Positions 1-64,000 of a DNA stretch of 64,000 nt are shown one piece after another; position 1 is the stretch's first letter; each line of letters starts with the position of its first letter. The notes beneath the pieces were generated by a model, which ran no database searches, was not told the origin of the DNA, and worked only from the letters and a program-made list of their open reading frames with translations. The DNA comes from Defluviimonas aquaemixtae (GTDB lineage Bacteria; Pseudomonadota; Alphaproteobacteria; Rhodobacterales; Rhodobacteraceae). The stretch is taken from contig NZ_OMOQ01000001.1 of the NCBI RefSeq assembly GCF_900302475.1, positions 1,798,001 to 1,862,000 of the forward strand. Direction: 5' to 3'. The translations under genes were made by a program, and so were the position numbers.

Positions 1-667
1 TCCGGGCTTTCGCCGCAGGCGTGACCTCCCCGTTGGGCATCGCAAAAGCGGCAGTTCAGATGCATCGAGGATCATCTCTGCTGCGACCGCGCGGCAATGC
101 TCAGACCTTCAGGGAAGCAGACCTTCGCTGCGGGTGCGAGCGCGTCACCGGCTGATAGCGGGAGCGGACATTCAGCCGTGGAACTGACCGACACCCGACA
201 ATCCGGCGCGTCGGCGGGAAGTGTGAATTCGCCGCACCTGCGAAGCAGCGGGCGGAGCTTCAGGGATAGCTGACCTTCGCCGCGGGAGCGAAAGCAGCCG
301 ATGCCGTCAGAAGAAGCAGACATTCGCCTGACAGTTAGGCGGCGGCCGGCACGAACCGAAGGGTCTTCAGGGAAAGCGGACCTTCTCCGCAAGTGCGAAA
401 TCGCATGGTGCCGTCCAAAGTAGCGGACATAAAGAGCAATCAAGTCGAGCTTCAGCCAACGCCAAGCAGGGCGAAGCCTGACGAGCGAGCAGCGCGAAGA
501 CGTTCGGCGCGTTGGTGCCGCTCTTCCGCCAAGATGGTGGCGAGATCGCTGCTAGCCCCGATTGCGCAGATGGAGAGCCTTCCAGGCCGTTCGAACCAAT
601 CGCGGGCGTTGCGCGCCGCCGAGGCTGCCCCGGCGGCGCCCGTTTCGTGGCGCTCAGGCGCACGGCT
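1..667. other. Non-coding stretch before the copper island
   Basis: No reading frame here has a recognisable product, and the open frames on both strands look like chance openings in GC-rich DNA. The stretch is built largely of degenerate repeats (separate entry). It abuts the stop codon of the multicopper oxidase, so any transcript would be the 3' tail of that operon. I see no clear terminator hairpin. Confidence 0.6.
108..413 (+). repeat. Three degenerate intergenic repeat units
   Basis: Three related blocks begin with TTCAGGGA at about 108, 259 and 366. Each continues into a C-rich arm (ACCTTCGCTGCG, ACCTTCGCCGCG, CCTTCTCCGC) and then a GTGCGA or GAGCGA arm, so each has a weak dyad character. 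Shorter 'agcGGACATTC' relatives lie between them. The copies are spaced 151 and 107 bases apart, which is not a tandem array. They look like decayed members of a repeat family that recurs elsewhere in the window (about 17.4, 17.6, 21.6 and 33.6 kb). Confidence 0.5.
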
Positions 668-2005
668 TCACGACTTGCGCTCCGTGATCTGGGTCGCGGC
701 GCTGCCGCTGCGGATCGGCTCCGGCACTTCACCGGTCCACTCGTAGGCCTGCGTGCCCGGCGGGTTTTCGTACCAGCCCGGATCGGCGTAGTCGTCCGCG
801 CCGATGCCTTCGCGCACCTTCACGACCGAGAACATGCCGCCCATCTCCAAGGGGCCGTGCGGGCCACGGCCGTTCATCATCGGCAGCGTGTTCTCCGGCA
901 GCGGCATGTGCATCATGCCCATATCGGCCATGCCGGCGGTGCCCATCGGCATGTAGCCCGGCCTCTGGCGGCCGATCATCTGAGCGAGCCGGCTCTTGTC
1001 GGCGCCGATGAAGGTCGGCACGTCGTGGCCCATCGCGTTCATCGTGTGGTGCGACTTGTGGCAGTGGATCGCCCAGTCGCCCTCATGAACGGCGTCGAAT
1101 TCGTAGGCCCGCATCCCACCCACGGGAATGTCGATCGAGACTTCGGGCCAGCGCGCCGATTGCGGCACCCAGCCGCCATCGGTGCCGGTGACCTCGAAAT
1201 CGTAGCCGTGCATGTGGATCGGGTGGTTGGTCATCGTGAGGTTGCCGACCCGCACGCGCACCCGGTCGCCCTTGCGCACGACGAGCGGGTCGATCCCCGG
1301 AAAGACCCGGCTGTTCCAGCACCAGAGGTTGAAGTCGGTCATCGTCATCACCCGCGGCACATAGGCGCCGGGATTGATGTCGAAGGAGTTCAGAAGAAAC
1401 GCGAAATCCCGGTCTACGGGCATGAAGGCGGGATCCTTCGGATGGACGATGAAGAGCCCCATCATCCCCATCGCCATCTGCACCATCTCGTCGGCATGGG
1501 GGTGATACATGAACGTGCCGGACTTGATCAGGTCGAACTCGTAGACATAGGTCTTGCCGGGCGGGATGCCGGGATGGCTGAGCCCGCCGACACCGTCCAT
1601 GCCCGAGGGCAGGATCATCCCGTGCCAGTGGACGGTCGTGTGTTCGGGCAGGCGGTTGGTGACGAAGATCCGCACCCGGTCGCCTTCCACCGCCTCGATG
1701 GTCGGGCCGATCGACTGGCCGTTATAGCCCCAGAGCCGGGCGATCATGCCGGGGGCCAGTTCGCGTTCGACGGGCTCGGCGACAAGGTGGAATTCCTTGA
1801 CGTTGCCATTCATGCGGAAGGGCAGCGACCAGCCGTTCAGCGTCACGACCGGATTGTAGTCTGGCCCGGCGGATGGTCTGGGCGGCACCTGCGTGCCCGC
1901 GCCTCCGGCGAGGGCCGCTTCGGGCAGGGCCGTGTTCGAGGTCTGGCCCCAGGCGGCGGTCGAGACGAGCGCCGCGCCGGCGCCGAGGAGTTGACGTCTG
2001 TTCAT
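668..2005 (-). CDS. Periplasmic multicopper oxidase (copper resistance)
   Basis: Encodes a 445-residue multicopper oxidase, probably oxidising Cu(I) or phenolics in the periplasm. All copper-ligand blocks are visible: HWHG (126-129), HPH (168-170), HPIHMHG (261-267) and HCHKSHHTMNAMGH (314-327). The N-terminus begins MNRRQLLG, an RR signal peptide consistent with Tat export of a folded cuproenzyme. A Met/His-rich stretch (about 350-390) resembles the Met-rich segments of CueO and CopA oxidases. The ATG at 2005 was chosen because the peptide starts cleanly there; upstream in-frame codons have no signal peptide and run into the preceding gene. It is the last gene of an operon with a TolC-like protein 16 bases upstream and a small lipoprotein. 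Family certain, substrate inferred. Confidence 0.9.
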   Translation of the reverse strand: MNRRQLLGAGAALVSTAAWGQTSNTALPEAALAGGAGTQVPPRPSAGPDYNPVVTLNGWSLPFRMNGNVKEFHLVAEPVERELAPGMIARLWGYNGQSIGPTIEAVEGDRVRIFVTNRLPEHTTVHWHGMILPSGMDGVGGLSHPGIPPGKTYVYEFDLIKSGTFMYHPHADEMVQMAMGMMGLFIVHPKDPAFMPVDRDFAFLLNSFDINPGAYVPRVMTMTDFNLWCWNSRVFPGIDPLVVRKGDRVRVRVGNLTMTNHPIHMHGYDFEVTGTDGGWVPQSARWPEVSIDIPVGGMRAYEFDAVHEGDWAIHCHKSHHTMNAMGHDVPTFIGADKSRLAQMIGRQRPGYMPMGTAGMADMGMMHMPLPENTLPMMNGRGPHGPLEMGGMFSVVKVREGIGADDYADPGWYENPPGTQAYEWTGEVPEPIRSGSAATQITERKS

Positions 2006-2021
2006 CCTGTTCTCCTGTTCT

Positions 2022-3485
2022 TTAGTGACCGGCGTCGGCATCGCCGGCGACAGTGAGGGTACCGCCGGCCGAAGGCGCTCCGCCGCCGCCATGGATGGTT
2101 GCCTGAAGGTCCGCCTCGGCCAGCCAGAAATCCCGCCGCGCCGCGGCCTCGCCAAGGCCGCTGTTCAGCCGCGCCCGGATATCGGCCAGAAGCTCGAAGG
2201 TCGTGGTGATCATGCCGCTGTAGCTGAGAAGCGATTCCTCCTCGATCACCTGGCGGAGCGGCAGGACCGCGTCACGATAGTGCCGAGCGATCTGGTGGGT
2301 CGCGGTGTAGGCGCGATAGGCCGACCGTGCCTCGGAGCGCACATTGACCGCGCGTTCGGCAAGCTCGTTGGCCGACCGCATATAGGCAAGCTCGGCCTTG
2401 CGGAGCCGCGCCTTGCCACTGTCGAAGACGGGAATGTCGAACTCCACCTCGACTTGCGGCGTCGTCTCGGTCTCGCGCACGCCGCCTTCCAGTTCGCGTT
2501 CGCTTTCGACGCCGGCGATGATCTCGAGATCGGTGAGTGAGCGGGTGGCGGAGGTCAGCTTCCCCGACTTCGCAAGCGCCTCGAGTTCCAGCCGGGCGAC
2601 CGCCAGATCGACGCGAGCGCGCAGCGCATCCTCCTCGATCCGGGGATGGGCGCGCGGGGCGTTCGGCAGCCCCGGCAGGGCGTCGGGAACGAAATAGTCG
2701 ACTTCGCTGCCCCAGAGGCCGAGTTGCCGTGTCAGCGCCTCCTTCTTCAACTCGGCATCGAGCCGAGCCTGCGCCAGTTGACCCGTCAGTTCGGCGTAAA
2801 GCGCGTGTTCCCGCGCCTGGTCGGACTTGTTGAGAAAGCCGGTATCGCCGAGCCGCGCGGCGAGTTCCGAGGCCGCATCGGCAGTGTCGCGCGCCTCGCG
2901 CACGAGGGCCGCCGCCTCGAAACCCGCCACCGCCTCGATCCAGGCGCGGCGGGTCTCGGCCGCGACCCGCAAGGTTTCCTCGGCCGCGCGGAGTTGCGCC
3001 TGGCGGAAGCGGGTCTCGGCGACGTCCAGCCGACGGTCGCGTGTGGCGAGCGCGAGGAGGTTGTTGGCCACCGTCGCCTCGATGCTGCGATAGCCGCCGA
3101 GCCCTTCGGCGCCGATGCCGAGCACACCGACCGAGACGGTCGGATTGGGCAGCAATGTCTGTTGCCAGACATCAGCCGCCGACAGGCCGAGATCGGCATA
3201 GGCGGCCTGCAGGCCCCGGTTGTTCAGAAGCGCCACCTGCACCGCCGTGTCGGCACTGATCGTCTTGCCATGGGTCAGCCCGTGGACACGCTTGGCGTTC
3301 GCGGCGATCTCACCCGCGTTCTGGAGCCAGACGGTGTCCTTTCCGGTCGCCGCGCGCGTCGTGCTGGCGACAGTATCGAAGCCCGCCCGCCCTTCGGATA
3401 CGCCGTTCAGGCCCGGCGGGGTCGCACAGGCGGACAGGACGAGCACGCCACCGAGACAGAGAATTCGCTTGGAATGGACGCGCAT
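2022..3485 (-). CDS. TolC-family outer-membrane efflux lipoprotein
   Basis: A 487-residue outer-membrane channel of the TolC/CusC type. The N-terminus is a lipoprotein signal (LVLSAC, Cys20). The rest has two long Ala/Glu/Arg-rich helical halves typical of the tunnel, for example residues 145-260 and 330-460. Such proteins normally complete a tripartite pump with an RND transporter and a membrane-fusion protein, but neither is in this window. It may therefore work with pump parts coded elsewhere, or with the neighbouring oxidase in periplasmic copper handling. Its ATG shares one base with the stop of the upstream lipoprotein gene (TGATG), suggesting translational coupling. The multicopper oxidase follows 16 bases downstream. 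Confidence 0.88.
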   Translation of the reverse strand: MRVHSKRILCLGGVLVLSACATPPGLNGVSEGRAGFDTVASTTRAATGKDTVWLQNAGEIAANAKRVHGLTHGKTISADTAVQVALLNNRGLQAAYADLGLSAADVWQQTLLPNPTVSVGVLGIGAEGLGGYRSIEATVANNLLALATRDRRLDVAETRFRQAQLRAAEETLRVAAETRRAWIEAVAGFEAAALVREARDTADAASELAARLGDTGFLNKSDQAREHALYAELTGQLAQARLDAELKKEALTRQLGLWGSEVDYFVPDALPGLPNAPRAHPRIEEDALRARVDLAVARLELEALAKSGKLTSATRSLTDLEIIAGVESERELEGGVRETETTPQVEVEFDIPVFDSGKARLRKAELAYMRSANELAERAVNVRSEARSAYRAYTATHQIARHYRDAVLPLRQVIEEESLLSYSGMITTTFELLADIRARLNSGLGEAAARRDFWLAEADLQATIHGGGGAPSAGGTLTVAGDADAGH

Positions 3486-3721
3486 CAGTGGCCCTCATGC
3501 GTTGGCGCCGGGGCGCTGTCGGTGCCCTGCCAGAGGCCGGGCGTGGCGGGAAAGCGGGTCTCGTAGGCCGGGAAACCGGCGGGGCTTTGGGCGCGGATGC
3601 CGAGCGCGGGATTGGCGGGTTGGAAGAGTCCGTCCAGCCGGGTCGTGCCGCCTTGCGGGCTGGGGGCCGCGCAGGCGGTGACGAGAAGCGGCGCGATGGC
3701 CGCGATTGCGATGCGTTTCAT
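3485..3721 (-). CDS. Small secreted lipoprotein, copper operon leader
   Basis: A 78-residue protein starting with a lipoprotein signal peptide (PLLVTAC, predicted lipidated Cys17). It is followed by a short Pro/Gly-rich region ending THEGH. No family is recognised. It is the first gene of the lipoprotein-TolC-multicopper oxidase operon and overlaps the next start by one base. Small lipoproteins in this position occur in several copper loci, but a role is not shown by the sequence; the terminal His residues could bind metal. It has a plausible ATG and an uninterrupted frame with alphaproteobacterial codon use, so I regard it as real. Confidence 0.65.
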   Translation of the reverse strand: MKRIAIAAIAPLLVTACAAPSPQGGTTRLDGLFQPANPALGIRAQSPAGFPAYETRFPATPGLWQGTDSAPAPTHEGH

Positions 3722-3789
3722 GTGAGGTCCTGATACTGCCGGTCAAATGCGCGCCGAAGCGCCGGGCGCACGGTCGAGGTCGAGCAGGA

Positions 3790-4158
3790 TCAGGCTTTTG
3801 GTGGCCGTTGCAGCGTGCCTGGCCGCTGCCCGATCACGACCTGTTCGGAAACCGAAGCGGTGTTCGCCGGCCAGAGGTTCGTCTTTGTCTGAGAACCGGA
3901 GGCAACCGTCAGGACGGCTGCACAGCCGTGAGGGCTGCAATGCAGACAGGTATGGTTCAACTCGACCGGCCCGGTTTCGCCGTCTGCGCCGGTTCCCTGA
4001 TCCTGCGCGGCTTCCATGTGGGCCGCGTGGAGATCGGCGACTGTCACGCAGTCCGCAGACATCGCGCGGGCCCCGGCCGACGCGCTGCCGGCGGCCGTCA
4101 CAGCGATCAGGAGCGCGATGAAGACGCGCCGGAGCTGATGGGCGATTGCGGTCATCAT
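3790..4158 (-). CDS. Secreted Cys/His-containing protein of copper locus
   Basis: A 122-residue protein with an Ala-rich signal peptide (to about residue 28). It carries a Cys/His cluster HTCLHCSPHGC in the mature part and a basic Pro-rich tail ending RPPKA. The layout (signal peptide, central Cys pairs, Pro-rich C-terminus) recalls small exported proteins of copper loci such as CopL or DUF2946-type proteins, and also the protein encoded at 6237-6596. I cannot assign a family with confidence. ATG codons occur at residues 1 and 2; either could start. It lies between the oxidase operon and cueR, all on the minus strand. Confidence 0.55.
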   Translation of the reverse strand: MMTAIAHQLRRVFIALLIAVTAAGSASAGARAMSADCVTVADLHAAHMEAAQDQGTGADGETGPVELNHTCLHCSPHGCAAVLTVASGSQTKTNLWPANTASVSEQVVIGQRPGTLQRPPKA

Positions 4159-4249
4159 TTCCGCCGATTATGTCGGAACAAGGAGTCGCGCAAGCGAATA
4201 GTTGAGGCGCCGTGCGCCAAGGCGTTCAACATATCGTCAGCATCAGCGG

Positions 4250-4675
4250 TCAGCCGCCGCTGCGGCGCTCGATCGCCGCGGGTTGGTCCTCGGACGCGGC
4301 GAGGTCGGCGAGGATCGGGCAGTCCGGGCGGTCATCCCCGGCGCATCCCTTGATCAGATGCGCGAGCGTGTTCCGCATCTCGGCAAGCTCAGAGCGCTTT
4401 TGGTCGATGCGGTCGAGATGCTCTTCGGCGATCTGTTTCACATCGGCGCTGGCCCTTTCGGTATCCTCGTAGAGCCTGAGCAGATTGCGGCAATCCTCGA
4501 TCGTGAAACCCAGCGACCGCGCCCGGCCGAGGAAGGCGAGCTTGTGCAGGTCGCTTGGCCGAAAGGCGCGGTAGCCGTTGGTGCTGCGCAGGGGTTGGAC
4601 GAGGCCGATATCCTCGTAGTAGCGGATGGTCTTCGCGGGCAGCCCCGAAGCGCGTGCGACATCGCCGATATTCAT
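4250..4675 (-). CDS. CueR-type copper-responsive MerR regulator
   Basis: A 141-residue MerR-family activator. Residues 1-38 form the winged helix-turn-helix (MNIGDVARASGLPAKTIRYY). A dimerisation helix follows, and then the metal loop has Cys111 and Cys119 in C-AGDDRPD-C, the spacing of CueR proteins that sense Cu(I), Ag(I) or Au(I). The start at 4675 gives the canonical MNIG terminus; the frame stays open upstream but without family similarity. Divergent from a CopZ-like chaperone gene. A CueR-type promoter lies at 4719-4749 in front of it, so it is probably autoregulated; matching promoters sit at two other operons of the island. Confidence 0.92.
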   Translation of the reverse strand: MNIGDVARASGLPAKTIRYYEDIGLVQPLRSTNGYRAFRPSDLHKLAFLGRARSLGFTIEDCRNLLRLYEDTERASADVKQIAEEHLDRIDQKRSELAEMRNTLAHLIKGCAGDDRPDCPILADLAASEDQPAAIERRSGG

Positions 4676-4718
4676 GCTTGCCCCGTCTTGTCTGGCTTGG
4701 AGGGAAAGGATGCGACCC

Positions 4719-4749
4719 AAGATAAGCCTTCCACCCGCTGGAAGGTCAA
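4719..4749 (-). promoter_or_regulatory. CueR-type promoter of cueR
   Basis: On the minus strand, TTGACC (4749-4744) and TATCTT (4724-4719) are separated by a 19-base spacer. That over-long spacer is characteristic of MerR-activated promoters. The spacer contains a perfect dyad CCTTCC-N7-GGAAGG (4727-4745). Position and orientation fit transcription of cueR. Confidence 0.8.
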
Positions 4750-4780
4750 GGCGCGAAAACAAGGTGCCGGCGCGGGTTCG

Positions 4781-4818
4781 TTCCAGCTTGACCTTCCCGT
4801 GCTGGAACCCGCCACTCA
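4781..4818 (+). promoter_or_regulatory. Putative CueR-type promoter of copper chaperone gene
   Basis: TTGACC at 4788-4793 is followed by CCTTCC-N6-GGAA, and a longer dyad TTCCAGC...GCTGGAA spans 4781-4807. A 19-base spacer would place the -10 at 4813-4818 (CACTCA), a poor match. The half-site spacing is also less symmetric than at the other three boxes, so this is the weakest of the set. Confidence 0.5.
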
Positions 4819-4842
4819 CCGGGCGAAGGCAAGGAGCGAGTG

Positions 4843-5052
4843 ATGACACGATTCGACGTCCCCGACATGAGCTGCGGCCATTGCCGCGCCGCGATCGAAA
4901 AAGCGATCCGCAGCGTCGATCCCTTGGCCAAGGTCGACTGCGACCTGAACGCACGGATCGTCGGAGTGTTGAGCGCGCTCGATCCGGACGGCCTGGTCAT
5001 GGCGATGCGCGAGGCCGGATACAAGGCGACGCCGCTCGCCGCCGCCCGCTGA
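4843..5052 (+). CDS. Heavy-metal-associated (HMA) copper chaperone, CopZ-like
   Basis: A 69-residue HMA-domain protein with a ferredoxin-like fold. The metal site is DMSCGHC (Cys11 and Cys14), which binds Cu(I) and hands it to the P1B ATPase in CopZ proteins. An AAGGAG ribosome site at 4831-4836 lies six bases before the ATG at 4843, so I prefer this over the in-frame GTG three bases upstream. Divergent from cueR, with a CueR-like dyad between them. The ATPase encoded at 12.3 kb has no HMA domain of its own, which makes a free-standing chaperone a natural partner. Confidence 0.85.
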   Translation: MTRFDVPDMSCGHCRAAIEKAIRSVDPLAKVDCDLNARIVGVLSALDPDGLVMAMREAGYKATPLAAAR

Positions 5053-5065
5053 GACGGGCCCGGCT

Positions 5066-5551
5066 TTACTGGCCGGCCTGTTCGCGCAGCCGTTCGGCCT
5101 CGGTCCGGACCGCCTGCAACTCGCGCTGCCGTTCGGGCCAGGTCGACTTGATGAAGGCGAGGACGTTCCGGATTTCCTGATCGGTGAGTTCGTCGGCGAA
5201 GGCCGGCATGCCGCTGTCGAAGTCCAGGCCTTGCGCTTCCATCACCGCCTTGCCGCCGAGCTTGGTATAGGCGAACAGAAGCCCGTCGCCGTGGTGCCAG
5301 GTATGGCCGGTTTTGTCATGCGGTGGCGCGGGCAGCCGGCCGTCGGCATCGACTGAGCGCCAGTCGGGCTGGCCCTCAAGATCGGCGCCATGACAGGAGG
5401 CGCAGAAATCGGCGTAGAGCCGTTCGCCTTCGGCGACATCCGCCGGGCGAAAACCGCTCTGCCCGCGCACAATCGGCGCAGCAGCGAGCAGAACGGCAAG
5501 AACCATGACCGCTGCGACAACGGCTGTCATCATGGCGCTGCGTTCACTCAT
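5066..5551 (-). CDS. Periplasmic c-type cytochrome
   Basis: A 161-residue mono-haem cytochrome c with an N-terminal membrane segment or signal peptide (about residues 8-30). The haem site is CASCH (Cys50, Cys53, His54), and Met115 in DSGMPAF is the likely sixth ligand. The C-terminal 25 residues are a charged helix. It is the last gene of the minus-strand series chimeric pseudogene, Cys/His protein, cupredoxin, cytochrome. A short electron-transfer role with the neighbouring cupredoxin or multicopper oxidase is plausible but not shown. The chimeric pseudogene at 6.6 kb holds the tail of another cytochrome of a different subtype. Confidence 0.88.
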   Translation of the reverse strand: MSERSAMMTAVVAAVMVLAVLLAAAPIVRGQSGFRPADVAEGERLYADFCASCHGADLEGQPDWRSVDADGRLPAPPHDKTGHTWHHGDGLLFAYTKLGGKAVMEAQGLDFDSGMPAFADELTDQEIRNVLAFIKSTWPERQRELQAVRTEAERLREQAGQ

Positions 5552-5643
5552 TCATTGCCTCGGGATCGGTCCGCCGCGCCCCGCGCATTGCGGAGTGCGG
5601 GCATGGGTCGGAGCACGGGAAAACCCCGTGCTCCGATGGCAGC

Positions 5644-6198
5644 TTACGATGATCGGCCCTCGATGCGGATCGGTGCGATCATGCCGCTTTCGCGATGGCC
5701 CGGCACGTTGCAGGACACCTCGATCCGTGCGTCTCCCGCGAAGGTCCAGATCACCTCGGCCGCCTTCCCGGGTTCGAGCAGAACGCTGTTGGGATCGTCA
5801 TGCGCCATGTGGCCCGCCATCATCATCGCGTGGTTGATGCGATCGGCCTCCAACGCCCCGGTTTCCATCATCTTCATCATCTCTTCGTGATGCTCGCGGT
5901 GCATCTCGGCGGTCGCGATGTTGAATTCGTGCACGAATTCACCGGTATTGGTGACGATGAAGCGGATGGTTTCGCCTCGCTCCACCTCTATGCTCGATGG
6001 CGAGAAGAACATCTCTCCGAGCTTGACCCGGATTTCCCGGTCGACATCGCCCGGCGCGCCCGGTGCTCCGATCATGGTCATGTGGCTGCTGCCATGGCCG
6101 TGTCCATCGCCATGCGTGCCGCCGGCGAAGACCGGTGCCGCAAGGGCAAGCGATGCCGCCAGAGTGAGCACGGCGCATTTCGTGATTGTGGTCTTCAT
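5644..6198 (-). CDS. Exported cupredoxin (plastocyanin/azurin-like copper protein)
   Basis: A 184-residue periplasmic blue-copper-type protein with a signal peptide cleaved near AFA-GG (about residue 26). A His-rich segment follows (HGDGHGHGSSH). The type 1 copper ligands are recognisable: His90 in VHEFN, then Cys163, His168 and Met173 in SCNVPGHRESGM. An inserted Met/His-rich helix (about 98-133, with HREHHEEMMKMME) could bind additional Cu(I). This form occurs next to copper-resistance genes in many proteobacteria. The ATG at 6198 gives the signal peptide; the frame upstream of it is an open shadow. It lies 38 bases downstream of the Cys/His protein and 92 bases before the cytochrome. Confidence 0.88.
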   Translation of the reverse strand: MKTTITKCAVLTLAASLALAAPVFAGGTHGDGHGHGSSHMTMIGAPGAPGDVDREIRVKLGEMFFSPSSIEVERGETIRFIVTNTGEFVHEFNIATAEMHREHHEEMMKMMETGALEADRINHAMMMAGHMAHDDPNSVLLEPGKAAEVIWTFAGDARIEVSCNVPGHRESGMIAPIRIEGRSS

Positions 6199-6236
6199 TG
6201 ATAGGTCCTGTCTGCTGTTTTCCTGTCTCTCGTTGC

Positions 6237-6596
6237 TCAGATCCGAGAGCGGCGCGGCGGAGGCGGCTCGAAAGTCAGGAACGTCTCCCGTATCGCGATG
6301 CCGAAGACCCGGCCCAGCCGCGCCCAGCCCGCATGTCCCGCAACGCCCGACGATACCTGCAAGGCGAGTGCCTGCGGACCGCAATCCGGTCCCGGGTCGC
6401 AATGCGCGCCGCCGTCCGGCAAGGAGTCTGCGACGCCCGGGGAGTTGGCCGTGGGATGCGCGTGGGGGTCCGCTTCGGCATGCGGGGAAACGACAGATGC
6501 GCCAACCGGCCCGCCGATCACCGAGAGGGAAAAGGCGGTGCAGGCGACGAGCAGGCAAAGTAGAGACGTCAGCGATCTGCGTGCCTGCGACACCAT
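6237..6596 (-). CDS. Secreted small Cys/His protein, copper locus
   Basis: A 119-residue exported protein with a signal peptide to about residue 30. The mature part has an Ala/His-rich segment (PHAEADPHAH), the pattern HCDPGPDC, and a Pro/Arg-rich C-terminus (EPPPPRRSRI). It resembles the protein at 3790-4158 in layout though not in alignable sequence; a CopL/DUF2946-like role in copper handling is possible. The ATG at 6596 overlaps the stop of the upstream chimeric pseudogene by one base (TGATG), so it was once coupled to that gene. The cupredoxin gene follows. Confidence 0.55.
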   Translation of the reverse strand: MVSQARRSLTSLLCLLVACTAFSLSVIGGPVGASVVSPHAEADPHAHPTANSPGVADSLPDGGAHCDPGPDCGPQALALQVSSGVAGHAGWARLGRVFGIAIRETFLTFEPPPPRRSRI

Positions 6597-7097
6597 CACC
6601 GTATCCCGTTCTCGAACTGCAATTCGCGGACATAGCGGACGATGTATTTCACGTCGCCGTCAGTCAGCCCCTCGACCGGCAGCATGTTGCCGAAATCCCA
6701 GTGATGCTGCCTTACGCCGTTCCTCACGGCCACGAGGAAGGCCGCGTCCCCGTGGTGGCTGGGCTCGTAGATCTTGTGCACGAGCGGCGGACCCGCGCCG
6801 GGTCAACTCGTCGGTAAGCGGAACCGAGGTCGGGTAGACCCGCATCTCGCCGTCGGCGGTCCAGTGTTGCAGTACCCGCGTATTGGTGTCGGAAAGCAGG
6901 ATGCCTTTGCCCAAGGCGTCGAAATGGTCGCGCCAGTCATGCAACCGGAAGGCCGACAGGTTGCGGCGCACGCCGTCCGGTTCTTCCGTCAAGTCGTCCG
7001 CATGAAGCCGACCGGGCGCTGCGAGGGTCAGCGCCGCCGCGCCCGCCGCGCCAAGGACGTCACGTCGATTCAGGAACTTTTCATGGTCCCTCGCCAT
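6596..7097 (-). pseudogene. Chimeric remnant: L,D-transpeptidase head, cytochrome c tail
   Basis: The 5' part encodes a twin-arginine-like leader (NRRDVLGAAG) and then the N-terminal part of a YkuD-type L,D-transpeptidase, recognisable from NLSAFRLHDWRDHFD and YPTSVPLTDELTRRG. At about 6795-6800 the similarity stops. Another frame then takes over with the C-terminal half of a cytochrome c (PPLVHKIYEPSHH, GVRQHHWDFGNM), ending at 6596. Neither the transpeptidase Cys/His catalytic core nor the cytochrome CxxCH is present. The simplest reading is a deletion that joined two formerly adjacent genes out of frame. The ATG at 7097 has a GAGG ribosome site. It is the first unit behind the CueR-type promoter at 7142-7172, so the downstream genes may still be expressed through it. 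Confidence 0.75.
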
Positions 7098-7141
7098 TGC
7101 CTGCCTCCTCATTCGCGAAATTTCACACGCGTTCGATGCCT

Positions 7142-7172
7142 TTAGAACCGCCTTCCTGCACTGGAAGGTCAA
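7142..7172 (-). promoter_or_regulatory. CueR-type promoter of cytochrome/cupredoxin operon
   Basis: Minus-strand TTGACC (7172-7167), a 19-base spacer with CTTCC-AGTGCA-GGAAGG symmetry (TTCCAGTGCAGGAAGG), and TTCTAA as a weak -10 (7147-7142). The arrangement matches the cueR and copA promoters of the same island. Confidence 0.7.
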
Positions 7173-7256
7173 CCCCTCGCGCCCAACAAAACCGTGAGCT
7201 TTGTCGCAGACGGACGAGCCCGCCCGAACCGAGGTCGCGCCGGTGTGGGCCGTGAA

Positions 7257-7829
7257 TCAGGCCTGGGAATAGAGGATGACCCGTGTACCAAGCGGCACGC
7301 GTTCGTAAAGCTCCGTGATCTGGTCGTTGACGAGACGGGCGCAGCCGTTCGACACGGCGCGGCCGATGGTCGTCGGATCGTTAGTGCCGTGAATGCGCAG
7401 CATGGTGTCGCCGCGGCCCGGCTGGAACAGATAGAGCGCGCGGGCGCCGAGCGGATTGTCGATCCCGCCCGCCACGCCGTCGGCGAATTGCGCATAGCGT
7501 TCCGGCTCGCGCTCGATCATCTGAGGGGTCGGCGTCCAGCTCGGCCATTCCTTCTTGGCGCCGATGTAGAATTCGTCCGCTTCGCAAAGGCCAGGCCGGC
7601 CAATGCCGACCGTGTAGCGGATCGCCTTCGCATCCGGGAGCGTCCAGTAGAGCGCGAACTGGCTGGGCAGGACATGAATCTCGAACGGCACGAACGTGGC
7701 GCGGATCGGTACTACGCGGGGCAGGTGCTCGGGCGGCAGAATGTAAGGCGTCGCCGCGCTATGTGCCCGCCCGATTGTCGCGCCGCCAGCCCAAGCCGCT
7801 GCCGCGCCTAGAAACATGCGCCTCTGCAT
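7257..7829 (-). CDS. L,D-transpeptidase (YkuD family)
   Basis: A 190-residue exported peptidoglycan cross-linking enzyme. The signal peptide starts MQRRMFLGAAAAW. The YkuD catalytic signature is complete: His147 in RIHGTND and Cys163 in SNGCARL (HGTN-x8-SNGCxR). L,D-transpeptidases make 3-3 cross-links or attach proteins to peptidoglycan through this Cys. It sits between the copper operon and the two-component genes; L,D-transpeptidases are known to be inhibited by copper at the active-site Cys, so the location may be meaningful. The ATG at 7829 has an AAGGA eight bases upstream and gives the export signal; upstream residues are basic and not signal-like. Confidence 0.9.
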   Translation of the reverse strand: MQRRMFLGAAAAWAGGATIGRAHSAATPYILPPEHLPRVVPIRATFVPFEIHVLPSQFALYWTLPDAKAIRYTVGIGRPGLCEADEFYIGAKKEWPSWTPTPQMIEREPERYAQFADGVAGGIDNPLGARALYLFQPGRGDTMLRIHGTNDPTTIGRAVSNGCARLVNDQITELYERVPLGTRVILYSQA

Positions 7830-7924
7830 CGTCGTCCGTCCTTCCCGCTTCCTCCGACGCCAGGCTATCACAATATCCTTGCAGTTCAGCGCATAGGGCT
7901 GGTCAGCGCCGGTTCACGTTTCCG

Positions 7925-9304
7925 TCAGCCAGTGTCGGCTGGCAGACGGATGCGGACTTCGAGACCGCCGCCGGTCCGATTCGCGAGCTCGATGGACCCA
8001 CCATGTCCATGGATGATGGTCCGCGCGATGGCCAGGCCCAGCCCCGCGCCGCCGGTATCGCGCGAGCGCGACTTTTCGATCCGGTAGAAGGGTTCGAAGA
8101 CGCGCTCCTGCTCAGCCTCCGGGATGCCCGGGCCACGATCACGGACGCAAAGCTCGATCATCTCGCCAGTCCGCTTCACGGCAACCTCCACCTCGCCGCC
8201 ATAGCGCAACCCGTTCTCGATGACGTTGCGCAGCGCGCGGCGCATCGACTTGGGCCGGATGCGGGCGATCAGGCCGGGTTCGGCCTCGATGCCGAACCCG
8301 GCCGCCATGTCGTCGCGCAGGGTCGCGAGGAAGGCGGCGATGTCGGCCCGTTCGGTCGGTTCCGACGTTGCCATGCCGCGGGCGAAGGCCAGCGTCCCAT
8401 CGACCATCTCCTGCATCTCCTCGATCGATACGACCAGCTTCTCACGGCTTTCGGCGTCGTCGATCATCTCGGCCCGGACGCGCATCGCGGTCAGCGGCGA
8501 GCGCAGGTCGTGGCTCAGCGCCGCGATCAGGCGCGTGCGATCGCCGATGAAGCGCGAAAGCCGCTCCTGCATCCGGTTGAAGGCGCATGCCAGGTCGCGG
8601 ATCTCCGACGGGCCGGCGGGTTCGATCGCGGCGGTTGCCTCGCCACGGCCAAGCCGGTCGGCCGCGCGTGACAGGTGCTTGAGCGGCCGGGTGATCCGGG
8701 TCAAGATGAACCAGAACGCGGCGATCAGCAGCAACGCCGCCGTCAGGCCGAAACTGAGGGCGGAGGCCCAGGCCCATTGCAGGGGCGGCCTCTGGAACCG
8801 CGTGGCGACGTTCAGCCACCGTCCGTCGGACAGCGCGATCGAGAGCCGCATCTCGATCGCGGCGAGTTGCCCCTCCATCATGGCCAGATGCATCTGGGCC
8901 ATGTCCGAGGACATGTGCGGCAACGGCATGACACTGCCGACGACCTCGTGCAGCTCGACCCGGATGTCGCGTTCGCGATCGCCCAGCAGCGCGCGGATGC
9001 GCGCCTCCACCGCGCCGGTGCCGCGATGGTCGCGGTGATCGACCTCCGGGCGGCCGGCGATGCCGAACCGGACCAGCGGCGAATCCGCCGCGCGCAGGAT
9101 GGCCTCGTGCAGCGGCTCGGGCGCCTCCTCGATCAGGCGCGCGACATTGGCCGCCCGCGCCGCGGCCTCGGAGCCGAGCGCCGCCCGGACCGCGAGGCTG
9201 CGCTCATCGACAAAGAGCCACAGGCTGATCGCCTGCGCGACCGCCAGCGCGGCGACGATCAGCAGCACGAGCTGGCCGCGAATGCTGTCGGGGAACCCCG
9301 GCAT
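7925..9304 (-). CDS. Sensor histidine kinase with Met-rich sensor domain
   Basis: A 459-residue membrane kinase. TM1 spans about 10-31 and TM2 about 178-200, enclosing a periplasmic sensor of some 145 residues. A HAMP segment follows, then the H-box ALSHDLRSPLT with His265, an N-box (NVIENGLRYGG), a G1 box (DRGPGIPE) and a C-terminal GAGLGLAI. The sensor loop carries a Met/His cluster (MPLPHMSSDMAQMHLAMM, about 126-143) that could bind Cu or Ag ions. Its ATG shares one base with the stop of the response regulator (TGATG), so the pair is coupled. The genomic setting suggests a metal or envelope stimulus; that is inference. Confidence 0.9.
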   Translation of the reverse strand: MPGFPDSIRGQLVLLIVAALAVAQAISLWLFVDERSLAVRAALGSEAAARAANVARLIEEAPEPLHEAILRAADSPLVRFGIAGRPEVDHRDHRGTGAVEARIRALLGDRERDIRVELHEVVGSVMPLPHMSSDMAQMHLAMMEGQLAAIEMRLSIALSDGRWLNVATRFQRPPLQWAWASALSFGLTAALLLIAAFWFILTRITRPLKHLSRAADRLGRGEATAAIEPAGPSEIRDLACAFNRMQERLSRFIGDRTRLIAALSHDLRSPLTAMRVRAEMIDDAESREKLVVSIEEMQEMVDGTLAFARGMATSEPTERADIAAFLATLRDDMAAGFGIEAEPGLIARIRPKSMRRALRNVIENGLRYGGEVEVAVKRTGEMIELCVRDRGPGIPEAEQERVFEPFYRIEKSRSRDTGGAGLGLAIARTIIHGHGGSIELANRTGGGLEVRIRLPADTG

Positions 9305-10026
9305 CAGCCAAGCACCGTCACGTCGGTCGCCAGCGAATAGCCGCCGCCGCGCACCGTCGTGATGATCTTCGGGCGGGTCGGGTCCGCTTCGATCTTGCGC
9401 CTGAGCCGGCTGACCTGATTGTCGATCGCGCGGTCGAAGGCTTGCGCGGCGCGTCCCGCCGTCAGGTCGAGAAGCTGATCGCGGCTGAGAATGACGCGCG
9501 GCCGCTCCAATAGAACGGTCAGAAGCCTGAACTCCGCCGTGGTCAGTTCCGTCTCGCTGCCGTCTTCGGCCACAAGGACCTTGCGGTCCGGATCGAATAC
9601 CCAGTTCGCAAAGGCGACGCGGCGGCCCGACAGCGCCCCGCCATAGGGCTCGGTCCGCTCGGCGCGGCGCAGGATCGCCTTGATCCGTGCCAGCAGCTCT
9701 CGCGGATTGAAGGGCTTCGGCAGATAGTCGTCAGCGCCGATCTCAAGACCGACGATGCGGTCGGTATCCTCGCCGAGCGCGGTCAGCATCAGGATCGGCA
9801 CCTTGCCCTCGGCCGACAGGCGCCGGCAGACCGACAGCCCGTCCTCGCCGGGCATCATCACGTCGAGCACGATGAGGTCGAACTTCCCCGTCGCGAGTGT
9901 CGCATCCATCTCGGCCGCGTCCCGCGCGGCGGTGGCGCGCATGCCGTTGCGCTCCAGATAGCGGCTGACGGCGTCGCGGATATCGCGGTGATCGTCGACG
10001 ATCAGGATGTGGGGCGTGTCATTCAT
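9304..10026 (-). CDS. OmpR-family response regulator
   Basis: A 240-residue response regulator. The receiver domain (about 5-115) has the acidic pair DD (11-12), phospho-acceptor Asp55 in LIVLDVMMPG, and Lys in YLPKPF. A winged-helix trans_reg_C domain (about 140-235) ends with RGGGYSL. The start at 10026 gives the typical short N-terminus. It is divergent from the Met-rich EF-hand protein gene; the 170-base gap holds two direct TTGCGACA repeats ten bases apart, the usual layout of OmpR-type sites. It therefore probably controls that gene and itself. Confidence 0.92.
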   Translation of the reverse strand: MNDTPHILIVDDHRDIRDAVSRYLERNGMRATAARDAAEMDATLATGKFDLIVLDVMMPGEDGLSVCRRLSAEGKVPILMLTALGEDTDRIVGLEIGADDYLPKPFNPRELLARIKAILRRAERTEPYGGALSGRRVAFANWVFDPDRKVLVAEDGSETELTTAEFRLLTVLLERPRVILSRDQLLDLTAGRAAQAFDRAIDNQVSRLRRKIEADPTRPKIITTVRGGGYSLATDVTVLG

Positions 10027-10069
10027 GCTTGAAATGTATGCGACCTTGGCCCGCTTTTTCCCCGGAAAA

Positions 10070-10115
10070 TTGTCGCAGTCCGTAACCGCCGACCGGCTTG
10101 CGACAGATTGCGACA
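10070..10115. promoter_or_regulatory. Candidate response-regulator boxes (TTGCGACA repeats)
   Basis: TTGCGACA occurs at 10098-10105 and again at 10108-10115, a ten-base period that matches tandem OmpR-family dimer sites. An inverted copy (TGTCGCA) lies at 10071-10077. These sit midway between the divergent response-regulator and EF-hand genes. Confidence 0.6.
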
Positions 10116-10197
10116 AATCGGCTTTCGTCGGGCATGGCGGTGCGTGGTGGCGGGTCCATATTGCGGGTATCGCAACGACGAACATGAGGTGATGTTC

Positions 10198-10878
10198 ATG
10201 ACACGCAAATCGCTTTTCGCCATCGGGCTTGTCGCCGCAGCCGTCGTCGCCGCGGCCGCCTATGCCGATCCTTGGCACGGCCAGGGCGCAGGTCCGGGCA
10301 TGATGAACCAGCAGGGCGGCTACGGCATGATGGGCGGCCCCGGAATGATGGGTGGCCAAGGCATGATGGGTGGACCCGGCATGATGGGCGGCCAGTTCGG
10401 CGGCTCGGACGACATGATGCGGATGATGATGCGCATGCACGGCCAGATGATGGGCGGCGGCATGATGGGCGGCATCGGCCCGCAGGGCGGCTTCATGCCG
10501 GACGGCATGATGGGCGGTGTGGGGCCGATGATGGAAGCGTTCGACGCCGACGGCGACGCCAACGTGACCCCGGAGGAGCTGCGCGCCGGGCTCGAGGCAC
10601 GCCATGCCGAATTCGACGCGGACGGCGACGGCGCGCTCTCGCTTGCCGAGTTCGAGGCGCTCCATGGCGCGCTGATCCGGGACGCCATGGTCGACCGCTT
10701 CCAGTCGCTCGACAACGACGGCGACGGCCGTGTCACCAAGGAGGAAATGGCGGTACCGGCCGACCGCATGGAGGCCATGCTCGAGTTGCGCGGCCGCATG
10801 TTCGGCGGCCCGGCCGATCAGCGACCGACCGAACCCGGGACGAATGGTGGCCAGATGCCGATGATGGATAACAACTGA
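10198..10878 (+). CDS. Exported Met-rich EF-hand protein
   Basis: A 226-residue exported protein. After a signal peptide (cleaved near AYA-DP, residue 23) comes a Met/Gly region (34-115) dominated by GMMGG motifs. Three EF-hand-like loops follow: DADGDANVTPEE (from about 116), DADGDGALSLAE (from about 140) and DNDGDGRVTKEE (from about 172). The tail is Met/Asn-rich. The Met-rich half could bind Cu(I) and the EF loops Ca(II); both are inferences. The ATG at 10198 is chosen because GAGGTG lies six bases before it; an in-frame ATG six bases upstream overlaps that site. First gene of a plus-strand run through the Cu+ ATPase; divergent from the two-component system that probably regulates it. Confidence 0.8.
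   Translation: MTRKSLFAIGLVAAAVVAAAAYADPWHGQGAGPGMMNQQGGYGMMGGPGMMGGQGMMGGPGMMGGQFGGSDDMMRMMMRMHGQMMGGGMMGGIGPQGGFMPDGMMGGVGPMMEAFDADGDANVTPEELRAGLEARHAEFDADGDGALSLAEFEALHGALIRDAMVDRFQSLDNDGDGRVTKEEMAVPADRMEAMLELRGRMFGGPADQRPTEPGTNGGQMPMMDNN
10324..10395 (+). repeat. Four tandem 18-base repeats coding GMMGG(P/Q)
   Basis: Four in-phase 18-base units lie at 10324, 10342, 10360 and 10378, each of the form GGmATGATGGGyGGmCCm. They encode the Met-Met-Gly-Gly motifs of the exported EF-hand protein. An in-frame tandem array can gain or lose units without breaking the frame. Confidence 0.85.
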
Positions 10879-10939
10879 CCAGACCCCGTTTGCCCGCCCC
10901 GGGCCGGCAAACGGGAAACTTCTGACCTGGAGACGAGCA

Positions 10940-11038
10940 ATGATGGGATTTGGATTTGGCGGGCTGTGGATGCTCTTGATCGCGGTTCTGGTCATCCTCG
11001 CGATTCTCGCGCTGGTGAAGTATGTCAGCAAGGGATGA
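10940..11038 (+). CDS. 32-residue single-span membrane peptide
   Basis: A short frame ATG ATG GGA ... GGA TGA encodes 32 residues: a Gly/Phe-rich start (MMGFGFGGL), a hydrophobic span (about 10-25, rich in Leu, Ile and Val) and a basic tail KYVSKG. A GGAGA motif precedes the ATG by about seven bases. It lies 61 bases after the EF-hand protein and 12 bases before the DUF302 gene, tightly packed on the same strand. The clear TM span, ribosome site and operon position support a real small membrane protein. No family is recognised. Confidence 0.6.
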   Translation: MMGFGFGGLWMLLIAVLVILAILALVKYVSKG

Positions 11039-11050
11039 GCGGAGGCGGAC

Positions 11051-11437
11051 ATGACCTATACGCACGATCGGATGATCCCCGGTGCCGATTTCGACGAGGT
11101 TGACCGGCGGGTCCGGGCGGCGCTCGGCGACAGGGGCTTCGGCGTCCTGACCGAGATCGACGTGAAGGCCACGATGAAGAAGAAGCTCGACGCCGAGATG
11201 GAGCCCTACCGGATCCTCGGCGCCTGCAACCCGCAGATGGCCCACAAGGCGCTGGAGATCGAGCCCCGGGTCGGCGCGATGCTGCCGTGCAACGTCATCC
11301 TGCGGCAGGTCGAAGGCGGCGTCGAGATCAGCGCCATCGACCCCGTCGCCTCGATGGCGGCGATCGACAACGCCCGGCTCAAGGGCCTCGCCGGCCAGGT
11401 GCGCGAGATGTTGAAGGAGGCGATCGAGGCCGCCTGA
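11051..11437 (+). CDS. DUF302 family protein
   Basis: A 128-residue soluble protein of the DUF302 fold. It shows the typical start (YTHDRMIPGADFDEV), the central ILGACNPQMAHKAL segment and the AMLPCNVILRQ strand. DUF302 proteins are common beside metal-resistance and sulfur-oxidation genes; the function is unknown. Two Cys residues (in GACNP and LPCNV) are conserved in many members and may be a metal or redox site. It lies 12 bases after the 32-residue peptide gene in the same run, upstream of the TVP38-type protein. Confidence 0.88.
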   Translation: MTYTHDRMIPGADFDEVDRRVRAALGDRGFGVLTEIDVKATMKKKLDAEMEPYRILGACNPQMAHKALEIEPRVGAMLPCNVILRQVEGGVEISAIDPVASMAAIDNARLKGLAGQVREMLKEAIEAA

Positions 11438-11509
11438 CCATGCTTGCGCCAGTGGCGCGGGCGGCGGAAGATGTGCGGCGCGATAGCCTCATGCAGATCG
11501 GATGACGCC

Positions 11510-12232
11510 ATGACGCGGGAACCACACCCGCAGCCGCCGCCGGAAGGCCGCGCCAAGGGGCGCGATCTTTGGCGTGCCGTTGCGGCCGTCGCGATCCTTG
11601 GATTCGTCCTGCTTGCCGTCTTCGGCTGGGACCTTCCGGCCGATCTCAAGTCCGCCCTGTCGCGGGACCGGATCGAGGCCCTGGTGGAGAATGCCGGCCT
11701 TCTCGGCCCGGTGGTGATCGTCGGGCTCATGACCGTGGCCATCGTCGCGACCCCGATCCCGAGCGCGCCGATCGCGCTCGCGGCCGGCGCGGCCTATGGC
11801 CATGTCGTCGGCACGGCCTATATCGTCATCGGGGCCGAACTGGGGGCGATGATCGCCTTCGGCCTCGCCCGGTTCCTCGGGCGCGACGTGCTGCTCAGGT
11901 GGCTTGGTGACAAGGTCGATATCGGGCTTCTCGGCTCGCAGAACGCGCTGTCGCTGACCGTGTTCGCAAGCCGGCTCATGCCCTTCGTGTCGTTCGACCT
12001 CGTGAGCTATGCCGCGGGGCTGAGTTGCCTGCATTTCTGGCGCTTCAGCCTGGCGACGCTGGCGGGGATCATTCCGGCGAGCTTTCTTCTGGCGCATTTC
12101 GGCAGCGAGGTCGCCAGCGCGGAGATCGGGCGCATGACCTGGGCCGTGCTTGGGCTCGGCCTTCTCACCGGCGCACCGCTGATCTGGGCGGCAATACGCG
12201 GCCATCTGCGCCGGAATTCGGGCGGGTCTTGA
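11510..12232 (+). CDS. TVP38/TMEM64-family membrane protein
   Basis: A 240-residue inner-membrane protein of the DedA-like TVP38/TMEM64 (VTT domain) family. After a Pro-rich cytosolic start and one span (about 25-43) comes the conserved core [18 protein letters not shown], then [27 protein letters not shown] and a C-terminal span. Related proteins act as lipid scramblases or transporters, and some occur in mercury or copper loci. The ATG at 11510 has the sequence MTREPHP; the frame upstream overlaps no gene but has no ribosome site. It ends 23 bases before the TTGACC of the ATPase promoter is completed, so that promoter starts inside its last codons. Confidence 0.85.
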
Positions 12233-12259
12233 CCTTCCAGTCACTGGAAGCCCCATCTT
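12229..12259 (+). promoter_or_regulatory. CueR-type promoter of Cu+ ATPase gene
   Basis: TTGACC (12229-12234), a 19-base spacer and CATCTT (12254-12259). The spacer holds the perfect dyad CTTCCAGT-C-ACTGGAAG (12234-12250). Same design as the cueR promoter. It overlaps the 3' end of the preceding coding sequence by four bases. Confidence 0.8.
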
Positions 12260-12302
12260 GGTGCAAAGCTTCGTTGAGGGAGTCCCAGGAGATGGCCAGC
12301 AA

Positions 12303-14681
12303 TTGAGACACGCGCATTCCGCAGCCGACACCGCCGAGGCCGGATCCGGCCAAGAACAGGCCGGCACGATCTACACCTGCCCCATGCATCCCGAAATCAG
12401 GCAGTCCGGACCGGGCGACTGTCCGGAATGCGGCATGCATCTGGTTCCAGAGGGCGAGGCTGCAGAGCACGGGCACCATCATTGCGGCCACGACCATGCG
12501 GCTGAGGTTGCGTCGGGGCGCTACGACGCCGTGCCGGCTGGTCACACGGGCCCCGTCTATACCTGCCCGATGCATCCCGAGGTGCGCCAGACCCATCCCG
12601 GCTCCTGCCCGATCTGCGGCATGGGGCTGGAACTGGAATCCGCCGCGATGGCCGAGGAAGGCCCGAACCCGGAGCTTGTCGATTTCACCCGCCGCTTCTG
12701 GGTTGGCGTGGCGCTCTCCCTGCCGATCCTCGTCCTGACGATGGGGCCGCTTCTGGGTTTCGGCGCCGTGCGCGAGGTCTTCGGCGAACGCGCGGCCCTC
12801 TGGATCGAACTCGTGCTCGGCACGCCGGTCGTCTTGTGGTGCGGCTGGCCGTTCCTGGTGCGTGGTTGGAACTCGTTCCGCAGCCTCAATCTCAACATGT
12901 TCAGCCTGATCGCCATGGGGGTGATGGCCGCCTGGATCTTCAGCGTGGTCGCGGTGCTGGCGCCCGGCATCTTCCCCGAGGGCTTCCGCGACGCCGAGGG
13001 CCATGTCGAGGTCTATTTCGAGGCCGCGGCGGTGATCGTCACGCTCGTGCTTCTGGGCCAGGTGATGGAACTCCGCGCCCGCGAAGGGACCGGCAAGGCG
13101 ATCCGGGCGCTTCTGGACATGGCCGCGAAGACCGCGCGCGTGATCCGCGCCAATGGAGCCGAGGAGGAAATCCCTCTCGAACAGGTGCAGGTCGGCGACC
13201 GGCTGCGCGTCCGCCCCGGCGACAAGGTGCCGGTCGACGGCGTCGTGACCGGGGGCCGCTCGTCGATTGACGAGTCGATGATCACCGGCGAGCCGGTGCC
13301 GGTCGAGAAGGTCGCGGGCGACCCGGTCACGGGCGCAACGATCAACGGTACCGGTAGTCTGATCATGGAGGCGACCCGCGTCGGCGCCGACACGATGCTG
13401 AGCCAGATCGTCGAGATGGTGGCGGCGGCGCAGCGCAGCCGGGCGCCGATCCAGAAATACGCCGACAAGGTCTCGGGCTGGTTCGTTCCGGCGGTGATCG
13501 GGATCGCGGTGCTGGCCTTCGTTGGCTGGGCGCTCTGGGGGCCGGAACCGGCGCTCTCCTACGGGCTCATCGCTGCAGTCTCGGTTCTCATCATCGCCTG
13601 TCCCTGCGCGCTGGGTCTGGCGACGCCGATGTCGATCATGACCGCCACCGGGCGCGGCGCGCAGGCTGGGGTCCTCATCAAGAACGCCGAGGCGCTGGAG
13701 CGGTTCGAGAAGGTCGACACGCTCATCGTCGACAAGACCGGCACGCTGACCGAGGGCAAGCCGAAGCTTGTCGACGTCTTCCCCGAACCGGGCCACGACG
13801 AGACCGAGGTGCTGCGCCTCGCCGCCTCGCTCGAACGCGGATCGGAGCATCCCCTGGCCGAGGCGATCGTTGCGGGTGCGGCAGAGTGCGGTGTCGATAT
13901 GGCCGATGCGAAGGAGTTCGAGGCGGTGACCGGCAAGGGCGTGACCGGCAAGGTCGACGGCAGGCCAGTGGCGCTCGGCAACCTGAGTCTCCTCGCCGAT
14001 CTCGGTCTCGATGCGGGCGCGCCGGCCGACAAGGCGAATGCCCGCCGCGACGCGGGCGAGACGGTGATGTTCGTCGTCGTCGAGGGCGAGGTCGCAGGCC
14101 TCGTCAGCGTCGCCGACCCGGTGAAGGAGACGACACCCGCCGCGCTGAAGGCGCTGCACGATCTCGGCTTCCGCATCATCATGGCCACCGGCGACAACGA
14201 GCGCACCGCAAGAGCCGTGGCCGCGCGCCTCGGCATCGACGAGATCCGCGCCGATGTTCTGCCAGAGGACAAGGCACGCATCATCAAGGAACTGCAAGAC
14301 GGGGGCGCCAAGGTCGCGATGGCGGGCGACGGCGTGAACGACGCGCCCGCCCTCGCGCAGGCCGATGTCGGCATCGCCATGGGCACCGGTGCGGACGTGG
14401 CGATCGAAAGCGCGGGCTTCACGCTCGTCAAGGGCAACCTCGACGGCATCGTCCGCGCCCGCCGGCTGGCCCGCGCGACGATGCGCAACATCCGCCAGAA
14501 CCTGTTCTTCGCGCTGATCTACAATGCCGCGGGCGTGCCCATCGCGGCGGGCGTGCTGTTCCCGGTCTTCGGCATCCTCATCAGCCCGATGTTCGCCGCC
14601 TTCGCGATGAGCGCCTCGTCGATCTCCGTCGTGCTAAACTCGCTCAGGCTGCGCAGCGCCAACATCTCGGAAGGAGAGTGA
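12303..14681 (+). CDS. Cu+-exporting P1B-type ATPase
   Basis: A 792-residue copper-efflux ATPase. In place of HMA domains it has two short metal-binding zinc-ribbon-like modules, each CPMHPE...CPxCGM (about 26-45 and 88-107), separated by a His-rich linker ([10 protein letters not shown]). Eight TM segments, the CPC motif in [13 protein letters not shown], the phosphorylation site DKTGTLT and [10 protein letters not shown] are all present. YN and MSASS residues in the last two spans fit P1B-1 (Cu+/Ag+). The start is uncertain: the CueR-type promoter ending at 12259 requires a start downstream of about 12266. The first in-frame option there is TTG at 12303, with AGGAG eleven bases upstream; an in-frame TTG at 12258 would lie inside the promoter. 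Confidence 0.93.
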
Positions 14682-14682
14682 C

Positions 14683-15297
14683 ATGACCGACCTGCGGCCC
14701 GTCCTCCTCCTGCGCGCCATGCTTGCCGCGCTCCTCATCCTCGGAGCGCGCGCGGGCGCCGCGCTTGCCCACAGCTTCTCGATCGGCATCCTGGCCACGG
14801 GCGACGGGGCCGAGGCGCGGCTCGCCTCCGCCGTGCGCGGCTTCCTGATCGCCTCGGCCGAACGCGACTCACATCCCGACGAGACCTCCGACGGCCATAT
14901 CGGCGGGCTCGACGTCCATATCGTTCCGCTGCCCGGGGCCGCGGCGGCAGGGATCAAGGGGCTCATGGGAACACGACCGGCGACGCTGGATTTCCTGCTG
15001 CTCCTCGATGGCAAGGCGTCAGAGCCGCCACGGCCCGGAACGCTGCCGGGGCTGACATCGGACACGATCTTCCTGCATCCGGGGGAGTTGCCCGAAACCC
15101 GGCAGGACCCGGGCCGCGCGGAAAGCTTCGCCGCCCGCTTCCGCGCCGCCTATGGCATCGCCCCCGATCAGGCCGCCGCCGAGGGCTACAACGCAGCGCG
15201 GCGCATCGATCTTGCGGTGCGCCCGCTCGGCACAGTGGGGGACGACGCAGCGCTCGTCCGGTCGCTCACCGAGACCCAGGGCAGGATCGAATGGTAG
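14683..15297 (+). CDS. Exported protein, periplasmic-binding-like, end of Cu operon
   Basis: A 204-residue protein with a signal peptide (to about residue 29, ALA-HS). The mature part has short alternating strand and helix patterns. Its C-terminus (AYGIAPDQAAAEGYNAARRIDLAV) recalls receptor-type ABC binding proteins, where AxxGYDAA occurs near the end; at 204 residues it is about half their usual length. No firm family assignment. Its AAGGAG ribosome site lies in the ATPase stop region and the gap is one base, so it is co-translated with the ATPase. A copper role is inferred from position only. Confidence 0.6.
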   Translation: MTDLRPVLLLRAMLAALLILGARAGAALAHSFSIGILATGDGAEARLASAVRGFLIASAERDSHPDETSDGHIGGLDVHIVPLPGAAAAGIKGLMGTRPATLDFLLLLDGKASEPPRPGTLPGLTSDTIFLHPGELPETRQDPGRAESFAARFRAAYGIAPDQAAAEGYNAARRIDLAVRPLGTVGDDAALVRSLTETQGRIEW

Positions 15298-15926
15298 CAG
15301 GCACTCGTACCAAAGCTACGGATGGTGTGACGGCCGAATTAGGGACTTGTCCACCGGCGATCCGCCTGGCACCGACCGCGCGCTGAGGCCGCCGTGTTCC
15401 TCGCCCGCGCGGACCGTTCCATCGTAGCGCTTCGGTATGAAGGCGCGCTCGATGCACCGCAGCCGGTTTCCCGCCTGATGCCAAGCGCACAAGCATTCAA
15501 CACGATCGGTTGTGGCCATTCATGTCGGTTTCGTCGCCCTGAGTGTGCAAGGACGAACCCCCGGGTCTTGCAACAACGAGTGTAACCTTGAAGCCCAACT
15601 TCGTGACATCACGCGGAGACCGTCGACTGGCGGCGCACTTTCGGATGCTGCATGTCGCGAAATTCCAGACCTGACATTCAGTCGGAGTAGGCTCCTCGCG
15701 CGAGTGTCGCGCATTGTGTGAGGTCAAGTGGTGCGCATTTTCGCGGGCGCCGCGAAAGTCCGGTCTCACGGGCTGCGCCGCGGCGTCGCTATACTCAGTC
15801 GAACGGCAGGAGCGGGCCGTCTGCAACGCGCCTGAAGTCAGTTTAGAGCTCAAAGTATCAAACGCTGCGCTTCAGGCCAGCGGCTACGACAGCCTCAATC
15901 CTCGCCCTTGCCGCGCCAAGGATAGC
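15298..15926. other. Intergenic, no gene recognised
   Basis: A 629-base gap between convergent genes (Cu operon end and DUF3179 protein). Several open frames exist on both strands but none has a ribosome site with recognisable sequence. Fragments near 15735-15800 (cgcGGGCGCCGCGAAAGTCCGG, GCTGCGCCGCGG) resemble pieces of the dispersed intergenic repeat. I see no RNA gene. Confidence 0.5.
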
Positions 15927-17321
15927 TCACTCCGCCGAGCCTTGTCCGGGCCAGAGTGTGGTATCCGGATGAAACTGCGACCAGGCGAACCAAAATGCCT
16001 GATGGCTCCCAAGGTCGGTGCCGTCTGCGTCAACGGCCTTTATGCCGCCAGCATCCAGTTGAAGACGGACGTTCTCGAACGCGATCTCATCACCGTCGCT
16101 CAATGCCAAGAACGCCTGACTGCGTTGGAACGCCACAGGCTTGCCGGACGCCGTGACAATGCCGATGATATCCTCGTGTATGGGCAAGCGCGGATCGACA
16201 TCGCCGACTGGGAATATCGGCCCGTTGGCATCACGGCCGTTGCGAAAATCGAAATCGCGACCAAGCGCCAGTTCTTCCACGAGCACCGTCGTCTGAGGGT
16301 ATGTCCTTTTCCACGTTCCCCAATCGGTGGTCACGACAGAGGCCTGTTCCAGTTGCAGGTTCCGTTCCGCAAGAGGCCCGGTCACCGCCTTGCCGAGGAA
16401 CGTGTCAAACACCGAAAAGGTGTTCACGTCGTACATCACCTTGTTAGAACGAATTAGCAGCCCCGATGTTCGCAGAACGGGCCGCGCAATTCCCTCCGGC
16501 AGCCGGTCGGTGAAATAGGCCTGTGCCGCACCGCACAAAGTGCAGTATGGAATGCCGAGGTCACGTCCGCCCAAGGTATCGTTGACCATTTCACGCACCT
16601 CCATGATGCGCCGCGGATACGCCCGATACTCTCCGTTCACCTCAATGCCGAAGACGATATCGTCGTCCTTGAGCCAGGTTGCATCTTCGGCGCTGCTGAC
16701 TTCGGGATTGTCGGCCGCGGGAATGCAGTTGCACGGCTCGTCTGTCGTATCATAGGCGCGATCGTCTATGGGCACGCCGCCCCAGGACACGAGCCGCCAG
16801 TCGATGTCGCCTTCAACAATGATACGGTCCCAGCCGGGAACAAGGCTTGTGAAGATGGTGCGCTTGGCCCGCAGGTAATCAGGGGGCGCCGGGATGTCCC
16901 ATGCAATGAGATGGTCCGTCACAACCCCCCACTGATTTTGGTTCGGTACGTCTATGTCCAACAATGTCGTGGCAGCACCGGCTAGTTCTCGGCTTAGCGG
17001 TTCGCCGCCGGCAAATCGCATCAGATCACTTATGATCCAGACGAGCCGGGGATCTTTTGACTCAGCGATTTCACCGAGGGCGGCCGATTGATCTTGCCCC
17101 CAGGTTGACTCGATCGCACTCTCGAGAAAGGCCACCTGCACCGCAGCCTGCAAGGCTTCGGAAAGCGGGCCGTCCGGAACTGCGGGGGGAGTGCCAAATT
17201 GCTCGACCACGTAGTCTGGTAGCGATGTCGTTTCTTGAGCACGCAAGGCACCGGGCCAAAACAACGCAAACGCAACCATTGACGCAACTGCGACGATCCG
17301 GGGGTGAGCTTTCAAAGCCAT
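15927..17321 (-). CDS. DUF3179 domain-containing exported protein
   Basis: A 464-residue protein with a signal peptide (cleaved near LRA-QE, residue 28). The DUF3179 domain covers roughly 190-455. It is marked by a Cys-rich segment EPCNCIPAADNP, the PRRIMEVREMVND motif, and IPYCTLCGAAQAYF, whose paired Cys recalls a haem or metal site; late in the domain come SQAFLALSDGD and HQAFWFAWSQF. DUF3179 proteins are widespread, exported and of unknown function. The N-terminal 150 residues are an Ala-rich helical region with no recognised fold. It stands alone, with no operon partners close by. Confidence 0.85.
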   Translation of the reverse strand: MALKAHPRIVAVASMVAFALFWPGALRAQETTSLPDYVVEQFGTPPAVPDGPLSEALQAAVQVAFLESAIESTWGQDQSAALGEIAESKDPRLVWIISDLMRFAGGEPLSRELAGAATTLLDIDVPNQNQWGVVTDHLIAWDIPAPPDYLRAKRTIFTSLVPGWDRIIVEGDIDWRLVSWGGVPIDDRAYDTTDEPCNCIPAADNPEVSSAEDATWLKDDDIVFGIEVNGEYRAYPRRIMEVREMVNDTLGGRDLGIPYCTLCGAAQAYFTDRLPEGIARPVLRTSGLLIRSNKVMYDVNTFSVFDTFLGKAVTGPLAERNLQLEQASVVTTDWGTWKRTYPQTTVLVEELALGRDFDFRNGRDANGPIFPVGDVDPRLPIHEDIIGIVTASGKPVAFQRSQAFLALSDGDEIAFENVRLQLDAGGIKAVDADGTDLGSHQAFWFAWSQFHPDTTLWPGQGSAE

Positions 17322-17820
17322 TGCAGGGCCTTTCGCGCGCCAGATTCCTCTTCAGACGCACAACCTCCGATAGCCCTTCTGCAGTGCAGCTTTCGAGCGA
17401 TGGGCGGTGCGGGTCACACCACAACACAGTCGACCTAAACGTGCTGCATCGCTAGTCACGATTATATCAGCATTCGGTGAACGCGGCGGTCGTTGTGTTT
17501 CGGTGGGTTCGTACTTGGGCTGTCTGACTGGCACTCAAGCTGTGGCGATAAGGAAGGACCGCTCTGGCGTAAGCTGCACCGCAGAACCCAGAACGGGATG
17601 AATTTCCGCTATGGGCCGAACGAGGACCCCGCCGCATGCAAGCGCTGTTCACTCCGGTCATCGGTGAAGACGCGGTACGTTACCTGGCGGCCAGGCGAGC
17701 CGAGTTCCGCTGACCTCCCGGCATTTCAAACCCTTGAGCGGTTGCCTCTCCTACTCCTACGAGGATTGCGTTCGACCGGCAGGCAGGGGCGAACCGCGAC
17801 GGCCCGCCCCTGGGACTTCG
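17322..17820. repeat. Intergenic region with two dispersed-repeat copies
   Basis: No gene is seen in these 499 bases. Two copies of the window's dispersed repeat core are present in opposite orientation: AAGCTGCACTGCAG on the minus strand (17392-17379) and AAGCTGCACCGCAG on the plus strand (17571-17584). The plus-strand copy continues into GGGCCGAACGAG, as do relatives at 21.6 and 33.6 kb. The rest is unremarkable. Confidence 0.55.
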
Positions 17821-18387
17821 CTATGCATTGTTGGGCGCGGCGAGCGGCCCGCTCGCATTGCCAAAGGCAATGAACGACGCTCCGGCGAAGATCATGTTGA
17901 TGCCGACGAGAAGCCCGATGAAGACCAGCGACGATCCGTTCGCCATGCCGGCGATCACCAGGATGCCCAAGAGGAGCGACATCGCGCCCGAGGCGAAGAC
18001 CCAGCCCCAGGCCCGTTCAGGCCGGACCCGGAAGGCGAGGATCATGCGCGCCACGCCTTCGGCGGTGAAGAAGACGCCGAGCATCAGCGTCAGCGCGACG
18101 ACCCCGCCGAACGGATTGGCGAGGAACACGACCCCGCCGACGAGATAGATCGCCGCCAGGATCAGTTCCCAGAAGAAGCCGCTCCATTCCTTGGTCCGGA
18201 AGGCGTGGACGAGGGTGACGATCCCGCCGGCCAGCATGGCCGAGCCGACGAGGATCTCCATCGAAAGCGTCGCGACAAGCGGGAAGGTCAGCGCCCCGAC
18301 GCCGGTCAGGATCAGGACGACGCCGAGCGCGATGAACCAGCCGCGTCCGATTTCCCGCTCCTGGGTGTCATGCGTTGTCGTGGTCAT
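17821..18387 (-). CDS. HdeD family membrane protein
   Basis: A 188-residue inner-membrane protein with about six TM spans in three similar helical pairs. Gly/Ala-rich motifs of the HdeD/DUF308 family are present (LVGSAMLAGGIVTLVHAF, YLVGGVVFLANPFGG, LLLGILVIAGM). HdeD proteins are linked to acid stress in enterobacteria; in alphaproteobacteria they commonly occur with other stress genes. The ATG at 18387 has GGAGGATC upstream; the frame extends nine residues further without a ribosome site. It is the last of three minus-strand genes (coiled-coil protein, PRC-barrel, HdeD), 16 bases after the PRC-barrel gene. Confidence 0.88.
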   Translation of the reverse strand: MTTTTHDTQEREIGRGWFIALGVVLILTGVGALTFPLVATLSMEILVGSAMLAGGIVTLVHAFRTKEWSGFFWELILAAIYLVGGVVFLANPFGGVVALTLMLGVFFTAEGVARMILAFRVRPERAWGWVFASGAMSLLLGILVIAGMANGSSLVFIGLLVGINMIFAGASFIAFGNASGPLAAPNNA

Positions 18388-18403
18388 GGCTGATCCTCCG
18401 CGC

Positions 18404-18802
18404 TCAGTGGGCATACCGGAAGGCCGGCATCTCTTTCAGCTTGGCCTCCGTCGCGCCCGGCAGGACCAGTTCGGCCTTCGGGCCCGGCTCGAAGAGGCCC
18501 GCAGGCACCGCGACCCATTTCGAGCCCATGCCGAGGAAGCCGCCGACCTCGACGATGGCAAGGCTGACGTCGCCGCCGGTGCCGACGATCAGGTCATGGA
18601 CCATGCCGACCTCTTTCTTTTGGTCGTTGTGGACCGTCTGGCCGATCAGCTTGTTGGCGCTGTAGCCGTTGGCGACGACGCTTTCGACATGGACCTCGAC
18701 GCCCATGATCGAGCCGCCCGCGACGGGCTTTTCCTCGGCGACCGCGAAGGTGGGGGCCGCGACGATCAGCGCGGCGGCAAGGGGGGTGAACACGGTTTTC
18801 AT
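18404..18802 (-). CDS. Exported PRC-barrel domain protein
   Basis: A 132-residue protein with a signal peptide (cleaved near AVA-EE, residue 22) and one PRC-barrel domain (about 45-115; KLIGQTVHNDQKKEVGMVHDL, then VGGFLGMGSKWVAVP). Exported PRC-barrel proteins of this type are common in Rhodobacterales and Rhizobiales beside stress genes, with unknown function. A good ribosome site (GGAG) precedes the ATG. HdeD follows 16 bases downstream, so they are probably one operon. Confidence 0.85.
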   Translation of the reverse strand: MKTVFTPLAAALIVAAPTFAVAEEKPVAGGSIMGVEVHVESVVANGYSANKLIGQTVHNDQKKEVGMVHDLIVGTGGDVSLAIVEVGGFLGMGSKWVAVPAGLFEPGPKAELVLPGATEAKLKEMPAFRYAH

Positions 18803-18872
18803 GGTGGTTCTCCTTCTGGTGGTGGGGTGGCCGGCGGCACCATTGCCCCGGCCGCGATCCGCGCCCGTCGGC

Positions 18873-19172
18873 TCAGCCGACGTGGTCGCGATATGCCTTC
18901 ACAGCGGCTTTCAGCGCCGCCCAATGCCTCTCGGCCTGCGCCTTGGCATCGCGGGCGGCCTCGTCGCCCTCGGTCTCGATGCGATCGGCGATCTTCCGCA
19001 TCTCGGTGCGGGCCTTCTGCCAGTCGGCGCGGAGCTTACCTGCCTGGTCGCAGGTCCAATCATCCGCCGCCTTGCCGGAAGCTTTCACCTTGGTCTCGAG
19101 CGCACTCAGCTCGGCGTCGATCTGGTCGAGCCCGGCCCTGGCCTCCGCGACAAATTCGTAAGATTTCGTCAT
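18873..19172 (-). CDS. Small helical (coiled-coil) protein
   Basis: A 99-residue, highly charged Ala/Glu/Lys-rich protein that should be almost all helix, with heptad-like spacing from about residue 10 to 95. One Cys (DDWTCDQAG) interrupts it. It recalls proteins found with stress and phage-shock genes, but I cannot name a family. It is the first gene of the minus-strand PRC-barrel/HdeD run, 70 bases upstream of the PRC-barrel gene. It is divergent from the TPR regulator across a 175-base gap. Confidence 0.65.
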   Translation of the reverse strand: MTKSYEFVAEARAGLDQIDAELSALETKVKASGKAADDWTCDQAGKLRADWQKARTEMRKIADRIETEGDEAARDAKAQAERHWAALKAAVKAYRDHVG

Positions 19173-19347
19173 TCAGTCGTTCCCTTTCTCATCCGGCGCC
19201 AGATGGATCCGGCGCCTGTCGATGAGCGGAAACTGGCACAGACCACGGGGCCGCGATGAGTGAATCACGGTGAAGGATGTGGTATGGGACCCGCGGGAGA
19301 CGCGCAGAGAATCCCAGTCAACGATCAATCGCCACGGGAGCGGCATT

Positions 19348-20937
19348 GTGAGCACGACCGCCACCGCACCGATCAGCCGGGGCGTGGTCGAGCAACAACT
19401 TGATCGCATCCTCGCCAGCAGCCAGTTCGCGGGCACGACGCGGCTGAACCGGTTCCTGCGCTATTTGGTCGAGCAGTCGCTCGCGGGCAATGCCGCCGAG
19501 CTCAAGGGCTACGCCATCGGCGTCGACGTGTTCGACCGGCCCGAGGATTTCGACCCCGCCATCGACACGATCGTGCGCGTGCAGGCGGGCAAGCTCCGCA
19601 TGCGGCTCGACCTCTATTATGCGCAGGAAGGAGTCGACGATCCTCTCAGGATCGTCATTCCCAAGGGCTCCTACTCCCCGCATTTCGAGGTCGCATTCGA
19701 CCCCGAAGCCGCCGACGAGGCCGCGCCCGGCGAAGCCGACACCGCGCGCTATTCCATTGCCGTCCTGCCCTTCGACAACCTCAGCGGCGACCCGGCGCAG
19801 GAATTCATCGCCGACGGCTTCACTGAAGAGATCCTCAACGCGCTGGCCCGGTTCCGCGAGCTCAAGGTGATCTCGCGTCACTCGACCTTCCGCTACAAGG
19901 ACCGCCCCGCCGATCCGCGCGACATCGGCAACGATCTGGGCGTGCGCTACATCGTCGAGGGCTCGGTCCGGCGCTGGGAGGATCAGGTGCGGGTGACCGC
20001 GCAGCTTATCGACGCCGAGACCGGGGCGCATCTGTCTAGCGAGGTCTTCGACCGCACGCTGAGCGCGCAAGGCCTCTTCGAGATCGAGGAGGAGGTCGCC
20101 GCCCGCATCGCCGCCGAGATCGCCGAGCCGCATGGCGTCATCCACCGGCTCGGCACGCGGCGGCGGGCGGGGACCGAGGCGCTTGACGCCTATGAATGCC
20201 GGCTGCTCGCATCGGAATACTGGCGCAAGCCGACCGAGGAGACCCATGCCCGCGTCCGTGACCTTCTCGAACGCGCAGTCGCCATCGACCCCGACTATGC
20301 CGGCGCCTGGGCGATGCTGTCGATCGTCTACGGCGACGAGTTGCGCGGCGGCTACAACCTGCGTCCCGATCCCCTGAACCGCGCGCTGGCGGCGGCGCAG
20401 CGGGCGGTTGAGCTCGATCCCCTCGACGTCGCCGGCCATCACGCGCTCTTCCTCATGCACTACCATCTCGGCGAATTCGGCCGCTTCCGCGCCGCCGCCG
20501 ACACCGCGCTCAGGCTCAATCCGAACTACCCGGATATGCTCGCCGACCTCGCCGTCTGCACCGCGTTCACGCGCGACTGGGGCGAGGGGCTTCGCATCAT
20601 GAAGCGCGCCATGCGGCTCAGCCCCAATCCGCCCGGCTGGTATTACTGGCTCCCCGCCTGGCGTCTCTATCTCGACGATCGCCATGAAGAGGCGCTGACG
20701 CAGGTGCATCTGGGCGGCAAGAGCGCCTGGGGCTTCGAGATCCTGTTCGAGGCGATGGTGCTCGGCCAGCTCGGGCGGGTGAAGGAAGCGCGTCCCTTGG
20801 TCGAGGCGATCGAAGCCGATCCCGACCGGTTCAAACACCTCGTCAGCCACAACTTCCGGCTTTGGCACGCGCCCGACGAGCTCAAGACGAAGATCCGCGA
20901 GGGCTGGCGCAAGGCGGGCGTTGTGACCGAGCTCTGA
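19348..20937 (+). CDS. TPR protein with TolB/FlgO-like domain, adenylate-cyclase-type architecture
   Basis: A 529-residue protein. The N-terminal ~110 residues (RLNRFLRYLVEQSL ... VRVQAGKLRMRL) form a DNA-binding-like module seen in bacterial tetratricopeptide regulators. A TolB/FlgO-like segment follows with the signature IAVLPFDNLSGDPAQEFIAD (about 138-157), and TPR repeats cover about 280-500. This resembles CadC/adenylate-cyclase-type TPR regulators without the cyclase domain. No TM span is obvious. The GTG at 19348 has GGGAG eight bases upstream; an in-frame GTG at 19270 would add 26 residues lacking family character. It is flanked by stress genes and may regulate them; that is inference. 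Confidence 0.75.
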   Translation: MSTTATAPISRGVVEQQLDRILASSQFAGTTRLNRFLRYLVEQSLAGNAAELKGYAIGVDVFDRPEDFDPAIDTIVRVQAGKLRMRLDLYYAQEGVDDPLRIVIPKGSYSPHFEVAFDPEAADEAAPGEADTARYSIAVLPFDNLSGDPAQEFIADGFTEEILNALARFRELKVISRHSTFRYKDRPADPRDIGNDLGVRYIVEGSVRRWEDQVRVTAQLIDAETGAHLSSEVFDRTLSAQGLFEIEEEVAARIAAEIAEPHGVIHRLGTRRRAGTEALDAYECRLLASEYWRKPTEETHARVRDLLERAVAIDPDYAGAWAMLSIVYGDELRGGYNLRPDPLNRALAAAQRAVELDPLDVAGHHALFLMHYHLGEFGRFRAAADTALRLNPNYPDMLADLAVCTAFTRDWGEGLRIMKRAMRLSPNPPGWYYWLPAWRLYLDDRHEEALTQVHLGGKSAWGFEILFEAMVLGQLGRVKEARPLVEAIEADPDRFKHLVSHNFRLWHAPDELKTKIREGWRKAGVVTEL

Positions 20938-21031
20938 TCCGCCGGTTAACCCCCGGCATACCGTGACTCACTCCCCGCCGCGCACGGCGCCGGACATGCT
21001 GTGGGTGTTCAATCCAACAACGGAGACGGAA

Positions 21032-21430
21032 ATGCACATCCATCAAGACACGATCGACGGCACCTGGAACGAGTTCAAGGGCGCCGCACGCAGCGCCTGG
21101 GGCAAGCTGACCGACGACAAGCTCGAACAGACGCGCGGCAATGCGGAGTACCTGGCCGGTCTGCTTCAAAAGGAATACGGCATGTCGATCGAGAAGGCGC
21201 GCGACGAGATCGACGCTATCGCGGCGCGTTATGATAACATGGCGCTGAAGGGCGACTGGACCGCAATCAAGGGCAAGGTCCGCGAAGCCTGGGGCGATCT
21301 GACCGATGACGAGATCGAAAAGACCGCCGGTCGCCGCTCGCAGCTCGTCGGCCTCCTCGAGAAGCGCTATGGCGAGAACCGGGCGAAGGCCTGGGAAGCC
21401 GTGAATGATTTCGTGAAGCGCAACTTCTGA
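21032..21430 (+). CDS. CsbD family stress protein (two repeats)
   Basis: A 132-residue soluble protein with two CsbD-like modules. The first is GTWNEFKGAARSAWGKLTDD (about 10-29) and the second GDWTAIKGKVREAWGDLTDD (about 74-93), each followed by a helical E/R-rich stretch. CsbD proteins are small, abundant, hydrophilic stress proteins (sigma-B regulon in Bacillus, yjbJ in E. coli). The ATG at 21032 follows GGAGA; longer in-frame starts add an unrelated segment. Downstream lies a hairpin terminator. Confidence 0.88.
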   Translation: MHIHQDTIDGTWNEFKGAARSAWGKLTDDKLEQTRGNAEYLAGLLQKEYGMSIEKARDEIDAIAARYDNMALKGDWTAIKGKVREAWGDLTDDEIEKTAGRRSQLVGLLEKRYGENRAKAWEAVNDFVKRNF

Positions 21431-21437
21431 CCCTTGC

Positions 21438-21472
21438 GGCGCCGTTCGGGGCATCCCGGCGGCGCCTCTTTC
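21438..21472 (+). terminator. Hairpin terminator after CsbD gene
   Basis: GGCGCCG (21438-21444) pairs with CGGCGCC (21460-21466) around a 15-base loop and is followed by TCTTTC. A strong stem but a short T-tract. Confidence 0.55.
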
Positions 21473-21822
21473 GCCACGACCTAGACCACCCAGCCCGCAT
21501 CAGGGTTCCGCCGATCTTTCGGACAGATCCCATGGCGATGCGCCAGAACCGCCGTTCGACCAACCGCAGTGAACGTCGTCACGCTTCGCCGACGCCCATC
21601 TCAGTAAATTTCTGCGCGACGCGCGAACGGCCGCTTCGGTGAAGCTGCACCGCAGCGCCGACAAGCAGTGATGAACGGCGGGAAAGGGCCGAGCAACACC
21701 TGACCACTGCCCGTGGCTCGCTGCGGCACCACACGACTGTTCCGAGTCCAATTTGGCCGATTTTGTGTCACGCCTGAATTGGCGAATGAACACGGTCGCG
21801 CGGGGGCGACGCAAGCGCCGCA
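21473..21822. repeat. Intergenic region with dispersed-repeat copy
   Basis: No gene seen. A copy of the dispersed repeat lies at about 21600-21705: GCGCGAACGGCCGCTTCGG, then AAGCTGCACCGCAG (21642-21655), then GGAAAGGGCCGAGCAAC. It has the same orientation and order of parts as the copy at 17571. The remainder has no recognisable feature. Confidence 0.5.
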
Positions 21823-22874
21823 TCAGATGTCAGGAGGAATGAGCACCAGCTTTCCCGGATAGGCCTTCGCCACAAAATCGGCCTGCGCAACAGCGATATC
21901 CGAGAGCGGATAGGTCTTTGAGACCAGAGGTTTGACGGCGCCCGTGTTTATCAGGGCGACCAGCTCGGCGAATGTCTCGTGCGGCGTATAGGTACACCCG
22001 TAGATCGTGAGGTCTTTGAGATGAAGCGTCCGAAGATCCGCGTTGACGATCGGTCCGGCGATCGCTTCAGACCTGGCGTAGCGGCCCGCGAGCATCAGTG
22101 CCTCGACAAATGCCCGCCATCCGGGTCCGCCGACGACGTCGATCACCACTGTTCCGGATTTGGGAGGTGGCGTTTGGTCGCGATCGAGAAGCTCGTCGGG
22201 ACCGGCGGCGCGCACCATCGCCTGCTTCGATGCGCTGGCCACCGCGCAGACACGCGCGCCCCGGAGTTTCGCGAGCTGGACGGCGGCAAGGCCGACCCCG
22301 CCGGACGCCCCGGCAATGACTACGCGATCGCCGGGCCCGACCCCGGACCGGCTCAGCAGGTTGAAGGCCGTCCCGTAGGCGCAAGGTATCGCGCCAAGCT
22401 CGATATCCGTCAGCGGCGCGTCGGTGACATCGTGAAGCTGGTTGGCGGGAACCACGCAATTCTGCGCGAAGGCTCCGTCGAATTCCGAGCCGATGGCCAG
22501 AATCCGCGTAGGCTCCTTTTCTGTCGGATTGGGCTGGCTGGTCGGGCAGATCACGCGCTTCCCGACAGCGACTTTCCCGGCCTCGGCGCCCAGGGCAACA
22601 GCCTCGCCGCAGAGGTCGCTGCCTTGAATCCGCGGAAATTGGAGGGCGCCGGCCCATCCACCGTCGTCGACGTCCGCCGGATGATCGCATTCCTCTGTGC
22701 TTCCGGTGACCTCCTTGGAGTACCAACCGATGCGCGTGTTGATGTCGGTATTGTTGACGCCTGCGGCAGCACCCGGACGAGCGCCTCTCCGGGACCCGGC
22801 GCAGGGGTCGGGATCGACTCGTTCCAGCAAAGCATCTCCGGACCGCCATGGCCGGTCAGTTGAACGCCCTACAT
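21823..22874 (-). pseudogene. Broken quinone oxidoreductase (zinc-type alcohol dehydrogenase)
   Basis: Residual MDR-superfamily oxidoreductase. The body is clear: GVNNTDINTRIGWY (catalytic-domain start), LCGEAVALGAEAGKVAVGKRV, and the nucleotide-binding VIAGASGGVGLAAVQLAK, then VIDVVGG. But the 5' end is damaged twice. The natural ATG (22874) is followed at once by TAG, consistent with a CAG-to-TAG change. Near 22761-22768 one base is missing, so the start (GVQLTGHGGPEMLCWNESIP, another frame) cannot read into the body. The body frame remains open upstream but gives unrelated residues. Either a young pseudogene or two assembly errors. It lies next to, and on the same strand as, the LacI gene. 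Confidence 0.7.
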
Positions 22875-22969
22875 AGATTCCGGCAATGCCATTTCCCACC
22901 TCCGCCCAGATCGGACAAGTTTCCTGAAACTTTGCATCATCGCGCCCGTCATGCGGAGCGAGTCGCGCG

Positions 22970-23998
22970 TCAACCGCCGGCCTCCTGCTCGCAATCCCCG
23001 CCTAACTGACGGACGGACTCCCGCTCAATGATCCGGCTGGGCAGGAGTTTCGGCACGAGCGCTGCATCACTCTCGAGGTGATCCACAAGCTGACTGGCCA
23101 CTTCGCGTCCCATCCCAGCTGCAGGGAGATCAATCGTGGTGAGCGGAGGCATGGCGTCCTTTGCCCAATCCAGATTGTCGAAACCCATGACCGACATGTC
23201 ATCGGGAATTCGCAATCCGGCCTCGGACAGACCGAAGTAGGCGCCTAGTGCCAAAACGTCGGAGAAGCACAACACTGCGGTCACACCGCTGTGGCGCGTC
23301 AGGATTTCCCGGATCACGCTCTTGCCACCCTCAACGCTGAGACTCGTTTCGTGAAACTCAGTTACAAGTGGCTCCGTTTGCACAGAGGCCGCACCTTCAC
23401 GCCGGGCGACCGTCCGGTCGCTTTCTGCGAGGGGTCCGTGAATGACAGCGAGGTTGCGATGTCCTTTCGCGGCGAGAAAACTAACGGCATTCGCGGCAAG
23501 ATTGAAATTGTCGTATCCGATCGTCGGACTCTTGCAGTCCGGATTCCAGATCGACGTGAAGACATGCGGTACTTGGCGTCGCTCCAGCATCTCCACCATT
23601 GCTTTGTTATGCGCCGCCCCGCTGAGTATGAAGGCTTCGGCACCCATGCCGAGAAGTTTGCGCGCCGCCCGAAATTCCTCGTCCTCGTCGCCGTTGGAGA
23701 CGGCCAGAACGAGCGAATAATCCCTCTCTGCCAAAGTTTGCTCGATGCCGGCGATAAACTTTGCAAAGACCGAATGTTCGATCGTCGGGATAATGGCTGC
23801 GATCGTTCTGGACTTTTTGGTAGAGAGGGCGCGTGCGGCCGGGTTGGGGAAGTAGTCCAGCTTCTTGCACGCCTTCAGAACACGGTTGCGGGTCTCCGGA
23901 CTGACCTTATCGACGCCGTTCATGACCCGCGAGATTGTTGCGATGGAAAGCCCGGTTTCCTTCGCGACATCGCGGATGCTTCCTACTTTCCTGGCCAC
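22970..23998 (-). CDS. LacI-family transcriptional regulator
   Basis: A 342-residue repressor. The N-terminal helix-turn-helix is classic (SIRDVAKETGLSIATISRVMNG, hinge NPAARALSTKKSRTI), followed by a periplasmic-binding-like sensor with AFILSGAAHN, FTSIWNPDCKSPTIGYDNF and SVMGFDNLDWA. It starts with GTG. It is divergent from the DUF1989-GcvT/ABC importer operon. Two LacI-type operators lie between them (24062-24075 and 24127-24140), so it probably represses that operon and itself and responds to the imported compound or a catabolite. The effector is unknown. Confidence 0.9.
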   Translation of the reverse strand: MARKVGSIRDVAKETGLSIATISRVMNGVDKVSPETRNRVLKACKKLDYFPNPAARALSTKKSRTIAAIIPTIEHSVFAKFIAGIEQTLAERDYSLVLAVSNGDEDEEFRAARKLLGMGAEAFILSGAAHNKAMVEMLERRQVPHVFTSIWNPDCKSPTIGYDNFNLAANAVSFLAAKGHRNLAVIHGPLAESDRTVARREGAASVQTEPLVTEFHETSLSVEGGKSVIREILTRHSGVTAVLCFSDVLALGAYFGLSEAGLRIPDDMSVMGFDNLDWAKDAMPPLTTIDLPAAGMGREVASQLVDHLESDAALVPKLLPSRIIERESVRQLGGDCEQEAGG

Positions 23999-24061
23999 GA
24001 GACACCCGCTTGTATCATTCCGTATGATTAAACTTGACGTACCGGCAGGGCAAGTGTTTTA

Positions 24062-24075
24062 TGTAACCGGTTACC
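24062..24075. promoter_or_regulatory. LacI-type operator O1
   Basis: TGTAACCGGTTACC contains the perfect 12-base palindrome GTAACCGGTTAC (24063-24074), a typical GalR/LacI operator with a central CG. It is 64 bases upstream of the lacI-type start and paired with O2. Confidence 0.8.
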
Positions 24076-24126
24076 TAGTCATTCGTCGTTGATTCTAAGT
24101 GTTCGACAAGCTTACGTGTGATGAAA

Positions 24127-24140
24127 TGTAACCGGTTTCA
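24127..24140. promoter_or_regulatory. LacI-type operator O2
   Basis: TGTAACCGGTTTCA shares the AACCGGTT core with O1. The two centres are 65 bases apart, about six helical turns, which would allow looping. It lies about 60 bases before the first gene of the importer operon. Confidence 0.75.
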
Positions 24141-24200
24141 CTTCGCGCTGCGAGGCGCGGCTGAAATCGACGCGGAACCGCCATGGGGGGGGGAGAGTCC

Positions 24201-26525
24201 GTGCTAAACATCGAGGCCGCCACGCGGCTACAGCGCTTTCGCTATCAGGGCATCAAGCAGGCAGACAGCCTGAAACTGTCCGTCGGCTGTGGCGAAACCG
24301 GGCGCGTGCGCGTCTCAGCTGGTAGCATCGTCTCGCTGACCAATGTGGATGGCGGCGCCGGCGCGTGGCTAACCGCCATTTCCGAGCGCGACAGGAATTT
24401 CGGTCTGTCCGCGCTCGAAGTGCCACCGCAGGCCGCCTCGACGCTCGATCCCGCCGCATTTGACTCGCGTATGATGGCCGCCATCGCTTCTGAACGCGGT
24501 GGGAAGCTCGAGGACGCGCGCGTGCTGCGCGTCTTCGACGAGGGGGTCGCGCCCGGCGAGGTTCATCTCGCGCGGGTGACGTCGGATGCTCTGCTGTTCG
24601 TCATCGTCCCTAAGTCCCGCGACTACATCACCGTCGGCGGCGGCGGCCAGATCGCGGTGAGCATCAAGCCTCCGGTAGGCGACAACAGCGGCCTCGTCCT
24701 GCCCGAGCCGCTGGGCAAAATCCGCGACGAGTGGCGCGTAACGCGCGGCACCGCCAGGGCCTATGAGTTGAAGAAGGGCCAATTCGTCCAGATCATCGAC
24801 GTTGAGGGGCAGCAATGCTCCGACTTCATGGCGATGCGGAGCGATGCGCTGGATGCCGGGAAAGAGCGCTACATCGATTCCACCGTGTCGCGCACGATGA
24901 CGCGCAGCGCCTACCCGCTACCCGGCCTGCACGACAAGTTCTACGATCAGGACATCCGCCCGCTTCTGGCGGTCCGTCAGGACACGGTGGGTCGGCACGA
25001 CACCTTCGCGCTGGCCTGCACCGCGCGGGGGTACGAAGAGCGCGGCTTTCCGGGGCATCTGAACTGCTCCGACAACATCAGCAGTGTCTTCGCCCCCTAC
25101 GGTATCCAGCCGCGTCGGGCATGGCCGGCGATCAACTTCTTCTTCAACTCCTGGATCGACTGGCACGATCACAACATCTCGGCCGACGAGGCGTGGTCGC
25201 GCCCGGGGGATTACGTGGCCATGCAGGCCTTGATCGATCTCGTTTGCGTCTCGACCGCGTGCCCGGACGACGTCGATCCGATCAACGGCTGGAATCCGAC
25301 TGACATCCACGTGCGCATCTACGAAGAGGACACGTCCATTTCCCACTCAGTTTCCTGGCGTGCACAGCCAGATGATGCCGGAAGTCTGACACGACATTCG
25401 GCGTTCCACCCGCGCACCTCGAAGCTGACGACACGCTTCCACGCCTCGCGCGACCTCTGGGTTCCGGCGCAGTACGACGCGACCGGCGCTGTCGAGGAAT
25501 ACTGGGCCTGTAAGAACGCGGCGACGTTGCAGGACATGTCGGGCCTCAGGAAGTTCGACGTCGTGGGCCCGGATGCCGAAGCGCTACTGCAGCACTGCCT
25601 AACCCGCGACGTGTCGAAACTGGCCCAGCATCGCGGGTTCTACGCACTCATGTGCGACAAGCGGGGCAGCGTGCTCGATGACGGCACGCTATTCCGGCTG
25701 GAGCCAATGGCGTTCCGCTGGTGCTGCGGGTCGGACAATTCCGCTGCGCATCTGCGTGAGCAGGCGGAAATCCTCGGGCTGAACGCGCGCGTGCTCTCGC
25801 TCGGGCACCGCATGGTGAACCTGGCGTTGCAAGGGCCGAAATCGCGCGACATCCTGCGCAAGGTCGTGTTCACCCAGCCGACGCGCCCCGCGCTCGACAA
25901 CCTCAAGTGGTTCGGCTTCACGATCGCCCGGCTCCACGATCGCGACGGCCCAATGTTCATGCTTTGCCGGACCGGGTTCACTGGCGAGCTGGGTTACGAG
26001 ATATTCTGCGACCGCGACGATGCGCTCGCGATCTGGGACGGGCTGATGGAGGCCGGCGCGCCGCACGGGCTGGTTCCCATGGGCGGCGAGGCGCTGAACT
26101 TGCTGCGCATCGAGGCTGGGCTGATGATTGCGGGCGCGGAGTTCGGGCCCGACAGCGACGCCTTCGAATCCGGTCTGGGCTTCGCGGTCGACCTGAAGAA
26201 GTCCGATTTCCTCGGCAAAGCTGCGCTCGAGCGCAATGCCGCCGCGCCGCGCCGCAAGCTTGTGGGCCTTCACTTTGCCGGGAGCGAGGCGCCCTCGCAC
26301 GGCGACGCCCTTTTTATCGGCCGCGAACAGGTCGGGGTCGCCACCAGCGGCTGCCACTCGCCGCAACTCGGCCACGCAATCGCGATGTCCCGCGTGGCGG
26401 TGGAGAACGCCGAGATCGGCACAGAACTTGAAGTTGGCAAGCTCGACGGGCGCATGAAGCGGCTGCCCGGCGTCGTCGTCGCCCTGCCGTTCCTCGACCC
26501 GAAAAGAGAGAAGGCGCGCGCGTGA
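24201..26525 (+). CDS. DUF1989-GcvT fusion protein
   Basis: A large fusion (774 residues). After an unassigned N-terminal domain (about 1-170) comes a DUF1989 domain (about 180-365). It has the family's DVEGQQCSDF, RHDTFALAC (His266, Cys273) and HLNCSDN (Cys289), the likely metal ligands. The C-terminal 360 residues are a GcvT-type aminomethyltransferase (ATLQDMSGLRKFDV, LALQGPKSRDIL, TGFTGELGYEIF, LRIEAGL), which in related proteins binds tetrahydrofolate and takes a methyl or methylene group from an amine. DUF1989 proteins include urea-carboxylase-associated and carboxyguanidine deiminase subunits. Substrate unknown. The G-rich ribosome site (24186-24196) favours the GTG at 24201 over the ATG at 24183. 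It overlaps the ATPase gene by four bases (GTGA). Confidence 0.85.
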   Translation: MLNIEAATRLQRFRYQGIKQADSLKLSVGCGETGRVRVSAGSIVSLTNVDGGAGAWLTAISERDRNFGLSALEVPPQAASTLDPAAFDSRMMAAIASERGGKLEDARVLRVFDEGVAPGEVHLARVTSDALLFVIVPKSRDYITVGGGGQIAVSIKPPVGDNSGLVLPEPLGKIRDEWRVTRGTARAYELKKGQFVQIIDVEGQQCSDFMAMRSDALDAGKERYIDSTVSRTMTRSAYPLPGLHDKFYDQDIRPLLAVRQDTVGRHDTFALACTARGYEERGFPGHLNCSDNISSVFAPYGIQPRRAWPAINFFFNSWIDWHDHNISADEAWSRPGDYVAMQALIDLVCVSTACPDDVDPINGWNPTDIHVRIYEEDTSISHSVSWRAQPDDAGSLTRHSAFHPRTSKLTTRFHASRDLWVPAQYDATGAVEEYWACKNAATLQDMSGLRKFDVVGPDAEALLQHCLTRDVSKLAQHRGFYALMCDKRGSVLDDGTLFRLEPMAFRWCCGSDNSAAHLREQAEILGLNARVLSLGHRMVNLALQGPKSRDILRKVVFTQPTRPALDNLKWFGFTIARLHDRDGPMFMLCRTGFTGELGYEIFCDRDDALAIWDGLMEAGAPHGLVPMGGEALNLLRIEAGLMIAGAEFGPDSDAFESGLGFAVDLKKSDFLGKAALERNAAAPRRKLVGLHFAGSEAPSHGDALFIGREQVGVATSGCHSPQLGHAIAMSRVAVENAEIGTELEVGKLDGRMKRLPGVVVALPFLDPKREKARA

Positions 26526-27583
26526 GAGATAACGGATCAGAAGCTGTCGTCGTCACACGGAACGTGTGGAAAATCTTTGGCGACCTGGCCCAAGAAGCCA
26601 TGGAGGCCGTCCGGCGGGACAACCTGTCGAAAGCCGAAGTGCTCGAACGGTTCCAGGCCGTCGTCGGCGTGCGGGATGTTTCGATCTCCGTGGGCGAAGG
26701 CGAAATCTTCTGCATCATGGGGCTGTCGGGTTCCGGAAAATCGACGCTTGTCCGTCATATCAACCGGCTGATCGAGCCTACCGGCGGAGAGATCCTGATC
26801 AACGGCGTCGATGTCGGCGGCCTGAACGCCGAAGACTTGCGCGTCATGCGCGCCGACAAGATCGGTATGGTGTTTCAAAACATGGCGCTGTTGCCGCACC
26901 GCACGGTGCGCGACAACATCTCCTTCGCGCTGGAACTGAGGAACGTCGACGCCTTCACTCGCGCCAACGTCGCCGACCGCGTAATCGAGCTGGTTCACCT
27001 TCAGGGCTACGGCGACCGGATGCCGAGCGAACTCTCCGGCGGCATGCAGCAGCGCGTGGGCCTCGCCCGTGCCATGGCCGCCGATCCCGACATCCTCCTG
27101 ATGGACGAGCCGTTCTCCGCCCTCGATCCGTTGATCCGCCGTGGGCTTCAGGACGAGTTTCTCGATCTCTCGAAGTCCATGAAGAAGACGACGCTGTTCA
27201 TCACCCATGACCTCGACGAGGCGATCCGCATGGGGACAAGGATCGCGATCATGAAGGACGGCGAGATCGTGCAGACGGGCACTCCGGAAGAGATCGTGAC
27301 CCAGCCGGCGGACGATTATGTCGCGGATTTCGTGGCCGGCATCTCAAAGCTCAAGCTGATCTTCGCGCACACGGTGATGCAGCCCGTCGAGGCCTTCGAG
27401 AGCAATGGGAGGAAGCTGCCCCCGCTCGAAACCTGCCCGAAGGCGGGGCCCGAGGACAATCTGGACGTGCTGGTCAGCCTCGCGGTCGATCAGGACAACC
27501 CGATCGTGATCGAGAGCGACGGCAAACCGGTGGGCGTCGTGACGAAGGATGCGCTCCTGCACGGCATCAAGGGCGAGGTGTGA
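26522..27583 (+). CDS. ABC importer ATPase, glycine-betaine/proline type
   Basis: A 353-residue ProV/OpuAA-type ATP-binding subunit. Walker A (GLSGSGKST), signature (LSGGMQQR), Walker B (ILLMDEPFSALDP) and the ITHDLDEA switch are present. The extended N-terminus (EALERFQAVVGVRDVSI-like region) and a C-terminal CBS-like tail are usual for this subfamily. The GTG start overlaps the previous stop by four bases, giving close coupling to the DUF1989-GcvT gene. Likely ligands are quaternary ammonium or related compounds; the exact one is not shown. Confidence 0.9.
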   Translation: MRDNGSEAVVVTRNVWKIFGDLAQEAMEAVRRDNLSKAEVLERFQAVVGVRDVSISVGEGEIFCIMGLSGSGKSTLVRHINRLIEPTGGEILINGVDVGGLNAEDLRVMRADKIGMVFQNMALLPHRTVRDNISFALELRNVDAFTRANVADRVIELVHLQGYGDRMPSELSGGMQQRVGLARAMAADPDILLMDEPFSALDPLIRRGLQDEFLDLSKSMKKTTLFITHDLDEAIRMGTRIAIMKDGEIVQTGTPEEIVTQPADDYVADFVAGISKLKLIFAHTVMQPVEAFESNGRKLPPLETCPKAGPEDNLDVLVSLAVDQDNPIVIESDGKPVGVVTKDALLHGIKGEV

Positions 27584-27587
27584 GCCG

Positions 27588-29132
27588 ATGACAATGGAAC
27601 CCGATCTGAGAAGACCCTTTTCCGAGTTCGCGGAGCAAAGCGGAGACTACTACTCCGATGTCTTTCTGAAGATCCAGAAGTCGACGCTGGACCGCTTTCA
27701 CATCAACAAGGCGGCACTTCTGGGCAGCTTCGTCTGGGCGGCGCTGCGCGGCAACTGGACGCTTTTCGTGATCGGATTCGCCGTCGACCTGATCGCGGTG
27801 GTCAATCTATCGCTTGTCCACAAATACACCAAGGCCGCCGCCGACAACGCGGACAAGGACTTTCTCGTCCAACGCTATGAGGGCTGGTCCCAGTCCCATC
27901 TGATGGGCGCCATAGTTGCGTTCGTCCTCGGGCGGCTGATCTTTGCCTGGGTGGCTGACAGGCTCTACGCCAACCAGTATTCGAGATGGCGCGTGAACAG
28001 AGAGGTCAACAGCGGCGTTTCGACGTCACGCCTGATCCTTTGCGCTCTGATCACCCTTCTGATCTTTCCGATGATGATCTACCGGTCCACGCAGTTCGCT
28101 CCGGACGAACGCACCTGTATCCGGCAGGACCGCGCCATGGCCGAAGGCGAAGCCGTGCCTTTCAAAGATCGGTTCGACTGCTTCATAATCGGTGAATTTC
28201 CCACGCTCTTCTGGATCGAGCGGCCGGATGACATCACCTTTCCCCGGGACGACGCGGGCAATAGGATCATCCAGCGTACGCCGCCGAACCCTGACGCTCC
28301 GCCGGTCAACCTCAACACCTATGTGTCGGAGGCGATTGACAACGGCATTGCCTACCTGACGGTATTCTACGGCTTTCTTTTCGACGGCATAACACAATTC
28401 CTGCGGGGGATGCTAAGCGCGATCACCTCCGTATTCGTCGGCACGCCCTGGCCGATCACGATGTGCGCACTTCTCTTCATCGCGTACAAGATGGCAGGCA
28501 CGCGCACGACGATCTTCGTCGGAGCTTCGCTGATCTACCTCGCAGTGTTCGGCTTCTGGCAGACGGCCATGGACACGATGTCGCTTGTCGTGGCGGCGTC
28601 GATCATCTGCGTCGTTGCGGGCTTGCCATTGGGGATCTGGGTCGGAAAGTCGGCGCGCGGGCACGGGATCATGACACCGATCCTCGATGTCATGCAGACG
28701 ATCCCGTCCTTCGTCTACCTGCTGCCCGCCATCGCGTTCTTCTCGATCGGTAAGCCGCCGGGGATCCTTGCTACCGTGATCTTCGCGATGCCGCCGATGG
28801 TCCGGCTAACGGCGCTCGGCATCCGTCATGTGCCGGAGAACACCAAGGAAGCTGCCCTCGCCTTCGGCGCGAACCCCCGCCAGCTGCTGACAAAGGTCGA
28901 GCTTCCGCTGGCGCTGCCCTCGATCATGACCGGGATCAACCAGGTCGTCATGATGAGCCTATCGATGGTTGTCATCGCCGCGCTCATTGGCGCGGGCGGC
29001 ATGGGCTACATCGTAACCGAGGCGCTTGAAAAGACCGAAACCGGACGCGGAGTCCTCGCTGGTATCGGAATTGCCCTCCTTGCGATGATGATCGACCGGG
29101 TGGTGCAGAAAGCGAACAGGGCCCGTCACTAG
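27588..29132 (+). CDS. ABC importer permease, ProW-type with long N-terminal part
   Basis: A 514-residue permease. The C-terminal 200 residues are a standard BPD_transp_1 domain (PLGIWVGKSARGHG, MQTIPSFVYLLPAIAFF, the EAA-like EAALAFGANPRQLLTKVELP). The first ~300 residues carry several TM spans and a soluble insert between about 155 and 250, longer than E. coli ProW (about 350). The ATG at 27588 lies four bases after the ATPase stop. Its partners are the ATPase upstream and the binding protein downstream. Confidence 0.9.
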   Translation: MTMEPDLRRPFSEFAEQSGDYYSDVFLKIQKSTLDRFHINKAALLGSFVWAALRGNWTLFVIGFAVDLIAVVNLSLVHKYTKAAADNADKDFLVQRYEGWSQSHLMGAIVAFVLGRLIFAWVADRLYANQYSRWRVNREVNSGVSTSRLILCALITLLIFPMMIYRSTQFAPDERTCIRQDRAMAEGEAVPFKDRFDCFIIGEFPTLFWIERPDDITFPRDDAGNRIIQRTPPNPDAPPVNLNTYVSEAIDNGIAYLTVFYGFLFDGITQFLRGMLSAITSVFVGTPWPITMCALLFIAYKMAGTRTTIFVGASLIYLAVFGFWQTAMDTMSLVVAASIICVVAGLPLGIWVGKSARGHGIMTPILDVMQTIPSFVYLLPAIAFFSIGKPPGILATVIFAMPPMVRLTALGIRHVPENTKEAALAFGANPRQLLTKVELPLALPSIMTGINQVVMMSLSMVVIAALIGAGGMGYIVTEALEKTETGRGVLAGIGIALLAMMIDRVVQKANRARH

Positions 29133-29180
29133 TCAACCAGAACCGGTGCCAATGGCGCCGCCAACACGAAAGGGAGAAAT

Positions 29181-30137
29181 ATGAAACTATTCGGAAATCT
29201 GCTCGCAGGGGCCGCCGTGTCCGCGCTATTCGCTTCCGGTGCCGCCGCGCAGGACGCCACGGTCAAGATCGGCGATCTGAGCTGGACGGGCGCCTCGGCC
29301 ATCGCCCATGTGATCGAAGCCGTGATCGATGGTCCGCTCGATTCGGAAGCCGAAATCGTCACCGGCCTCTCGGACGGCAATGTCATCGCTGCCGGCATGG
29401 ACAAGGGTGACGGTTCGGCGGATGTCTACACCGATCTCTGGATGCCTAACCGCGAGGCCATCTGGAACGAATATATCGACGGCGCACAGACCGTCGGCCA
29501 CAACATCCCCTATCTGGGCACCCAGAAGATGTATGTGCCGTCCTACATGGCGGAACGGGTGAAATCAGTCGAGGATCTCAAGGATCCGGAAGTCGCCGCG
29601 ATGTTCGACAAGGACGGCAATGGCAAGGGCGAGTACTGGGCCGGCGACGCCGGTTGGAACTCCACGCGGATGTGGCAGGTAAAGTTCAAAAGCTACGGCC
29701 TGTCGGAGCTTTGGGAGCCTGAGATTCTGCCTGACGCGACCTTCAAGGCGCAGCTACAGACCGCGATTCAGCGCGAACAGCCGATCCTGTTCTACTACTG
29801 GACGCCGGAGTGGGTTCACGCTGCCTATGACCTTACGCCGATCGAAGAGCCGGAGCGCACCGAGGGCTGCGAGAACGTGGACCTCGAAAAGGAAGACTGG
29901 CTGGAAGTGTCAAACTTCTCCTGCGCCAGCAGCGACGCGGAAATCTTCGTCGCCTACTCCAAAACCTTGGAAAAGCGTAATCCGCCGGTGGCGAAGTTCC
30001 TCAGCCAGATGCAGCTCGATCCGGACGTAGTCAACGAATGGATCCTGAAGATCGGCCGCGACGGCATGGACCCGCGCGATGTGGCCGAGGACTGGGTCGC
30101 GAACAACATGGACACCGTGAACGAATGGATTAACTGA
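29181..30137 (+). CDS. Periplasmic substrate-binding protein, OpuAC type
   Basis: A 318-residue binding protein with a signal peptide (cleaved near AAA-QD, residue 23). It has the OpuAC/ProX fold: IGDLSWTGASAIAHVIEAV at the start, an ADVYTDLWMPN segment, GDAGWNSTRMW, and FYYWTPEWVHAAYDL, whose aromatic residues would form the cage for a quaternary ammonium group. This supports betaine-like ligands for the importer. A GGGAG ribosome site precedes the ATG. It is the last gene of the operon; a hairpin follows. Confidence 0.9.
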   Translation: MKLFGNLLAGAAVSALFASGAAAQDATVKIGDLSWTGASAIAHVIEAVIDGPLDSEAEIVTGLSDGNVIAAGMDKGDGSADVYTDLWMPNREAIWNEYIDGAQTVGHNIPYLGTQKMYVPSYMAERVKSVEDLKDPEVAAMFDKDGNGKGEYWAGDAGWNSTRMWQVKFKSYGLSELWEPEILPDATFKAQLQTAIQREQPILFYYWTPEWVHAAYDLTPIEEPERTEGCENVDLEKEDWLEVSNFSCASSDAEIFVAYSKTLEKRNPPVAKFLSQMQLDPDVVNEWILKIGRDGMDPRDVAEDWVANNMDTVNEWIN

Positions 30138-30152
30138 GCGATACAATTCGCA

Positions 30153-30183
30153 GCCCGACGCGGAGTCTCCTGTCGCGTCGGGC
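30153..30183 (+). terminator. Hairpin after the importer operon
   Basis: A perfect 10-base stem (GCCCGACGCG with CGCGTCGGGC) around an 11-base loop begins 15 bases after the stop codon. No T-tract follows, so it may act as an mRNA 3' end or a weak terminator. Confidence 0.6.
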
Positions 30184-30624
30184 ATACATGCATGGCATTG
30201 CTCGGGCATGGGGGTTTTCGGACGAATTCCAACCCATTTCCTTCCCTCAGTCAGTTCGGGTCAAGACAGTGCGGATGAAAGCGAATGGAACAGCTGACCG
30301 CATTCTGCTCGGTCTTATCGGGATATTATTGTTGTTCAGGAAGGCGCCTGAACAATCGAAAGCTTGAACGGGTAAGGCAGGCCCGCGCTTGGTGCAAACG
30401 CCCCAACCCGTCGGCATTTCCAATACACGCATCGCGAGGAGCCTGAAGCGCGGCTGGAGCGTTCGCGGCAAAACGCAGGTTTGTTGCGCCGAAGACTCCC
30501 GAATATCCATATCGCTACGCGATCGATCAAGGTCCGGTGCGGCGGGCCGCAACGCAGCATGGACGGCTTCGGTCGAGTTGCCGGTATGGGCCGTCCGCGT
30601 GGGACAGCCCATTTCTGCTAGATT
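30184..30624. other. Intergenic, decayed repeat sequence
   Basis: No gene recognised. Bases about 30450-30600 contain strings typical of the intergenic repeat family (GTTCGCGGCAAAACGCAGG, TTGCGCCGAAGAC, CCGCAACGCAGCATGGACGG). The block ends at the stop of the orphan recombinase gene. Confidence 0.45.
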
Positions 30625-31251
30625 TCAAATTGCTTCCGCGATAGCCAGCGCATCTTCGAGCTCGACGCCGAGATAGCGGACCGTGCTGTCCATCTTGGTG
30701 TGGCCCAAGAGCAGTTGCACCGCCCGAAGGTTGTCGGTCTTGCGATAGATGTGCGCGACCTTGGTGCGGCGCATGGAATGCGTGCCGTAGGAGCTTGGCT
30801 CGAGGTCGATGGACGAGACCCAATCCCGAACAAGGCGGGCGTATTGCCGCGTCGAGATGTGCAGGCGTTCGTGGAACCGGCCGGGCCAAAGGAATTCTGA
30901 TCCGATCATCATGGGTTGCTCGAGCCAGGTCGCTAGCGACGCGCGGGTCCCCTCGGTCAATTCGAACCGAACCGGTTTCCGCGTCTTGCTCTGGATGATC
31001 GAGGCGCGTTCCTTGACTTGGCCGGCGGCATAGACGTCGGCGACGTTTAGCTTGACGATATCGCAGCCCCTGAGCTTGCTGTCGATCGCGTTGTTGAAGA
31101 GCGCGAGGTCGCGGAAGTTCTCAGCCAGCTCGAGCCGGACACGGATCGCCCAGACCTGTTTCGGCAGCAGCGGGCGTTTCTGGCCGACAACGCGGCCCTT
31201 GTTCCAGGCAGGGCGGCAGGCGCGAATGGCCGGTAGGTTTGCAATTGTCAT
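30625..31251 (-). CDS. Orphan tyrosine recombinase, catalytic domain only
   Basis: A 208-residue integrase-family protein. It starts MTIANLPAIRACRPAWNKGR and carries the catalytic domain: DSKLRGCDIVKL (first Arg), GTHSMRRTKVAHIY (box II His/Arg), LLLGHTKMDSTVRYLG (His and the nucleophilic Tyr). It lacks the usual N-terminal SAM-like arm-binding part; phage and ICE integrases are 300-400 residues. Short orphans of this type are common in proteobacteria, often without other mobile genes, as here. The ATG at 31251 has GGAGGATC upstream, inside a perfect hairpin (31252-31271). Confidence 0.88.
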   Translation of the reverse strand: MTIANLPAIRACRPAWNKGRVVGQKRPLLPKQVWAIRVRLELAENFRDLALFNNAIDSKLRGCDIVKLNVADVYAAGQVKERASIIQSKTRKPVRFELTEGTRASLATWLEQPMMIGSEFLWPGRFHERLHISTRQYARLVRDWVSSIDLEPSSYGTHSMRRTKVAHIYRKTDNLRAVQLLLGHTKMDSTVRYLGVELEDALAIAEAI

Positions 31252-31271
31252 GGCGGATCCTCCGATCCGCC
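31252..31271 (-). promoter_or_regulatory. Hairpin enclosing recombinase ribosome site
   Basis: On the transcript, GGCGGAUC-GGAG-GAUCCGCC forms a perfect 8-base stem with a 4-base loop directly before the AUG. The Shine-Dalgarno GGAG is the loop and extends into the stem, so folding could limit initiation. Confidence 0.6.
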
Positions 31272-31445
31272 ACGCCCAGCCACATCTCCAACCCGACGTT
31301 GGCGGCTCACGGTAGCACGCTAACGTACGACTGCGGAGAAGGTGGGCCCCGAGCCCAACCTGTAGACTGCTGCATTCCGTGCCAATTTCAACTGCGGCAA
31401 GCAAGGCGCGCCCGCCCGTAGAGTTGCGGCGGGATCAGTTTTCAG

Positions 31446-32393
31446 TCAAACGCTCCAACTGAAACCCGTTTCCTTCTCTGACCGGCTCCACAGCTTTTCC
31501 ATTACGGCCTTGTCCAAAGCGAAGGGTTCCAGCGTGCCCTTACCGACAGGACCGACCCACTCCATGCGGCCCGTGGGACCGTAAAGAGCCTTCTGATCCA
31601 GGCCGCCCTCGGTTGCGCACATGACTTCCGGATAGGCGCCCTTTTCCGCCGATTGAACCAAGGGCGACAGGGTCATGATGTAAAACACGAATCTTGAGGT
31701 GAGGCTGCCGCTGGTTTTGATGAGCGACGTTGCGGATGACCCCGGATGGCAGACATAGACTTCGACGTTCTTGTTTGCCGCTTTCACCCGGTCTTGCAGC
31801 TCGTAGGCGAACATCATTTGAGCCAGCTTGCTTTGGCTGTAAGCGGGATTGGCGCGATAATTCTTGTCCCAGTTCATGTCGTCGAACTGGATTGTCCTCA
31901 AGCCCATCTTGTAGCCAAGGCTTGCAACGACCACGATACGGCCCCTTGACTCGTCGATGCGGTCGAAGAGCATGCCGCACAGGACGAAATGACCGTAGTG
32001 GTTGGTGCCAAGCTGGCTTTCGAAGCCGTCCTTGGTGGACTTCTGCATGGGCACCTGCGCGATGGCCGCGTTGCAGATCAGCGCGTCGATGCGTGGAACC
32101 ATCTTCAACACCTCTGCCGCCGCGTCGCGCACGCTCGCAAGCTCCGCGAGGTCCATGCGGACAAAGCTCACGTCGGCGTCAGGGCCGAATTCCTTCTTCA
32201 GCGTCTCGACTGCGGCTGTCGACTTCTCCGGGCTGCGGTTCAGCATCACCACCTTTGCGCCCTTTGAAAGAAGGATGCGCGATGCCTCGAACCCCGCACC
32301 GGCATTGGCGCCGGTGATGACGTAGGTCTTGCCTGCAAGTGAGCCGAGGCGCTCGGGCGTCCAGCCTTTGGGTCCAAATTGGCTGTCTTTCAT
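31446..32393 (-). CDS. Short-chain dehydrogenase/reductase
   Basis: A 315-residue SDR. The cofactor motif TGANAGAGFEAS (TGxxxGxG), NAAI, and the catalytic Ser (VVVASLGYK) with YSQSK are visible. The long C-terminal part (ends ETGFSWSV) is like retinol dehydrogenase or protochlorophyllide-reductase-like SDRs. Two ATG codons lie six bases apart; the downstream one (32393) has GGAAGGAG at proper spacing and is preferred. Divergent from an AraC regulator that may control it. Substrate unknown. Confidence 0.88.
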   Translation of the reverse strand: MKDSQFGPKGWTPERLGSLAGKTYVITGANAGAGFEASRILLSKGAKVVMLNRSPEKSTAAVETLKKEFGPDADVSFVRMDLAELASVRDAAAEVLKMVPRIDALICNAAIAQVPMQKSTKDGFESQLGTNHYGHFVLCGMLFDRIDESRGRIVVVASLGYKMGLRTIQFDDMNWDKNYRANPAYSQSKLAQMMFAYELQDRVKAANKNVEVYVCHPGSSATSLIKTSGSLTSRFVFYIMTLSPLVQSAEKGAYPEVMCATEGGLDQKALYGPTGRMEWVGPVGKGTLEPFALDKAVMEKLWSRSEKETGFSWSV

Positions 32394-32562
32394 CTTCATG
32401 CTCCTTCCAGCGACGGCTGAGGAGCCGCTCGGTATGGGTTTTCATCTTGAACGGGTAGATAGCTCTCTCGTCCGTTCCAAAACAGACGATATCGTCGCGA
32501 ATACTTGCCTAATTGTATCATGGTGGTTGTCCCGGCAGATATGACGGCATTAGGTTGGTCAC

Positions 32563-33477
32563 ATGTGCAATGAACAGATCAAGCACCTCCTCGAGGGCCG
32601 GATCCGTGAGGACGGCCTGATGGAATCCGGTGTGAAGGGGGTGAAGCTTTTCCGGGCGACCAGTCCGGTTCACTGTGCCCCTGCGGTCTACGAACCCAGT
32701 GTCATCGCCATTGTGAGCGGGGCCAAGGAGGCTGTGCTGGATGGTGAGCGATATGTCTACGACAGCAGCAGGTACATGTGCTGCCCCATGTCGATGCCGG
32801 TGAAGGCAGGGACACCTGCCGCATCGCCGGAAAACCCTCTCTTTGGCGTTTATGTTTCACTGGATCAGCGCGTGATGACCGAACTGGCCATGGAGATAGA
32901 CAGCGCCGGGGGCACCATCCGATCAAATAAGGGTGGTCCGCGTGCGCAAGGGATCAGGCTCGCGCGTTGGGATGAGGCGTTCTCGGACGCGCTGTTGCGG
33001 CTGCTGCAATTAGGCGACAGCGAAACGGATACGGCTGTCCTTGGGCACACGCGCCTGCGCGAGCTCTACTATGCAATCCTGAAAGGAGAGGCAGGCTTCT
33101 TTGCGAGACAGGCGTTTGGCGTCGGAAATGGGATCGCGCGGTCCATCGCGCATGTGTCTTCCAATCTGAACACGCCAATCTCGATCGACAGTATGGCAAC
33201 GCGCGCGGGCATGAGCCGCGCCGTGTTTCACCGAATGTTCAAGCAGGCCACGACGATGTCACCCATTCAATTCGTGAAATCCATGCGCCTCAACAACGCT
33301 GCGATGAAGATTGCCGGGGGCATGACCGTGAATGAAGCGGCCATGGATGTGGGTTACGTCAGCCCGTCTCAGTTCAGCCGGGAGTTTAAACGGATGTACG
33401 GGCAGTCTCCCAGGCAGTGGAGCGATGCCCAGCAACTCCCCCTTGGGAGCGGCGTGACGGACGGCGCGCTTCAATGA
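32563..33477 (+). CDS. AraC-family transcriptional regulator
   Basis: A 304-residue activator. The N-terminal half is an AraC_N-type sensor (PSVIAIVSGAKEAVLDGERYVYD, CCPMSMPVKAGTP). The C-terminal ~100 residues hold two helix-turn-helix units (ISIDSMATRAGMSRAVFHRMFK and AAMDVGYVSPSQFSREFKRMYG). It is divergent from the SDR gene across a 170-base gap, the usual layout for a regulator and its target. Effector unknown. Confidence 0.9.
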   Translation: MCNEQIKHLLEGRIREDGLMESGVKGVKLFRATSPVHCAPAVYEPSVIAIVSGAKEAVLDGERYVYDSSRYMCCPMSMPVKAGTPAASPENPLFGVYVSLDQRVMTELAMEIDSAGGTIRSNKGGPRAQGIRLARWDEAFSDALLRLLQLGDSETDTAVLGHTRLRELYYAILKGEAGFFARQAFGVGNGIARSIAHVSSNLNTPISIDSMATRAGMSRAVFHRMFKQATTMSPIQFVKSMRLNNAAMKIAGGMTVNEAAMDVGYVSPSQFSREFKRMYGQSPRQWSDAQQLPLGSGVTDGALQ

Positions 33478-33922
33478 TATTGGGAACAATTTCACCGTGG
33501 ACCTATTACATTCACCATGGCGCAAGCGAGTGTTGGGCGAAGCGAAATGAACGCCTGCTCCGTCCCGCGTTGCCGAACTCCGTCTTGGCGCTGATCTCGC
33601 ACACGCGGCGAGTGACCGGTTTGATGAAACTGCAATGCAGCGTCGAATCGCCGAGCGAATGGCAGGATTGGGCCGCCAGCGACAAAACAGTCTCGCAACT
33701 AAAGCGTTTCGGGTGAAACCTGAATCGCGGGGATTCCCTTGAGGCGTGGTTTGCGATTCATCCCATTCAGGAGGATCGGATCATGTCATTCGTTAGCCAA
33801 GAAGGTTAAGTGGACAGTCAATACAAAAAACGCGATGGGGGCGAAATGTGGGGCCAGATGAGGGTTTGAGGCGAGACTCAGATGAATTTATTATTTAAAA
33901 TCAGAATATTAAACGTACTAAT
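33478..33922. repeat. Intergenic with dispersed-repeat copy, AT-rich end
   Basis: No gene seen. A diverged copy of the dispersed repeat lies at about 33610-33710 (AAACTGCAATGCAG at 33627-33640, then CGAATGGCAGGATTGGGCCG). The last 100 bases before the tRNA 3' end are AT-rich (TTATTATTTAAAATC) and could help stop tRNA transcription, but no hairpin is evident. Confidence 0.45.
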
Positions 33923-34012
33923 TGGCGGAGAGAGAGGGATTCGAACCCTCGAGACGGTTTCCCGCCTACACACTTTCCAGGCGTGCGCCTTCGACCACTC
34001 GGCCACCTCTCC
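33923..34012 (-). tRNA. tRNA-Ser (anticodon GGA)
   Basis: A 90-base class II tRNA with long variable arm. The acceptor 5' arm GGAGAGG pairs with TCTCTCC (one G-U); the D-loop (GCCGAGTGGTCGAAGGC), anticodon loop CTGGAAA (GGA), T-loop GGTTCGAATCC and an encoded CCA (33925-33923) are all present. Confidence 0.97.
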
Positions 34013-34092
34013 GTGGGGTGCTACTTAGCGTTTCAGGCGAACCCGATGCAAGAGGGATCGGCGCGAAGTGCCGTACGCTGCCATTCGGTGCT

Positions 34093-34815
34093 TCAGTCCA
34101 CGAGAACAAGGCTCACGCGCCGGTTCTGCCTGCCCTTCTTCTCAATCTTGCCGATCGCGACCCGGCCGATCTCGCCGGTGCGGGCGACGTGGGTGCCGCC
34201 GCAGGGCTGCAGGTCGACCTGATCGCTCCCCGCCCCGATCCGGATCAGCCGCACCCTGCCCTGCCCCGTCGGCGGAGCGACCGACATCGTCTTGACGAGG
34301 CCGGGATTGGCGGCGAGATCCTCGTCGGTGATCCAATCCTCCGTGACCGGCAGAGCGCGCGCGATGAGAGCGTTCAACTCCGCCTCGAGCGCGGCGGGGT
34401 CCTCAGGCGGCTCCGGCATGTCGAAATCGAGCCGGCCCTTCTCGGACCCGATCTGGCCGCCGGTGACCGGCAGCGGGATCACCACCGACAGGAGATGCAA
34501 GGCCGTGTGGATTCGCATGTGCCGGTAGCGCCTTTCCCAATCCAGCGTCTGACGAAGCTCGGCGCCCACGGGCGGCAGCGCGGCGGTCTCTGCCGGGACA
34601 AGGACGACGGACCCGTCCGCGCCCTTGACCGCGGTGACGATCGGAATGCGTCCGCCCTCCCACAGAAGTTCGCCGCTGTCGCCCGGCTGGCCGCCACCCT
34701 GCGGATAGAAGAGGCTCCGATCGGGCACGATTCCGCCGTTTTCCGTCAGCGCCGCGACGCGCGCCGTGGCCTCTGTCAGATAGGGGTCGGCGCGGTAGAG
34801 ATCGGCTTCTCTCAT
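34093..34815 (-). CDS. Alanyl-tRNA editing protein AlaX-like
   Basis: A 240-residue free-standing editing hydrolase that clears Ser or Gly from mischarged tRNA-Ala. The hallmarks are FYPQGGGQPGD, the zinc-site half RIHTALHLL (HxxxH) and, late, CGGTHVARTGEIG (CxxxH). The C-terminus (KIEKKGRQNRRVSLVL) is typical. It lacks the AlaRS synthetase part. Its ATG shares one base with the stop of the mechanosensitive channel gene, so it is the last gene of the trgA-trgB-cysK-channel-alaX chain. Confidence 0.9.
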   Translation of the reverse strand: MREADLYRADPYLTEATARVAALTENGGIVPDRSLFYPQGGGQPGDSGELLWEGGRIPIVTAVKGADGSVVLVPAETAALPPVGAELRQTLDWERRYRHMRIHTALHLLSVVIPLPVTGGQIGSEKGRLDFDMPEPPEDPAALEAELNALIARALPVTEDWITDEDLAANPGLVKTMSVAPPTGQGRVRLIRIGAGSDQVDLQPCGGTHVARTGEIGRVAIGKIEKKGRQNRRVSLVLVD

Positions 34816-37241
34816 CAGTCGTCTCCGTTGTCGTCTTGCGGATCGTTGCGGATGTAGCGCGGATCGGGCTCGGCGGGCGGCGCCGGGGGGGGCTGCGTCT
34901 CCTTCTCAACGTGCGGGCGCGCGGCTTCGCCCCCAAGCGCCTCGGGGTTTCGAATCCAAAGGTCGCGCTGCGCAAAGGGTATCTCGATACCCTCGGCCGC
35001 GAAGCGTTCGTTGATCTCGTGCAGGATCTCGGTCTGCACGTCGAGCTTGAAGTTCACGTCCGACAGGATCGTCCGGATCTCGAAGTTCAGGCTGTCGGCG
35101 CCGAAGGCCACGAAATGCACTCGTGGCGCGGGATCGACCATGACCAAAGGCTGGGCTTCGGCGATCTCGGTCAGGATCGTTTGCACCTTGCGGGTATCCG
35201 TGCCGTAGGCCACTCCGACCGGGATGATCAGACGCCCGGTGAGGTTCCCGCGCGTGAGGTTGGTCACCACGCCCGAGACGAGATCGGCATTCGGCACGAT
35301 CACGTCGGTGCGGTCGAACGTCTCGATCCAAGTCGACCGGACCGAGATGCCCTTCACGGTCCCGAACTGGCCGTTGACCTCGATCATGTCGCCTTCCGAG
35401 ATCGGCCGCTCGATCAGGAGGATGATGCCGGAGACGAAGTTCTGGACGATGTTCTGAAGGCCGAAACCGATACCGACCGACAATGCGCCGGCGACGATGG
35501 CGAGCGACGACAAGTCGATCCCCGCCCCGGTGATCGCGATCAGGGCGGCGAGGAGGATACCGACATAGCCGATGCCCGACACGACGGCGTTCTGCACGCC
35601 TTTGTCGAGCTGGGTGCGCGGCATCACAACCGACTTCAGCGCCCCCTGGAACAGCCGCGTGACAGCGTACCCGATCGCGAAGATCAGCGCGAAGGTCACG
35701 ATCACGCCCGGAGACAGCCGGGTCTCGCCCAGCGGTATCCCTTCGGAGAAGCTGGTCCAGATTTCGATCAGATCGGTCACCCGCGCGCCCCAGACCAAGG
35801 CGAAGAGCGGCAGCGCCAGGGTCGTCAGCCCGAAACCGATCAGGACGGGGATGAGCGCGTCGCGGCCCTCCTCGCCGCGCCGGCTCGCCAGAAGGTAGAT
35901 GTCGGTTCCGAAGCGCTGCAGAAGCAGGATGATCCCCATCAGCCCGAGCGAACCGACAGTGGGCCAAATGAGGGCGTTGGCGGCGGCGACGTAACCGATG
36001 AGGGCAAGCGCGGGCGCAACGACGGCGACGGCCAGAACCGCATTCGCGATCAGTTTTTGGATGCGCAGCCGGAAATCGGCCTGATCCTGTCCCACGCCGG
36101 CGGATTTGGGCCGCAAGAGAAGGCCAAGCCGGAAGAGGAAGATCGCGACGAGACAGACTGCCGGGGCGGCCCAAACAGCCTGCGCGGCCAGCGACAGGGG
36201 CGGCCGGACTTCGGTGGTAAAGGCGTGGCGGAAGGCTTCGAGGGCGAGAATCAGCGCAAGCATGGAGACGTGAAAGCGCGCCTCGGCCGGCCGTTCGGTA
36301 AGCCGAACCACCGCGCCCGAGGATCGGAAGAGCCAGCTTCCGATCCAGCGTGCTGCAAAAAACAGGAAGGCCGCGATGGGCAGGACCTGGATCAGCGCGC
36401 TCATGCGCGTGCCCGCCATACCGGTAATCTCGATGGCGATCACCAGCAACACCATGCCGCCGACGGGCACAATCACCTGTCCGAGCGACAAGAGACCAGC
36501 GGCGACATGCCGCGCCCGGATCGAGGCACCGGTCTGGAGCCGCTGCGTGAGCCGCTCGATGACGTCCGAGCCGCGCCACATCAGCACGGCGGCCACGGTG
36601 AGGAGCAGCAAAATGATCGGCAGCTTGTTGCGGAACTCGGCCCGACGCGCGTCGTCCTGCCAGGCTTCGCGCGTCTCTGACCAGAGTGTTTTCGTTCCCT
36701 GCGTGGCGACGGCGACGCCCGCGGGCCAGTTGACCGGGTTTAGCGGCGACGGAGACAGCCTCAGAAGCTCCGAAGCCTGCCGCGCGCGAATATTGGCGTC
36801 AATCCGGCGGATCAGCCCGTCGGCGTGGCTGTAGGCCTCGACCGCTTCGAGTCCCGGTGCCTGAAGCCGCGCGAGTTGATCGTTCAATTCCTTGCGCCGG
36901 GCGGCGATCTCCGGCGCATCGGGGCTTTCCTCCGTCGGGGCTGGCCCGAGCGCGGATATCTGGTTCTTGACGGTCTCGATTTGCGCCGCGTTCGCGCTCT
37001 GGGCGCTGAGGAACCTGCCGCGCCATTCGACGATGGTGGCACGCAGGGATTCGAGCTTCTCGTTCGACGTACGGTCCGCAGCCAGTGCCGCCTCGGCTTC
37101 CTCCGCGACGTTGTTCCAACTCGCGTAGTCAGGCGCAGTCGCACGCTGCTGCGCGACGGCGGAAAGAGGCGCAATAACCGCGCCTCCAGCCGCCCCGAGC
37201 ACCAAGCAGAGCGCAAGGAGAAGACGGCTCAGCACGCGCAT
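34815..37241 (-). CDS. MscS-family mechanosensitive channel with DUF3772
   Basis: An 808-residue large MscS relative. Signal peptide (to about 31), periplasmic coiled-coil (40-130), DUF3772-like region (130-190), about eleven TM helices, then the MscS pore and vestibule: VGIGFGLQNIVQNFVSG (pore helix), FGTVKGISVRSTWIETFDRT and VIVPNADLVSG. The tail is Pro/Asp-rich. It releases solutes on hypo-osmotic shock. It is translationally coupled on both sides: the start shares one base with the cysK stop, and the stop with the alaX start. Frames open on the other strand here are shadows. Confidence 0.9.
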   Translation of the reverse strand: MRVLSRLLLALCLVLGAAGGAVIAPLSAVAQQRATAPDYASWNNVAEEAEAALAADRTSNEKLESLRATIVEWRGRFLSAQSANAAQIETVKNQISALGPAPTEESPDAPEIAARRKELNDQLARLQAPGLEAVEAYSHADGLIRRIDANIRARQASELLRLSPSPLNPVNWPAGVAVATQGTKTLWSETREAWQDDARRAEFRNKLPIILLLLTVAAVLMWRGSDVIERLTQRLQTGASIRARHVAAGLLSLGQVIVPVGGMVLLVIAIEITGMAGTRMSALIQVLPIAAFLFFAARWIGSWLFRSSGAVVRLTERPAEARFHVSMLALILALEAFRHAFTTEVRPPLSLAAQAVWAAPAVCLVAIFLFRLGLLLRPKSAGVGQDQADFRLRIQKLIANAVLAVAVVAPALALIGYVAAANALIWPTVGSLGLMGIILLLQRFGTDIYLLASRRGEEGRDALIPVLIGFGLTTLALPLFALVWGARVTDLIEIWTSFSEGIPLGETRLSPGVIVTFALIFAIGYAVTRLFQGALKSVVMPRTQLDKGVQNAVVSGIGYVGILLAALIAITGAGIDLSSLAIVAGALSVGIGFGLQNIVQNFVSGIILLIERPISEGDMIEVNGQFGTVKGISVRSTWIETFDRTDVIVPNADLVSGVVTNLTRGNLTGRLIIPVGVAYGTDTRKVQTILTEIAEAQPLVMVDPAPRVHFVAFGADSLNFEIRTILSDVNFKLDVQTEILHEINERFAAEGIEIPFAQRDLWIRNPEALGGEAARPHVEKETQPPPAPPAEPDPRYIRNDPQDDNGDD

Positions 37242-38272
37242 CAGTCCTCGAAGACGCTCGGCAGCGCGCGCGGCGCGCGGTCGAGCCAGTCCGGCACCGG
37301 CAGGCTCTTGGCGCGTAGGAAATCCGGGTTGAAAAGCTTCGACTGGTAGCGCTGGCCATAGTCGCACAGCACCGTGACGATCGTGTGCCCTGGCCCCATC
37401 TCCTTCGCCATCCGGGTCGCGCCCGCGACATTGATGCCCGTCGAGCCGCCCATGCACAGCCCCTCCTCGGCCAATAGATCGAAGATGATCGGCAGAGCCT
37501 CGGCATCGGGGATGTTGTAGGCCATGTCCGGCGTGAAGCCTTCCAGGTTCTTCGTGATCCGACCGTTTCCGATACCTTCTGTGATTGAGCTGCCCTCGGC
37601 CTTAAGCTCGCCGCGGGCGAAGTGGTTGTAGATCGCGGAGCCATATGGATCGGCAAGACCCATCTTGACGCCCTTTGGACCGAGCGCGGTGGCGACGCCT
37701 GCCAGCGTTCCGCCGGTGCCCGTGGCGCATATGAAGCCGTCTACCTTGCCGCCGGTCTGTTCCCAGATCTCGGGCGCCGTCGTCTCGACGTGGGCCTGGC
37801 GGTTCGCGACATTGTCGAACTGGTTGGCCCAGATCGCGCCGTTGGGTTCAGTCTCGGCGAGCTTCGCGGCAAGCCGTCCGGAATAGCGCACGTAGTTATT
37901 CGGATTCTTGTAGGGCGCAGCGGGAACCTGGACGAGCTCGGCTCCGGCAAGCCGGATCATGTCCTTCTTCTCTTGGCTCTGCGTCTCCGGGATCACGATC
38001 ACCGTGCGGAATCCCATCGAGGCACCGACAAGCGCCAACCCGATCCCGGTATTGCCCGCCGTGCCCTCGACAATCGTGCCGCCCGGGCTAAGGTGACCCT
38101 TCGCGACGGCGTCGCGGATGATGTAAAGCGCGGCGCGGTCCTTTACCGATTGACCGGGATTGAGAAATTCGGCCTTGCCGAGGATCTCGCAGCCCGTGAT
38201 CTCGCTGGCCTTCTTCAGCCGTATCAGAGGTGTCTTGCCCACCGCATCTGCCAGATCGCTGTATATCCGCAT
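37241..38272 (-). CDS. Cysteine synthase A
   Basis: A 343-residue PLP enzyme making cysteine from O-acetylserine and sulfide. PLP Lys44 is in NPGQSVKDRAA; GTAGNTGIGLAL (phosphate/substrate loop) and GTGGTLAGV are present. It is longer than most CysK (about 310-320) because of the C-terminal tail LPVPDWLDRAPRALPS, a feature of the Rhodobacterales type. It lies between trgB and the mechanosensitive channel, the R. sphaeroides trgAB-cysK order, where cysK contributes to tellurite resistance. The ATG at 38272 gives the natural MRIYSDLADAVGKTPL. Confidence 0.93.
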   Translation of the reverse strand: MRIYSDLADAVGKTPLIRLKKASEITGCEILGKAEFLNPGQSVKDRAALYIIRDAVAKGHLSPGGTIVEGTAGNTGIGLALVGASMGFRTVIVIPETQSQEKKDMIRLAGAELVQVPAAPYKNPNNYVRYSGRLAAKLAETEPNGAIWANQFDNVANRQAHVETTAPEIWEQTGGKVDGFICATGTGGTLAGVATALGPKGVKMGLADPYGSAIYNHFARGELKAEGSSITEGIGNGRITKNLEGFTPDMAYNIPDAEALPIIFDLLAEEGLCMGGSTGINVAGATRMAKEMGPGHTIVTVLCDYGQRYQSKLFNPDFLRAKSLPVPDWLDRAPRALPSVFED

Positions 38273-38325
38273 GGGGGGTGCCCTCCTGTCGCCTGCCACC
38301 TTCCTAGGGCGCGGCGTGGCGGACC

Positions 38326-39483
38326 TCAAGCCCCCCGGGGCGCAACCTCCCGCGCCTTGGCATCCGCGCGCAGACGTGGCCGGTTCCGCGCCAGCCACTC
38401 GGCCAGGATCACCAGCGGTGCGGTATTCGCCTCACCGCTTTCGACAAGCTGCTGAAAGCGCTCGAAGGTCACGACATGGGCGCGGATGTCCTCGGTCTCG
38501 GACGGAAGCCCCCCGAGCCCGGCGGCGGCGTCGGGCAGATCGGCGATGCCGACATAGGAGTAGAGATACTCGCCCTTCGCGGCGGGCGAAGGGTAGTAGT
38601 GCCGGGCTGGAATCAACGCTTGAAGCTCCAGCCCCGCCTCCTCGCGCGCCTCGCGGACCGCCGCCTCCTCGGGCGTCTCGCCGCCATCGACGCGGCCGGC
38701 GACCGCCTCCAAAAGCCAGGGCTGGCTGTCGCCGCGCGCATAGGCGCCCATGCGGAACTGCTCGATAAGAAGCACTCGGTCACGGACCGGATCATAGGGC
38801 AGGACGACCGCGGCATCGCCCGAGATGAAGACAGCGCGGTCAACCTCGGGGCTCATCTCGCCGTCGAAGCGGCGAAACCTGAGGTCGAATTCCTCGACCG
38901 CGAAGTAGTTTGAATAGACCTCCTCTACGCGGCTCGTGACGACGTCGCCCGGCGACGCGTGGCGACGCAGGACCGAACCCCCTGCACCGGTTCCGGCCCT
39001 CGCCCGCACGCGCGCACCGCCCCGTATCAGCATCATCGGATAGCGTAGTGCCATCCCGCCCGGATCGCGCGCCCCAAAGCCGCGCATCACTTCCTCGGCG
39101 GTCGCCGTCACCACCGCGCCGAACCGCCCCGCCCAGTCCGCGAGCCGCCAAGCCGGTCCGGCCTGCCATCGCTCACGCGACGGAAACCACGCAACCGCCG
39201 TGACCGGTCCCGCCTCAGTCTCGACCGTGACCTCGTGCGGCTCGTGGCCGATCACTGCGCCGTAATACTCAAGCAGCGCCGCCTCGCCCTCGGTAGCATC
39301 GGCTAGAAGCCCGCCCTCAGCGGTCGCGCCATTCTCGGGCTGGACGAGAGCGTGGGCCCGCCCCTCGGCCCAGCTGACGGCAAAACCCGGCAGCCGCGCC
39401 GCAAAGAGCTTGGCGTCGCGGCCCAGCACCACGCGCCGCAGCGGAGCGTGACACAGCGTGCCGTAAAAGAAGAAGCCGCTCAC
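38326..39483 (-). CDS. TrgB: GGCT-like plus NUDIX hydrolase
   Basis: A 385-residue two-domain protein. Residues 1-150 resemble the gamma-glutamylcyclotransferase-like (AIG2) fold (FFYGTLCHAPL). The C-terminal ~190 residues are a NUDIX domain of the ADP-ribose pyrophosphatase type, with the box GRVDGGETPEEAAVREAREEAG. TrgB of R. sphaeroides is a tellurite-resistance factor; its substrate is not established. The GTG at 39483 overlaps the trgA stop by four bases (GTGA) and starts directly at the domain. An ATG 21 bases upstream would add seven residues inside trgA. Confidence 0.88.
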   Translation of the reverse strand: MSGFFFYGTLCHAPLRRVVLGRDAKLFAARLPGFAVSWAEGRAHALVQPENGATAEGGLLADATEGEAALLEYYGAVIGHEPHEVTVETEAGPVTAVAWFPSRERWQAGPAWRLADWAGRFGAVVTATAEEVMRGFGARDPGGMALRYPMMLIRGGARVRARAGTGAGGSVLRRHASPGDVVTSRVEEVYSNYFAVEEFDLRFRRFDGEMSPEVDRAVFISGDAAVVLPYDPVRDRVLLIEQFRMGAYARGDSQPWLLEAVAGRVDGGETPEEAAVREAREEAGLELQALIPARHYYPSPAAKGEYLYSYVGIADLPDAAAGLGGLPSETEDIRAHVVTFERFQQLVESGEANTAPLVILAEWLARNRPRLRADAKAREVAPRGA

Positions 39484-39920
39484 CGCCAGCGCCGCGCGGC
39501 CCATTCCGACAGAAGCCCGGCCAACGCGCCGCCGATGATGAGAACAACAAGCACGTCCCAGGCCAGCATCGTGCGGAAGAACTCCACGCCAATGTCGAAG
39601 ATGCCGACGACCGCCTCCATCGGACCCTTGTAGGCCGGCCTGAATGCGAGCAGCAACATTTCGTAGGTCGAGAAGATCAGCAGCGCGAGCCCGACCATCA
39701 CGGCCGACGTCTTGACGCCTGTATTGACTGCCTGCCAGTTGCCGCGCCCCGCTTCCGGCCCCATCACGCGCCAGCCCGCGACGAGCCCGATCAGCGCCGA
39801 GACGAACGAGAAATAGCCGAACTGCGTCCCCTCTGGCATATGGGGCTTGAATATCTCGGCCGCGAAGAATGCCAGCACCGCGAACGCGAAGGCGGCGAAT
39901 AGCTTGGCTGCGGTGGGCAT
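39480..39920 (-). CDS. TrgA: tellurite-resistance membrane protein
   Basis: A 146-residue inner-membrane protein with four predicted spans (about 5-25, 34-53, 72-93, 118-137). It matches the TrgA family known from R. sphaeroides (EIFKPHMPEGTQFGYF, RVMGPEAGRG). It is needed with TrgB for high-level tellurite resistance there; the mechanism is unknown. First gene of the trgA-trgB-cysK-channel-alaX chain; overlaps trgB by four bases. Confidence 0.88.
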   Translation of the reverse strand: MPTAAKLFAAFAFAVLAFFAAEIFKPHMPEGTQFGYFSFVSALIGLVAGWRVMGPEAGRGNWQAVNTGVKTSAVMVGLALLIFSTYEMLLLAFRPAYKGPMEAVVGIFDIGVEFFRTMLAWDVLVVLIIGGALAGLLSEWAARRWR

Positions 39921-40606
39921 CTAGACTGCTGGCCTCGTCACAATTGTTATTTGTTACGTCGCAGTTTCCGCGCTGAACGGCCTTGGCGCAAGAGGCAAGC
40001 GGAATTTCCCGGCCTGATGGACGCCAGATCGAATCCCATCGTTGCGATTTCGTCGCTAAGGTCGCCGCGGCTGTCCTCCCGCTGCCGCTGCAGTTGGCCG
40101 GTGCTCAAGTTGCGCGCGAACACTCTTTCGCATCAAAGCCAAGCGCGCCGAAGTTCGCCCGAATCCACGAAGCTCGCGGGGAAGACATCATGCTGCAGGA
40201 CACTTTAATGTTTTAACTCAATGCCTTACAATGTAATCCACATGTACCGTCAATGAGGAACACTTCTGCAAGACCACTCACAGGCCCGAAGAAGGCCAAC
40301 TGAGATACATTCGCCGGGAAAGCCGGCCCGGCATTCTCGTTCACTGACCAACTCCTCAGCGCAGTGCCGGACCGCAGCGAAAGCGGCGATCTTCCCTGTC
40401 ATCCGGAAACCGCAGGTCAAGGCCGACGTTCGCGCGCGCAGCGCCGAACAACGCCTCAGCAAAGACATCAACGACGGCGCGCCGAAACCGTTGCCTCCTC
40501 GGCGACAATCGCCTTGATTTGCGCACGTGCCGGGGAATCAACAGGCCATAGCGTCGAGCGACGATTGACAGACGCCCCCCTCTATGCCCGACCCCGTGAC
40601 AACGAC
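39921..40606. other. Intergenic, no gene seen
   Basis: A 686-base gap between divergent-from-end units (the trg operon promoter lies in its left part). The segment 40365-40470 holds repeat-like strings (CCGCAGCGAAAGCGGCGAT, ACGTTCGCGCGCGCAGCGCC) of the dispersed intergenic type. No RNA gene or convincing frame. Confidence 0.5.
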
Positions 40607-42028
40607 TTATCCGCCGTTCGAGCTTTGGCGCTCGTAGGTGTCAAGGGCGCGCGCGCGACCTTCGGCCAGATCCACGATCGGCTCAGGATAATTCTGATCG
40701 GCGCTCAGCCCCCAGCTTCGCGGGATCGCATCGAAATAGCTCAGCGCTGTGTCGGGCGGGTCCGCCTGCCCTTCGGCGATGAAGGCGCGGCGATAATCCT
40801 CCCGAGGGTCGAACTTCTTGGCCTGCGTGTCGGGATTGAAGATGCGGAAATAAGGCGCCGCATCCGGGCCGGAACCTGCGACCCATTGCCAGCCCATGGC
40901 GTTCGAGGCCGGGTCCCAGTCAGTCAGACACTCGGCGAACCAGCGAAGCCCGACGTGCCAATGCGTCATCAGATGCTTCGTGAGGTAGGATGCCGCAATC
41001 ATCCGCGCGCGGTTGTGCATCCGACCCGTGACATACATCTCGCGCATCGCGGCATCGACGAAAGGCTCGCCCGTCATGCCGCGCCGCCAGCGTTCGGCGT
41101 CGTCGTTGTCTTCGCGCCACGGAAAGCTGTCCCAGCCGTCGCGCCAGTTCTCGTCCGCGAGCTTCGGGTGGTGATACATGAGATGACAGGCGAAGTCGCG
41201 CCAGCCGAGCTCCGACAGGAACTTGTCCGCGCCGGTATTGCCTTCCTCGCGAGCCCGGATTGCCCGCTGCCAGATGCTGCGCGCCGAGATTTCGCCCCAG
41301 GCGAGGTTTTCCGAAAGGCCCGAAGTCGCGTCGCGGGCGGGGATATCGCGGGCCTCCCGGTAGTCCGTCATGCGCTCCTCGACGAAGCGCTCGAGCCGCG
41401 CCTGGGCCGCCCCTTCGCCCACGACCGCATGGCCGGCCGCGACAGCGGCGCCCCGATTCATGGCTTCACCCATACCCCAGTCCGAAAGGTCTTCGGATTC
41501 AGGCCATTGCGACGGAATCTTGATGTTATTCGGCGAGTCGAGAGCCGGGCCGGGATCGCGGCCGCGAATATTGCGCCAGAAGGGCGAATACACGGAATAG
41601 GGCCCGCCGCTTTGGGTCTCGACCGTCCATGGCTCGAAGAGTACTGCGCCCGGAAAGCTCTTCGCCTCGATCCCGCCAGCCGTGAGGGCCGCCTTCACCT
41701 CCTTGTCCCGCGTGATACCCGCCGGATCGTAGACGCGGCTCCAGTAGACCGCCCCCGCCCCGGTCTCCCCCACCAGCGCCTTGAGGAGATCGAGCGCGCG
41801 GCCCCGCCGCAGGACAAGCCGCGAACCGCGCTTGGCCAGCGCCTCCGCGAACAACCGCAGTCCCGTGCCCAACCGCCACTTCGCGGCCGCGCCGAGCGCC
41901 TCCACCGTTTCGTCGTGGAGAAAGACCGGGATCACCGGCCGTCTTGTCGCAGCCGCCGCCGAAAGCGCGGCATGGTCGCCGAGCCTCAGGTCGCGGCGGA
42001 ACCAGATGATGACTGGGGCGTCCTGCAT
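40607..42028 (-). CDS. Deoxyribodipyrimidine photolyase
   Basis: A 473-residue FAD-dependent DNA repair enzyme that uses blue light to split cyclobutane pyrimidine dimers. The N-terminal photolyase domain begins VIIWFRRDLRLGDHAAL. The FAD domain has GWRDFACHLMYHHP, MREMYVTGRMHNRARMI and HLMTHWHVGLRWF, then DWDPASNAMGWQWVAGSG with the conserved Trp residues. Length fits class I CPD photolyase. The ATG at 42028 gives the MQDAPVIIWF start; the frame extends upstream without similarity. A class V aminotransferase gene lies 49 bases upstream on the same strand. Confidence 0.93.
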   Translation of the reverse strand: MQDAPVIIWFRRDLRLGDHAALSAAAATRRPVIPVFLHDETVEALGAAAKWRLGTGLRLFAEALAKRGSRLVLRRGRALDLLKALVGETGAGAVYWSRVYDPAGITRDKEVKAALTAGGIEAKSFPGAVLFEPWTVETQSGGPYSVYSPFWRNIRGRDPGPALDSPNNIKIPSQWPESEDLSDWGMGEAMNRGAAVAAGHAVVGEGAAQARLERFVEERMTDYREARDIPARDATSGLSENLAWGEISARSIWQRAIRAREEGNTGADKFLSELGWRDFACHLMYHHPKLADENWRDGWDSFPWREDNDDAERWRRGMTGEPFVDAAMREMYVTGRMHNRARMIAASYLTKHLMTHWHVGLRWFAECLTDWDPASNAMGWQWVAGSGPDAAPYFRIFNPDTQAKKFDPREDYRRAFIAEGQADPPDTALSYFDAIPRSWGLSADQNYPEPIVDLAEGRARALDTYERQSSNGG

Positions 42029-42077
42029 CGTGTCGTCTCCTTCTGCGTCAGACCTGCAAGCGCCGAGCCTCTGGTGG

Positions 42078-43307
42078 TCAGAGAACCTCGTCGAGCGCCG
42101 CAATCAGCCGCGCGACATCGTCGGCACTCGTGTAGTGCACCATGGACAAACGCAGAACCCCCGCCTCCGGTTCTATTCCCAACGCCCTGAGCGGCCTGAC
42201 CGCGTAGAAATCACCGGCCCAGCAGTTGATCCCGTAGTCGGCCAGCGCTTCCGAGACCGGCTCTGCCGGGCGGTCGAGCGCGACCGAGACCGTCGGTGCC
42301 CGCCGGTTCGCGTCGCGCGGGCCGACTAGCCGGAGGTCATTCCGCGCCGCAAGATAGTCGAGAAGCGGCTGGCAGATACCCACTTCGTGCGCGCGCATGA
42401 GCGCATGCACAGCCATTGCTCGTTTCCCCGCGTCGGATTCGGGCGCGAAATGATGCGCGTGAAGCGCGTCGAAATAATCCGCGATCCCCGCTGACGCCGC
42501 CACCTGCGCGTGGTCGGGGCCGGCCGGCGTGAAGCGCTTGTATAGCGTCTCCCCGTTGAAGAAATGCCCCTGATTGGGCAGCGCCATCCCGAGCGTCTCG
42601 CGGATCGCCATGATCCCCTGATGCGGCCCGTAGACTTTGTAGGCCGAGAACAGGTAGATGTCGGCGCCGAGCTCCGCGACGTTCGGAATGCCATGCGGCG
42701 CGTAGCTCACGCCATCCACGCAGGTGGCTGCGCCCGCCTCATGCGCCAAGCCCGTGATCTCGGCGACGGGATTGATCTCGGCGATCACGTTCGAGCAATG
42801 CGGGAAGCAGACGAGCCGGACCCGTCCGTCCGACAGGAGCGGCGAAAGCGCGCCCGGGTCGAGATGCCCGGTCTCCGCGTCGATCCGCCATTCACGGATC
42901 TCGACCCCCTCCTCGCCGAGCCGCCGCCAGGGCCCGGAATTCGCCTCGTGGTCCTGATCGGTGACGACGATCGCCTCGCCGGACTTCAGGTGCCGTCGGA
43001 AGGCCTGGGCGAGCACGTAGGTGTTCTGCGTCGTCGAGGGGCCGAAGCTGAGCTCATGCGTCTTGATCCCCATCATCGGGGCAAGGCGCGCACGCGCCTC
43101 GTCCATCTCCTCGCCGCCCGAGGCCGAGGCGGCGTAGGGGCCGTAGGGTTGCACCTTGCGTTCGCGGTAGAAGCGGATCAGCCGGTCGATGACCTGTCCG
43201 CAGGCGTAAGAGCCGCCCGCATTCTCAAAGAACGCCTTGTCGGCCAGTTCCGGCACCGAAAAGGCGGGAAACTGCGCGCGCACGAATGCCGGATCGAACC
43301 TGGTCAT
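42078..43307 (-). CDS. Class V aminotransferase (cysteine desulfurase-like)
   Basis: A 409-residue PLP-dependent enzyme of the class V (Csd/NifS-like) group. Landmarks: FFENAGGSYACGQVIDR, FGPSTTQNTYVLAQAF, ATCVDGVSYAPHG (PLP Asp), and the lysine segment LFSAYKVYGPHQGIM. The catalytic loop Cys of true desulfurases is not clear, and this subfamily (with GINCWAGDFYA near the end) usually lacks an assigned substrate. It lies 49 bases upstream of the photolyase on the same strand, perhaps one transcript. The start at 43307 gives MTRFDPAFVRAQFPAF. Confidence 0.88.
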   Translation of the reverse strand: MTRFDPAFVRAQFPAFSVPELADKAFFENAGGSYACGQVIDRLIRFYRERKVQPYGPYAASASGGEEMDEARARLAPMMGIKTHELSFGPSTTQNTYVLAQAFRRHLKSGEAIVVTDQDHEANSGPWRRLGEEGVEIREWRIDAETGHLDPGALSPLLSDGRVRLVCFPHCSNVIAEINPVAEITGLAHEAGAATCVDGVSYAPHGIPNVAELGADIYLFSAYKVYGPHQGIMAIRETLGMALPNQGHFFNGETLYKRFTPAGPDHAQVAASAGIADYFDALHAHHFAPESDAGKRAMAVHALMRAHEVGICQPLLDYLAARNDLRLVGPRDANRRAPTVSVALDRPAEPVSEALADYGINCWAGDFYAVRPLRALGIEPEAGVLRLSMVHYTSADDVARLIAALDEVL

Positions 43308-43759
43308 TTTTCCCCCGTTCGCTGCTTGCAGAAGTGCTAGCGGAGTCGCGGAGAAGAGTAAATTCGCCGACAGGACCGAGCTCCCCGGCCGGCGCGAGCC
43401 GGACGCAGGGAGATCTTTCACCTGCGTCCACCGCGTTTCCGAACGCGGCACCCTGAGGATCGTCTCCCGCATGAGCGGCAGCAATTGCGCCGCGGCTTCC
43501 ACACTGACGAACCGGCGCAAACGCTGGGCCGGGCGTCGGCAGACTCAACATGGCACCACCCATTGCGAGATAGCTGGTTGAGGAACAGGAACTCCCACGC
43601 CTGGTCGTCTCGGGCACGCGCGCCTCTTTCGAGGCGATGCGATGCTTCTCCGCACCCTCTTGAGAGCCGCCAGGAGGGTATGAACATGCTGTGACAATCT
43701 TTTTTGTTTCAATAGATTGCCAATCATTTGACGCTCGAAGTGCGCCCCATCTCAGACTC
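43308..43759. other. Intergenic upstream of tmRNA gene
   Basis: No gene seen. The right end has an AT-rich run (TCTTTTTTGTTTC, about 43692-43706) before the tmRNA promoter. Several open frames on both strands have no support. Confidence 0.5.
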
Positions 43760-43788
43760 TTGCCGTGCCGTCCAGCCGCCCCTATATT
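43760..43788 (+). promoter_or_regulatory. Promoter of tmRNA gene
   Basis: TTGCCG (43760-43765), 17-base spacer and TATATT (43783-43788) form a good vegetative-type promoter a few bases before the first tmRNA element. Confidence 0.75.
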
Positions 43789-43794
43789 GGTTCT

Positions 43795-44120
43795 GTCCGG
43801 GGCAACCCGAACTATGGACATAAACGCGCTCGCAATAAGCGGATCGGACCCGGGGGCGGTACCCGGCGGCTCCACCAACGCCCCGTTATTGGCGGGTCAT
43901 GGGGCCGAAATAGGATCGACGAACGTCTAAAGGGGTTTGCTTTGTCCCGGTGAGGTACCACCGTTATCGGTCCGCAAAGTACAGTTGCCAATAACAACCG
44001 TGCTCCGGTCGCTCTGGCTGCGTAAGCAGTTCGGGTAACCGAAATCTAAGCCCTTGCGCCTAGCAGCGTAAGGCGGGGTTCGCAGGCACCTGGCAACAGA
44101 AGCCTGCACTTCTCCCTTCA
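43795..44120 (+). ncRNA. tmRNA, circularly permuted two-piece form
   Basis: Encodes transfer-messenger RNA, which rescues stalled ribosomes. The gene is permuted as in alphaproteobacteria. The acceptor piece comes first and ends CGGCTCCACCA (CCA at 43875-43877). A 23-base internal spacer is removed, and then the coding piece starts GGGGCCGAAA (43901). GGGGCCG pairs with CGGCTCC, restoring the acceptor stem. The tag frame GCC AAT AAC AAC ... GCG TAA (43987-44025) encodes ANNNRAPVALAA, which ends in the ALAA degron read by ClpXP. Outer ends are approximate. sspB, the ClpXP adaptor for such tags, is 3.5 kb downstream. Confidence 0.92.
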
Positions 44121-44189
44121 TGCTTCGTCAAGGCCTGTGACCTAGGATCGGCTCCGCAAAGACGATCACATCCGGGACCGTATGATGCC

Positions 44190-44615
44190 ATGACCAAGCT
44201 CGACCTTCTGTACGACTGGTACCGGCGCGTCTGGATCGAGGCCGATCTCGACGCGATCGACGACTACTTCGCCCCGCGCTGCGGTGCCAACGGGATCCTG
44301 TCGGACGGCCAGGTCAGCGCGGAGGATTTCCGCGCGCTCGTCCCCGCGCTCCGCGCCCTCGTCCGCAACCTCGATATTGGGATCGACCGCAGCGTCGAGG
44401 CTGGCGACTGGCTCTGGGCGCAGATCACGGTGCACGCCCGTACCGCCCGCGGCGTCGACCCCATCAAAGCCACGGGACAAGTCATGCTGAGGTTCGAAGG
44501 GAGTCGCATCGCCGAGGCTTACAACAGTTTCGACTTCATTACATTTTTCGAGCAGACGGGACTGCTGCCCAAGGATGCCTTTCTTCTGCTCCTGTCGGGC
44601 GAGCGACTCGGCTGA
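44190..44615 (+). CDS. SnoaL-like (NTF2 fold) protein
   Basis: A 141-residue soluble protein of the SnoaL/NTF2-like superfamily. It starts with a helix LLYDWYRRVWIEADLDAIDDYF, followed by the strands GDWLWAQITVHART and GQVMLRFEGSRIAEAYNSFD. Members are small cyclases, isomerases or non-catalytic binding proteins; activity cannot be predicted. It stands alone between ssrA and the DUF1194 gene on the same strand. Confidence 0.8.
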   Translation: MTKLDLLYDWYRRVWIEADLDAIDDYFAPRCGANGILSDGQVSAEDFRALVPALRALVRNLDIGIDRSVEAGDWLWAQITVHARTARGVDPIKATGQVMLRFEGSRIAEAYNSFDFITFFEQTGLLPKDAFLLLLSGERLG

Positions 44616-44678
44616 GCCGCGCCATTGGCCTGAACGACGGGACTTGCCGGTGCGCCGGCCGCTTGCCATGATCGCGCG

Positions 44679-45350
44679 GTGACGCACGCGCGCTTGATCC
44701 TTGCCGGCCTAGTGGCGCTCGCCGGCCTTGGGCCGTCGATGGCGCGGACCTGTGATGTCGCGCTTCTCCTGACCATCGACGTCTCCGGTTCCATCGACCG
44801 GGGCGAGTACCGGCTTCAAGTCGACGGGCTGGCCGACGCGCTCTTGGACCCCGAGCTCGCCGATGCGCTCCTCCTCGGCCAGGTCGCGCTGTCTGTCGTG
44901 CAGTGGTCCGGTACGGGACGCCAGACGGTCTCGATACCATGGCGGCGCATGCTGAGCGCCGGCGAGGTCGCCGATTTCGCCCGGCGCGCCCGCGCCCTGC
45001 CCCGCGCCTATACCGGATCGGACACCGCCGTGGGCGAAGCGATCGGCTTTTCGGCCAGGCAGTTCGGATCGGTCCAGGATTGCCGCCGCAAGGTCATCGA
45101 CATCTCGGGCGACGGTCCGCAGAACGCGGGCGGGCCCCTTGCCCCTGAACGCGGAGGCGCGGCGCTGGCGGGGATCGAGATCAACGCGATCGCAATCGAG
45201 GATATGGGCCGTGCAAGCCCGATCACGGAGTTCTACCGGCGCTTCGTCATCACGCGGAACGGCTTCGTCATGACGGCGCGGGGGCTCGGCGACTACCCCC
45301 GCGCGATCCGCGCCAAGATTCTGCGCGAAGTGTCGAAGCCGCTCGGCTGA
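44679..45350 (+). CDS. DUF1194 protein (von Willebrand A-like)
   Basis: A 223-residue exported protein of the DUF1194 family, a vWA-like fold. Signal peptide to about residue 22 (SMA-RT). The MIDAS-like motif is in TIDVSGSID; further hallmarks are YTGSDTAVGEAIGFS and KVIDISGDGPQN. The function is unknown. The start is GTG. It precedes the chromate genes but has its own spacing (115 bases to chrB). Confidence 0.85.
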   Translation: MTHARLILAGLVALAGLGPSMARTCDVALLLTIDVSGSIDRGEYRLQVDGLADALLDPELADALLLGQVALSVVQWSGTGRQTVSIPWRRMLSAGEVADFARRARALPRAYTGSDTAVGEAIGFSARQFGSVQDCRRKVIDISGDGPQNAGGPLAPERGGAALAGIEINAIAIEDMGRASPITEFYRRFVITRNGFVMTARGLGDYPRAIRAKILREVSKPLG

Positions 45351-45465
45351 GGCTTGACGCGCGGGCCGTTGGATGCCACCTTTTTGCGCATGGGGCCTGC
45401 GACCGCGCCCCGTGAGGCCACGGCCCAAGCGTCGCATCCTTCACATGCCAACGAAAGGATGCCCC

Positions 45466-46266
45466 ATGCCCGGTTTCGCCTCGATTTCCGCCCAGCAACT
45501 CTTCCGCCTCGTCGGCACGACCGACTGCCCCGTCCTCATCGACATTCAGATCGAGCCGGATTTCGCCGCCGATCCCCGGCTGATCCCCGGCGCGTTCCGC
45601 CACGCCCATGACCGGATCGAAACGCTTATTCCCGACCTCGTGGGACGGCGGGCGGTGGTGATCTGCCAAAAAGGGAAGAAGCTTTCCGAAGGTGCCGCCG
45701 CGCTGCTGCGCTGCCACGGCGTCGAGGCCGAGAACCTCGAAGGCGGCGCGCTCGGCTGGGTGGCCGACGGCCTGCCGATGATCCCCGCGGCCGTGCTGCC
45801 CACCTCCAATCTCTGGGTCACGCGGCACCGGCCAAAGATCGACCGCATCGCATGCCCCTGGCTCATCCGCCGCTTCGTGGACGCAAGCGCACGGTTCCTC
45901 TTCGTCACCCCCGCCGAGGTCGAGGCCGTCGCCGAGAAGTTCGGCGCCACACCCTATGACATCGAGGGCGTAACCTTCTCGCATCGCGGTGAAAAATGTA
46001 GCTTCGACGCCTTCCTCGACGACTTCGCGCTGCATACCGAGGCGCTCGACCGGCTCGCCACCGTGGTTCGCGGCGCGGACACGGACCGCCACGACCTCGC
46101 GCCGCAGGCGGCCGGACTTCTGGCGGTTTCGGTCGGACTGTCGCGCCAGTTCAAGGATGACCTCTCGCAGCTTGAGGCCGGCATGGTCGTCTACGACGCG
46201 CTCTATCGCTGGGCCCGGGACGGCTTCGACGAGGGCCACGACTGGCCGGCGGGGCGCAAGTCATGA
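45466..46266 (+). CDS. ChrB-type chromate resistance protein with rhodanese domain
   Basis: A 266-residue protein. The N-terminal ~110 residues are a rhodanese-like domain with the Cys loop VICQKGKKLS (active Cys in CQKGKK). The C-terminal half is the ChrB C-terminal domain (LWVTRHRPKIDRIACPWLIRR, GEKCSFDAF). ChrB proteins regulate or assist chromate efflux. The ATG at 45466 follows AAAGGAT; longer in-frame starts would lack domain similarity. It overlaps chrA by four bases (ATGA). Confidence 0.85.
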   Translation: MPGFASISAQQLFRLVGTTDCPVLIDIQIEPDFAADPRLIPGAFRHAHDRIETLIPDLVGRRAVVICQKGKKLSEGAAALLRCHGVEAENLEGGALGWVADGLPMIPAAVLPTSNLWVTRHRPKIDRIACPWLIRRFVDASARFLFVTPAEVEAVAEKFGATPYDIEGVTFSHRGEKCSFDAFLDDFALHTEALDRLATVVRGADTDRHDLAPQAAGLLAVSVGLSRQFKDDLSQLEAGMVVYDALYRWARDGFDEGHDWPAGRKS

Positions 46267-47510
46267 AAAACGAGGAGCCGCTCTGGCGCGTCTTCGGCCG
46301 CATCGGCGTCCTGTCCTTCGGGGGCCCGGCGGCGCAGATCGCACTCATGCATCGCGAGTTGGTCGACCTGCGAGGCTGGCTGAGCGAGCGCGAATACCTC
46401 CGCGCCCTGTCGTTCTGCATGCTCCTGCCCGGACCGGAGGCGATGCAGCTTGCGACCTACGCCGGCTGGAAGCTCGACGGCATCCGGGGCGGTCTAATCG
46501 CCGGTGGGCTCTTTGTCCTGCCGGGGGCGATCGTGATCCTCTGCCTTGCCGCGCTTTATGCAGCGTTCGGCCAAGTGCCGCTGGTCGCGGCACTGTTCCT
46601 GGGCGTGAAGGCGGCGGTCGTCGTCATCGTGATCGAGGCGCTGCTGCGCGTGGCGCGGCGCGCGTTCAAGGGGCGAACCGAGCAAGCCATCGCGGTCGGC
46701 GCCTTCGTCGCGATCTTCGCCCTCGGAGTACCCTTCCCGCTCATCATCCTCGCGGCGGCGGCGATCGGCGCGGCCTTCCTTGCCGAGCGGGATACCGATC
46801 CGACGCCGCTACCTGCGCATCCGGGGCTCGGTGCGACGCTCGCAGCGGGGCTCGGCCTCTGGTGGGCGCCGGTGGCCGCACTCGCGCTCGTCGGGCAAGG
46901 ATTCCTCGTCGAGATCGGGCTTTTCTTCTCGAAACTCGCTGTCGTGACGTTCGGCGGCGCCTACGCGGTCCTTGCCTACATGACCCAAACCGTGGTGCAG
47001 GACCATGGCTGGCTGACCACCGCGGCGATGATGGACGCGCTGGGGCTGGCCGAGACGACGCCGGGTCCGCTGATCCTCGTCACCGAGTTCGTGGCCTTCC
47101 TCGCCGGCCATTCCGTATCGGGTCCGGTCATGGCGATCGCCGCCGCTGGCCTGGCGCTCTGGGTCACGTTCGTGCCCTGCTTCCTCTGGGTCTTCGCCTT
47201 CGCGCCCTACATCGAATGGATCGCGTCGCGCCCGCGCCTCGCCGCCGCGCTGTCCGGCGTCAGCGCAGCGGTGGTCGGCATCATCGCCAATCTCGCTCTT
47301 TGGTTCGCGCTCCATCTCTTCTTCGCGCGGCTCGGGGCGCTGCCCGGATCGGACCTTCCGCTGCCAGTGCCCGACCTAGCCACGTTCCAGTGGAAACCGG
47401 CGCTTGTCGCGCTGGTCGCGGGCACTCTCCTGCTCCGGCGGCACTGGCCGCTGATCCCGGTTCTAGGGGCCGCCGCACTGGGCGGTCTGGCGCTGTCGGC
47501 GGCCGGGTGA
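46263..47510 (+). CDS. Chromate transporter ChrA
   Basis: A 415-residue membrane protein of the CHR family, which exports chromate. Two homologous halves are visible, each with a PGP-type motif: MLLPGPEAMQLATYAGW in the first and ETTPGPLILVTEFVAFLAG in the second, plus FGGPAAQIALMHRELV and FGGAYAVLAYMTQ. About ten TM spans. It overlaps chrB by four bases, and a strong terminator follows, so chrB-chrA form a closed operon. Confidence 0.93.
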   Translation: MKNEEPLWRVFGRIGVLSFGGPAAQIALMHRELVDLRGWLSEREYLRALSFCMLLPGPEAMQLATYAGWKLDGIRGGLIAGGLFVLPGAIVILCLAALYAAFGQVPLVAALFLGVKAAVVVIVIEALLRVARRAFKGRTEQAIAVGAFVAIFALGVPFPLIILAAAAIGAAFLAERDTDPTPLPAHPGLGATLAAGLGLWWAPVAALALVGQGFLVEIGLFFSKLAVVTFGGAYAVLAYMTQTVVQDHGWLTTAAMMDALGLAETTPGPLILVTEFVAFLAGHSVSGPVMAIAAAGLALWVTFVPCFLWVFAFAPYIEWIASRPRLAAALSGVSAAVVGIIANLALWFALHLFFARLGALPGSDLPLPVPDLATFQWKPALVALVAGTLLLRRHWPLIPVLGAAALGGLALSAAG

Positions 47511-47513
47511 CGC

Positions 47514-47546
47514 GGCGGAAACCCGCGAAGCTTCCGCCCTTTTATT
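47514..47546 (+). terminator. Rho-independent terminator after chrA
   Basis: GGCGGAA (47514-47520) pairs with TTCCGCC (47532-47538) around an 11-base loop, followed by CTTTTATT. It starts three bases after the chrA stop. Confidence 0.8.
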
Positions 47547-47597
47547 CCGTTTCGAATCCCTTATGCTGACGCCAGATCATTTCGAGAAAGCGCACAC

Positions 47598-48047
47598 ATG
47601 AGCAGACCCATCGACTATGGCAACCTGATGCACCGCGCCATGCGCGGTCTGATCGAAGAGGTGCTTCGGGGTGTCGAACGGGATGGTCTGCCGGGTGAAC
47701 ATCACTTCTTCATCACCTTCGATACGCGCCATCCCGACGCGAAGCTCGCCGACTGGCTGCGTGAGCGCTATCCCGAGGAAATGACGGTCGTAATGCAGCA
47801 CTGGTTTGACGGGTTGAGCGTCGATCCTGACGGCTTCGCGATCACGCTGAACTTCGGCGACACGCCCGAGCCGCTCTATATCCCCTTCGACGCGGTGCGC
47901 ACATTCGTCGACCCCTCCGTTGAGTTCGGACTGAGGTTCGAGACGCAGGAGGAAGAGGACGACGAGGACGACAACGGAGACCAGCCCCCCGAAGAGGACG
48001 GCCATCGCGATGCTGAGGTCGTCAGCCTTGATCAGTGGCGCAAATAG
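47598..48047 (+). CDS. SspB: ClpXP adaptor for tmRNA-tagged proteins
   Basis: A 149-residue SspB (alphaproteobacterial SspB-alpha type). The conserved substrate-binding core is GEHHFFITFDTRHPDAKL and MTVVMQHWFDGLSV, followed by an acidic linker (EEEDDEDDNGDQPPEEDG) and the C-terminal ClpX-binding motif VVSLDQWRK. It delivers ssrA-tagged proteins to ClpXP; the tmRNA gene lies upstream in this window. Own promoter likely, as chrA ends with a terminator. Confidence 0.9.
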   Translation: MSRPIDYGNLMHRAMRGLIEEVLRGVERDGLPGEHHFFITFDTRHPDAKLADWLRERYPEEMTVVMQHWFDGLSVDPDGFAITLNFGDTPEPLYIPFDAVRTFVDPSVEFGLRFETQEEEDDEDDNGDQPPEEDGHRDAEVVSLDQWRK

Positions 48048-48146
48048 GGCCGGTGCGGCGTTAGCGCAATCTTCCGTACCGCGTCTTGGCCCGCCGGAGG
48101 GAATCGCTTAGCTAGGAACGGCAGCCCCCCAGACGGACCGACCGCC

Positions 48147-49541
48147 ATGACCAAGACCCGCACCGAGACCGACAGTTTTGGCCCGCTCGAAGTGCCGGCC
48201 GACAAGTACTGGGGGGCCCAGACCCAGCGGTCGATCATGAACTTCCCGATTGGCTGGGAACGGCAGCCCGTCGCGATCATCCGCGCGCTTGGCGTGATCA
48301 AGAAGGCCTGCGCACAGGTCAATATCGCGCAGAGCGACATCGATCCGAAGATCGGCGAGGCGATCGCGGCGGCGGCGAGCGAGGTGATCGAGGGCAAGTT
48401 CGACGACAACTTCCCGCTCGTCGTCTGGCAGACCGGGTCGGGCACGCAGTCGAACATGAACGCGAACGAAGTGATCTCCAACCGCGCGATCGAGATGCTG
48501 GGGGGCGAGATGGGCTCCAAGACGCCTGTCCATCCGAACGATCACTGCAACATGGGCCAGTCCTCGAACGACACCTTCCCGACGGCGATGCATGTCGCGA
48601 TCGGGATGATGGCGCGCGATGTGCTCCTGCCGGGGCTCGAGAAGCTGCACAAGGCGCTCGTCGCGAAGTCAGGCGAGTTCAAGGACATCATCAAGATCGG
48701 CCGGACGCATACTCAGGATGCGACGCCCCTGACACTCGGCCAGGAATTCGGCGGCTATGCCCACCAGGTCGCCAAGGGGATCGAACGGGTCAAGGCGTGC
48801 CTGCCCGACATCTACGAGCTGGCGCAGGGCGGCACGGCGGTGGGCACCGGGCTCAACACGAAGCAGGGCTGGGACAAGCGCGTCGCGGCACAGGTCGCCG
48901 AAATCACCGGCCTGCCCTTCGTCACCGCGCCCAACAAGTTCGAGGCGCTCGCGGCGCATGATGCAATGGTGATGTTCTCGGGGGCCCTGAAGACGGTCGC
49001 CGCCTCGCTCTTCAAGATCGCCAACGACATGCGGCTTCTGGGGTCCGGCCCCCGCTCTGGCCTCGGCGAGCTGATCCTGCCGGAGAACGAGCCGGGCTCG
49101 TCGATCATGCCGGGCAAGGTGAACCCCACCCAGGCCGAGGCGCTGACGATGGTCTGCGCTCACGTGATGGGCAACGACGCCGCCGTCGGCTTCGCCGGCA
49201 GCCAGGGTCATTTCGAGCTCAACGTCTACAATCCGATGATGAGCTACAATGTCCTCCAGTCGATGCAACTTCTCGGCGACGCGGCCTCGAGCTTCACCGA
49301 CAACATGGTCGCCGGAACCAAGGCTAACGTGGAACGCATTGAGCGGTTGATGAAGGAAAGCCTGATGCTCGTCACCGCCCTCGCGCCGACCATCGGCTAC
49401 GACAACGCCACGAAGGTCGCCAAGACCGCGCACAAGAATGGCACGACGCTGCGCGAGGAGGCGATCAATCTCGGCTTCGTCGATGGACAGACCTTCGACC
49501 GGATCGTCCGGCCTGAAGACATGATCGGGCCGAAGGGCTGA
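48147..49541 (+). CDS. Fumarate hydratase class II
   Basis: A 464-residue FumC, the iron-independent fumarase of the TCA cycle. Fumarase/aspartase signature [13 protein letters not shown], catalytic-site segments [27 protein letters not shown] and [10 protein letters not shown]. Length and motifs are standard. Its stop shares one base with the ATG of the DUF4169 gene (TGATG), and an RHH gene follows, the usual alphaproteobacterial operon. Confidence 0.96.
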
Positions 49542-49726
49542 TGGCCGAGATCATTAACCTCCGCTCGGCACGCAAGACCCGCAACCGCGCCCAAAAGCGC
49601 GGCCAGGCCGATCAGAACGCGGTGCGTTTCGGACGCACCAAGGCTCTCAAGGCGCTCGAAAAGGCACGTGCGGATAAGGCTCGCGACCTGCTGGATTCGC
49701 ACAAGCGCGAGGATCGGGAGGGGTGA
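49541..49726 (+). CDS. DUF4169 family small protein
   Basis: A 61-residue basic helical protein: [20 protein letters not shown] at the start, then a Lys/Arg/Asp-rich helix. It matches the DUF4169 family, which in alphaproteobacteria sits between fumC and a ribbon-helix-helix gene. Function unknown. The start shares one base with the fumC stop and the end overlaps the RHH gene by four bases. Confidence 0.85.
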   Translation: MAEIINLRSARKTRNRAQKRGQADQNAVRFGRTKALKALEKARADKARDLLDSHKREDREG

Positions 49727-49959
49727 GCCGGCCGGCCAAGCGGTCGCTCACGCTCAACGGGCACCGAACGAGTGTTTCGCTTGAGGACGAGTTCTGGTCC
49801 GCCTTCCGGGACCTGGCAGCCTCTGCGGACCGGCCGATCAACGCGCTTGCCGCCGAGATCGACGCCAAGCGCGGCGTCGAGACAGGGCTCGCCACCGCGA
49901 TCAGGCTTTACGTGCTGAAGGAATTGCAGGCCCGGCTGAAAAACCGGACCGGGAACTGA
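49723..49959 (+). CDS. Ribbon-helix-helix protein (RHH_4 type)
   Basis: A 78-residue protein of the RHH_4 group. It begins PAKRSLTLNGHRTSVSLEDE (the strand), followed by two helices, FWSAFRDLAASADRPINAL and GLATAIRLYVLKEL. A DNA-binding role is likely from the fold; the target is unknown. GTG start overlapping DUF4169 by four bases. Confidence 0.83.
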   Translation: MSRPAKRSLTLNGHRTSVSLEDEFWSAFRDLAASADRPINALAAEIDAKRGVETGLATAIRLYVLKELQARLKNRTGN

Positions 49960-49965
49960 GCGCGC

Positions 49966-50268
49966 TCAATTGCTGAATTCGCCGCCCGAATAAGGATAGA
50001 GCGCCTGACGGATCCGCTCCGCGAGGTCCCTTTCCTCCTTCTCCGTATTCGTTAGCCGGCGCTTGCCCGGCGTTCGACCGTTCAACTCGCCATGAAACAA
50101 CGCCTGGATTTCTTCGCGAGACAAAGTCGGCGACTCGGGCTCGGCTTCCACCTGAGTGTTGATACCGACCGAGCGCCACGATGGCACAGCAATCCTGAGG
50201 AAGCTCGGAGCAGACAAAACCGACGCAGCAAAGTCCGGAGCGGACAAGGCCAGAGACTTAAACGACAT
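49966..50268 (-). CDS. Hypothetical protein
   Basis: A 100-residue protein. The N-terminal half (SFKSLALSAPDFAASVLSAP) is non-descript. The C-terminal half is charged and probably helical (LSREEIQALFHGELNG, TNTEKEERDLAERIRQAL). No family recognised. It is convergent with the RHH gene, six bases apart. The ATG at 50268 has GGGGGT upstream; an in-frame ATG 30 bases upstream is possible. Real-gene status is moderate. Confidence 0.45.
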   Translation of the reverse strand: MSFKSLALSAPDFAASVLSAPSFLRIAVPSWRSVGINTQVEAEPESPTLSREEIQALFHGELNGRTPGKRRLTNTEKEERDLAERIRQALYPYSGGEFSN

Positions 50269-50432
50269 AGTTACCCCCGTACCGTGGCTGATTGGCAAGA
50301 TTCAGCCGATTACACACGATCGGTCATATGAGCAGGATTTGGCCGATCGCAAGACACGCAAAAAACGAATCACCGAGGTGACATCTGAAAATTGGCCTAA
50401 TTTGGCCGCAATAATCAATTCAAGGTTGCGTT

Positions 50433-51824
50433 TCAGGATTGTTTCAGTCCGCTCACGTGTTGTGACGTTGCGTCACGTGCGCTGATTCTCAGCTGAATCC
50501 CGTTTCGTGAGCGGACTGTCAAGTGGGCAATGGGAACAGGAATTCCCCCCGCGATCGTTTCGTAGCGGAGGTCGCGGAGCAGCATTGCGAGAAGAAGTGG
50601 CCCCTCGATCATCGCGAATCCGGCGCCAGGACAGGCGCGCGAACCGCTTGAGAACGGCAAGTAGGCGACACGAGCGGATGCCCGCCCCTCGTCCGTCCGC
50701 CAGCGGTCGGGCGAAAATCCATCGGGGTCGTCCCAGAGCCGTTCGTGGCGATGGACATGCCACGGCGAGATCACGACCTGCGCACCCGGCCGCACCTCCC
50801 GGTTGCGCATGACTTCGGCGCGCGCAGTTTCGCGCACCATCATCGGCACGGGCGGATAGAGGCGCAACGCCTCCCGAAAGACGTCTCGGGTGAAGGAAAG
50901 TGTCGCAACGTCGGAGAATCCCGGCGTCTCGGGCAACGCGCGCGCCTCTGCCGCGACGCGCTCCTGCGCCTCCGGGTTGGCGGCGAGAAGGTAGAGCGCC
51001 CATGCCAGCGCCGAGGCCGAGGTCTCGTGTCCCGCCAGAAAGAAAATCGCGACCTGATCGACCATCTCTTCGGTATCGAACCTACGGCCCGTCTCGGGGT
51101 CGCGCGTCGTCATGATCTTGGTGGCGAGGTCATCGGGTGCGGTGTCGGCGCATATTGCCGCCATTCGGTCTTCGGTCAGTCGGGTGATCAGCGCGCGGAT
51201 CGCGCGGGCGGTCGCCCGCGTACGCCGACTGTGAAGACGCGGAAGGAATCGCGGCAGAGGCAAGAAGGCCCCGAGGTTCAGCAGCGGCTGCGCGCGCTGG
51301 TGGGCGCGGAACTGGGCGAACACGTCAGCCGCGATTTGATGCTCGATGGGGATCGAAAAGAGCGTGCGAAAGATCAGGTCGGCGGCGGCATGACTTGCCT
51401 CGGCCTCGACCTCCACCACTTCGCCGGTCCTCGCAGCCATCCGGTCGCGTGCCGCCACCGCCGCCGCCAACATGGCGGGGAAGGTCTCACGCAAGCGCCC
51501 GCCCTCGAATGCGGGATCAATAATGCGCCGCTGCGCCCGCCATTCCTCTCCGTTGGTCACGAACACCGAGCGGCCGAGAAGCGGCGCGAGCCCCTCACGA
51601 ATGCGGTCGGATTTCGGGAAGTCACCCGGCCTCTCTTTCAGCACAAGATCGATCAGCACGGGATCGTTGCAAAGGTATGAGCGGAAAAACGGCGTCCGGA
51701 ACTCCGCCATCCACGCGCGGTAGAGCCGCGCTGGCTGAGCCGACAGGATGTCGCTGCGAAAAAGCCTCAGATAGCGCCAGAGCGAGACCTTGTCGGGACG
51801 CGAGGGCGGCTTGGGCGGGATCAT
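50433..51824 (-). CDS. Cytochrome P450
   Basis: A 463-residue bacterial P450 monooxygenase. I-helix AGHETS (264-269) with the oxygen-activating Thr region, ExxR as EALR (318-321), and the haem loop FSSGSRACPG with Cys398 as thiolate ligand. No N-terminal membrane anchor is obvious, so it is probably soluble and needs external redox partners, which are not in this window. Substrate unknown. The start overlaps the stop of the upstream membrane hydrolase by four bases (ATGA), so they are one transcript. Confidence 0.93.
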   Translation of the reverse strand: MIPPKPPSRPDKVSLWRYLRLFRSDILSAQPARLYRAWMAEFRTPFFRSYLCNDPVLIDLVLKERPGDFPKSDRIREGLAPLLGRSVFVTNGEEWRAQRRIIDPAFEGGRLRETFPAMLAAAVAARDRMAARTGEVVEVEAEASHAAADLIFRTLFSIPIEHQIAADVFAQFRAHQRAQPLLNLGAFLPLPRFLPRLHSRRTRATARAIRALITRLTEDRMAAICADTAPDDLATKIMTTRDPETGRRFDTEEMVDQVAIFFLAGHETSASALAWALYLLAANPEAQERVAAEARALPETPGFSDVATLSFTRDVFREALRLYPPVPMMVRETARAEVMRNREVRPGAQVVISPWHVHRHERLWDDPDGFSPDRWRTDEGRASARVAYLPFSSGSRACPGAGFAMIEGPLLLAMLLRDLRYETIAGGIPVPIAHLTVRSRNGIQLRISARDATSQHVSGLKQS

Positions 51825-53047
51825 GCGACGTCCCGATAGCGGTTAAGCGGCGTCTCGATCCGGCTTTTCGATGGGGCGCGGTCGCGGTAGCGGGCGGCGA
51901 GCGTCAGCGGCCCGGCGGTGATCAGGAAATAGTCGTAGTCGCCCGGCCGGTCGAAGGCGCAAAGATACTGGAAATGCAGCCGGAAGAAGCGCCAGCGCAG
52001 CGCGCGCCAGCGATCGGGACTTAGCGTCTGAGTGAAGGCGGCGGAGACGACAAGCGGCCAATGCTTGTCCGCGGGCGCGACGCCCGTAACGCTGACCGGA
52101 TCACAAAGCGCAAAGGCGCAACCATCCCCCGGCGCAGTGACGTCGATCCAGGTGATCTCGTCGCGCGCGGACAGGTAGGCCAGATCGGCCCTGAGCCGCC
52201 GCGCCTCCGGCAAGAACGCAACCATCGGCACGACCTGGCCGAGCGACAGGAAACCCAAAGCGGGGCCGTCCTGACGCACCCTCCCCGCGCGGATCAGGTC
52301 GGCGAGGATCGAGACCGCAAGATGGGCGCCCGATGAATGGCCGACGATGAGCACCTCATCCCAGTCAGCGCCCAGCGCCTCGGCTATCCGGTCGGCGAAC
52401 TCGGCCATCCGCGCCTCCAGCGCGGGCGGATTGGCCCCGCCCGCCGCCGCCGTGAAGGCATAGTCATGCATGAGGTAGTAGGCGAAGATCCGGTTGTCCG
52501 CCTGCCGGAACCGCCACAGGACGGCCCAGACAGCGGCCATACCAGCGATCCAGCCTATCGCCTCCGGAAGACCCAGCGCCGCGAGCGCGCGACCGACAAG
52601 CCAGACCACTCCCGATCCCGCCAAAAGCGCGACCGCGAGTTCCAATATGAGAACGGCGATCGGATAAAGCGCCGCGATCGTCGGGCCCTTCCGCAGGCGG
52701 GCGAGCCGGAAGATCGCGCCGGAGACAATATAGGTACGCGCTGTGCGCAGGAGCTGAAGGTAAGTCGCTCCGATGCCGTGGCTCATCGAAGCGCGCACGA
52801 TGTCGGACCAGACGAGAACTTCCAGATCGGCATTCACCGTCGTGGCGCCGGTCGAAAGCTTAACATGCCATCCGTAACCGCCGTCGCCGCCTCGTGGCCT
52901 CAACGCCATCTCATAGCCGCTGACCGCGGCCTGCGCGGCGCCTTCCTTGCGATAGAGCTCTCGGTAACGGCGCGGATGGATGGGATCGTAGCCCGGAATG
53001 TAAAACACTCGCCGCCGCGCTACCTGATCGGGGTTGTCTGCCTGCAT
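51821..53047 (-). CDS. Membrane alpha/beta-hydrolase-like protein
   Basis: A 408-residue protein. After an N-terminal part with YIPGYDPIHPRRYRELYR come two TM spans (about 130-155 and 165-190). An alpha/beta-hydrolase-like nucleophile elbow follows in VLIVGHSSGAHLAVS (GHSSG), then a His/Asp-rich C-terminal region. It could be a lipase or esterase acting at the membrane; the family is not certain. Its stop overlaps the P450 start by four bases. The ATG at 53047 gives MQADNPDQVARRR; an in-frame start 45 bases upstream is possible. Confidence 0.7.
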   Translation of the reverse strand: MQADNPDQVARRRVFYIPGYDPIHPRRYRELYRKEGAAQAAVSGYEMALRPRGGDGGYGWHVKLSTGATTVNADLEVLVWSDIVRASMSHGIGATYLQLLRTARTYIVSGAIFRLARLRKGPTIAALYPIAVLILELAVALLAGSGVVWLVGRALAALGLPEAIGWIAGMAAVWAVLWRFRQADNRIFAYYLMHDYAFTAAAGGANPPALEARMAEFADRIAEALGADWDEVLIVGHSSGAHLAVSILADLIRAGRVRQDGPALGFLSLGQVVPMVAFLPEARRLRADLAYLSARDEITWIDVTAPGDGCAFALCDPVSVTGVAPADKHWPLVVSAAFTQTLSPDRWRALRWRFFRLHFQYLCAFDRPGDYDYFLITAGPLTLAARYRDRAPSKSRIETPLNRYRDVA

Positions 53048-53128
53048 CGTCCGTCGGCTGCCATCCGCTCGCTCTCGGCCGATGCTAGACACGAACCTGC
53101 CGTCGGACCAAGCCCGAAATGAGCGCGC

Positions 53129-53959
53129 TCACAGCTCTTGACCGGCGAGGATTGAGCCGGCGGCCCGGCCGAGCTGGCGCGACACGTCGACGAGAACGGC
53201 GTCGAAACCTGCGAACAGCGCGCGGTTCAGAACCTGCCCCGGGGCGCTTTCGGAAAAAGCGATGTAGTCACCGAGCTCGGCGTCGTTCAATGGCGCGTAG
53301 GCCATGGCGAGATAGGAGTGGATCCAGATGTCGGTGTCCTCCCGGATCGCCTCTTCCTGCGACCAGATCTCGGCAATCACCTCGGATTCGTCCATCTCAG
53401 GACCAAGCGCGCCAGCGTCGCGCAGTCCCATGTAGAAAGCGTAGTTGGCATTTAGACCGCCCGAGACGTTCGCCTCGACCAGATCGTTGACCGCGACGAA
53501 CTCCTCGATAAGGTCGAGACGCGGGTCGTTCTCGGCTTGCATCTCCTGCCATTTCAGGCGGCTTGCATCCTCTACCGCTTCGTCGAGAAGCGCGCGTCGG
53601 GCGGATATCTCGAGCGTCGTGATCCGCTGGCCGAGATCGGACTCCAGAAACGTTGTCATCGCGGTCGTATCGGCAGCCGCACTCGCCAGGTCGCGGGCAA
53701 ATGCGTCGTGGAAAATCGGCAACATCCGGTCGATCGTGTAGATCTCGTCCACCTCCGCCTGCCAATCCACGCCGCCCGATCCGGGAAACATGTCCGCTTC
53801 CAGGCGGCTTCCGTAAGCGTACCCCTCTTCGCTCATGACGCCGAAGACATCGCCCATGCGCAAGGCGGTCTCGATTCGGGTCGCGTCCTCGTCGGCTGAG
53901 AAGGCCGCCGTGGCAAGCGCAAATATGGTGACGAAGGCAGAGGAGAGGCGACGCAGCAT
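53129..53959 (-). CDS. DUF2059 domain protein, exported
   Basis: A 276-residue exported protein with a signal peptide (MLRRLSSAFVTIFALATAAF, cleaved near FSA-DE). The mature part is nearly all helical, with two similar halves: FHDAFARDLASAAADTTAMT and the later AYAPLNDAELGDYIAFSESA, the latter typical of DUF2059. Function unknown. The start at 53959 gives the export signal; the frame upstream runs antisense to the tRNA-Ser region and has no similarity. Confidence 0.7.
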   Translation of the reverse strand: MLRRLSSAFVTIFALATAAFSADEDATRIETALRMGDVFGVMSEEGYAYGSRLEADMFPGSGGVDWQAEVDEIYTIDRMLPIFHDAFARDLASAAADTTAMTTFLESDLGQRITTLEISARRALLDEAVEDASRLKWQEMQAENDPRLDLIEEFVAVNDLVEANVSGGLNANYAFYMGLRDAGALGPEMDESEVIAEIWSQEEAIREDTDIWIHSYLAMAYAPLNDAELGDYIAFSESAPGQVLNRALFAGFDAVLVDVSRQLGRAAGSILAGQEL

Positions 53960-54121
53960 AAGGCGGTTCCCGGACGGTTCGCGCCTACACCTATCCCTCC
54001 TCGGCAGCGATGCCAAGCGCGCCCATCGCCGCAGACCGCACCCCGAACCGTGCCAGCAAAAAACGGGTTGATCTGTACGTGCGGGACGGCTACATCCCGC
54101 CTTCACGACGACCCTCAGAGC

Positions 54122-54211
54122 GGAGAGGTGCCGGAGCGGTCGAACGGGGCGGTCTCGAAAACCGTTGTGGGCGTGAGTCCACCCAGGGTTCGAATCCCTG
54201 TCTCTCCGCCA
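54122..54211 (+). tRNA. tRNA-Ser (anticodon CGA)
   Basis: A 90-base class II tRNA: acceptor GGAGAGG with TCTCTCC, anticodon loop TCTCGAAAA (CGA), long variable arm (TTGTGGGCGTGAGTCCACCC), T-loop GGTTCGAATCC and encoded CCA (54209-54211). The integrase remnant starts three to four bases after CCA, which suggests this tRNA was an attachment site. Confidence 0.97.
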
Positions 54212-54214
54212 GCC

Positions 54215-54450
54215 GCCCGACAATCTTACTTCGCCGCGACCGTCATCGAGTTGCTGCTGGATAACCGCACGGTGAAAACCGATGGGCATTCCCTTCGCTC
54301 CCTGCGTCACAGCTTCGAGGACAGGATGCTCGACCGGGACTTGGACGAACAGGTCCGGCGCGACCTCATGCGCCACATCCTGAACGGGCTTCGATACGGG
54401 AGTGGGGAATACTTGAGAAGCTGGCGGCGGTCATTGAAGCCGTCACTCTT
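54215..54450 (+). pseudogene. C-terminal remnant of a tyrosine integrase
   Basis: An open frame after the tRNA encodes the C-terminal catalytic part of an integrase: GHSLRSLRHSFEDRML (box II), DEQVRRDLMRHILNG (box with His), and LRYGSG with the nucleophilic Tyr region. At about 54405 the frame is broken; the next frame continues with EKLAAVIEAVTL, the expected tail. The N-terminal two thirds are missing. It is a decayed integrase at the border of the segment that follows. Confidence 0.72.
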
Positions 54451-54593
54451 ACGGCCCGGTTCACTGGCCTTAGACAAGCGAACATGACGAAGTCAGGTGA
54501 TCGGGTTGTCGCGCTAGCCCGTCTGCACCAGGCTGATGGCGGTAGCACTTCGTTGCGCCCTTGAAGCGACAGGCCGCCGGATCTTCTTTCCGC

Positions 54594-55868
54594 TCAACTT
54601 CTGCCTTTCCACGGCACGAGAAGATTCTCAGCTTTTCTCATCAGGATGTCGATAGCAAAGCCGATCACCCCGATCAGGATGATCCCCATCAACACGATAT
54701 CGGTGAGTTGGAACTTCGAGGCCACCATGATCATCATGCCCGCACCTTCCGATGCCGCAACAAGCTCTGCAGCCACGACGGTGCCCCAGCACACACCCAT
54801 TGCCACGCGTGCCCCGGTGAAAATCTCCGGTAATGAGTTGGGCATGATCACGTGGCGCATGATCTGAAGTTTGCTTGCCCCGAGTGAGTACGCCGCGTGT
54901 ACCTTCGAGATATTCACCCCAGACACGCCTGCCCGGGCCGAAATCGCCATGATCCAGAGCGAGGCCAGGAATAACAGAATGATCTTTCCTGTTTCACCGA
55001 TGCCAAACCAGATAATAACCAACGGGATCAGTGCCAGCGGCGGCACGGGGCGCATGAATTCGACGATCGGTTCGAACCAACCGCGGAACCAGTCGGACAA
55101 CCCCATCGCGTACCCAAGCGGGATGCCCAGGAGCGCGCCAAAGAAGAAACCCGCGATCACCCGGAATAGCGAGTAACCAAGGTGCTTCCACAGCGTGCTG
55201 TCGCGGTAGCCCTCATTAGCAATTTCAACCACGCGGCCCACTACTGCCTCCGGAGGCGGCAACCAAATCGGCTCCATTTGCAGACCCGAGGGCGGGGCAA
55301 AGCTGATTGCCCCCTTATCGGTCAGCGCGAAGCGGCCGGCCGGCGTTCTGACTTCGCCACCATCGTTGATCTCAATCCCGTCAATAGCCACCACGTGCGC
55401 GCCGTCGTTGCGTTTGGCCTCGTCGTTCTTGTCAAACAAGATCGTTGTCGACCGCGAGGCGCTCATCGCCACCGCGTCGTTCTTGGCGATGCCCTCGCCC
55501 TCATCGACGTCGAAATTTTCGGTTGTTTCACCGAAATCGAAAACACGAACGTGCACAGTGGCATCATCACGAGCGCCGTCCGCTGTCTCGAGGGTATAGG
55601 TAAAGGAGGTGTCGCCAACAAACGGACCCGGCGCATGCAGGAATCCAGGCACCCAGTCTGAGCCGGTGAACGACCCCCATATGAGAAATATTGTCGCCAC
55701 CGACACGATCGAGGCGGTTCGGTTTGAAGTTACAGCGCTTTCGTCGCCAAACGTCACCGTCTTAAGCGAGGTGTAGTCGTGCACGGTGCGATGCACGAGG
55801 AACCGGACGATCAGAAATGACAGCACGAAGACCGACACATAGACGGCAAGGATGAACAAACCGATCAT
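54594..55868 (-). CDS. TauC-like ABC permease with extra periplasmic domain
   Basis: A 424-residue permease. The C-terminal ~200 residues are a BPD_transp_1 domain (HLGYSLFRVIAGFFFGALLG, WIMAISARAGVSGVN, AYSLGASKLQIMRHVIMP) of the NitT/TauT type. TauC and SsuC are about 250-280 residues. Here about 190 residues precede it: one TM span, a short loop and a beta-rich stretch (SFTYTLETADGARDDATVHV) that looks like a periplasmic immunoglobulin-like insert. The overlap with the ATPase (ATGA, four bases) places both in one operon. Ligand inferred to be a sulfonate or related compound. Confidence 0.87.
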   Translation of the reverse strand: MIGLFILAVYVSVFVLSFLIVRFLVHRTVHDYTSLKTVTFGDESAVTSNRTASIVSVATIFLIWGSFTGSDWVPGFLHAPGPFVGDTSFTYTLETADGARDDATVHVRVFDFGETTENFDVDEGEGIAKNDAVAMSASRSTTILFDKNDEAKRNDGAHVVAIDGIEINDGGEVRTPAGRFALTDKGAISFAPPSGLQMEPIWLPPPEAVVGRVVEIANEGYRDSTLWKHLGYSLFRVIAGFFFGALLGIPLGYAMGLSDWFRGWFEPIVEFMRPVPPLALIPLVIIWFGIGETGKIILLFLASLWIMAISARAGVSGVNISKVHAAYSLGASKLQIMRHVIMPNSLPEIFTGARVAMGVCWGTVVAAELVAASEGAGMMIMVASKFQLTDIVLMGIILIGVIGFAIDILMRKAENLLVPWKGRS

Positions 55869-56674
55869 TGCGGTGCGGCCTCCGCGCGGCCCATGATTTC
55901 TTCTTCCATGTCCCAGATCATTTCCAGGATCTCTTCGCGGGTCTCGGAATAGCCTTTGGCGTGTTTCACTTCGCGCAGATCGGCACCTACGCCCAAATCG
56001 GCAAAAGGCAGATTGTATTCCTTGTGGATGCGCCCAGGGCGAGGCGCCATGACAAGCAGGCGTTCGCCCAACAGCAATGCTTCTTCCACAGAGTGGGTGA
56101 TCAGGATGATTGTCTTGCCGGTTTCTTTCCAGAGCTTCAGCACGAGGCCCTGCATCTTCTCGCGCGTGAGCGCATCAAGCGCGCCGAGCGGTTCGTCCAT
56201 CAAGATCACGTCCGGATCATTGGCCAGGCAGCGGGCCAGGGCTACGCGCTGCTGCATGCCGCCGGACAGTTCATATATCGCCTTGTCCTTGAACTCGCCC
56301 AAGCCGGTGACGTCGAGCAGGTGATCCACATGCTCGCCCCATTGTGCCTCGCGCTGCCCCTTCATACGCGGACCGAAGCTGACATTCTCGCGAACATCCA
56401 TCCATTCAAATAGCGCGCCCTGCTGAAACACCATGCCGCGTTTGGCATCCGGACCAGTGACGTTTTGCCCGTTCAGCACAATCCGCCCCGAGGTTGGAGC
56501 GAGAAAGCCAGCGACGATGTTCAACAAGGTGGTCTTGCCGCAGCCAGAGGGCCCCAGCACACTCATCAGCTCGCCCGTCTTGAGTTCTAGCGAGACTTCC
56601 TTGAGCGCCTGAACATGAGTGCCATTCGGAAGATCGAATCGCATCGATACGTTTTCGATTGAAAGCGCGGACAC
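55865..56674 (-). CDS. TauB-like ABC importer ATPase
   Basis: A 269-residue ATP-binding subunit of the NitT/TauT group: Walker A GPSGCGKTT, signature LSGGMQQR, Walker B VILMDEPLGALD, and ILITHSVEEA. It starts MSALSIENVSMRF. It overlaps the permease gene by four bases and lies 71 bases after the binding-protein gene. Confidence 0.92.
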   Translation of the reverse strand: MSALSIENVSMRFDLPNGTHVQALKEVSLELKTGELMSVLGPSGCGKTTLLNIVAGFLAPTSGRIVLNGQNVTGPDAKRGMVFQQGALFEWMDVRENVSFGPRMKGQREAQWGEHVDHLLDVTGLGEFKDKAIYELSGGMQQRVALARCLANDPDVILMDEPLGALDALTREKMQGLVLKLWKETGKTIILITHSVEEALLLGERLLVMAPRPGRIHKEYNLPFADLGVGADLREVKHAKGYSETREEILEMIWDMEEEIMGRAEAAPQ

Positions 56675-56745
56675 AAGATCTCCAGACCTGACATTAAGGA
56701 ACGATGGCGCGAGAATCCCTAGTCCCGCGCCACGCCACTTTTTTC

Positions 56746-57750
56746 CTACATGCCGCCAGCAGCGGTCAGCGGGCCGGCGTTCACCGCGTTCTCGTAGGTT
56801 TCGAGTGCAGTGTCGATCGAGCCTGCTTCCACGAACACATCTGCAACGCCCTTCATGAACTCTTGCGCGCCACCGTCAAGCCAAGTGGAGCTCAATTGCT
56901 CTTCAATCGTCGGGAACGCGAAAGTGGAAATGGTTTCCATTGTCGCCTGCTCATCCATGCCCGCATCCTTGGCGATAAGTGGCAGCATCTCGGCATGGTT
57001 GGCCGGATCGGCCCACATGGCGTTCGCATCTGCCGTCACCTTGAGGAACTTGGCAACCAGGTCACCGTTCTCCGCCACCCAGGCGGCTGGTCCCGAGGTT
57101 ACATCGAACACAAGTATGCCAAGTTCGGTCTTCTCGGCGCCGCTCAGAAGCACGTTGCCATGTTCAAGCGCGCGACGCAGCGAACCACCCCAGCCGCAGA
57201 ACATGTCGACAGCGCCCTGGGCAATCGCCGCGGAACCATCGGGCGGATCCATGTCGACCACGTCCATGCTGGCGACATCGACACCGAAATGAGTCATCTG
57301 CTTGATGAAGCCGTAGTGTGCAGCAGTGCCGAGCGGTACGGCGACCTTCTTGCCAGCCAGTTCACCGGCGTTGGACTTGTCGATCTCAAGTTCGGCGCGC
57401 ACGACGCAGTTGTCGTTTTCAGCATAGGAGACGGCAACGTCAAGGATTTGCAGGTCCTGCCCGGCGGACGTCGCCACCACGAAGGGAGGCACGCCTTGGC
57501 TTACTGACAGCTGAACGTCACCGGAGGCCATGGCAGCCGACATCTTCACGCCGCTCTCGAAACTGACCCAATTGATGTCCACACCAAGGGCTTCTTCGTA
57601 AGTGCCCATCTGCTTGGCATATTCAAATGGCATCGGCCATTCGAGGAAATACGCGACGGTGATCTCTTCGGCGAAGGCCTGCGACGCAGACAACGTCGCC
57701 GCGCTGGCCGCTAGCGCGGCAATGATCTTGTTTTTCGTCTTGGATTTCAT
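56746..57750 (-). CDS. TauA-like periplasmic binding protein
   Basis: A 334-residue NitT/TauT-type binding protein with a signal peptide (cleaved near AFA-EE, residue 28). Family landmarks are ITVAYFLEWPMPFEYAKQMG, VQLSVSQGVPPFVVATSAG, KKVAVPLGTAAHYGF and CGWGGSLRRALEHG. TauA relatives bind sulfonates such as taurine; the aromatic pair here is not enough to name a ligand. First gene of the importer operon, divergent from the LysR gene. Confidence 0.9.
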   Translation of the reverse strand: MKSKTKNKIIAALAASAATLSASQAFAEEITVAYFLEWPMPFEYAKQMGTYEEALGVDINWVSFESGVKMSAAMASGDVQLSVSQGVPPFVVATSAGQDLQILDVAVSYAENDNCVVRAELEIDKSNAGELAGKKVAVPLGTAAHYGFIKQMTHFGVDVASMDVVDMDPPDGSAAIAQGAVDMFCGWGGSLRRALEHGNVLLSGAEKTELGILVFDVTSGPAAWVAENGDLVAKFLKVTADANAMWADPANHAEMLPLIAKDAGMDEQATMETISTFAFPTIEEQLSSTWLDGGAQEFMKGVADVFVEAGSIDTALETYENAVNAGPLTAAGGM

Positions 57751-58300
57751 AGTTCACTCCCTGTGGATTTGTTGATCGCTCCACCTTGCCGGCAGATTAG
57801 CAGCTAAAGTTGGACGAGCCCATCTTGCAACGCCGATATGCATTCCCCCCCCTGTGGGCACCCGGGCTGTGCCCGGAAAACGTGGTGGCTGCGAATTCCA
57901 GGTATCGCTCCAAGCCGTCATCCGGCCGTTTCGGCCAATTCTGACCGCCTGTTTGCCACCGAGCAGCCATAGCCTTGCTCTATCTGAAGATTGGCCTCCA
58001 AACTAGCCACATTTGCCGAAGACCAGTTCATCTGGGTGATGATCTCGTCACCTCAGTCGTCTGCCTGGACAGTCGCGGCAAACCCCATGGCGCAAGCAGA
58101 TGCCAGAATCAGACTATCATGCGCTTCTCCACTTTGATCCGTTGCAGCACCGGACGGCGCACGATCATCTATCGGCTGGCAAGCTTCCACACATTCCTCA
58201 TCTGTCAGACGCAATATTTTCTATTCCTATTTTTTGACATCATTGCTGTTAGAATATATGAATAACGTGACGCCGTCGAAGGACTTTGGTACGTTGCCCA
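57751..58300. other. Divergent intergenic region, TauA and LysR genes
   Basis: A 550-base gap with no gene seen. It contains the two promoters and probably LysR sites. A hairpin-capable string (GGGCAC-CCGGGCT-GTGCCC, 57856-57874) is the only obvious structure. The right end is AT-rich (TATTTTCTATTCC, about 58208-58228). Confidence 0.5.
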
Positions 58301-59275
58301 ATGTCTCACCAAACCGCACCCAAGGATCTAAGCCTGAAATGGCTTGAGCTGTTCCAAGTCTGCGCACGAAAGGGCTCGCTGCGGGCGGCGGCGGCAGAAA
58401 CCGGTCTCACAGTCAGCACCGTTTCGCACCATCTTCGCAGTCTCGAAGGCCATTTGGGGGTTGAACTGTTCAACCACTCCCGCAGGCCTATGGTGCTGAC
58501 GCCAAAAGGGCAGGTTTTTCTGCGGAACATCGACGATGCGCTATTCTCCATTCGCAAAGCCAAGGCCGAAGCCTCGGCGGGGAGTATTTCCGGGGCCAGC
58601 TATTTGAGGCTGGGCACCATCGAAGACTTCGACAGCGATATCATTCCCGAACTGGCCGTGTTCCTGTCGGCACAAATGCCTTACTGCGATTTCCTGTACC
58701 ACACCGATTCCAGCCACTCGATCATCGAGATGCTGCGCAACCGTCAACTGGACCTCGGTATTACCAGCAATCCGACCGAGCGGCTGCGCGATTTGCAGGA
58801 CCGCCCACTGCTGCGCGATCCGTTTGTTGTGGTTCTTCCGGTGGGCAACGAGCAGTCGCTGTCGGATATTGCCGAGGGCCGGACCAAACTGCCGTTCCTG
58901 CGTTTCTCCAGCAACCTGATCATTGCCCGCCAGATCGAAAGCCAACTGCGTCGTTTGGGCATGAGTCTGACGCACAGGTTCGAATGCGGCAACAACCAGA
59001 CGCTCATGGCGATGGTGGCAGCCGGGGCCGGCTGGACCATTACCACCCCGCTGCTGTTTTCCCGGGCACGGCGGTTTCATTCGAGGCTGCGGATGCACCG
59101 CTTTCCGGGCAAGAGCTTCGCCCGTACATTGGCGATCGTCACCACGCCGGACTGTTCCCGGTCGCTCATCGATCTCGTCGACAGCAAGGTACGCACCTTG
59201 ATCAACACTCATGCGATTTCTCCGTTTCATCGGAGTTCTCCTTGGCTGGTGGACAGCTTCAAGCTGATCACCTAG
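58301..59275 (+). CDS. LysR-family transcriptional regulator
   Basis: A 324-residue regulator. The winged helix covers the first ~65 residues: LELFQVCARKGSLRAAAAE, TVSTVSHHLRSLEGHLGVELF. The effector domain follows (YLRLGTIEDFDSDI ... MVAAGAGWTITTPLL). It is divergent from the TauABC-like operon and next to the MttB gene tail, so it may control both. The ATG at 58301 is preferred over a TTG at 58286. Confidence 0.9.
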   Translation: MSHQTAPKDLSLKWLELFQVCARKGSLRAAAAETGLTVSTVSHHLRSLEGHLGVELFNHSRRPMVLTPKGQVFLRNIDDALFSIRKAKAEASAGSISGASYLRLGTIEDFDSDIIPELAVFLSAQMPYCDFLYHTDSSHSIIEMLRNRQLDLGITSNPTERLRDLQDRPLLRDPFVVVLPVGNEQSLSDIAEGRTKLPFLRFSSNLIIARQIESQLRRLGMSLTHRFECGNNQTLMAMVAAGAGWTITTPLLFSRARRFHSRLRMHRFPGKSFARTLAIVTTPDCSRSLIDLVDSKVRTLINTHAISPFHRSSPWLVDSFKLIT

Positions 59276-59368
59276 CGAACCGGCACATGCACGGCGTTGG
59301 ATTTGGCGGCCAAGGTGAGGTTCAGAGGAAGTTGAACCGCTTGCGGATTGCCCGATCCTGTCCGTCGG

Positions 59369-60838
59369 TCAGGTAGGCAGGGTGATGATGGCATAGAATC
59401 TCCCGCGCCCGAACACGTGCCCGTGCCCAGGCGTCATGCGCGCCCCGTTCAGCCCAGATGCGCGGCTCGTCCCGATCAGCAAGCGACGGGTAGAAGTATC
59501 CCGCTCCATGGCCGCAAAGGTGTGACGACCGCCCAGGAAGTGGCCTTCGCCCAGCACGGCGTCGCGGATAGCGTCAATGCCCAGGGTTTCCTCGTTGACC
59601 TCGACCCCGCGCAGGGCCCGGTATGTGTGCGAGTGCATCTCGTCGTCCAACACGAATGCCTCGAAGCTGACCCCCAGCAAAGATGCCGTCATGCCGGAGC
59701 TTTCATAAATCAGGTTGCCACCTGCCAGCGCCGCCGCCAGCGACGTGATCCCCTTCTCCATCCCGTGTTGCGCGTCGATCGCCTTGGCGTCGGTCATCGA
59801 ACAGGCGACGCCGGAGGGCAGACCAAGCCAGTTCGACAGTTGCGCCGACGCCGCGTTCAGGACTGCGGCCTCGCCGCTGCCCCCTGAAAACGCGCCGGTT
59901 CGCAGGTCACTCACAAGCGGCCAGTTGGAAAAAACCGTCGGAAAGCCGGGCTGGATCGCGTGCACCATGACCAAGCTCGCGCGCGTTTCGGCCAGGGATT
60001 GGGCAAGAAACCCGGCCAGTGTTGCCGGTGCAGTGGCACCGGCCTGCGCCGCTGTGATGCAGGAAATGGGAATATTGTGCTTGATGCACTCATAAACCAC
60101 ATCAACGGCATCTTCACCGAAGCGCATCGGCGAAACGACCGGACTGATATGGGCCTTCATGAAAGGGCGCTTGGCGAACTCGCCCGGGCCCCCGGCGGCA
60201 ATGTCGGGCATCTGGACGATCGGCTCTAGATGTTCGGCCAGGGTAAAGCTTGTCGCTGTCGGTCTGGTCGTGTTCTTCAGCAGCGCGTAGACGGTGTTCG
60301 CGTCCAGATCGAATCTGTCCGGTACATCCGTTGCGACGCAGCAGCGGGTGAACCAGCTGACATTGGTCAATACGTCCTGAAGCCGGGTGAAGTCGTGCAG
60401 ATCCTCAAGCGTCGATGGCCGATAGTGACCGCTGTCCAGGTCCAGCGTCTGCACCGCCGCACCGCCGGTTCCGAAATGCACCCGATTGCCGCCAACCTCG
60501 ATTGAGCGACTCTCATCGCGCCCGTGCAGGACAAAGGTTCTGGCCGCCTGATCGACCGCCTTCTCAACCAGAGCTGGCGATAACAGCACCCTTCCGAAGC
60601 CGTCATCCTTTGCGCCAATGGCCAGCAGATCGGCATGAAGACGTTCCGGGACCTCTCCCATCCCCAGTCTTTCCAGCAGATCCAGCGCCGCGCCATAGAT
60701 CCGCTGTATCTCCGCTTCGGTCAGGGGTTTGTACGCGCCGCCAATCTGGCCGGGCGGGCATGGATTGAACTTGGGCTTGGCCGCACGCTGCGCCAGCCGC
60801 TCTCGTCGGCCGCTCCTTGTGCCCGGCTGCCCGGCCAT
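59369..60838 (-). CDS. MttB-family methyltransferase with 3' frameshift
   Basis: A 489-residue frame of the trimethylamine methyltransferase (MttB) superfamily: YKPLTEAEIQRIYGAALDLL, then HFGTGGAAVQTLD, DIAAGGPGEFAKRPF and SGSGEAAVLNAASAQ. No pyrrolysine codon is present, so it is the non-Pyl (MtgB/glycine-betaine-like) type. At about 59498, one base appears missing: the expected MERDYFYPSLADR lies in the next frame, which runs on to a stop at 59322-59324 with the normal family tail. So the native gene is 59322-60838; the shown frame ends in 46 aberrant residues. It is divergent from the demethylase gene. Such enzymes need a corrinoid partner; none is in the window. Confidence 0.85.
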   Translation of the reverse strand: MAGQPGTRSGRRERLAQRAAKPKFNPCPPGQIGGAYKPLTEAEIQRIYGAALDLLERLGMGEVPERLHADLLAIGAKDDGFGRVLLSPALVEKAVDQAARTFVLHGRDESRSIEVGGNRVHFGTGGAAVQTLDLDSGHYRPSTLEDLHDFTRLQDVLTNVSWFTRCCVATDVPDRFDLDANTVYALLKNTTRPTATSFTLAEHLEPIVQMPDIAAGGPGEFAKRPFMKAHISPVVSPMRFGEDAVDVVYECIKHNIPISCITAAQAGATAPATLAGFLAQSLAETRASLVMVHAIQPGFPTVFSNWPLVSDLRTGAFSGGSGEAAVLNAASAQLSNWLGLPSGVACSMTDAKAIDAQHGMEKGITSLAAALAGGNLIYESSGMTASLLGVSFEAFVLDDEMHSHTYRALRGVEVNEETLGIDAIRDAVLGEGHFLGGRHTFAAMERDTSTRRLLIGTSRASGLNGARMTPGHGHVFGRGRFYAIITLPT

Positions 60839-60962
60839 GCCGGATCCTCTGCTTATTGCGTTGGAAGGCTAGCCAATGGCGTTCACCCGCTGGAATGCAA
60901 CGCTTGCCACGTTATTGCGGGCTATTCGTAAATATCATTCGAATTGTTCTCAAACAGCTATC

Positions 60963-60981
60963 CGCAACGTTGCGAACGCAA
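60963..60981. promoter_or_regulatory. Overlapping dyads in the MttB/demethylase divergent region
   Basis: CGCAACGTTGCG (60963-60974) is a perfect 12-base palindrome and overlaps TTGCG-AA-CGCAA (60970-60981). Both lie in the 185-base gap between the divergent genes, a likely regulator site. Confidence 0.5.
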
Positions 60982-61023
60982 GGCGCGACCATATCACGAA
61001 CAGTGGATGTTGGAGGCACTCCA

Positions 61024-63459
61024 ATGAAATCGCGCACCAAGGTCGTGGTCATCGGCGGCGGCATTGCCGGCTGCTCGACGCTCTATCATCTCACCCAAGA
61101 AGGCTGGAGCGATGTAGTATTGGTGGAACGCAACGAACTGACCAGCGGGACGACATGGCATTCGGCCGCGCAGGTGACGAATTTCGGCATGAACCAGACT
61201 ATGGTCGGTTTGAAGACCCATTCGATCAATCTTTACAAGGAGCTGGCTAGCGACCCGGACTACCCGATCAACTACCACCACGGTGATGGCGGTATCCGCC
61301 TGGCCAATTCCGAAGAGCAGATGCAGGGCTATCGCCATTTCGCCTCGATGGCGCGGGGAATGGATGTGCGTTTCGAGGTGATCGATGCCGAGGAATGCGC
61401 CCGCCGGCACCCGCTGATTTCGACAGACAACCTGATCGGCGGTCTTTGGGATCCGCTGGATGGCGACATCGACCCGGCGCAGCTGTGCCAAGCGCTGGCG
61501 CGTCGCGCCCGCAAGGCGGGGGCCGAGGTCTATCGCAACACACCGGTGATCGGGCTCACCCAGCAAAGAGACCACACGTGGACAGTGCACACCGAGCTTG
61601 GCGATATTGATTGTGACATCGTGGTAAACGCTGGTGGCTATCGCGTCAACGAGGTCGGCGCGATGATGGGGGTTCATCATCCAGTCGCCTCGATGGAGCA
61701 TCAGTACTTCCTGACCGAAGAAATCCCGGCCATCAAGGAGGCAGGGCACCGGATGCCGCTGATCCGCTGCCCGATCAGCGACTATTATTGCCGCCAGGAA
61801 AAGAACGGGCTCTTGGTCGGGTTCTACGAACAGGGCTGCAAGACCTGGGGCATGGACGGGATCGATCCGAATTTCGTGAACGCGCTTTGTCCGAATGATC
61901 TGGACCGGGTGGCTGATGTGCTCGAAGGCGCATTTGAACGCATGCCGGCGCTTATGGAGGTGGGCATCCACACCGTGGTCAACGGCCCGATCACCTATAC
62001 CATCGACGGCGCGCCGCTGGTGGGGCCGATCCCGGGCAAGCGCAATGCTTTCTGCATCATAGGCCTGCGCGCAGGTCTCGGCGAGGGCGGCGGCCATGGC
62101 TGGCTGCTGGCGCAGCAGATCGTCCATGGCGAGGCCTGCTACGACACCTGGTGCATCGACCCGCGTCGGTTTGCCGGCCACGCCAATGTCGAACTGACCG
62201 CGCTCAAGGCGGTCGAAGACTATCAGAACGAATTCCGCTTCCACTTTCCGCATGAACACCGCCCCGCCGGGCGCCCGGCCAAGACCACCCCGCTGACGCC
62301 TTTACTGGCCGCAGAAGGCGCTGAGTTCACGGTGGTCAACGGCTGGGAGCGGGTGGACTACATCAGGCCGTCGGCTGACTTCCATCCCTCGCTGTCGTTT
62401 CATTTTGACGAGGCCTTCGACATGGTCGCGGCCGAGGTGAGGAACGTGCATGAGAATGTGGGGCTGTGCGAGGTCAACGGTTTCAACCGCTTCGAGATCA
62501 CCGGCACGGACCGCCATGCCTTTCTTGACCGCATGTTCTGCGGCAACGTCACCAAACGGGCGGGTCGTGTCGGACTTGGCTATTTGCTGAACCAACATGG
62601 CATGGTCAAGGGTGAAGCCACGGTCGCAAACCTGCCCGCCAGCGACCGCGGCCCCGAGCGGGCCTGGTACGGTTCGGCAGCGGCCAGCGAGTTGCATGAC
62701 ATGGATTGGCTTACTCAGCATGCCCGCGACGGAGAAGATGTGCAGATTCGCAGTCTGACCAATGATCAGACCATCCTGGTTCTGGCCGGCCCGAAGGCGC
62801 GCGACGTACTTTCCTCCTGTGCCCGGGGCGACTGGTCGAAACAGGCGTTTCCTTGGCTAAGCGTGCGCGAGTGCTTTGTAGGCTTTGCTCCGGCCACGGT
62901 GCTGGGGGTCAGCTTCTCGGGCGAACTCGCCTACGAAATCCATGTCCCCAACGCATCTCTCTATGCCGCCTGGCTGGCGCTCCGACAGGCGGGTGCCGCT
63001 CACGGCATGAAGCTGTTCGGAGCGCGCGCGGTCGAATCCATGCGGATCGAAAAAGGCTTTCTTCACTGGAAGGCCGAAATTCTCACAGAGTTTGACCCGT
63101 TTGAGACCTCACTCGATCGGTTCGTGAATCTGGAGAAGCCTGATTTTATCGGCAAGGACGCCCTGCGGAACCGACAGGGCGAGGGGCTGAGCAAGAAGCT
63201 TGTGATGCTGAAGATCGACACGACGCACGCTCCGGCCCGTGGCGGTGCCTCGCTGGTGCAGGGCGATACGGTCGTCGGCACCGCCACCTCGGGCGACTGG
63301 GGCCACCGGGTTGGCATGAACCTGGCCTTTGGCTTCGTTGAGTCCGAACTGGCAGGAGTTGGCAGTACCATGCAACTCGACCTCTGCGGCGATCTCGTCA
63401 GCGCCGAAGTGATTTCACCTTCACCTTACGATCCCGACCATACCCGCATCCGTGGATAG
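61024..63459 (+). CDS. Dimethylglycine/sarcosine-dehydrogenase-like demethylase
   Basis: An 811-residue FAD- and folate-dependent amine demethylase. N-terminal dinucleotide fold (VVVIGGGIAGCSTLYHL) with the covalent-FAD motif TTWHSAA (His46) as in DMGDH. The C-terminal ~380 residues are GcvT-like, with ITGTDRHAFLDRMFCGNV, VLGVSFSGELAYEIHVP and VESMRIEKGFLHW, where tetrahydrofolate would take the formaldehyde unit. The ATG at 61024 has GGAGG upstream. It is divergent from the MttB gene, so the two are probably regulated together. Substrate not shown: a dimethyl- or methylamine derivative. Confidence 0.9.
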   Translation: MKSRTKVVVIGGGIAGCSTLYHLTQEGWSDVVLVERNELTSGTTWHSAAQVTNFGMNQTMVGLKTHSINLYKELASDPDYPINYHHGDGGIRLANSEEQMQGYRHFASMARGMDVRFEVIDAEECARRHPLISTDNLIGGLWDPLDGDIDPAQLCQALARRARKAGAEVYRNTPVIGLTQQRDHTWTVHTELGDIDCDIVVNAGGYRVNEVGAMMGVHHPVASMEHQYFLTEEIPAIKEAGHRMPLIRCPISDYYCRQEKNGLLVGFYEQGCKTWGMDGIDPNFVNALCPNDLDRVADVLEGAFERMPALMEVGIHTVVNGPITYTIDGAPLVGPIPGKRNAFCIIGLRAGLGEGGGHGWLLAQQIVHGEACYDTWCIDPRRFAGHANVELTALKAVEDYQNEFRFHFPHEHRPAGRPAKTTPLTPLLAAEGAEFTVVNGWERVDYIRPSADFHPSLSFHFDEAFDMVAAEVRNVHENVGLCEVNGFNRFEITGTDRHAFLDRMFCGNVTKRAGRVGLGYLLNQHGMVKGEATVANLPASDRGPERAWYGSAAASELHDMDWLTQHARDGEDVQIRSLTNDQTILVLAGPKARDVLSSCARGDWSKQAFPWLSVRECFVGFAPATVLGVSFSGELAYEIHVPNASLYAAWLALRQAGAAHGMKLFGARAVESMRIEKGFLHWKAEILTEFDPFETSLDRFVNLEKPDFIGKDALRNRQGEGLSKKLVMLKIDTTHAPARGGASLVQGDTVVGTATSGDWGHRVGMNLAFGFVESELAGVGSTMQLDLCGDLVSAEVISPSPYDPDHTRIRG

Positions 63460-63629
63460 GCACATCATGAACGACGTTCACTGCGTAATCCTGCGGTCTT
63501 AAGAGTGATCGCGGTTATTCGGGTATGGTCACGCGCTGAATTCGGTGCCACTCCCATACAACGCGGAAATCTGCTCGTAGCCCGGCGGCCCTCGCGTTGC
63601 CGGCGCCACCCAACGAAAAGGACCTCGAA

Positions 63630-64000
63630 ATGCACCTGTCACGTTTTCCCCGAGTCCATCTCGCGCATTTGCCGACCCCTCTGGAGCCGATGAAACGCTT
63701 GTCCGGGGAACTCGGTATTGATCTGTGGATCAAGCGCGACGACTGCACAGGAATGTCGACCGGCGGCAACAAGACGCGCAAGCTGGAATTCCTGATGGGT
63801 GAGGCGTTGGAACATGGCGCCGACATGGTCATGACCCAAGGCGCGACACAATCCAATCATGCCCGCCAGACTGCCGCCTTTGCGGCCAAGCTGGGTCTGA
63901 CATGCCACATTCTGTTGGAAGATCGCACCGGCTATAACTACGCCAACTACAAGGGCAACGGCAACGTCCTGCTGGACCACCTCCACGGCGCGACGACCGA
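63630..64000 (+). CDS. L-cysteate sulfo-lyase/D-cysteine desulfhydrase, 5' part
   Basis: The first 123 residues of a PLP enzyme cut by the window end. The start [37 protein letters not shown] (PLP Lys48) and [15 protein letters not shown] are typical of the CuyA/DcyD group, related to ACC deaminase. CuyA desulfonates L-cysteate to pyruvate, sulfite and ammonia in Roseobacter-type bacteria; DcyD acts on D-cysteine. An AAGGAC ribosome site precedes the ATG. It follows the demethylase gene on the same strand. Confidence 0.85.

Follow-up and report, generated by a model that had tools for sequence, protein, structure and literature searches.

The locus described here raises the question of which compound would be degraded by a set of genes that places an importer and N-demethylases beside enzymes of sulfonate breakdown. 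The window that we analyzed is a 64 kb stretch of DNA, positions 1798001-1862000 of a contig in a 4.2 Mb genome. The original prediction placed a TauABC-like importer and genes of the LysR, MttB-like, DMGDH-like and CuyA types in its last segment, and all of them were found there. The minus strand carries genes for a TauC-like ABC permease (54594..55868; PF00528, with an extra N-terminal part of ~190 residues), a TauB-like ABC ATPase (55865..56674; PF00005) and a TauA-like periplasmic binding protein (56746..57750; taurine_ABC_bnd model; best solved relative the taurine-binding protein 6ssy, 75 bits). Next come a LysR-family regulator on the plus strand (58286..59275; PF00126 and PF03466), an MttB-like corrinoid methyltransferase gene on the minus strand (59369..60838; PF06253, split over two frames) and, again on the plus strand, a DMGDH-like flavoprotein gene (61021..63459) and the first part of cuyA (~63630..64000). 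A single operon for the whole segment is ruled out by its four strand blocks, i.e., tauCBA (-), lysR (+), mttB (-), and DMGDH-cuyA and onward (+). As to the 3' neighbors of position 64000, the DMGDH strand does run on: cuyA ends at window-equivalent position 64643 and is followed on the plus strand by cuyB, for a cysteate racemase (window-equivalent 64755-65471; NCBIfam NF052483), and by an hpsN-type gene (window-equivalent 65476-66753, plus strand) that starts four bases after cuyB. The gene after it encodes a fatty acid desaturase. An Rfam scan of 19.9 kb around the cluster returned nothing but one tRNA.

The lyase had been read as CuyA rather than as a D-cysteine enzyme, and comparison with family models agrees with this. 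Its score exceeds the cut-off of the CuyA equivalog NF052482 (528.6 versus 450 bits), whereas it falls under those of the D-cysteine desulfhydrase models (309 versus 429, 282 versus 469, and 281 versus 610 bits), and by family membership the cuyA product is a predicted cysteate sulfo-lyase. CuyB likewise passes its equivalog NF052483 (281 bits, cut-off 190). The long open reading frame of the DMGDH-like gene spans 60817-63459, but the alignment with orthologs begins only at about residue 60-70 of that frame, which puts the true start at ~61021. Its product has the full four-domain build of the DMGDH family (DAO, FAO_M, GCV_T and GCV_T_C in Pfam), scores 503 bits against rat DMGDH (4p9s) and retains the TWH motif with the FAD-linking histidine. 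From this membership it is expected to demethylate its substrate onto tetrahydrofolate. Its orthologs form a group of 56-100% identity, whereas DMGDH paralogs reach 41% or less. Dozens of FAD-domain residues are common to 99 orthologs and rare or missing in 12 paralogs (those of 20 paralog loci that gave a long enough reading), among them Arg350 of the GLRAG loop, a residue that by analogy is expected close to the flavin.

Among solved structures, the product of the hpsN-type gene is most similar to the R-DHPS dehydrogenases 8wwe and 8v35. The accessible text of PMC11382572 sets out the GRYSH or GRY(A/S)H motif, the zinc ligands, and the catalytic and sulfonate-binding residues of HpsN, with a His, an Asp and a Lys among the residues named; those of Ruegeria pomeroyi HpsN are covered also in the accessible text of PMC11131964. 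The motif (as GRYSH), the ligands and these residues are invariant in the DMGDH-linked clade described below (35 of 35 rows for each, the window included). These active-site residues do not separate hydroxyl from amino substrates. Enzymes of the HpsN type convert the CH2OH of a C3 sulfonate to COOH, and the substrate of the window enzyme itself is a prediction from its family. Neither hpsO nor hpsP is among the annotated genes around it. The genome has another HpsN copy, adjacent to a zinc-dependent alcohol dehydrogenase (HpsP-like), with a DctP-type binding protein in its vicinity.

We compared the surroundings of the DMGDH ortholog in relatives, comprising at least 80 named genome contigs, nine further relatives and ten plasmid records. 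This gave 100 loci, the window included, and neighbors were counted in the 77 where the sequence extends 6 kb to either side of DMGDH. Up to a distance of ~10 kb from DMGDH in these 77 listed loci, HpsN was present in 41, MttB in 39, TauA in 28, ProX in 20, and CuyA and CuyB in 16 each. The 41 linked HpsN comprise 29 of the window type (at least 73% identity), 11 of the DHPS type (61-63%) and one on a Pseudomonas plasmid. That HpsN is found near DMGDH more often than CuyA (41 versus 16, or 29 versus 16 when only the window type is counted) points to an amino-alcohol sulfonate of the cysteinolate type. The original prediction had instead proposed cysteate betaine, and held that consistent absence of the lyase from homologous clusters would speak against it. 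Such absence is common rather than consistent, as 61 of the 77 listed loci lack CuyA within ~10 kb and 16 have it. If the substrate were cysteate betaine or an N-methylated cysteate with fewer methyls, it would be demethylated to cysteate and cleaved by CuyA, with HpsN serving other C3 sulfonates. N-methyl alpha-amino acids are the usual substrates of DMGDH enzymes, which would suit this alternative, as would the finding that, among 94 listed loci, the next labelled gene after DMGDH is CuyA in 10 and CuyB in 2. We nevertheless think it improbable given the excess of HpsN over CuyA near DMGDH, the five of those 94 loci in which HpsN is the next labelled gene, and the scarcity of loci with the lyase or racemase that lack the dehydrogenase. 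CuyA or CuyB occurs in 18 of the 77 listed loci, and HpsN is missing from only two of these in the 10.5 kb span counted; in one of the two, L142, it sits just beyond. HpsN occurs with neither CuyA nor CuyB in 25 of the 77.

A different concern is that the window may hold two unrelated osmolyte modules, with DMGDH and MttB acting on a common N-methyl osmolyte and CuyA, CuyB and HpsN acting separately on cysteate, cysteinolate or DHPS. No CuyA, CuyB or HpsN was found near DMGDH in 34 of the 77 listed loci, and some DMGDH orthologs adjoin other modules (guanidino, acyl-CoA and DMSP genes). Two relatives have runs of cuyA-(aminotransferase)-cuyB-tauABC-hpsN that lack DMGDH, and a third has a similar run without hpsN; the TauA of these runs is only 30-33% like that of the window. 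Among the 37 family members in our set of 61 relatives, CuyB is not enriched with the DMGDH ortholog, being present in 6 of 10 carriers where ~5 would be expected. These observations favor separate modules, but the linkage between DMGDH and HpsN argues otherwise. In a sample of 198 family genomes from 197 genera, we found the DMGDH ortholog (E 1e-250 or lower) in 66 and HpsN (1e-140 or lower) in 98, and HpsN was present in 57 of the 66 DMGDH carriers versus 41 of the 132 non-carriers (Fisher 6e-14, with kinship and habitat ignored). Marine habitat may partly lie behind this co-occurrence. Seven of the 57 genomes with both have the two genes on one contig and no more than 10 kb apart, where ~0.3 would be expected; two of these seven HpsN are of the window type and five are only 61-65% like the window's. 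In all 31 searched genomes whose DMGDH locus has no local sulfonate genes HpsN was found elsewhere, although 26 of them have copies at 61-66% identity only, and CuyB was present in only 6 of the 31.

The phylogeny of HpsN also argues against separate modules, since the DMGDH-linked copies mostly form a clade of their own. In a tree of 62 rows, 33 of the 40 DMGDH-linked rows make up one clade (SH-aLRT 99), while a separate clade holds R. pomeroyi HpsN, the HpsO/P-linked copies and six DMGDH-linked rows. The remaining DMGDH-linked row, from Pseudomonas, joins CpHpsN on long branches. Of seven HpsN copies linked to CuyB without DMGDH, five fall in a third clade and two lie apart. Nine more rows, with extracts too short for the tree, were compared by residues; three are 82-83% and six 62-64% like the window's. 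The gene set also recurs in one run on a Pseudomonas plasmid, where CuyA, HpsN, an aminotransferase, a TRAP importer, CuyB and DMGDH occur with an electron transfer flavoprotein, PurU, FolD and a betaine-type importer, a run that fits a flavoprotein loading methyls on folate. Overall, and with the shared promoter motif described next, we regard two unrelated modules as unlikely, though as an alternative that deserves real weight.

The original prediction would have been undermined had the importer and the demethylase been under unrelated signals; instead, one promoter motif is common to both. We trained a 21-base motif model on the 200-base regions that precede DMGDH in 98 loci, the window being left out; its core is TTTCGA.TTTTT, and random starts recover the same core. 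It scores at least 8 bits in 89 of 99 DMGDH promoters versus 3% of shuffles, a comparison that is in-sample apart from the window. The best match in the 19.9 kb region (14.0 bits; 58221..58241, plus strand) lies in the gap between tauA and lysR, 491 bases before tauA, and the second best (11.8 bits; 60934..60954, plus strand) lies in the gap between mttB and the DMGDH-like gene, upstream of the latter. In the whole 64 kb, on either strand, only three positions reach 11.5 bits (58221, 60934 and 16237). Outside the training set, 21 of 31 tauA and 16 of 23 proX promoters reach at least 11.5 bits, versus 3.4% of 557 random stretches, and most of the tauA-side sites sit between tauA and a divergent LysR gene. 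We infer that the LysR protein binds this motif. At the same threshold few cuyA genes (3 of 22) and few hpsN genes (1 of 49) are preceded by the motif, which fits a position of these genes inside operons and lends them no support of its own. In the cuyA runs without DMGDH, the top match falls just before cuyA in L216 and L224, and not in L215, and eight other scanned loci without DMGDH have best matches of 8 to 15 bits that are not tied to cuyA. The motif is not exclusive: a match of 12.0 bits occurs in the DHPS locus L223, and L217 has one of 14.7 bits at a distance from HpsN and CuyB.

The importer, taken by itself, might suggest an N-methylated taurine, with TauABC bringing in N-methyl- or N,N-dimethyltaurine for DMGDH to act on. 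Two loci, L102 and L142, have xsc near DMGDH. All three Tau proteins, however, are below the taurine equivalog cut-offs: 143.5 versus 304 bits for TauA against taurine_ABC_bnd, 267 versus 357 for TauB against the taurine ATPase model, and 238 versus 342 for TauC, whose model covers residues 198-423 only of the permease. To our knowledge, moreover, none of HpsN, CuyA and CuyB is needed for taurine breakdown, and we regard a taurine derivative as very improbable. In other genomes mttB is accompanied by ProXWV-type importers, and beside TauABC it is mostly missing. Among 45 loci with one importer, 18 have ProX with MttB, one has ProX without it, 22 have TauA without MttB, and four, of which the window is one, have TauA with MttB (Fisher 7e-8, with kinship ignored). 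Tests on independent pairs in the tree were not significant, with median p values of 0.125 and 0.06, and for this reason we treat the association between MttB and importer type as a pattern and not as a result.

The window mttB itself has a frame change. Its product passes PF06253 (296 bits, cut-off 25) and misses the equivalog cut-off of TIGR02369, the MttB trimethylamine methyltransferase model (295 versus 525 bits). The gene changes frame at ~59500, near its 3' end, at about residue 446 and right after AAMERD, and an intact C-terminus is absent from the window. We compared 50 copies of mttB, the window included; one is cut off by a contig end before this point, and all 48 others that reach it are in frame (47 with YFYP, one with FVYP). 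Since these copies are in frame and the conserved C-terminus is still legible in another frame of the window, the break is a recent event or an assembly error. MttB is an optional part of the proposed pathway, being present in 39 of the 77 listed loci and frameshifted in the window genome. Leisingera methylohalidivorans has the complete gene set with mttB in frame. A candidate for the corrinoid protein that the original prediction expected elsewhere in the genome was found outside the cluster; it is the one protein with corrinoid domain PF02607 in a genome with ten MttB-family genes, is MtgC-like, and has a homocysteine S-methyltransferase gene near it.

Taken together, gene content, linkage, co-occurrence, the shared motif, the family membership of CuyA and CuyB and the HpsN clades are the observed base for proposing a set of co-regulated genes that catabolize an N-methylated C3 aminosulfonate, most likely an N-methylated cysteinolate (2-amino-3-hydroxypropane-1-sulfonate bearing one, two or three N-methyl groups), a reading that we favor tentatively, at close to an even chance. 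Because the HpsN family makes a carboxylate, CuyB racemises cysteate and CuyA splits it, the most direct route that uses all of these enzymes begins with N-methylated cysteinolate. The compound would enter via the TauABC-like system (or a ProXWV-type importer in other genomes), and MttB, where intact, would take the first methyl of a quaternary amine. The DMGDH-like flavoprotein would move N-methyls onto tetrahydrofolate, and the HpsN-type enzyme would carry out a four-electron oxidation of CH2OH to COOH, giving cysteate. CuyB would then racemise cysteate and CuyA would cleave it to pyruvate, ammonia and sulfite. We infer both the substrate and the order of demethylation and oxidation. The idea that the locus breaks down an N-methylated sulfonate thus stands as far as catabolism ending at cysteate is concerned, given CuyA, CuyB and the motif common to importer and demethylase; cysteate betaine gives way to N-methylated cysteinolate, which the HpsN linkage makes likelier. 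Our confidence is limited by those DMGDH loci that lack sulfonate genes, by the diversity of the other neighbors and by the shaky pattern of MttB and importers. A further possibility, which we put forward with more reserve, is a modular Rhodobacteraceae pathway, under one LysR-type regulon, for a family of N-methylated cysteinolates so far unrecognized in seawater. An HpsN-type cysteinolate dehydrogenase, CuyB and CuyA would be its core; DMGDH would extend this core to mono- and dimethyl forms, and MttB together with a betaine-type importer would extend it to the trimethyl form.

Cysteinolic acid is a widespread algal solute according to the accessible text of PMC8703288. The gene families are known already, and the original prediction did not recognize their combination as described. 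In a literature search mostly outside subscription journals, and in those parts of the papers that were available, we found neither the combination nor any genes for cysteinolate catabolism described, no account of the DMGDH ortholog in R. pomeroyi, and no paper on N-methylated cysteinolate. If our reading is correct, the locus provides genes for the conversion of cysteinolate to cysteate, a step without listed genes in the papers searched. It would also predict that N-methylated sulfonates form a class of compounds consumed across many bacterial genera, as the DMGDH ortholog occurs in a third of the family genomes sampled (66/198). SPO_RS20085, which adjoins the DMGDH ortholog SPO_RS20090, is a candidate for the CuyB of R. 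pomeroyi, which PMC11382572, in its accessible text, terms unknown.

The proposed pathway has similarities to several known systems. It shares the CuyA and CuyB families with cysteate degradation in R. pomeroyi, and the end products are expected to be alike, but the cluster here adds N-demethylases and an HpsN-type dehydrogenase, and cysteate import in R. pomeroyi is by CuyTUVW (PMC10130141, as far as its accessible text goes) versus a TauABC-like system here. CuyB is present in 19 of the 61 relatives; in 14 of these an HpsN is no more than 6 kb away from it, and because several of the 14 pairs have no labelled DHPS genes adjoining, HpsN next to CuyB would supply cysteate. With DHPS degradation by HpsN, HpsO and HpsP, as described in the available portions of PMC11382572 and PMC11131964, the cluster shares the HpsN-type Zn/NAD dehydrogenase with its GRYSH motif; it differs in having no annotated HpsO, HpsP or sulfolactate dehydrogenase and in its separate HpsN clade. 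The ProX of locus L136 scores 436 bits against 7YLE, the RnDmpX structure of the DMSP importer DmpXWV (PMC10030565, accessible text), although the ProX-type importers here adjoin MttB and DMGDH genes and their substrate is putative. Finally, the demethylation of glycine betaine and dimethylglycine uses the same enzyme families (MtgB/MttB and DMGDH) and the same logic of stepwise N-demethylation, whereas the demethylases described here are linked to sulfonate genes and their DMGDH orthologs form a distinct group.

The mttB-like gene of the cluster, on the minus strand, was found to change frame close to its 3' end, at about window position 59500. The frame is kept at the equivalent position in all 48 of the 48 other mttB copies that extend that far. 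The change fits a loss of the gene where the importer is TauABC, or else an error of assembly. In the Defluviimonas aquaemixtae genome as a whole, the PF02607 corrinoid domain was observed in one protein, versus ten MttB-family genes.

The TauC-like permease (window 54594-55868) has ~190 additional residues at its N-terminus, and the median length for its protein cluster (23 loci) is 422 residues. A tRNA-Ser gene (cga; 54122-54211) adjoins the tauC end of the gene cluster, and a third site for the promoter motif trained upstream of the DMGDH-like gene lies outside that cluster, at window 16237 (11.6 bits).

Other neighborhoods were also observed among the compared loci. At L134, L140, L057, L065, L066, and L075, the DMGDH ortholog is followed by genes for a GlxA regulator, acyl-CoA dehydrogenase, acetate-CoA ligase, and carnitinyl-CoA dehydratase. 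LysR-HpsN-CuyB sets are present at L217, L218, L219, and L222, with no adjoining DMGDH, CuyA, or labelled DHPS genes; these are possibly cysteinolate or cysteate loci.

In Ruegeria pomeroyi DSS-3 (L133), SPO_RS20085 (14549-15247) comes after the DMGDH ortholog. PMC11382572 gives the CuyB gene of R. pomeroyi as unknown, and SPO_RS20085, a candidate for it, scores above the CuyB cut-off (276 versus 190 bits).
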